Origin: Actinomycetota bacterium | Lineage (GTDB): Bacteria; Actinomycetota; Actinomycetes; Actinomycetales; Microbacteriaceae | Length of the DNA stretch: 5,480 nucleotides | Assembly: GCA_009702405.1 (NCBI GenBank) | Contig: WLIC01000049.1 | Span: forward strand, 1 to 5,480 | Reading direction: 5' to 3' | Shown: positions 1 to 5,480 of the stretch, in pieces | Numbering within the stretch: position 1 is the first letter of the stretch | Layout: each line of letters begins with the position of its first letter | Notes under the pieces: generated by a model | Seen by the model: the letters and a program-made list of their open reading frames with translations, nothing else | Told to the model about the DNA's origin: nothing | The model's database searches: none | Translations under genes and position numbers: made by a program

Positions 1-68
1 TCTAGCTCAATCGGCAGAGCAACTGACTCTTAATCAGTGGGTTCCGGGTTCGATTCCCGGGGAGCGCA
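1..68 (+). tRNA. tRNA-Lys (anticodon CTT), 5' end cut by window edge
   Basis: The D arm (GCTC at 5-8, GAGC at 17-20), the anticodon arm (ACTGA, loop CTCTTAA, TCAGT) with anticodon CTT, and the T arm (CCGGG, loop TTCGATT, CCCGG) are all visible. The acceptor 3' strand GGAGCGC at 61-67 and discriminator A at 68 follow. Only the first five acceptor bases are missing because they lie before the window. CCA is not encoded, so it must be added after transcription, as is usual in actinobacteria. The anticodon reads the lysine codon AAG. The 3' part of this gene is duplicated 2,001 bp downstream, so the gene has probably served as an integration site. Confidence 0.96.
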
Positions 69-112
69 CGAACCCCGGTTCCTTCTCACGAGGACCGGGG
101 TTTTTACTTTAA
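35..112 (+). repeat. Left direct repeat: tRNA-Lys 3' end plus terminator (att-like)
   Basis: This copy aligns without gaps to 2036-2113, offset exactly 2,001 bp. By hand I count 68 identities in 78 positions, including an unbroken 23-base run over 46-68, which is the T arm and acceptor 3' strand. A second unbroken run covers 97-112. tRNA T arm plus acceptor end is the classic attachment core of tyrosine-recombinase elements. This copy is joined to the intact tRNA body, so in the integration model it is the copy that keeps the tRNA functional. Confidence 0.85.
71..105 (+). terminator. Rho-independent terminator of tRNA-Lys
   Basis: AACCCCGGT pairs with ACCGGGGTT, the stem continues CCT/AGG past a one-base bulge (T80), and the loop is TCTCACG. 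A run of five T follows directly. It lies two bases after the tRNA discriminator base and would end the tRNA transcript. The same structure is present in diverged form at 2072-2106. Confidence 0.9.
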
Positions 113-257
113 TTACCGGTTAATGAAGCTCCTCAGCCACCTCATTTAATAAAAGAGATCTACTGCTTCATTTACTAGGGTTGTTTTGGAGTGCTAGAAA
201 TTTAGTACAACATCCCCTCGAAATAGAAGATCATGTTTTAGAAAAGAGACTAGATAA

Positions 258-689
258 ATGACAAGGTCACTCACTGAACTAAAGGCTAAAACCAAGAGAT
301 ATAGAGTAATTGGTTCTATCTCACTATTTGTGGGAGGTCTCTCACTATTCATAGGATCCACACTCAACCATCAAGAGTGCATTGGTGCCTGTTCGACACA
401 GGACTGGTTCAATGCTGGAGGCAATCCAAACGCTGTTTGGTTTACCGTGCAAGATGGTGGGTTCGCAGTCGCCTTTGGATGGATATTCATTGCACTTGGA
501 ATTTGGGCAACTACTTTAGCTGTTCACTTTAATTCATTGATTAAGTCTTCATCGTCAATTATTGAAGGACTTAGAGGAACGAAGGGAACAGTCGCATCTT
601 CTCAAAATGATAAGGAAGCTGCATTTTGTCAACATTGCGGGTCCCGAAGAGCAGGCGCTTTTTGTGCGACTTGCGGTTCCGCTTTTTAA
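258..689 (+). CDS. Two-TM membrane protein with C-terminal zinc ribbon, unknown function
   Basis: I do not recognise a family for the whole 143-residue protein. A basic N-terminus (residues 1-16) precedes TM segment 1 at about 18-34. An extracytoplasmic loop holds C41 and C45, which could form a disulfide. TM segment 2 spans about 67-90, and a Ser-rich linker leads to a zinc ribbon with C124, C127, C136 and C139 (CxxC-x8-CxxC). The positive-inside rule puts the ribbon in the cytoplasm. The start at 258 has only a weak purine-rich stretch upstream (AAAAGAGA at 242-249). It is the first gene inside the putative island, transcribed away from the tRNA and convergent with the lipoprotein gene. The ribbon mirrors the N-terminal one in the protein encoded at 1359-1907, suggesting a shared task, but that is inference. 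Confidence 0.8.
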   Translation: MTRSLTELKAKTKRYRVIGSISLFVGGLSLFIGSTLNHQECIGACSTQDWFNAGGNPNAVWFTVQDGGFAVAFGWIFIALGIWATTLAVHFNSLIKSSSSIIEGLRGTKGTVASSQNDKEAAFCQHCGSRRAGAFCATCGSAF

Positions 690-730
690 AGTTATGTTTA
701 GTGACTGTGGAGTTTTAGGAATGTTTCCTC

Positions 731-757
731 AGTGGTGACTAAGTAATTAGTGCCACT
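731..757. terminator. Possible hairpin between convergent genes
   Basis: AGTGG-TG-ACTA at 731-741 pairs with TAGT-G-CCACT at 748-757, giving nine pairs, a small internal loop and a six-base loop. It sits between the ends of two convergent genes, where a bidirectional terminator would be expected. No T tract follows on either strand, so the call is weak. Confidence 0.3.
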
Positions 758-786
758 TATGATTTAATAATTGCTACTTCTCATCA

Positions 787-1323
787 TCAAGGAATAGGTT
801 GATTGACAGGTAAGTCAGTATATTCCTTGTAGGTCAGGGTGCTGCAAGGCACCTTTGACTCCCTCTCTTTATTCTCACTCATTAGAGAGAGCGCTTCATA
901 CTGAAGTGACGTTGGATAACCAATCACCGGTTCAATCATGTACCAGTCAATCCAATCAAGAAGAAATTTATCGTCTTCCTTCAGGCGGGCAAGAAAGAGT
1001 TTTTGATCTCGAGTAATAGAAGACTTGTTCGCTTGTTCATAGCTCCTGTAATACTTCAGTATTGACCGAATTCGTGATCGAGCTTGTTCACCAGAGGTGG
1101 ACTCGTAATATATCGATTTCATAACCTCGGATGTCTGTTGAACCCTGGTTTCAATTTTCTCGCAGTCAGCTCCGAATAAAATCGGTTTTTGTATGGAATT
1201 CGATGAAGTGCAGGCAATCATGGTCAATGAAAGCGATGCGACCATAAATGACATCGCTAGGCGCAGCCCAACTATCTGTTTGGAGTTTCTGGTTGAACCT
1301 GACATACCTAATATTTTTTTCAT
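787..1323 (-). CDS. Putative lipoprotein of unknown function
   Basis: The 178-residue product has a basic N-terminal region, a hydrophobic stretch at about 18-37 and a lipobox-like end (MIAC) with the candidate lipidated cysteine at C38, followed by a Ser/Thr-rich segment. This fits export and anchoring on the outer face of the membrane. The mature part is largely charged and helix-prone (about 55-150), with a Trp/Tyr-rich patch near 124-129 and two further cysteines, C54 and C160. The start at 1323 is supported by AAGAGG five bases upstream. The N-region of about 17 residues is long, so a downstream Met is possible. The gene follows the zinc-ribbon gene by 35 bases on the same strand, suggesting an operon inside the putative island. 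I recognise no family. Confidence 0.78.
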   Translation of the reverse strand: MKKILGMSGSTRNSKQIVGLRLAMSFMVASLSLTMIACTSSNSIQKPILFGADCEKIETRVQQTSEVMKSIYYESTSGEQARSRIRSILKYYRSYEQANKSSITRDQKLFLARLKEDDKFLLDWIDWYMIEPVIGYPTSLQYEALSLMSENKERESKVPCSTLTYKEYTDLPVNQPIP

Positions 1324-1358
1324 CGGAACCTCTTATTCAACATAAACTGAATGATTCT

Positions 1359-1907
1359 CTATTTGCTACTCGTGCCAAAGTACTGACTGCAATAGGCCCA
1401 TGCTTGATATGGTTTAGAACTCTTCTTATCTATAGAATTTGAGTCAGCTTCAAGGGCATCTCTCAGAAGAGAGTTGTGGGCTCTCCTAGCCATATCGCTA
1501 AGGTCACTTGAGAATGAGATTAAGGGCTGGTTTTGTATAGAAATTGGGGAATACCAGGCTAAGAAAAACTTTGCATAAGATTGGTTCAATTCTGTCTTAC
1601 AAATGGCGGCATCTTCTTGATTATTCTTCAATTGAGAAAAGCCGATAAAACTGATAAAGACGATTACAGCAGAGACAATGATGATTAAATCGCGTTTTCC
1701 CCCTCGAGTTTTGAGTCGCTGCTTACTGAAGGTCTTTGACGGGACATCTGCCAGTTTTGATTCATCTGCGGAAGTTGATTCATCAAGGGACTCTCTTTTA
1801 CCTGCAGCGGAGACCGTTGGTGCTTGAGTAAGGCTAGCTCCGCAGTTTCCACAGAAAGCGCTGGGCTCTTTAGAAAGTGGATTTCCACATTTTGAGCAAA
1901 AATTCAT
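1359..1907 (-). CDS. N-terminal zinc-ribbon, single-TM protein, unknown function
   Basis: The 182-residue product begins with a zinc ribbon of the kind annotated as 'zinc-ribbon domain' (C4, C7, C19, C22; CxxCG and CxxCG knuckles). A polar linker follows (about 25-72, ending in a basic patch KRLKTRGGKRD-like), then one TM helix at about 74-93 and an extracytoplasmic domain of roughly 90 residues with C103 and C173 as a possible disulfide. The basic patch predicts a cytoplasmic ribbon. AAAGGAA five bases before the ATG is a good ribosome binding site. A weak promoter may lie upstream (TTGAAA at 1963-1968 and TATTCT at 1943-1948, spacer 14, short). It is the first gene of a two-gene unit with the lipoprotein. 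This architecture resembles membrane sensors, but I assign no function. Confidence 0.8.
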   Translation of the reverse strand: MNFCSKCGNPLSKEPSAFCGNCGASLTQAPTVSAAGKRESLDESTSADESKLADVPSKTFSKQRLKTRGGKRDLIIIVSAVIVFISFIGFSQLKNNQEDAAICKTELNQSYAKFFLAWYSPISIQNQPLISFSSDLSDMARRAHNSLLRDALEADSNSIDKKSSKPYQAWAYCSQYFGTSSK

Positions 1908-1999
1908 TCGATTTCCTTTTTTGTGAGTTCCTGAACGGTTACAGAATAATAGAGTAAGCAGGTTTCAAGTCTGATACGCACGCACTTTTTTAGTAACGA

Positions 2000-2029
2000 T
2001 TGACAGTTTTTTAATACTCTTACTAAATT
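2000..2029 (+). promoter_or_regulatory. Possible promoter aimed at the tRNA 3' fragment
   Basis: A consensus -35 (TTGACA, 2000-2005) is followed after 18 bases by TAAATT (2024-2029), a four-of-six match to the -10 consensus. Predicted initiation is near 2036, where the tRNA-like repeat begins, and the terminator ends at 2106, so the product would be about 70 nt. TACTAA at 2021-2026 is an alternative -10 but gives a 15-base spacer. Direction and function are inferred only. Confidence 0.35.
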
Positions 2030-2035
2030 ACAAGG

Positions 2036-2069
2036 CGGTGGGTTCAGGGTTCGATTCCCGGGGAGCGCA
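2036..2069 (+). pseudogene. tRNA-Lys 3' fragment (T arm and acceptor strand only)
   Basis: The T loop TTCGATT, the acceptor strand GGAGCGC and discriminator A are kept. No D arm or anticodon arm can be found upstream. The T stem carries a C-to-A change at 2046 that makes an A-G mismatch, so it is not under full tRNA selection. Confidence 0.85.
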
Positions 2070-2071
2070 TG

Positions 2072-2106
2072 AACCCCAACTCCTTTTCAATAGGACTGGG
2101 GTTTTT
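2072..2106 (+). terminator. Second, diverged copy of the tRNA terminator
   Basis: AACCCCA pairs with TGGGGTT, then after an internal loop (AC opposite C) TCCT pairs with AGGA, followed by five T. Relative to the left copy, G77-C96 has become A2078-T2097, a paired change that keeps the stem. The T tract exists only for + strand transcription, so it would not stop the minus-strand deaminase operon efficiently. Confidence 0.75.
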
Positions 2107-2121
2107 ACTTTAACTTAGGGA

Positions 2122-2592
2122 CTAGTCTTCCCCGATGTCTTCATTCCAAAGTGATGGGTTAGCAATGATGAAATCACCCATGACTTTGATGAGACCTGGA
2201 TCGTTCATGACTGTGACATCACAGCCATGTTCTTGGACCCAGTCTTGACCACCTTTAAAGTTGATGGCGTCGCCAACTAGCAGTTTGCCGATGTTGAACT
2301 GACGAATAAGACCTGAGCAGTACCAGCAAGGGGAGAGACTGGTAGCTAGGGTTACGTTTTTGTATGAACGCTGTCTGCCAGCGTTTCTAAATGCACTGGT
2401 TTCACCATGCATAGATGCGTCACCTTGTTGGACGCGAAGATTGTGACCGGATCCTAGAAGGACACCGTTTTGATCAAAGAGAGCAGCTCCAATTGGAATG
2501 CCACCCTCTGATAAACCTAAGTGAGCCTCGGCTATGGCAACCGACAGTTTGTCTTCATCTGTGATGAATACGTCTCCTGGTTTGAAATCCAT
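2122..2592 (-). CDS. Yeast-type small zinc cytosine deaminase
   Basis: It is predicted to hydrolyse cytosine to uracil and ammonia in the cytoplasm. The 156-residue protein has the cytidine-deaminase fold motifs: H62-x-E64 (HGE, zinc ligand and proton shuttle) and P88-C89-xx-C92 (zinc ligands). The segment GGIPIGAALF, then GHN with N51, and the tail W149-x-EDIGE with D152 match what I recall of Saccharomyces Fcy1 almost position for position, including its length of 158. It is thus unlike the amidohydrolase CodA of E. coli. The start at 2592 has a strong SD (AAGAGGAG at 2601-2608, 8-base spacer). It lies 29 bases behind the permease gene, as its likely operon partner. The start region is embedded in a 15-bp inverted repeat. 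A related nucleoside or guanine deaminase activity is less likely given the Fcy1-type tail. Confidence 0.9.
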   Translation of the reverse strand: MDFKPGDVFITDEDKLSVAIAEAHLGLSEGGIPIGAALFDQNGVLLGSGHNLRVQQGDASMHGETSAFRNAGRQRSYKNVTLATSLSPCWYCSGLIRQFNIGKLLVGDAINFKGGQDWVQEHGCDVTVMNDPGLIKVMGDFIIANPSLWNEDIGED

Positions 2593-2603
2593 AGCCGAGG
2601 CTC
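2523..2603 (-). promoter_or_regulatory. Structured mRNA element occluding the deaminase start codon
   Basis: A perfect 15-bp inverted repeat lies at 2589-2603 and 2523-2537. In the minus-strand mRNA the 5' arm holds the last three bases of the SD (GAG), the rest of the leader, the AUG and the next base. The 3' arm lies in codons 19-24. Between the arms, AACC and GGTT can extend the stem, and two directly adjacent small hairpins can form: TTCATC/GATGAA over 2554-2568 and GACA/TGTC over 2543-2553. The fold is a branched junction that would hide the start codon. The pairing is seen directly. Control of translation by a ligand, by ribosome traffic from the permease gene or by a protein is inference. 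Confidence 0.55.
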
Positions 2604-2621
2604 CTCTTATTTAGGTTTTAG

Positions 2622-4028
2622 TTATTTCTTTTTGGTAGTTCCTAGCACTGTTGCCAGTACGTAGTAGATGATTGCAGCAGAAACGAATCCAACTGCAGCT
2701 GTCCAGTCACCGTTCTCTGCACCAGGACCAGTGAAGATTCCATAGAACTGAACGGTAGGCATTTCAGCCTTAGCGAACAGGTAAATAGAAACTGCTGTGG
2801 TTAGTACGAAGGTAATAGGACCAGCAATGTTGCGGTGCTTAGTCTCTTCCTTGACCATAGTGTCGATGTCCTGACCCTTGCGCATTAGGCGGTCAACCAC
2901 GAGGATTGCAACCCAAGGAGCTAGCCAGTAACCAACGGTTAGTAGGAATAGTTCGAATAGGAAACGGAAGTTGTCTTCAACTGCGAAGTATGAAAGACCT
3001 CCACCTAGAACACCTGCGATGATAACCATGATTGCGCGACGAGTCTTGAAGCCAAGCTTCACACCAGCAGCGATGAATGACATGGTACCTGAGTAGATGT
3101 TTAGAACGTTTGCAGAAACAGATCCAACAGCAATACCTAGAAGTGTTAGAACACCTAACCAGGCTGGCAATGTTGAAACGAATGCTGAAGTAGGTAGACC
3201 ATCTCCAACGATTCCACTCCAAGCAATTGCACCAACTGACATCAGCAAGGTGGTTGCAAAGAAGTTACCGAAACCAGCAAACATACCCACTGCGCGTGGA
3301 GATGAGTTAGCAGGAAGGTAGCGAGTGAAGTCAGCTGCGAAAGGAGTCCAACCCTGGGTGTAACCGTAAGCAAGAGCAACACCTACGCTGAAAGCACCCC
3401 ACTTGAAGTCGGTTCCAGCACTAGCAGCAAAGATGTTTGCAGCTTGTGCCTGAGAGATGATGATCGCGCTTACAGCCAAGAAAACTACTACTAGGTAGTA
3501 GAAAGCGTAACGTTCGAACTTCTGGATCAAGTTGTGACCTACGAAGGCAACAACTACCTGAACCAAGATGATGATGGTCACTGAAAGGGCAACAGGAACC
3601 TTAACTCCTGCAATGTCCAAAAGTGATGTCAGAGCGAAAGCACCGGAAGTGGTGTTAACTGCAAACCAGCCGATACCAGCAACAAGTGTTGAGGTTCCAG
3701 CAGGAATGATGTTTCCTCTTAGACCGAATGCAGTTCTAGATAGAACCATCTGTGGAACACCGTGGCGTGGACCCCAGCTAGAGAACCAGCCGTGGGTAAC
3801 TGCAGCCAAAGCGTTTCCTAGTGTTACAGCAAGAATTGCCTGCCATACATTTAGGCCAGCAAATACTGCTAAAGCTCCGATGAATATAGTTGCGAACTCG
3901 AGGTTCGGGGACGACCAAACTGTGAATAAGTGCCACGGTTTGCCGTGACGTTCACCCGCAGGAATTGGGGCGACGTCGTTGGTTTCGATTGCACCTGCCG
4001 AAGCAGTGTTTTTTGTGTTAGTAGTCAT
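2622..4028 (-). CDS. NCS1-family cytosine/purine permease
   Basis: An integral membrane transporter of the nucleobase:cation symporter-1 family, predicted to bring cytosine (possibly also purines) into the cell with H+ or Na+. With the chosen start it has 468 residues and about 12 hydrophobic segments, the family norm. Signature regions include HGKPWHLFTVW near 29-38, GVPQMVLSRTAFGLRG at about 90-105, GWFAVN at 120-125 and ADFTRYLP at 232-239, and a basic tail ending KKK. Starts at 4118 (498 aa) and 4070 (482 aa) are possible, but neither has an SD and they add non-conserved sequence. ATG at 4028 lies seven bases after a good -10 hexamer, fitting a leaderless mRNA. The Fcy1-like deaminase gene follows after 29 bases and suggests cytosine as the substrate. 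Substrate range cannot be read from sequence alone. Confidence 0.9.
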   Translation of the reverse strand: MTTNTKNTASAGAIETNDVAPIPAGERHGKPWHLFTVWSSPNLEFATIFIGALAVFAGLNVWQAILAVTLGNALAAVTHGWFSSWGPRHGVPQMVLSRTAFGLRGNIIPAGTSTLVAGIGWFAVNTTSGAFALTSLLDIAGVKVPVALSVTIIILVQVVVAFVGHNLIQKFERYAFYYLVVVFLAVSAIIISQAQAANIFAASAGTDFKWGAFSVGVALAYGYTQGWTPFAADFTRYLPANSSPRAVGMFAGFGNFFATTLLMSVGAIAWSGIVGDGLPTSAFVSTLPAWLGVLTLLGIAVGSVSANVLNIYSGTMSFIAAGVKLGFKTRRAIMVIIAGVLGGGLSYFAVEDNFRFLFELFLLTVGYWLAPWVAILVVDRLMRKGQDIDTMVKEETKHRNIAGPITFVLTTAVSIYLFAKAEMPTVQFYGIFTGPGAENGDWTAAVGFVSAAIIYYVLATVLGTTKKK

Positions 4029-4035
4029 AGGGGAG

Positions 4036-4041
4036 AGATTA
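4036..4041 (-). promoter_or_regulatory. -10 element for leaderless permease mRNA
   Basis: TAATCT on the minus strand ends seven bases before ATG 4028. Transcription would start at or within a base of the A of the ATG. No purine-rich SD precedes this ATG or the two upstream candidates, which supports a leaderless start. No convincing -35 is seen 16-18 bases further up, so an activator may be needed. Confidence 0.5.
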
Positions 4042-4082
4042 TTTGTTCGGCTGGGTGAATATCGTGACATTTCAGGTGTGGC

Positions 4083-4102
4083 TAACAGAAAGTTAACAGA
4101 AA
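4083..4102. repeat. Tandem TAACAGAAA repeat upstream of permease promoter
   Basis: TAACAGAAA occurs at 4083-4091 and again at 4094-4102, an 11-base period that puts both copies on the same face of the DNA helix. Relative to a transcription start at 4028 the pair lies at about -55 to -75, a position typical of an activator site. It could equally lie in a leader if transcription starts further upstream. No regulator is identified. Confidence 0.4.
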
Positions 4103-4135
4103 TGAAACTTAAAGCCATGTTTTATGCACCATTTG

Positions 4136-4191
4136 GAGGGTTATCAACAATTTAGGTGGATAAATAACCCTCTGTTTGACCACTCAGGGTT
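4136..4191. promoter_or_regulatory. Competing inverted repeats between divergent permease and protease genes
   Basis: GAGGGTTAT at 4136-4144 pairs perfectly with ATAACCCTC at 4164-4172 (9 bp, 19-base loop). The same AACCCT (4166-4171) can instead pair with AGGGTT at 4186-4191 (6 bp), which contains the likely SD of the + strand gene. Two mutually exclusive stems are therefore possible. At the DNA level the repeated AGGGTT/AACCCT units could also be an operator. Confidence 0.4.
4186..4189 (+). promoter_or_regulatory. SD deciding the GTG start of the SprT-like gene
   Basis: AGGG lies seven bases before GTG 4197, a good spacing, while the alternative ATG at 4206 would be 16 bases away. TAG at 4191-4193 is in frame, so the gene cannot extend further upstream. 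Confidence 0.55.
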
Positions 4192-4196
4192 AGCCT

Positions 4197-5021
4197 GTGT
4201 TTGCGATGATAGCCACAATCTCTAGAAACCTGACCCGATCTGGGTTAGTCCTAACCTGCGTAGGCGATACATACTGGGAAGTAAGGAAAACAGGGGAAGC
4301 TGAGCTAATTGCCAAAATTGGTCTAAAAGATTTCAAAGAGACTGGCCCATCAGCGTTTTTAGAGGTTGAACAGCATCTAACCGGAAGTATGGCCTGGATT
4401 GCCGAAGCCATTAGAGCAGTCATGGACTATGCCTTTGATGAACTCAAGCTAGGCAAGATATCTGTCAGAGCCTCAGTTGAACAGTTATCCCTTTTAGCAG
4501 CTCTTGAGGACTATGGTTTCGTCGAGAAATCTAGAAGTCATGAAGGTAAGAAGATCAGGTTGGTTGCTGATCGCTGGGATTACATCAGGTCACTTGCTGA
4601 AACCGAGATGTTAGAAAAACTAGAAGACCGTGAGTGGTCTTTTGGTTTTGATAGTGGTCGAAGAAGAGCGGGGCTTTGTTCTTATAACGATAAGAAGATC
4701 ACTGTTTCTAAATACTTAGCGCTGGTTCACTCTGTTGATGATGTGATGCAAACTGTCTTGCATGAGATTGCTCATGCTCTGTGTGGTCCTAAAGAAGGTC
4801 ACGGTAAGAAGTGGCTAGCTACGGCTAAACGTATTGGTTACCGGAATGACAAATACACCGGTGAAGAGATAGCACAGGTTTATGCACCATATAAAGGTCT
4901 GTGCCCAAATGGACACGAACACTATAGATACCAGAGACCTAAGCGTCTATACAGTTGTCACCACTGTGCCAGTGGCTTCAACAAGCTATACATGATTGAT
5001 TGGGTAGCTAGAGCTAGCTAG
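4197..5021 (+). CDS. GNAT-like domain fused to SprT-like zinc metalloprotease
   Basis: The 274-residue protein has two parts. Residues about 25-132 follow the RimJ/RimL GNAT pattern (YWEV..., the helix EAIRAVMDYAFDELKLGKISV, then LEDYGFVEKS), but the first strand and helices are absent and the acetyl-CoA loop is degenerate (GSMAWIAEA at 63-71 where RGxGxATEA is usual). Residues about 145-274 are a SprT-like domain: H189-E190-xx-H193 (HEIAH) with the likely third zinc ligand H202 in GHGKKW, then a zinc ribbon with C236, H240 or a nearby residue, C254 and C257. SprT/Spartan-type proteases act on DNA-bound or crosslinked proteins, but bacterial members are poorly defined, so a role in protein turnover or DNA repair is inference. 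The start is GTG with AGGG seven bases upstream. It ends overlapping the convergent prenyltransferase stop by four bases. Confidence 0.85.
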   Translation: MFAMIATISRNLTRSGLVLTCVGDTYWEVRKTGEAELIAKIGLKDFKETGPSAFLEVEQHLTGSMAWIAEAIRAVMDYAFDELKLGKISVRASVEQLSLLAALEDYGFVEKSRSHEGKKIRLVADRWDYIRSLAETEMLEKLEDREWSFGFDSGRRRAGLCSYNDKKITVSKYLALVHSVDDVMQTVLHEIAHALCGPKEGHGKKWLATAKRIGYRNDKYTGEEIAQVYAPYKGLCPNGHEHYRYQRPKRLYSCHHCASGFNKLYMIDWVARAS

Positions 5022-5480
5022 AAAACAACAGAGCTAATCAACAGGATTGAAACAACAAACCCTGCAAAGAAGTTCAACCAGATAAATCTGCGCCAACCCT
5101 TATTAGCCTTCTCACAATCAGCGTCAGTGATGTTCAGGTATGGACTCAGAATAAAAAGGTAAGGAACTGCAGCAACGGCAGCTAGTTGTCCTGGCCAAGT
5201 TGTGTTCATAACTAGAACACCGGCTAAGCCGTAACAGATAAAAGCAAACCAGACTGTTGCCCTTGCACCAATCATGGTTGCGATGCTGGAGATGTTAGCT
5301 TCACGATCTGCTTTCACATCCTGAACTGCACCAAAGGCATGTGATGCAATACCCCAAAGAGTGAAAGCTAAGACACAAGATAAAACAGCACGGTCAGCAA
5401 GATCTGCACCAGAGAGTGACATCGCGTAAATCATTGGTCCGACGAAGTGAGAGGAAGAGGTGATGGAGTCCAGAAAGCCA
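5018..5480 (-). CDS. crtEb: UbiA-family prenyltransferase, lycopene elongase-like (C-terminal part)
   Basis: The reading frame runs off the window: 153 residues are visible and the N-terminal half, with the first Asp-rich motif, is missing. The frame continues past Met 5434 to the edge with GFLDSITSSSHFVGP, so that Met is internal. The second Asp-rich motif D-V-K-A-D-R-E, in the context SHAFGAVQDVKADREANISS, would bind prenyl diphosphate through Mg2+. Four hydrophobic segments are visible. The LDS-TSS-HFVGP and FGAVQD-DRE-SIAT patterns match lycopene elongases, which add C5 units to lycopene on the way to C50 carotenoids (decaprenoxanthin, sarcinaxanthin type) in the membrane. Other carotenoid genes would be expected just beyond the right edge. 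Another UbiA enzyme, for example in menaquinone synthesis, is less likely. The stop shares CTAG with the convergent protease gene. Confidence 0.85.
   Translation of the reverse strand, partial: GFLDSITSSSHFVGPMIYAMSLSGADLADRAVLSCVLAFTLWGIASHAFGAVQDVKADREANISSIATMIGARATVWFAFICYGLAGVLVMNTTWPGQLAAVAAVPYLFILSPYLNITDADCEKANKGWRRFIWLNFFAGFVVSILLISSVVF

Follow-up and report, generated by a model that had tools for sequence, protein, structure and literature searches.

The window, by which we mean the whole 5,480-nucleotide stretch of DNA analyzed here, carries on its minus strand a gene for an NCS1 nucleobase permease and, directly downstream, a gene for a cytosine deaminase relative. The best PDB match of the deaminase is the cytosine deaminase 1uaq (E 2.5e-34), and the solved structures nearest to it in sequence belong to the kind that we label 'yeast-type', a term of our own choosing; the only NCBIfam match is to TadA and is sub-threshold. 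For the permease we chose the ATG at 4028 as the start, while the mechanical open reading frame begins at 4118. Its stop codon occupies 2622-2624, which leaves a gap of 29 nt to the deaminase AUG. The features considered here are the following.

2122..2592, minus strand: deaminase gene, 156 aa (PF00383; relative of yeast-type cytosine deaminases)
2590..2592, minus strand: start codon AUG of the deaminase gene
2622..4028, minus strand: NCS1 nucleobase permease gene (PF02133; TIGR00800 below its cut-off)
2601..2605, minus strand: likely Shine-Dalgarno (SD) sequence AGGAG, assigned from sequence, three of its five bases lying within the start-codon helix
2589..2603, minus strand: 5' arm of the start-codon helix P1, GAGCCUCGGCUAUGG
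2523..2537, minus strand: 3' arm of P1, CCAUAGCCGAGGCUC, spanning the second base of codon 19 to the first base of codon 24
2593, minus strand: base -1, partner of 2533 in the strongest covarying column pair
2533, minus strand: third base of Ile codon 20 (AUA in the window), partner of base -1
2611..2618, minus strand: 5' strand of the outer helix P0, AAACCUAA, from the predicted fold and a swap test
2513..2520, minus strand: 3' strand of P0, UUAGGUUU, in codons 25-27, from the predicted fold and a swap test
2554..2568, minus strand: apical hairpin P3, UUCAUC-ACA-GAUGAA, in codons 9-13, from the predicted fold and its relatives

On the far side of the deaminase gene, the start of the window cuts through a tRNA gene (1-69) that has an Rfam tRNA match and, by eye, the anticodon CTT (Lys); ARAGORN found no tRNA at this remnant. 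The 3' end of the tRNA and the terminator-like repeat that follows it are duplicated ~2 kb away (about 2036-2113), and the two copies flank open reading frames at 258-689, 787-1323 and 1359-1907. Judged by this arrangement, the segment adjoining the deaminase gene looks like an island integrated into a tRNA gene. Two of its predicted proteins, from 258-689 (plus strand) and 1359-1907 (minus strand), are small and have zinc-ribbon-like ends with cysteine pairs; the latter matches Pfam Zn_Ribbon_1 below its cut-off, and the former has no Pfam match. Beyond the permease, the frame at 4197-5021 (plus strand) encodes an SprT-like C-terminal part and has a weak N-terminal acetyltransferase match, below cut-off.

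A first-pass annotation had pointed to a perfect 15-bp inverted repeat, 2589-2603 with 2523-2537, that closes the end of the SD and the deaminase AUG against codons 19-24. Both statements are confirmed: the arms pair without a mismatch, and the 5' arm spans the last three SD bases, base -1, the AUG and the first base of codon 2. Folding of the minus-strand RNA from 2640 to 2500, which that annotation had proposed, gave a stable rod of -49 kcal/mol (z -6.4), and none of 200 shuffled sequences was equally stable. The rod consists of the outer helix P0, the start-codon helix P1, a loosely paired middle and the apical hairpin P3. In the predicted fold, a stable helix takes in the start codon of the native mRNA, with an unpaired probability for the AUG of about 0.001 in the window and at most 0.01 in 40 of 44 loci.

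The branched, junction-like structure of the earlier description is not recovered, since the predicted fold in the window is an unbranched rod. Of the two adjacent hairpins on which it relied, the one at 2554-2568 is confirmed and recurs in most relatives, but the other (2543-2553) amounts to only 4 bp (GACA-AAC-UGUC), is absent from the minimum-energy fold and, by eye in the alignment, is not kept in most relatives. The AACC/GGTT extension is present but is 8 bp long (2611-2618 with 2513-2520). P3 has six pairs, and across alignment A3 (40 rows) 93.2% of its cells are paired; in most relatives it appears at the same place as UCUUCG/CGAAGA or a close form. P0 is CGAG/CUCG in most relatives, with 87.8% of cells paired in that register, and the clade of the window uses another register. 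We make no claim for a further candidate helix, P2 (codons 3-6 with 16-18), in which just 76% of cells pair. RNAalifold on A3 returned only 8 of the 13 P1 pairs plus three pairs between codons 22-23 and 26-27; we retained P1 because per-sequence folds and pair counts support it.

A perfect repeat of 15 within 120 nt was absent from all 200 order-1 Markov windows of the same length, the longest being 14. The same question can be put to a relative's genome, G006, of which 800 kb (40 of 70 pieces of 20 kb) was scanned for ATG open reading frames of at least 100 aa. With shadow frames counted, the deaminase had the longest perfect repeat covering a start among 923 frames, at 12 bp against 9 for the next; with shadow frames removed, it ranked 2nd of 707 in fold energy and 10th in AUG closure within the part examined. 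Together with the covariation and synonymous sites described below, the Markov windows bear out the earlier judgement that such a pairing is improbable by chance.

For comparison we assembled 40 loci of the genus, reached via locus L001 (39 of 67 genomes with the gene, plus the window), and four loci of a sister genus (L113-L116; gene in 4 of 15 genomes), making 44 in all. We infer that the genus is Rhodoluna from named proteins among the matches (P0075, P0079). At least 12 of the 13 core pairs of P1 are present in 36 of the 40 genus loci, the window included: 33 have all 13 and three have 12. The remaining loci have 10 (L098 and L106) or 8 (L103 and L110). Core pairs number 9, 11, 8 and 9 in L113 to L116 of the sister genus, where a gapless helix scan gave 5, 10, 8 and 9 contiguous pairs, respectively. 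The noncoding 5' arm is conserved, and the spacer further upstream is not. In three loci with longer N-termini (15- or 3-nt insert; L095, L143 and L104), the 5' arm lies on the new AUG, which ties the helix to the start codon and not to the spacer. L098 also has a longer start, with only seven contiguous core pairs and a gap of 27 nt.

A deeper scan covered 102 of 103 loci (all but L070, which lies too close to the end of its contig) and recorded for each the single best helix without gaps that the 110 nt of upstream sequence could form with the region of codons 19-26. Four of these loci are duplicates, L003 of L113 and L001, L002 and L004 of genus loci; among the best helices of the remaining, mostly GC-rich loci, no counterpart of the 5' arm was seen. 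In two distant loci, L018 and L041, helices of 8 and 10 pairs, G-U included, overlap a possible GTG start; these pairings of codons 19-26 with upstream sequence may be chance matches in GC-rich DNA. A search of viral contigs found no relative of the deaminase protein.

The pattern GAGGCCTCGGCNATG occurs in 26 of the 67 genus genomes, as a single copy at the deaminase gene in 25 and as two copies in G023; on this count we rejected a genome-wide regulon. The extra exact copy of GAGGCCTCGGCGATG in G023, at G023:C3:246833-246847, lies away from the deaminase gene and was seen in this genome only. The pattern CCTCGGCNATG is common across the 67 genomes of the genus of G001, often at 10-25 places per genome, compared with 0-3 for a reversed control that is not codon-neutral, so codon use may explain the excess. 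A search with an RNA model built on A3 (R1) matched only the deaminase locus, in 39 of the 67 genus genomes and with antisense matches there too; across the order, under strict filters, it matched one of 297 genomes, G001 itself. Because R1 has coding sequence inside it, was trained on the same loci and matches the three loci that have lost the helix, it serves as a search aid and not as proof.

The first-pass annotation had suggested looking for covariation between the arms. Among 5466 column pairs in 44 rows, base -1 with the third base of codon 20 ranks first (corrected G 54.2, the next 21.8), and the other pairs that were looked up rank from 564 to 5114; the covariation rests on the -1/codon-20 pair because most P1 pairs are constrained by the protein or by the AUG. 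In A3, from which L103, L106, L110 and L113 are left out, this pair is A-U in 27, U-A in 8 and G-C in 4 of 39 distinct rows, with none unpaired and both sides changed in 12. In alignment A2, which includes those four loci and leaves out the length variants L095, L098, L104 and L143, it is unpaired in 4 of 39 rows, namely the clade with a terminator between the genes (see below) and L113. The earlier note had named a change in one arm without compensation, in an unchanged expression context, as evidence against the helix; at the -1/codon-20 pair there is none in A3, and the context of the terminator clade differs. L098 keeps the -1 pair and loses other pairs.

On a tree of codons 28-156, U-A at this position has two origins, both with strong branch support, and four separate rows (L094, L098, L104 and L114) have G-C. 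Base -4 with codon 21 varies in the sister genus from G-C (L113 and L114) to G-U (L115) and A-U (L116). The tree-based sign test for A at -1 yielded five independent pairs on branches with support, of which four agree, none disagrees and one shows no difference (p 0.125); for U at -1 both of two agree, and for G three of four as a rule, none of these being significant. In A2, 94.5% of cells pair, with a covariation score of 0.096 versus 0.049 in shuffles, and neither pairs changed on both sides nor counts of pair types exceeded shuffles in A3 or A2. Swap tests on 40 loci showed that P1, P0 and the halves of the loop prefer their own partner strand (0 of 2000 permutations each; for P0, -7.9 kcal/mol with its own strand versus -6.5 swapped); these tests leave out L103, L106, L110 and L113, and related rows weaken their apparent strength. 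Overall, the helix is kept by wobble changes and by compensatory ones, the latter mainly at one base pair, for which the sign test alone is not significant.

Synonymous sites in codons 1-24, also proposed for inspection, were counted in 33 rows, which exclude three partial genes and L098, L103, L106 and L110. All 33 have GCC at codon 21 and GAG at codon 22, and codon 19 is GCC in 29 and GCU in 4, i.e. always G-C or G-U against the fixed G of the AUG; over codons 31-156, 68% of the Ala codons end in C or U. AUA, which is codon 20 in the window, is scarce: over codons 31-156 of 37 genes it encodes 13 of 292 Ile residues. Thus the expected constraint was found at codons 21 and 22 and nearly so at 19, but it is not confined to the arms, as bias also appears at codons 2, 5, 6, 8, 13, 78, 85 and 120, among others.

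The 18 aligned proteins all have AIAEA at residues 19-23. The protein thus fixes most of the 3' arm, and the repeat might be thought an accident or a by-product of protein conservation in codons 19-24. We find this scarcely credible, given that the noncoding 5' arm is conserved where the spacer upstream of it is not, that synonymous sites follow the pairing and that -1 and codon 20 covary. By these comparisons the repeat is a selected RNA helix, not chance. Complementary arms would also co-vary if selection acted on DNA, on two half operators 66 bp apart or on a recombination site, and the permeases do change beside a constant deaminase (in L083, 97% deaminase and 56% permease identity). A DNA-level role is nonetheless very improbable: the core tolerates eight G-U or U-G wobble cells (A3), with only C or U at codon 19 in the 33 rows; inversion would wreck codons 2-18; an operator should persist when the gene is transcribed apart; and the 15-base arm is single in 25 of the 26 genomes containing it.

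An NCS1 permease match lies directly upstream of the deaminase gene in 44 of 44 loci, although in L092 it is only an end piece of 38% identity on the contig. Across the 36 helix-bearing genus loci the gap between the genes has a median of 29 nt (range 22-62), the longest belonging to L139, which keeps the helix. As in translationally coupled pairs, the genes of the window share a strand and are closely spaced (29 nt), with no intervening terminator. Identity to the permease of the window is mostly 50-58%, compared with 77-97% for the deaminase within the genus. L083 keeps the helix beside its divergent permease, and the 5' arm therefore moves together with the deaminase; in the sister genus, the permease of L116 is 80% identical to that of the window. 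The pattern suggests that the permease was replaced in L083, L086, L087, L116 and others, the breakpoint falling after its stop codon and before the deaminase hairpin.

A terminator-like hairpin stands in the gap at 3 of 44 loci, and these form the helix-less clade; three further matches to the terminator pattern fall inside the permease frame. In L103, L106 and L110 the gap is 159-186 nt long and contains a 12-pair terminator-like hairpin with a T run, and the helix is gone, with predicted probabilities of an unpaired AUG of 0.78, 0.29 and 0.68, respectively (0.55 in L113). Since the three form one clade (99/96), helix loss counts as one event. A sigma-70 consensus scan found no promoter-like site in or near these gaps, and we assume that the deaminase gene has a separate promoter there.

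Because the permease is always upstream, the gap is short and the one loss of the helix came with a terminator, we favor the reading that the helix makes translation of the deaminase depend on translation of the permease, a reading in which our confidence is evenly balanced. The rod would also be useless, and hence lost, once a terminator ends the permease message if its role were in mRNA processing or stability, as a cleavage site for a double-strand-specific nuclease or as a shield for the 3' end of the permease message, and a long near-perfect rod between two genes would suit that role. Such a role is decidedly improbable, as the helix sits exactly on the AUG even where the N-terminus is longer (L095, L143 and L104) and its 3' strand lies in translated codons that ribosomes would open.

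A third possibility is a regulated switch: opening or locking of the helix by a small molecule, for instance cytosine or uracil, or by a protein, which might be the deaminase. The conserved apical hairpin and the synonymous bias at codons 2, 5, 6, 8 and 13 favor it, since selection may act beyond the start helix, and most relatives have, by eye, a weak alternative hairpin in codons 21-26 (CCGAGG/CCUCGG), which is mismatched in the clade of the window. Helix loss in the lone gene, a single event, would be unexpected under control by ligand or protein, and neither the pattern nor the RNA model revealed a shared regulon. Rfam gave no family at this place, either in the window (E up to 1) or in five relatives (E up to 0.1), and no conserved unpaired core was seen in the alignment. 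By inspection, the element is a rod of coding sequence and does not have the conserved ligand-binding core of a riboswitch, which in most classes includes invariant unpaired bases. With its loop made of coding sequence, the nucleobase aptamer raised by the first-pass annotation is without support, and a switch of any kind seems unlikely.

To model a terminating ribosome, the 12 nt past the permease stop codon were removed before folding. The AUG stayed shut (at most 0.003 unpaired) in 36 of 36 helix-bearing genus loci and partly opened in L114 (0.42) and L116 (0.55), both with 12-nt gaps; it stayed shut in L115 (gap 18 nt). The SD gained more than 0.1 in openness at 15 of 35 helix-bearing genus loci (median 0.23 to 0.44), and in the window it did not open (0.31 to 0.25). 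The overlap of terminating ribosome and helix that unfolding requires is therefore not found in the genus, and is found in part in L114 and L116 only. As the AUG stays shut in the model, simple unfolding by the terminating ribosome would be insufficient, and in the genus the helix is more likely to be opened by a ribosome that scans or reinitiates.

The closed core under the modelled ribosome also fits a fixed throttle or timing device that lowers output for the permease-to-enzyme ratio with no real dependence on permease translation; in the timing variant, initiation is possible only before the 3' arm is transcribed. Two loci misfit strict coupling and count against it: L098, whose helix is weak despite the 27-nt gap, and L139, which retains the helix at 62 nt. 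Set against a throttle is the loss of the helix in the terminator-separated clade, though a promoter could set the ratio there, and we consider this explanation possible but doubtful.

Dependence on permease translation, the reading we prefer, would work as follows. The 29-nt spacer and the first 27 deaminase codons form a long rod, whose core of 13-15 bp, pairing bases -11/-9 to +4 with codons 19-23/24, shuts the start codon and, from its position, should keep independent 30S entry at the deaminase start low. The enzyme would be made mainly by ribosomes arriving from the permease through post-termination scanning or reinitiation, and in some relatives the terminating ribosome may begin by disrupting the outer helix and so releasing the SD. 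Once past about codon 10, a ribosome would hold the 3' arm open and leave the start free for the next. The deaminase would then be produced only where the transporter is being produced. A more elaborate form, which we think rather unlikely, is a self-gating lock: the helix excludes free ribosomes from the deaminase, a ribosome scanning from the permease first opens it, each translating ribosome holds it open during passage of about codons 10-28, and deaminase bursts would follow permease translation. The 51-nt loop is of a size that would leave the start accessible with one ribosome sitting on the 3' arm. The first-pass annotation had proposed translational control through a small molecule, a protein or coupling to the permease. 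A start codon hidden in a selected RNA structure supports control, probably, and coupling is the best fit of the three options, but its simplest form is not upheld.

At this locus a noncoding base and a synonymous codon position have evolved together as a single base pair, a clean natural example, with the scarce Ile codon AUA arising twice to match U before the AUG. Helix loss together with an intervening terminator leads to a testable prediction on when such locks are needed, and the system would allow a test of reinitiation versus unfolding near the spacing limit of coupling in small-genome actinobacteria.

The codBA operon of enterobacteria encodes a cytosine permease and a deaminase for cytosine salvage. 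The locus described here has the same permease-then-deaminase order and differs in its deaminase, which is of the yeast, PF00383 type. Among the papers listed by a literature search naming codBA, no title or abstract describes a translational lock, and those listed by searches for this genus or operon describe no such element. Operon structures that sequester a ribosome-binding site are already known, and the instance in this genus and operon is new.

Both models of coupling, unfolding and reinitiation, are described in the excerpted text of PMC12548453, where coupling with structures that hide the ribosome-binding site is an established mechanism. According to the same excerpts, coupling reaches gaps of up to about 40 nt in E. 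coli, several gene pairs show little coupling beyond +30 nt and two Firmicutes have stricter spacing (PMC12548453). In Salmonella, the abstract-level account of PMC8092293 describes a translation-aborting small open reading frame that promotes translation of an Mg2+ transporter; there too, the start region is sequestered in RNA behind an operon intergenic region, and the locked gene here is instead an enzyme. By eye, no small open reading frame was seen in the 29-nt gap. The closest parallels in the excerpts of PMC12548453 are rpmI-rplT of E. coli (+52 nt), MS2 coat-lysis and phage f1 VII-IX, which show coupling of the unfolding type. Like these pairs, the genes studied here are co-oriented, with short spacing or overlap, and the downstream start is shut by RNA structure (PMC12548453). 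Unlike them, as far as those excerpts describe them, the 3' arm lies in codons 19-23 of the downstream gene, the core helix is beyond the modelled reach of a ribosome at the upstream stop, and the lock is proposed from sequence comparison (PMC12548453).
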